Assembly (NCBI GenBank): GCA_902782875.1
Contig: CACZPE010000435.1
Span: 1-5,145, forward strand
Direction of reading: 5' to 3'
Source of the DNA: an uncultured Ruminococcus sp.
Lineage (GTDB): Bacteria > Bacillota_A > Clostridia > Oscillospirales > Ruminococcaceae
Length of the DNA stretch: 5,145 nucleotides
The position numbers were made by a program, and so were the translations under genes. The number at the start of each line of letters is the position of its first letter. Position 1 is the first letter of the stretch. Of this stretch, positions 1 through 5,145 are shown in pieces. The notes under the pieces were generated by a model, which searched no databases, was not told the DNA's origin, and saw nothing but the letters and a program-made list of their open reading frames with translations.

Positions 1-84
1 GCCCGCCTCAGCGGAAACCATCAGACATATGAAGGGTACCGAGCTGCAAACGCAGCCGACTCCTATATTTTATCAACGACCTAA
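1..84 (+). CDS. Possible C-terminal end of an upstream gene (partial)
   Basis: Frame 1 is open from the window edge to a TAA at 82-84 and would encode a 27-residue polar tail ending in SYILSTT. I do not recognise the family. Support is indirect. The stop is followed two bases later by a GC-rich hairpin (87-101), and a strong promoter starts a new transcript right after, which fits the end of a preceding gene. A small stem (GCTGC/GCAGC, 43-56) lies inside the frame and is unexplained. With only 27 codons, an open frame by chance is quite possible, and another + frame is also open here. Confidence 0.3.
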   Translation, partial: ARLSGNHQTYEGYRAANAADSYILSTT

Positions 85-86
85 CA

Positions 87-101
87 GCGGGCTTTGCCCG
101 C
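87..101 (+). terminator. GC-rich hairpin, possible terminator of the upstream gene
   Basis: This is a perfect 6-bp stem, GCGGGC (87-92) and GCCCGC (96-101), with a TTT loop. It sits two bases after a possible stop codon and two bases before the -35 box at 104. There is no proper T-tract (CCTTGAC follows), so if it terminates transcription it does so weakly. It could instead insulate the following promoter. Confidence 0.35.
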
Positions 102-103
102 CC

Positions 104-132
104 TTGACAAATAGAACCGGATATGATATAAT
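104..132 (+). promoter_or_regulatory. Strong sigma-A promoter for the riboswitch-antiporter transcript
   Basis: There is a perfect -35 TTGACA (104-109), a 17-base spacer and a perfect -10 TATAAT (127-132). The -10 is also extended by TGA at 124-126. The expected start of transcription is about 138-140, some 15 bases before the aptamer. Such a near-ideal promoter suits a gene controlled after initiation, by riboswitch-dependent termination. Confidence 0.88.
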
Positions 133-153
133 AGAGAGCGTAAAAACCGAATA

Positions 154-226
154 CGGGAATGATGTTCTCCCGAGGCTTCCCCTCAAAGGGCCGCCTGAAC
201 CGCTTATACAGCTGATGACTTCTGCG
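154..226 (+). promoter_or_regulatory. Fluoride riboswitch aptamer (crcB motif)
   Basis: The RNA matches the fluoride-sensing class. A first stem CGGGA (154-158)/TCCCG (168-172) encloses the loop ATGATGTTC, which corresponds to the class's ATGGCATTC-type loop. The conserved AACCGC (198-203) and GCTGATGA (211-218) follow, with a short stem GCT (202-204)/AGC (210-212). The loop segment 161-165 can form the class's pseudoknot with 218-222, with one central U-U mismatch. An extra hairpin (AGGC 173-176/GCCT 193-196, inner CCCT 180-183/AGGG 187-190) fills the variable linker. Fluoride riboswitches are known to bind F- through Mg2+ ions and to precede crcB, eriC-F and some Na+/H+ antiporter genes. 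The gene downstream here is such an antiporter. Confidence 0.9.
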
Positions 227-253
227 TTTTACGCAATAGTTGTCGGCTTTTTT
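211..253 (+). terminator. Riboswitch-controlled intrinsic terminator (expression platform)
   Basis: The left arm 211-227 pairs with 231-247 across a TTT loop. I count 15 of 17 positions paired (including G-U pairs), with a 2-base internal mismatch at 221-222/236-237, followed by TTTTTT (248-253). The left arm contains the aptamer's conserved GCTGATGAC. When fluoride locks the aptamer and its pseudoknot, this arm should be unavailable and transcription should continue, making this an ON switch. The ribosome binding site (AAGGAGG, 258-264) lies just beyond, so control is by termination rather than by masking the ribosome site. Confidence 0.87.
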
Positions 254-268
254 GTTTAAGGAGGATTT

Positions 269-1483
269 ATGCTGTTTTCACTTGCGATCATATTTCTTGC
301 AGGACTATCTGTTGCTGCCATTTCTGACAAGATAGGTCTGCCGCGTATTATCGGTATGCTCTGCGTGGGCATTATTGTCAGTCCCTATGTGCTCGACCTG
401 CTCGACAGCTCTGTTCTCGGCATATCTGCTGAGCTGAGGCAGATAGCACTTATCATAATACTTATAAAAGCAGGTCTCTCACTTGATCTGTCCGATCTGA
501 AAAAAGTCGGCAGGCCTGCAGTGATGATGTCCTTTGTCCCTGCGTGCGCAGAAATAGCGGGATATATCATATTTGCTCCGATGCTTCTTGGTGTAACCCG
601 TACAGAAGCGGCTCTTACAGGAGCAGTACTCAGCGCGGTATCACCTGCAGTAGTAGTGCCGAGAATGGTAAAGCTGATAGAGGACAGATACGGCACAGGG
701 AAAAGCATTCCTCAGATGCTGCTTGCAGGGGCTTCATGCGATGATATTTTTGTAATAGTACTCTTCTCCACCTTTGTCACAATGGCACAGGGAGGCACGG
801 CAAAAATATCCTCACTGTTAAATATACCTGTATCGGCATTGCTCGGCGTTCTGCTCGGCGCACTTACGGGCACGGTGCTTTATATGATCTTCGAGAGTGC
901 ATACACCAGACACAAGCATATACGAAACAGCACAAAGGTGATCATCATACTCGGCTGCTCATTTATGCTTATGTCCGCAGAAACCTTTGCAAAGCCGTAT
1001 ATACCTCTGTCGGGGCTTCTTGCAGTCGTTTCCATGGCGTGTGTGATAAAACTCAGGGCAGACAGGAACGTTTCCTCGCGCCTGTCTCAGAAATTCGGCA
1101 AGCTATGGCTTGCAGCGGAGGTCGTGCTTTTCGTGCTTGTCGGTGCGGCAGTTGATGTGAGATACACCCTTGCCGCGGGGGCTTCGGCTCTGCTGATGAT
1201 CTTTATAGCACTGTCTTTCAGGGCACTGGGTGTGATACTTTGCCTGCTCGGCACAGAGCTCTCCGCAAAGGAGCGGCTGTTCTGCATAATCGCATACCTG
1301 CCCAAAGCCACAGTCCAGGCGGCTATCGGGTCTGTACCGCTCTCACTCGGGCTCCCCTGCGGGAAGATTATACTCTCTGTCGCCGTGCTTGCGATAGTGA
1401 TAACCGCTCCCCTCGGCGCTATAGGCATAGACAGGACATATACGCATTTCCTGCAGCATGAGGAAACAAATCCGTCAGAATGA
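269..1483 (+). CDS. Cation:proton antiporter, SLC9B/NHA-like (CPA superfamily)
   Basis: This 404-residue polytopic membrane protein should exchange Na+ (or K+) for H+ across the cytoplasmic membrane. Hydrophobic helices run over most of its length. Three motifs place it in the CPA superfamily, close to the NHA/SLC9B branch. SAVSPAVVVPRM (122-133) matches the unwound-helix segment. The acidic pair D158-D159 in AGASCDDIFVI is the ion-binding pair. YLPKATVQAAIG (343-354) carries a membrane lysine, K346. Length is usual for the transport core, and there is no C-terminal TrkA/RCK domain, so it is not a full KefB-type protein. The start follows AAGGAGG by 4 bases. The fluoride riboswitch upstream suggests induction by fluoride, where HF entry also acidifies the cytoplasm. 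Direct F- export is not implied by this fold. The exact ion is unknown. Confidence 0.9.
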   Translation: MLFSLAIIFLAGLSVAAISDKIGLPRIIGMLCVGIIVSPYVLDLLDSSVLGISAELRQIALIIILIKAGLSLDLSDLKKVGRPAVMMSFVPACAEIAGYIIFAPMLLGVTRTEAALTGAVLSAVSPAVVVPRMVKLIEDRYGTGKSIPQMLLAGASCDDIFVIVLFSTFVTMAQGGTAKISSLLNIPVSALLGVLLGALTGTVLYMIFESAYTRHKHIRNSTKVIIILGCSFMLMSAETFAKPYIPLSGLLAVVSMACVIKLRADRNVSSRLSQKFGKLWLAAEVVLFVLVGAAVDVRYTLAAGASALLMIFIALSFRALGVILCLLGTELSAKERLFCIIAYLPKATVQAAIGSVPLSLGLPCGKIILSVAVLAIVITAPLGAIGIDRTYTHFLQHEETNPSE

Positions 1484-1496
1484 TAATCCGTCAACA

Positions 1497-1505
1497 TTAT
1501 CCACA
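1497..1505 (+). other. DnaA-box-like sequence
   Basis: TTATCCACA matches the DnaA-box consensus exactly. It lies in the short gap after the antiporter gene, eight bases before the -35 of the next promoter. I see only this one copy, so it is not an origin. It may be a chance match or a DnaA-responsive promoter element. Confidence 0.25.
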
Positions 1506-1509
1506 AAAA

Positions 1510-1522
1510 ATATTGACAATAT
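1510..1522. repeat. Short inverted repeat centred on the -35 box
   Basis: ATATTG-A-CAATAT is a perfect 6-1-6 dyad that covers the TTGACA -35 element. A dimeric repressor bound here would block the promoter. The site is short and AT-rich, so chance is a real alternative. Confidence 0.25.
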
Positions 1523-1541
1523 GTAAAAATCATTGTATAAT
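1513..1541 (+). promoter_or_regulatory. Consensus sigma-A promoter of the ExbB/ExbD-like operon
   Basis: There is a perfect TTGACA (1513-1518), a 17-base spacer and a perfect TATAAT (1536-1541). The transcript should begin near 1548, leaving a leader of about 35 bases with AAAGGGG (1568-1574) seven bases before the ATG at 1582. The promoter suggests strong transcription of the five genes that follow, unless it is repressed. Confidence 0.87.
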
Positions 1542-1581
1542 CAAGACAGCATCCTTATAATGAATATAAAGGGGAATTTTT

Positions 1582-2130
1582 ATGGAAAAGATCCTTGAAC
1601 TGATAAGCAAAGGCGGTAAATACTTCATAATCCTGGCAGGATTCGCACTCCTCTTGGCATTGTTCCACAATTTCAGCAAGCTTTCAAATCAGAAAGAGCG
1701 TATAGGAGAAATGCTCAGCAGACGAAATAAGCTGTACTCTAAAAACAAAGAAACACAAGAGCTAGAAGAAGAGGATGATGAAACTTCATCGATCACTCCC
1801 GATACCATCAGGAACTATGAGAACAAATTCAATGAGCTTTGCTCGTGGCATAATGCCTTTTCACAGCTGATATCGGTATTTCCTCTGCTTGGTGTACTCG
1901 GTACTGTTGCAGGTCTGATGCTCAACGCTAGTGCCGAATCCTCCGCTGATATGCTTTCTTCTCTGAACGTTGCCCTTGAGACTACATTCTGGGGACTTAT
2001 CTCAGCTATTATACTCAAGGTATTTGACACACTCTGTCCTTCTAGGACAATAACCGATGTTGAAGTCATGCTAGATGATTTCGACAAGAAAATGGATCTT
2101 GCCGATATGGAAATGACCAGAAAAAAGTAA
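1582..2130 (+). CDS. MotA/TolQ/ExbB-type proton channel protein
   Basis: This 182-residue protein has the three-helix plan of TolQ/ExbB: helix 1 at about 13-30, a charged cytoplasmic loop (31-90, very acidic around 58-68), helix 2 at about 95-114, helix 3 at about 128-147, and a charged C-terminal tail. The family signature is clear: FPLLGVLGTVAGLM (100-113), then ALETTFWGLISAII (131-144), with T108 and T134/T135 in the channel-lining positions typical of the family. Proteins of this type form a ring around an ExbD/TolR pair and conduct protons to drive movement or force across the envelope. It is a little shorter than usual, mainly in the cytoplasmic loop. The ExbD-like gene starts 13 bases downstream. 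No TonB, Tol or flagellar gene is in view, so the driven process is unknown. Confidence 0.85.
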   Translation: MEKILELISKGGKYFIILAGFALLLALFHNFSKLSNQKERIGEMLSRRNKLYSKNKETQELEEEDDETSSITPDTIRNYENKFNELCSWHNAFSQLISVFPLLGVLGTVAGLMLNASAESSADMLSSLNVALETTFWGLISAIILKVFDTLCPSRTITDVEVMLDDFDKKMDLADMEMTRKK

Positions 2131-2142
2131 CAGGAGAATATT

Positions 2143-2685
2143 ATGAGAAAAAACAGACATACCGGAAACGGTGCTGTGATAGACCTCACATCTCTGCTTG
2201 ATGTTATATTTATAATACTTCTCGCTGTTATGGTAAGCAGTAATGTTGATAATACTTCAAAGTCAGACGAACTTGAACAGAACATGAAAGAAGTAAAACA
2301 TCAGCAGGATGAGCTGAATAATAAGATTTCACAGTATGATAATATAATGCAGGTAAAGGATAATATCGATCAATGGGTTTGGATAGTAAGTATATCCGTG
2401 CCCTATGAGGATGATGTCCACAAAAGAACAATATCGGTAATGTCAGAGGATCAGCAGATATACTCTTACGAACTCATAGGAAACAAAACTGAGGAGACCT
2501 TTGACAGATTCAAAGCCGATCTTGTATCACAGATAGAGGGTAAAGACTGTCCCGTGATACTCGCTCTCAATCCCGACAGAGCAGAAATACTTTACAGAGA
2601 CGAACAGAAAGTGACGGATATACTCTTTGAGCTGTCCGAAGAATATCAGAACGTATCAATAAAAGGAAATCTGGGTGATACATAA
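2143..2685 (+). CDS. ExbD/TolR-type proton channel partner
   Basis: This 180-residue protein has a short basic N-terminus and one membrane helix (about 14-33). The helix carries the family motif IDLTSLLDVIFIILLAVM (13-30). D20 is the single membrane aspartate that in ExbD/TolR takes up the proton. A heptad-like polar stretch (about 38-70) could be a coiled-coil stalk. The outer domain (about 77-176) ends in PVILALNPDRAEILYRDE and a helix, resembling the beta-alpha pattern of the ExbD/TolR periplasmic domain. It follows the ExbB-like gene by 12 bases, with AGGAG six bases before the ATG. Together the two should make a proton-driven stator unit. The outer domain is long for ExbD and diverged, so partner binding cannot be predicted. 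Confidence 0.82.
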   Translation: MRKNRHTGNGAVIDLTSLLDVIFIILLAVMVSSNVDNTSKSDELEQNMKEVKHQQDELNNKISQYDNIMQVKDNIDQWVWIVSISVPYEDDVHKRTISVMSEDQQIYSYELIGNKTEETFDRFKADLVSQIEGKDCPVILALNPDRAEILYRDEQKVTDILFELSEEYQNVSIKGNLGDT

Positions 2686-2687
2686 CC

Positions 2688-3308
2688 ATGATCGCTGTAC
2701 TTATGATAATTGCAGGCGCTCTGATGACTGTGTTCGGTTTCATATTCCTGTTATTTGTCATCGTCTCGCCTGTATTTGCAAAAGCACGCTCCATTAGCGG
2801 CAGGGGTGATCCTACAGAGAAGCTGATAAAGGTAATCTCCTCTGTCTACGGAAAAGGTAGCCTCGCAGAGAACGTACTTAAGAAGGAAAATCATCAGAAC
2901 AGGAAGGACCTTCTTCGTCTGTCAGCCGGAATACTACTGTTCGGACTGCTTCTTTTCGGTGCGGGATATTATCTCGGATATGCCGACAGAGGCAACGGAC
3001 ACTGGTTCTACAAGCTGGTATACCATCAGTCAGACCCTGTACCGGAATGGGACAAGATTACCACAGACGGCAGGTATACCGCAGATAACGGCAAGGAGTA
3101 CTCCTTCTACCTGCTGGTAAAAGGCAGTGAATACGAATTCTGCGGAGAGAAGTGCGCGGATATAAACGAAGTCAGGGAGAAGCTTATGAGTATCAGGAGA
3201 GAAAATACCGTGATGCTCCTTGACAGTTACGCTGTATCGTCTTATTATCACGAAGCCGAAGACCTGCTCAAAGAGCTGGCAATAGAGTATGAAACGGAAG
3301 AAGTATGA
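2688..3308 (+). CDS. Two-helix membrane protein with an ExbD-like C-terminal domain
   Basis: I do not recognise this 206-residue protein as a named family. It has a hydrophobic helix at 2-27, a basic, polar loop (28-76), a second helix at about 77-98, and an outer C-terminal domain. The positive loop suggests both termini lie outside. Residues 136-205 follow the pattern of the ExbD/TolR outer domain: a strand (YSFYLLVKG), a short helix with an acidic pattern (INEVREKLMSIR), a strand ending in Asp (TVMLLDS), then YHEAEDLLKELAIEYE. There is no membrane aspartate equivalent to D20 of the preceding protein, so it should not carry protons itself. A CGEKC pair (C152, C156) lies in the outer domain. 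It starts two bases after the upstream stop with no strong ribosome site, suggesting translational coupling. ExbD resemblance is judged by eye. Confidence 0.72.
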   Translation: MIAVLMIIAGALMTVFGFIFLLFVIVSPVFAKARSISGRGDPTEKLIKVISSVYGKGSLAENVLKKENHQNRKDLLRLSAGILLFGLLLFGAGYYLGYADRGNGHWFYKLVYHQSDPVPEWDKITTDGRYTADNGKEYSFYLLVKGSEYEFCGEKCADINEVREKLMSIRRENTVMLLDSYAVSSYYHEAEDLLKELAIEYETEEV

Positions 3309-3769
3309 TGAAAAAGAATACTTGTATATCCATTATATGTATCTTTACCGCGGTTTTGCTTTTGGGCGCATGGGGCGAAAATGTTGAGCTGTTAGATGAC
3401 AAAAAAAAGCTCATTGATCTTGACAACGCGATAGAATTTGCCCGCCCCGGCGGAGGCAGCGCAACTCAACAGGAGGGTGACACCGAAGGTAATCCTCCCG
3501 AAGAAGCTGCAGGCGGTGATACAAATATTCCCGTCACAAATGTCATAGAGATAACTATACAGGGCCGTACCGTTTACTATAACGGCAAAGAGCTCGGCAG
3601 CGACAGTTTTGTAAATAAGCTGATCGACGATAACGCAAAAGGGCGCACATTCGTGCTTGTGGATGACTATGCGGATGCATCGGTATATAAAAATGTAAGA
3701 AAGACCATGCGTGAACAAAAGGAAAAAAACGGTCTTGAATTTGCCGAAAAGATGTCGGAGGAGGAATGA
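3305..3769 (+). CDS. Exported or membrane-anchored protein with an ExbD/TolR-like outer domain
   Basis: This 154-residue protein has a basic N-terminus and one hydrophobic segment (about 8-22), then an acidic, Gly/Pro-rich linker (about 48-76). The C-terminal domain (about 79-147) fits the ExbD/TolR outer-domain pattern well: IEITIQGRTVYYNGKEL, then FVNKLIDD, then FVLVDDYADASVYKNVRKTM. It lacks the membrane aspartate of true ExbD. The hydrophobic segment ends LLLGAW, like a lipoprotein box with Trp in place of the lipid-bearing Cys, so it may stay as an uncleaved anchor. The start overlaps the upstream stop by 4 bases. A second in-frame ATG at 3308 is 7 bases from GGAAG (3296-3300) and may be the true start. 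It is probably part of the same complex. Confidence 0.75.
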   Translation: MMKKNTCISIICIFTAVLLLGAWGENVELLDDKKKLIDLDNAIEFARPGGGSATQQEGDTEGNPPEEAAGGDTNIPVTNVIEITIQGRTVYYNGKELGSDSFVNKLIDDNAKGRTFVLVDDYADASVYKNVRKTMREQKEKNGLEFAEKMSEEE

Positions 3770-4734
3770 TGATGCGCAGATACAGCAGATATCTTTCTGT
3801 ACTGCTGATACTTGTCATCAGCTCAGGGCTGTGCGGATTTGCCTGGCCGACAACACTGGATATCGCCGCAGACACCGATAAACACCATGTATACCAGTAT
3901 ATCACAGTCGATGAACTGATAAGATCATATGAGATCGATGCGCAGATAACGAGAGATTCCCTGAACGGTAAGTATCTGCTCGTGTCGGGCATCTATGAAA
4001 ACACCGACGGAACATCATTCAACATTACAACAAGCGATTACAAGTCTCTCAAATGTGTCATAAAGGACGGGGTATACCTGGATCTGTCCCGATACAAGTT
4101 CAGAGAGGATGTCATCGCTGTCTACGGCAGGTTCTCGTTCACACTTTCAGGCGAGATGCAGCTTGGCGATGCCGAAAAGATAATACCTCGCCCTGTAGCA
4201 ACAGAGAGCATGTACTTTACCCTTGACGGCACATCATTCGACACGGCAACAGCCGTTGAACGTACACTTTCCGAAGGCAGGATAAAATACTGTATACCCT
4301 CCGGATGGGAGAAAATCGAATACAATATCAAGGAAAACGATCTTGGCATCATAGACGGATATCAGTACACGCTCAACAAGCTAAGCCCCGGTGATGATGT
4401 GCCCGAATCTCTGTTTGTCTGCTATTTTGACAAAAATCTTCTGGCAAATTCCGCCTATATCACAAAGGAGGACAAGGTAGAAAAGGCCATTATAAACAAC
4501 ATCACAGGCAGTCCCGGGAACCCGTACAAGCCTTTGTTCCCGAATTACTACGGTGCAAAATACACTTATTATCTGAGCAAGTACACCGATGCGTTCGATC
4601 AGAAAGGCTATCATGCCGAGTATATCTTTCTCCCCGACGCAGACAGGGGCATGGTGATGTATCTGTATATATACAGAGAGCCGAAGCATCTCTCCGATGT
4701 GCTGATGATAATGAGATTTCTCACGATAACTTGA
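3766..4734 (+). CDS. Secreted protein with OB-fold (tRNA_anti-like) domain and a PSGW domain
   Basis: This 322-residue protein has a signal peptide (RRYSRYL, then a hydrophobic core at about 10-24), with likely cleavage near 27-35. The Cys at 23 is not in a good lipobox. Residues 46-140 resemble the tRNA_anti-like OB-fold family (ITVDELIRSYEIDAQ, KYLLVSGIYEN, CVIKD, DVIAVYGRFS, GEMQLGDAEKI), which occurs in exported proteins of Firmicutes. Residues 172-322 form a second domain starting IKYCIPSGWEKIEY, like the 'IPxGW' opening of PsbP/DUF1795-type extracellular domains; this is weaker. Three in-frame ATGs (3766, 3769, 3772) follow GGAGGAGG (3757-3764). The ATG at 3772 has the better spacing. 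As the last gene before the terminator, it may be the surface output or sensor of the ExbB/ExbD-like unit. Its function is unknown. Confidence 0.8.
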   Translation: MMMRRYSRYLSVLLILVISSGLCGFAWPTTLDIAADTDKHHVYQYITVDELIRSYEIDAQITRDSLNGKYLLVSGIYENTDGTSFNITTSDYKSLKCVIKDGVYLDLSRYKFREDVIAVYGRFSFTLSGEMQLGDAEKIIPRPVATESMYFTLDGTSFDTATAVERTLSEGRIKYCIPSGWEKIEYNIKENDLGIIDGYQYTLNKLSPGDDVPESLFVCYFDKNLLANSAYITKEDKVEKAIINNITGSPGNPYKPLFPNYYGAKYTYYLSKYTDAFDQKGYHAEYIFLPDADRGMVMYLYIYREPKHLSDVLMIMRFLTIT

Positions 4735-4741
4735 TTTATAC

Positions 4742-4774
4742 AAGCCTGACGGCATACAGCCGTCAGGCTTTTTT
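4742..4774 (+). terminator. Intrinsic terminator of the ExbB/ExbD-like operon
   Basis: This is a perfect 12-bp stem, AAGCCTGACGGC (4742-4753) and GCCGTCAGGCTT (4759-4770), with loop ATACA and a T-tract ending at 4774. It starts seven bases after the last stop codon, so it closes the five-gene unit. There is no matching T-tract on the - strand. Confidence 0.95.
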
Positions 4775-4794
4775 CATATATTGCCTCCGAAATA

Positions 4795-4812
4795 ATATGA
4801 CTTTAGTCATAT
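4795..4812. promoter_or_regulatory. 18-bp dyad, possible activator site
   Basis: ATATGACT and AGTCATAT form perfect 8-base arms around TT. The centre lies about 65 bases upstream of the expected transcription start of the next gene, a position typical of class I activator sites. There is no T-tract, so it is not a terminator. I cannot name the regulator. Confidence 0.45.
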
Positions 4813-4830
4813 GTAAGAAGTTGCTTTTTT

Positions 4831-4862
4831 CACTACCGCGCGGAACTTCCGTGGTGTATAAT
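4831..4862 (+). promoter_or_regulatory. Promoter with perfect -10, no -35, and nested dyads
   Basis: A perfect TATAAT lies at 4857-4862, but the -35 zone (about 4833-4839) has no TTGACA-like hexamer. Instead this stretch holds CCGCGCGG (4836-4843, self-complementary) and CGGAA-C-TTCCG (4841-4851), both perfect dyads. CACTAC (4831-4836) can pair with GTGGTG (4851-4856), allowing one G-T pair. This suggests a promoter that depends on a DNA-binding protein. Confidence 0.55.
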
Positions 4863-4893
4863 AAGTACAATAAGACAAACAGGAGGAACAAAT

Positions 4894-5145
4894 ATGAACA
4901 AAACGGTATCAAAGGCAGGCGCTGCTATAGTAACAATAACTGTGTTTCTTTTTGCTGTGTTTATTCTGGCGGATTATACATTCGGAGAGTATTTGGTCTG
5001 TATGTTCCTGCCGATAGGCTTCATTATGATGACGGCAGGGCTTCAGCATGAGACTTCCGATGACAGAAAGGTGCCCGCTAATATCGGTATGATACTGTCG
5101 GCGGTATACGCAACACTGATACTCATAGTTTACTTTGCGCAGGAC
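4894..5145 (+). CDS. Multi-pass membrane protein, N-terminal part (runs off the window)
   Basis: An ATG at 4894 lies seven bases after AGGAGG (4881-4886) and opens a frame that continues for 84 codons to the window edge without a stop. The product begins MNKTVSKAGAA and has at least two long hydrophobic stretches (about residues 10-26 and 33-50) and a third (about 64-82) cut by the edge. A short polar loop (HETSDDRKVPAN, 52-63) separates the last two. I do not recognise the family. It has its own promoter region after a strong terminator, so it starts a new transcription unit, separate from the ExbB/ExbD-like operon. Confidence 0.7.
   Translation, partial: MNKTVSKAGAAIVTITVFLFAVFILADYTFGEYLVCMFLPIGFIMMTAGLQHETSDDRKVPANIGMILSAVYATLILIVYFAQD

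What the first reader, a model, noticed from the sequence alone, without database searches (positions are those of the whole stretch)
1582..4734. Proton-channel operon with three ExbD-like outer domains in an apparent monoderm
A TolQ/ExbB-type protein and an ExbD with its membrane aspartate (D20) are followed by two more proteins whose C-terminal domains show the same outer-domain pattern but lack the aspartate, then a secreted two-domain protein. Known ExbB/ExbD and TolQ/TolR units use one ExbD-type protein and act on TonB or Tol-Pal in an outer membrane. A Gram-positive-looking host has no obvious target. The layout suggests one proton-conducting rotor partner plus two non-conducting variants that could form mixed outer assemblies, a surface motor of unknown use. 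Seen: gene order, motifs, overlaps. Inferred: homology of the second and third outer domains, and the complex.
Basis: partly seen in the sequence, partly recalled or inferred. Interest (0 to 1): 0.78.

Follow-up and report, generated by a model that had tools for sequence, protein, structure and literature searches.

The report
Monoderm proton motor with ExbD-like partners
A gut or rumen bacterium of the Gram-positive Clostridia carries a conserved five-gene operon for what looks like a TolQR/ExbBD-type proton-driven motor with two extra ExbD-like outer proteins and one more exported protein, although its relatives show no sign of the outer membrane that such motors are known to act on.

Summary
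The operon is real: a 12/12 promoter match at 1513-1541, a strong terminator at 4742-4770, five tightly packed genes A (ExbB/TolQ type), B (ExbD type with D20), C, D, E. An A-profile scan found 58 relatives, nearly all Lachnospiraceae or Oscillospiraceae. All five genes stand in this order in the window and in 50 of 58 relatives; the other 8 run off their contigs. In 250 genomes of one family the 16 with strong A matches are the 16 with strong C matches, A and C close together (thresholds set after seeing the lists).

C and D outer domains are homologous (P 5e-20); profile comparison links both to the ExbD/TolR outer domain (C 79%, D 81%, merged 90%; 0 of 200 shuffles), though three other searches did not name ExbD. 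Counting the window, B keeps D20 in 56 of 56, A two channel threonines in 58 of 58, and C has no membrane acid in 53 of 53. Of 12 host genomes none matches Omp85 or TonB_C; 11 have sortase. No structure could be predicted; fold and complex are inferred.

Best reading: a monoderm 5:2-type proton motor whose output passes through ExbD-like accessory proteins to wall or surface. New variant of a known kind; output unknown.

The parts
1513..1541 (+). sigma-70 type promoter-like site TTGACA-N17-TATAAT, 12 of 12 matches, 40 bases before gene A
   Evidence: consensus match only
1568..1574 (+). ribosome-binding-site-like AAAGGGG before gene A
   Evidence: read
1582..2130 (+). gene A: ExbB/TolQ-type channel protein, 182 aa, three hydrophobic segments; T108 (1903-1905) and T135 (1984-1986) align with E. 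coli ExbB Thr148 and Thr181
   Evidence: PF01618 E 1.4e-10; T108 and T135 in 58 of 58 distinct sequences; alignment to E. coli ExbB/TolQ
2143..2685 (+). gene B: ExbD-type protein, 180 aa, one hydrophobic segment with D20 (codon 2200-2202); divergent outer domain, residues 76-180
   Evidence: PF02472 E 8.8e-4 below cut-off; 22 of 23 family members match it at E up to 0.1; hhalign full length vs canonical ExbD P 1.3e-8, 96%; D20 56 of 56
2688..3308 (+). gene C: 206 aa, two hydrophobic segments without acidic residues, then an outer domain (residues 130-206, 3075-3305)
   Evidence: hhalign vs D P 5e-20, vs canonical ExbD outer domain P 1.7e-5, 79%; 64% with inserts removed
3305..3769 (+). gene D: 154 aa, N-terminal signal or anchor segment, conserved LIDL motif after it, variable linker, outer domain (residues 75-154, 3527-3766)
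3766..4734 (+). gene E: 322 aa, predicted exported; N-terminal OB-fold-like domain (about residues 38-148) and an unassigned C-terminal part (about 149-322)
   Evidence: 27 of 45 family members match PF12869 tRNA_anti-like and 15 of 45 PF01336 OB fold at E up to 0.1; the window's own copy does not (E 0.14)
4742..4770 (+). intrinsic terminator-like site, 12-pair stem with T tail

Best explanation
This is a proton-driven membrane motor of the TolQR/ExbBD (5:2) kind that works in a single-membrane bacterium. Shown by sequence: A and B carry the channel signature (B D20, A T108 and T135); C and D are sister outer proteins with hydrophobic anchors, whose outer domain resembles that of ExbD/TolR but which lack the proton-carrying aspartate; E has an export-type N-terminus; all five are kept together under selection. 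Inferred: A forms the pentamer and B the two-helix axle; proton flow past D20 turns or shifts B; B's outer domain pairs with those of C and/or D, much as ExbD pairs with the TonB D-box strand, and these replace TonB/TolA as the transmission. C/D, possibly through peptidoglycan binding as reported for TolR and ExbD, and E then do work on the cell wall or cell surface. An AIM24-family protein may be a cytosolic partner in part of the family.
For: Family hits and channel residues. Profile comparisons C-D, C-ExbD and D-ExbD with controls. ExbD is the family most D proteins match in Pfam, though only 2 of 24 do (best E 0.0019). Simpler relatives ExbB-ExbD-one outer protein; in one of the five tested, ExbD is the only Pfam match (E 0.0068, below cut-off). 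Five-gene order in the window and 50 of 58 loci, the 8 others ending at contig ends. The same 16 of 250 genomes hold strong A and strong C matches. 0 of 12 host genomes with Omp85 or TonB_C, 11 of 12 with sortase. Printed dN/dS 0.026-0.26 for all five genes.
Against: No structure or complex could be modelled. B's outer domain shows no significant similarity to C or D and only marginal similarity to ExbD on its own (score 18.3 against a best shuffle of 18.0). A PDB profile search and Pfam scans of the cut-out C/D domain did not name ExbD (25 of 49 families shown), nor did Pfam scans of 55 C proteins (25 of 67 shown). In one search, 4 of 5 third proteins and 3 of 3 D proteins had no ExbD match. 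A lacks the TM3 glutamate of E. coli ExbB/TolQ in 58 of 58. Nothing shows proton flow, rotation or a target.
Confidence: 0.6

Rival explanations
1. A-B is a gated proton leak or sensor (pH or energy homeostasis) and C, D and E are outer plugs or regulators; no mechanical output.
For: C and D could cap B; the window's upstream gene is a cation:proton antiporter (PF00999 E 7.8e-40).
Against: The antiporter has no match among the ORFs of any of the 58 loci, so it is not a conserved partner. Two anchored outer proteins plus an exported protein seem more than a plug needs (judgement).
Confidence: 0.15
2. A Ton or Tol remnant without function, as suggested for Ton systems in monoderm Clostridia (PMC12204202, passages read).
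For: ExbB/ExbD homology; no TonB_C in 12 host genomes.
Against: Printed dN/dS 0.026-0.26 for all five genes; order intact in all 51 rows with room; channel residues invariant.
Confidence: 0.05
3. A defence system of the Zorya kind, in which a ZorAB motor drives effectors.
For: Weak PADLOC matches of A to ZorA (E 9e-4) and of B to ZorB (E 1.5e-3).
Against: These cover the generic channel part; C and D have only weak matches to other models (DrmC E 0.019, PDC-S05 E 0.002) and E none, so no ZorC, ZorD or ZorE. Defence islands were not tested for.
Confidence: 0.05
4. C and D are not ExbD-like; they carry an unrelated small outer domain that only looks similar, and the operon is a channel pair plus unrelated envelope proteins.
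For: Searches do not name ExbD; probability is 64-90%, not near 100%; B-out does not match C/D-out.
Against: Alignment over 60-65 residues, 0 of 200 shuffles, natural controls negative; hmmsearch hits placed mainly on the outer domain; ExbD as only Pfam hit of one three-gene relative.
Confidence: 0.15

Closest known systems
TolQ-TolR of the Tol-Pal system
   Same: ExbB-type channel with three hydrophobic segments, partner with one membrane segment and a conserved Asp, outer domain after a linker; shortened TolR reported to bind peptidoglycan (PMC7391070, passages)
   Different: No TolA, TolB or Pal in the operon; 12 relatives lack Omp85; two further ExbD-like outer proteins and E instead
ExbB-ExbD of the Ton system
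   Same: Same channel threonines (E. coli ExbB Thr148, Thr181, and PMC12215075, one passage); B is ExbD-type
   Different: No TonB_C in 12 host genomes; A lacks the TM3 glutamate; accessory outer proteins carry an ExbD-like domain themselves
MotAB flagellar stators of Gram-positive bacteria
   Same: A 5:2 motor that works in a single-membrane cell (PMC9389320, passages)
   Different: A has three hydrophobic segments, not four (four recalled for MotA); the window's B has no OmpA-type match; no flagellar gene in the window
ZorAB of Zorya
   Same: Motor pair used for something other than uptake or swimming (recalled; named in PMC12905483 passages)
   Different: A has 182 aa against ZorA profiles of 505 and 590 positions; no ZorC/D/E match in the operon
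Other generic ion transporters (GIT clade of PMC12505986)
   Same: Family-level kin; the paper notes GIT proteins of unknown function (passages)
   Different: The passages read describe no version with extra ExbD-like outer proteins, and the text has no word beginning lachnospir

Membership tests
MotA/TolQ/ExbB proton channel (PF01618) | Pfam model match above curated cut-off | tested here: met
   A: 41.4 bits against 22.9
MotA/TolQ/ExbB proton channel (PF01618) | two channel threonines near the partner's Asp | tested here: met
   T108 and T135 in 58 of 58 distinct sequences, aligned to E. coli Thr148 and Thr181
MotA/TolQ/ExbB proton channel (PF01618) | TM3 glutamate as in E. coli ExbB/TolQ | tested here: not met
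   position 130 is never E in 58 rows; that this belongs to ExbB/TolQ proper and not to the whole superfamily is recalled
ExbD/TolR (PF02472), gene B | membrane helix with conserved Asp | tested here: met
   D20 in 56 of 56
ExbD/TolR (PF02472), gene B | Pfam score above curated cut-off | tested here: not met
   window copy 19.8 of 25.4 bits; a relative passes at 25.8
ExbD/TolR (PF02472), gene B | ExbD-type outer domain | tested here: inconclusive
   full-length hhalign P 1.3e-8 over both parts, but the outer part alone P 0.0006 and 0.006 with inserts removed
ExbD/TolR outer domain, genes C and D | outer-domain homology by profile | tested here: met
   79% and 81%, merged 90%; with inserts removed 64%, 85% and 89%, 0 of 200 shuffles; not named
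ExbD/TolR outer domain, genes C and D | ExbD/TolR three-dimensional fold | not testable with these tools
   structure prediction switched off
ExbD/TolR (full protein), genes C and D | single membrane helix with the proton-carrying Asp | tested here: not met
   C: two segments, no acid in 53 of 53; D: one segment in 45 of 50, none called in 5, acid in 5 of 50, always at the outer end
Ton system | TonB and an outer membrane | tested here: not met
   0 of 12 genomes with TonB_C or Omp85; controls positive; genomes may be incomplete
Tol-Pal system | TolA, TolB, Pal with TolQR | tested here: not met
   none of the operon's other genes matches these families; genomes not searched for them
Zorya | ZorAB with ZorC/D or ZorE | tested here: not met
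   for the operon's five genes only
5:2 rotary motor | pentamer-dimer complex, ion-driven rotation | not testable with these tools
   no structure or experiment

The most novel reading that the evidence does not exclude
A monoderm-specific class of proton motor in which TonB/TolA is replaced by a relay of non-conducting, membrane-anchored ExbD-like outer domains (one in the simplest versions, two in this family), moving or remodelling the Gram-positive wall or a surface structure through E, with cytosolic AIM24 as a control partner in some lineages.
Probability: 0.4. Interest if true: 0.8.

Novelty: new variant of a known kind. Interest (0 to 1): 0.6.

Why it matters
[quoted passage not shown] A 2025 survey calls the Ton systems occasionally seen in monoderms, Clostridia included, likely non-functional (PMC12204202, passages). 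Here is a conserved, selected, complete unit in Gram-positive gut and rumen Clostridia; three carriers (AD3010, AC2028, A4) have record titles of named strains, not MAGs. It offers a concrete set of parts to test what such a motor does without an outer membrane and how force leaves an ExbD-type axle without TonB or TolA. If the AIM24 link is real, it would also tie that widespread family to a membrane motor; no paper in the library holds both AIM24 and ExbB, and I did not read the AIM24 papers listed.

Tried and rejected
The single-sequence scan of genome contigs found no relative; the A-profile scan did. The A-profile scan of viral contigs found none, so no sign of phage carriage there. The window's own genome is not held. 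PDB profile searches: B gives weak TolR (E 0.06) and ExbD (E 2) hits among chance hits, D nothing useful, E weak OB folds, the C/D outer domain repeat-inflated ubiquitin hits and no ExbD. The antiporter upstream in the window was rejected as a component: no match in the ORFs of the 58 loci. My first tree count for AIM24 (6 changes) used labels that missed L032, L036 and L043; with corrected labels it is 3 changes, 2 forced. The first cross-profile E-values of C and D came from mixed profiles and are not used; rows were reassigned by position, clean alignments made and compared. L108 (G109) has an ExbB-like gene (E 1.5e-7) with no C, D or E match around it; set aside. 15 further genomes with weaker C matches (E 2.8e-5 to 1e-3) were not examined.
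Full report
Observation. The window holds five tightly packed genes on the plus strand, 1582-4734, with a perfect sigma-70 type promoter match at 1513-1541 and a strong terminator-like site at 4742-4770. A (182 aa) matches the MotA/TolQ/ExbB family (E 1.4e-10). B (180 aa) matches ExbD/TolR at E 8.8e-4, below the curated cut-off. C (206 aa), D (154 aa) and E (322 aa) match no Pfam or NCBIfam family above cut-off.

Relatives. A protein search with A gave 121 proteins at E <= 0.001 (120 listed, the window's own among them), a few of them named as proton channel proteins of Lachnospiraceae or Oscillospiraceae MAGs; a search with C gave 14. A profile of 26 A proteins scanned against one genome for each of 84,980 species gave 58 loci, by record title nearly all Lachnospiraceae, Oscillospiraceae, Ruminococcus or other Clostridia, mostly rumen and gut MAGs; three titles name strains instead (A4, AD3010, AC2028). 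Gene finding with profiles shows A-B-C-D-E in this order in 51 of 59 rows (the window and 50 of 58 loci; E is cut by the contig end in some); the 8 others (L003, L006, L017, L022, L026, L036, L039, L056) run off their contigs. Median gaps are 11, -4, -4 and -4 bases. In close pairs (16, 16, 9, 9 and 6 pairs for A to E; at most 10 printed per gene) the printed dN/dS values are 0.026-0.26. The window's A groups with Oscillospiraceae/Ruminococcus sequences in a starred set of 8 rows.

Channel residues. Counts are of distinct sequences, window included. T108 and T135 of A are invariant in 58 of 58 and align with Thr148 and Thr181 of E. coli ExbB. D20 of B is invariant in 56 of 56. The TM3 glutamate of E. 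coli ExbB/TolQ is replaced in 58 of 58. C has two hydrophobic segments in 53 of 53 with no acid in the core; D has one in 45 of 50 and none called in 5; 5 of 50 D proteins have an acid inside the computed core, each time at its outer end.

Outer domains. Clean profile-profile comparison shows the C and D outer domains to be homologous (P 5e-20, 99%). B's outer domain does not match theirs significantly (P 0.016 and 0.0017). Against a profile of canonical ExbD/TolR proteins cut to the outer domain, C gives P 1.7e-5 (79%) and D P 1.2e-5 (81%), over 61 and 64 aligned columns; full-length comparison lands on the same place. The merged C+D+third-protein profile gives 90%. For the shuffle control the inserts were removed, which gives C 64%, D 85% and merged 89%; none of 200 column-shuffled versions reaches the real score (C 25.9 against at most 18.4; D 30.6 against 17.7; merged 31.4 against 16.1; B 18.3 against 18.0, so B is marginal). 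Natural controls are negative: the two parts of E P 0.17 and 0.34, five neighbour families best P 0.015. An HMM of the canonical proteins finds 15 of 50 D, 3 of 53 C, 55 of 56 B, 1 of 8 third proteins and 1 of 49 E at E <= 0.01 (E-values for 50 sequences); the printed D and C hits lie mainly on the outer domain, the one E hit on the N-terminal hydrophobic segment. Pfam's own ExbD model matches 2 of 24 D proteins at E up to 0.1 (best 0.0019; region not shown). Against this, Pfam scans of 55 C proteins (25 of 67 families shown), a PDB profile search with the cut-out domain and Pfam scans of 48 cut-out domains (25 of 49 families shown) did not name ExbD. I therefore take the ExbD-like outer domain of C and D as likely, not proven.

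Simpler versions. In 250 genomes drawn from one family, 55 match A and 31 match C at E <= 0.001. The 16 with A at E <= 1e-9 are exactly the 16 with C at E <= 4e-7 (sets compared), A and C on the same contig within about 1.4 kb in each by the listed places. These cut-offs were set after seeing the lists; the next A match (G109, 1.5e-7) has no C, and 15 weaker C matches were not examined. Eight of the 16 carry E over nearly its whole length. Of the other eight, five show ExbB-ExbD-one outer protein, two (G178, G176) have an outer-protein gene before A, and one (G194) has A-B-C-D, as far as the contigs reach. The outer protein of L123 has ExbD as its only Pfam match at E <= 0.1 (E 0.0068, 16.9 of 25.4 bits, residues 54-136 to profile 31-113); the four other third proteins and three D proteins in that call have no ExbD match. 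This suggests that one ExbD-like third protein is the base state and that C and D are a duplicated pair; the direction of change was not tested. Matches to E's OB-like part alone occur in genomes without a strong A match, so that domain is not specific.

Host. Twelve genomes that hold the operon were searched: Omp85 0 of 12, TonB_C 0 of 12, sortase 11 of 12, with positive controls. The carriers are therefore taken as monoderm; completeness of these genomes was not told. In 398 genomes of the same phylum, 101 have an ExbD match at E <= 0.001, 99 of them over the cut-off, so ordinary ExbD is common elsewhere in the phylum.

AIM24. In 22 of 58 loci a gene of the AIM24 family (PF01987, checked by Pfam for 4; the rest by a profile of 19 of these proteins) lies upstream, in 21 within -41 to 53 bases of A and in L043 1,267 bases away; G047 has it adjacent and G198 divergent. 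L001-L031, which include the loci nearest the window, have none. On the A tree this label needs 3 changes, 2 forced. AIM24 is present somewhere in 11 of 12 carriers, so mere presence says little; adjacency says more.

Mechanism. Shown: composition, conservation, coupling of genes, channel residues. Inferred from homologs: A5B2 stoichiometry and proton-driven movement. Reviews report that the open ExbD dimer pairs with the TonB D-box through strands and that ExbD and TolR outer constructs can bind peptidoglycan (PMC12905483, PMC7391070; passages read). By analogy I propose that C and D, anchored beside the motor, take the place of TonB/TolA and hand force to the wall or to E. The target is not known.

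Literature. Papers were seen as passages only: PMC9389320, PMC12204202, PMC12505986, PMC12215075 (one passage), PMC7391070, PMC12905483. None of the passages describes this operon, and eight searches (two of them without any hit, three showing only the top rows) listed no title or abstract start that does; this covers only the open-licence library held here.

Verdict. Real, conserved and selected; a new variant of the ExbBD/TolQR kind in single-membrane Clostridia. Function unproven.

Noticed in passing
L033:7104-7997, L049:7204-7995, L057:1604-2401 and 19 further loci: An AIM24-family gene (PF01987) lies directly upstream of gene A in 21 of 58 relatives and 1.3 kb away in one more; possible cytosolic partner.
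   Followed up: partly
L033:13152-14458, L041:11050-12314 and relatives: A 302-aa SPFH/Band 7 type gene (Pfam-checked in L033 and L041) with a small protein gene follows the operon at some distance in five loci of one lineage (L032-L034, L038, L041); may be simple synteny.
   Followed up: partly
window 269-1483: A cation:proton antiporter gene (PF00999) precedes the operon, with its own perfect promoter match at 104-132; no match to it in the ORFs of the 58 related loci.
   Followed up: yes
L122-L129: Three- and four-gene versions of the system with one ExbD-like third protein (two in L128), some with the third gene before ExbB.
   Followed up: partly
L028 and L029 (G117): Two copies of the operon on two contigs of one MAG, identical over 3,361 bases plus 854 before and at least 5,167 after; assembly duplicate or very recent duplication.
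   Followed up: partly
101 of 398 genomes: Ordinary ExbD is common in the sampled phylum; the groups were not told.
   Followed up: no
L108 (G109): ExbB-like gene beside another small protein with a hydrophobic segment, without C, D or E match; probably a different channel system.
   Followed up: no
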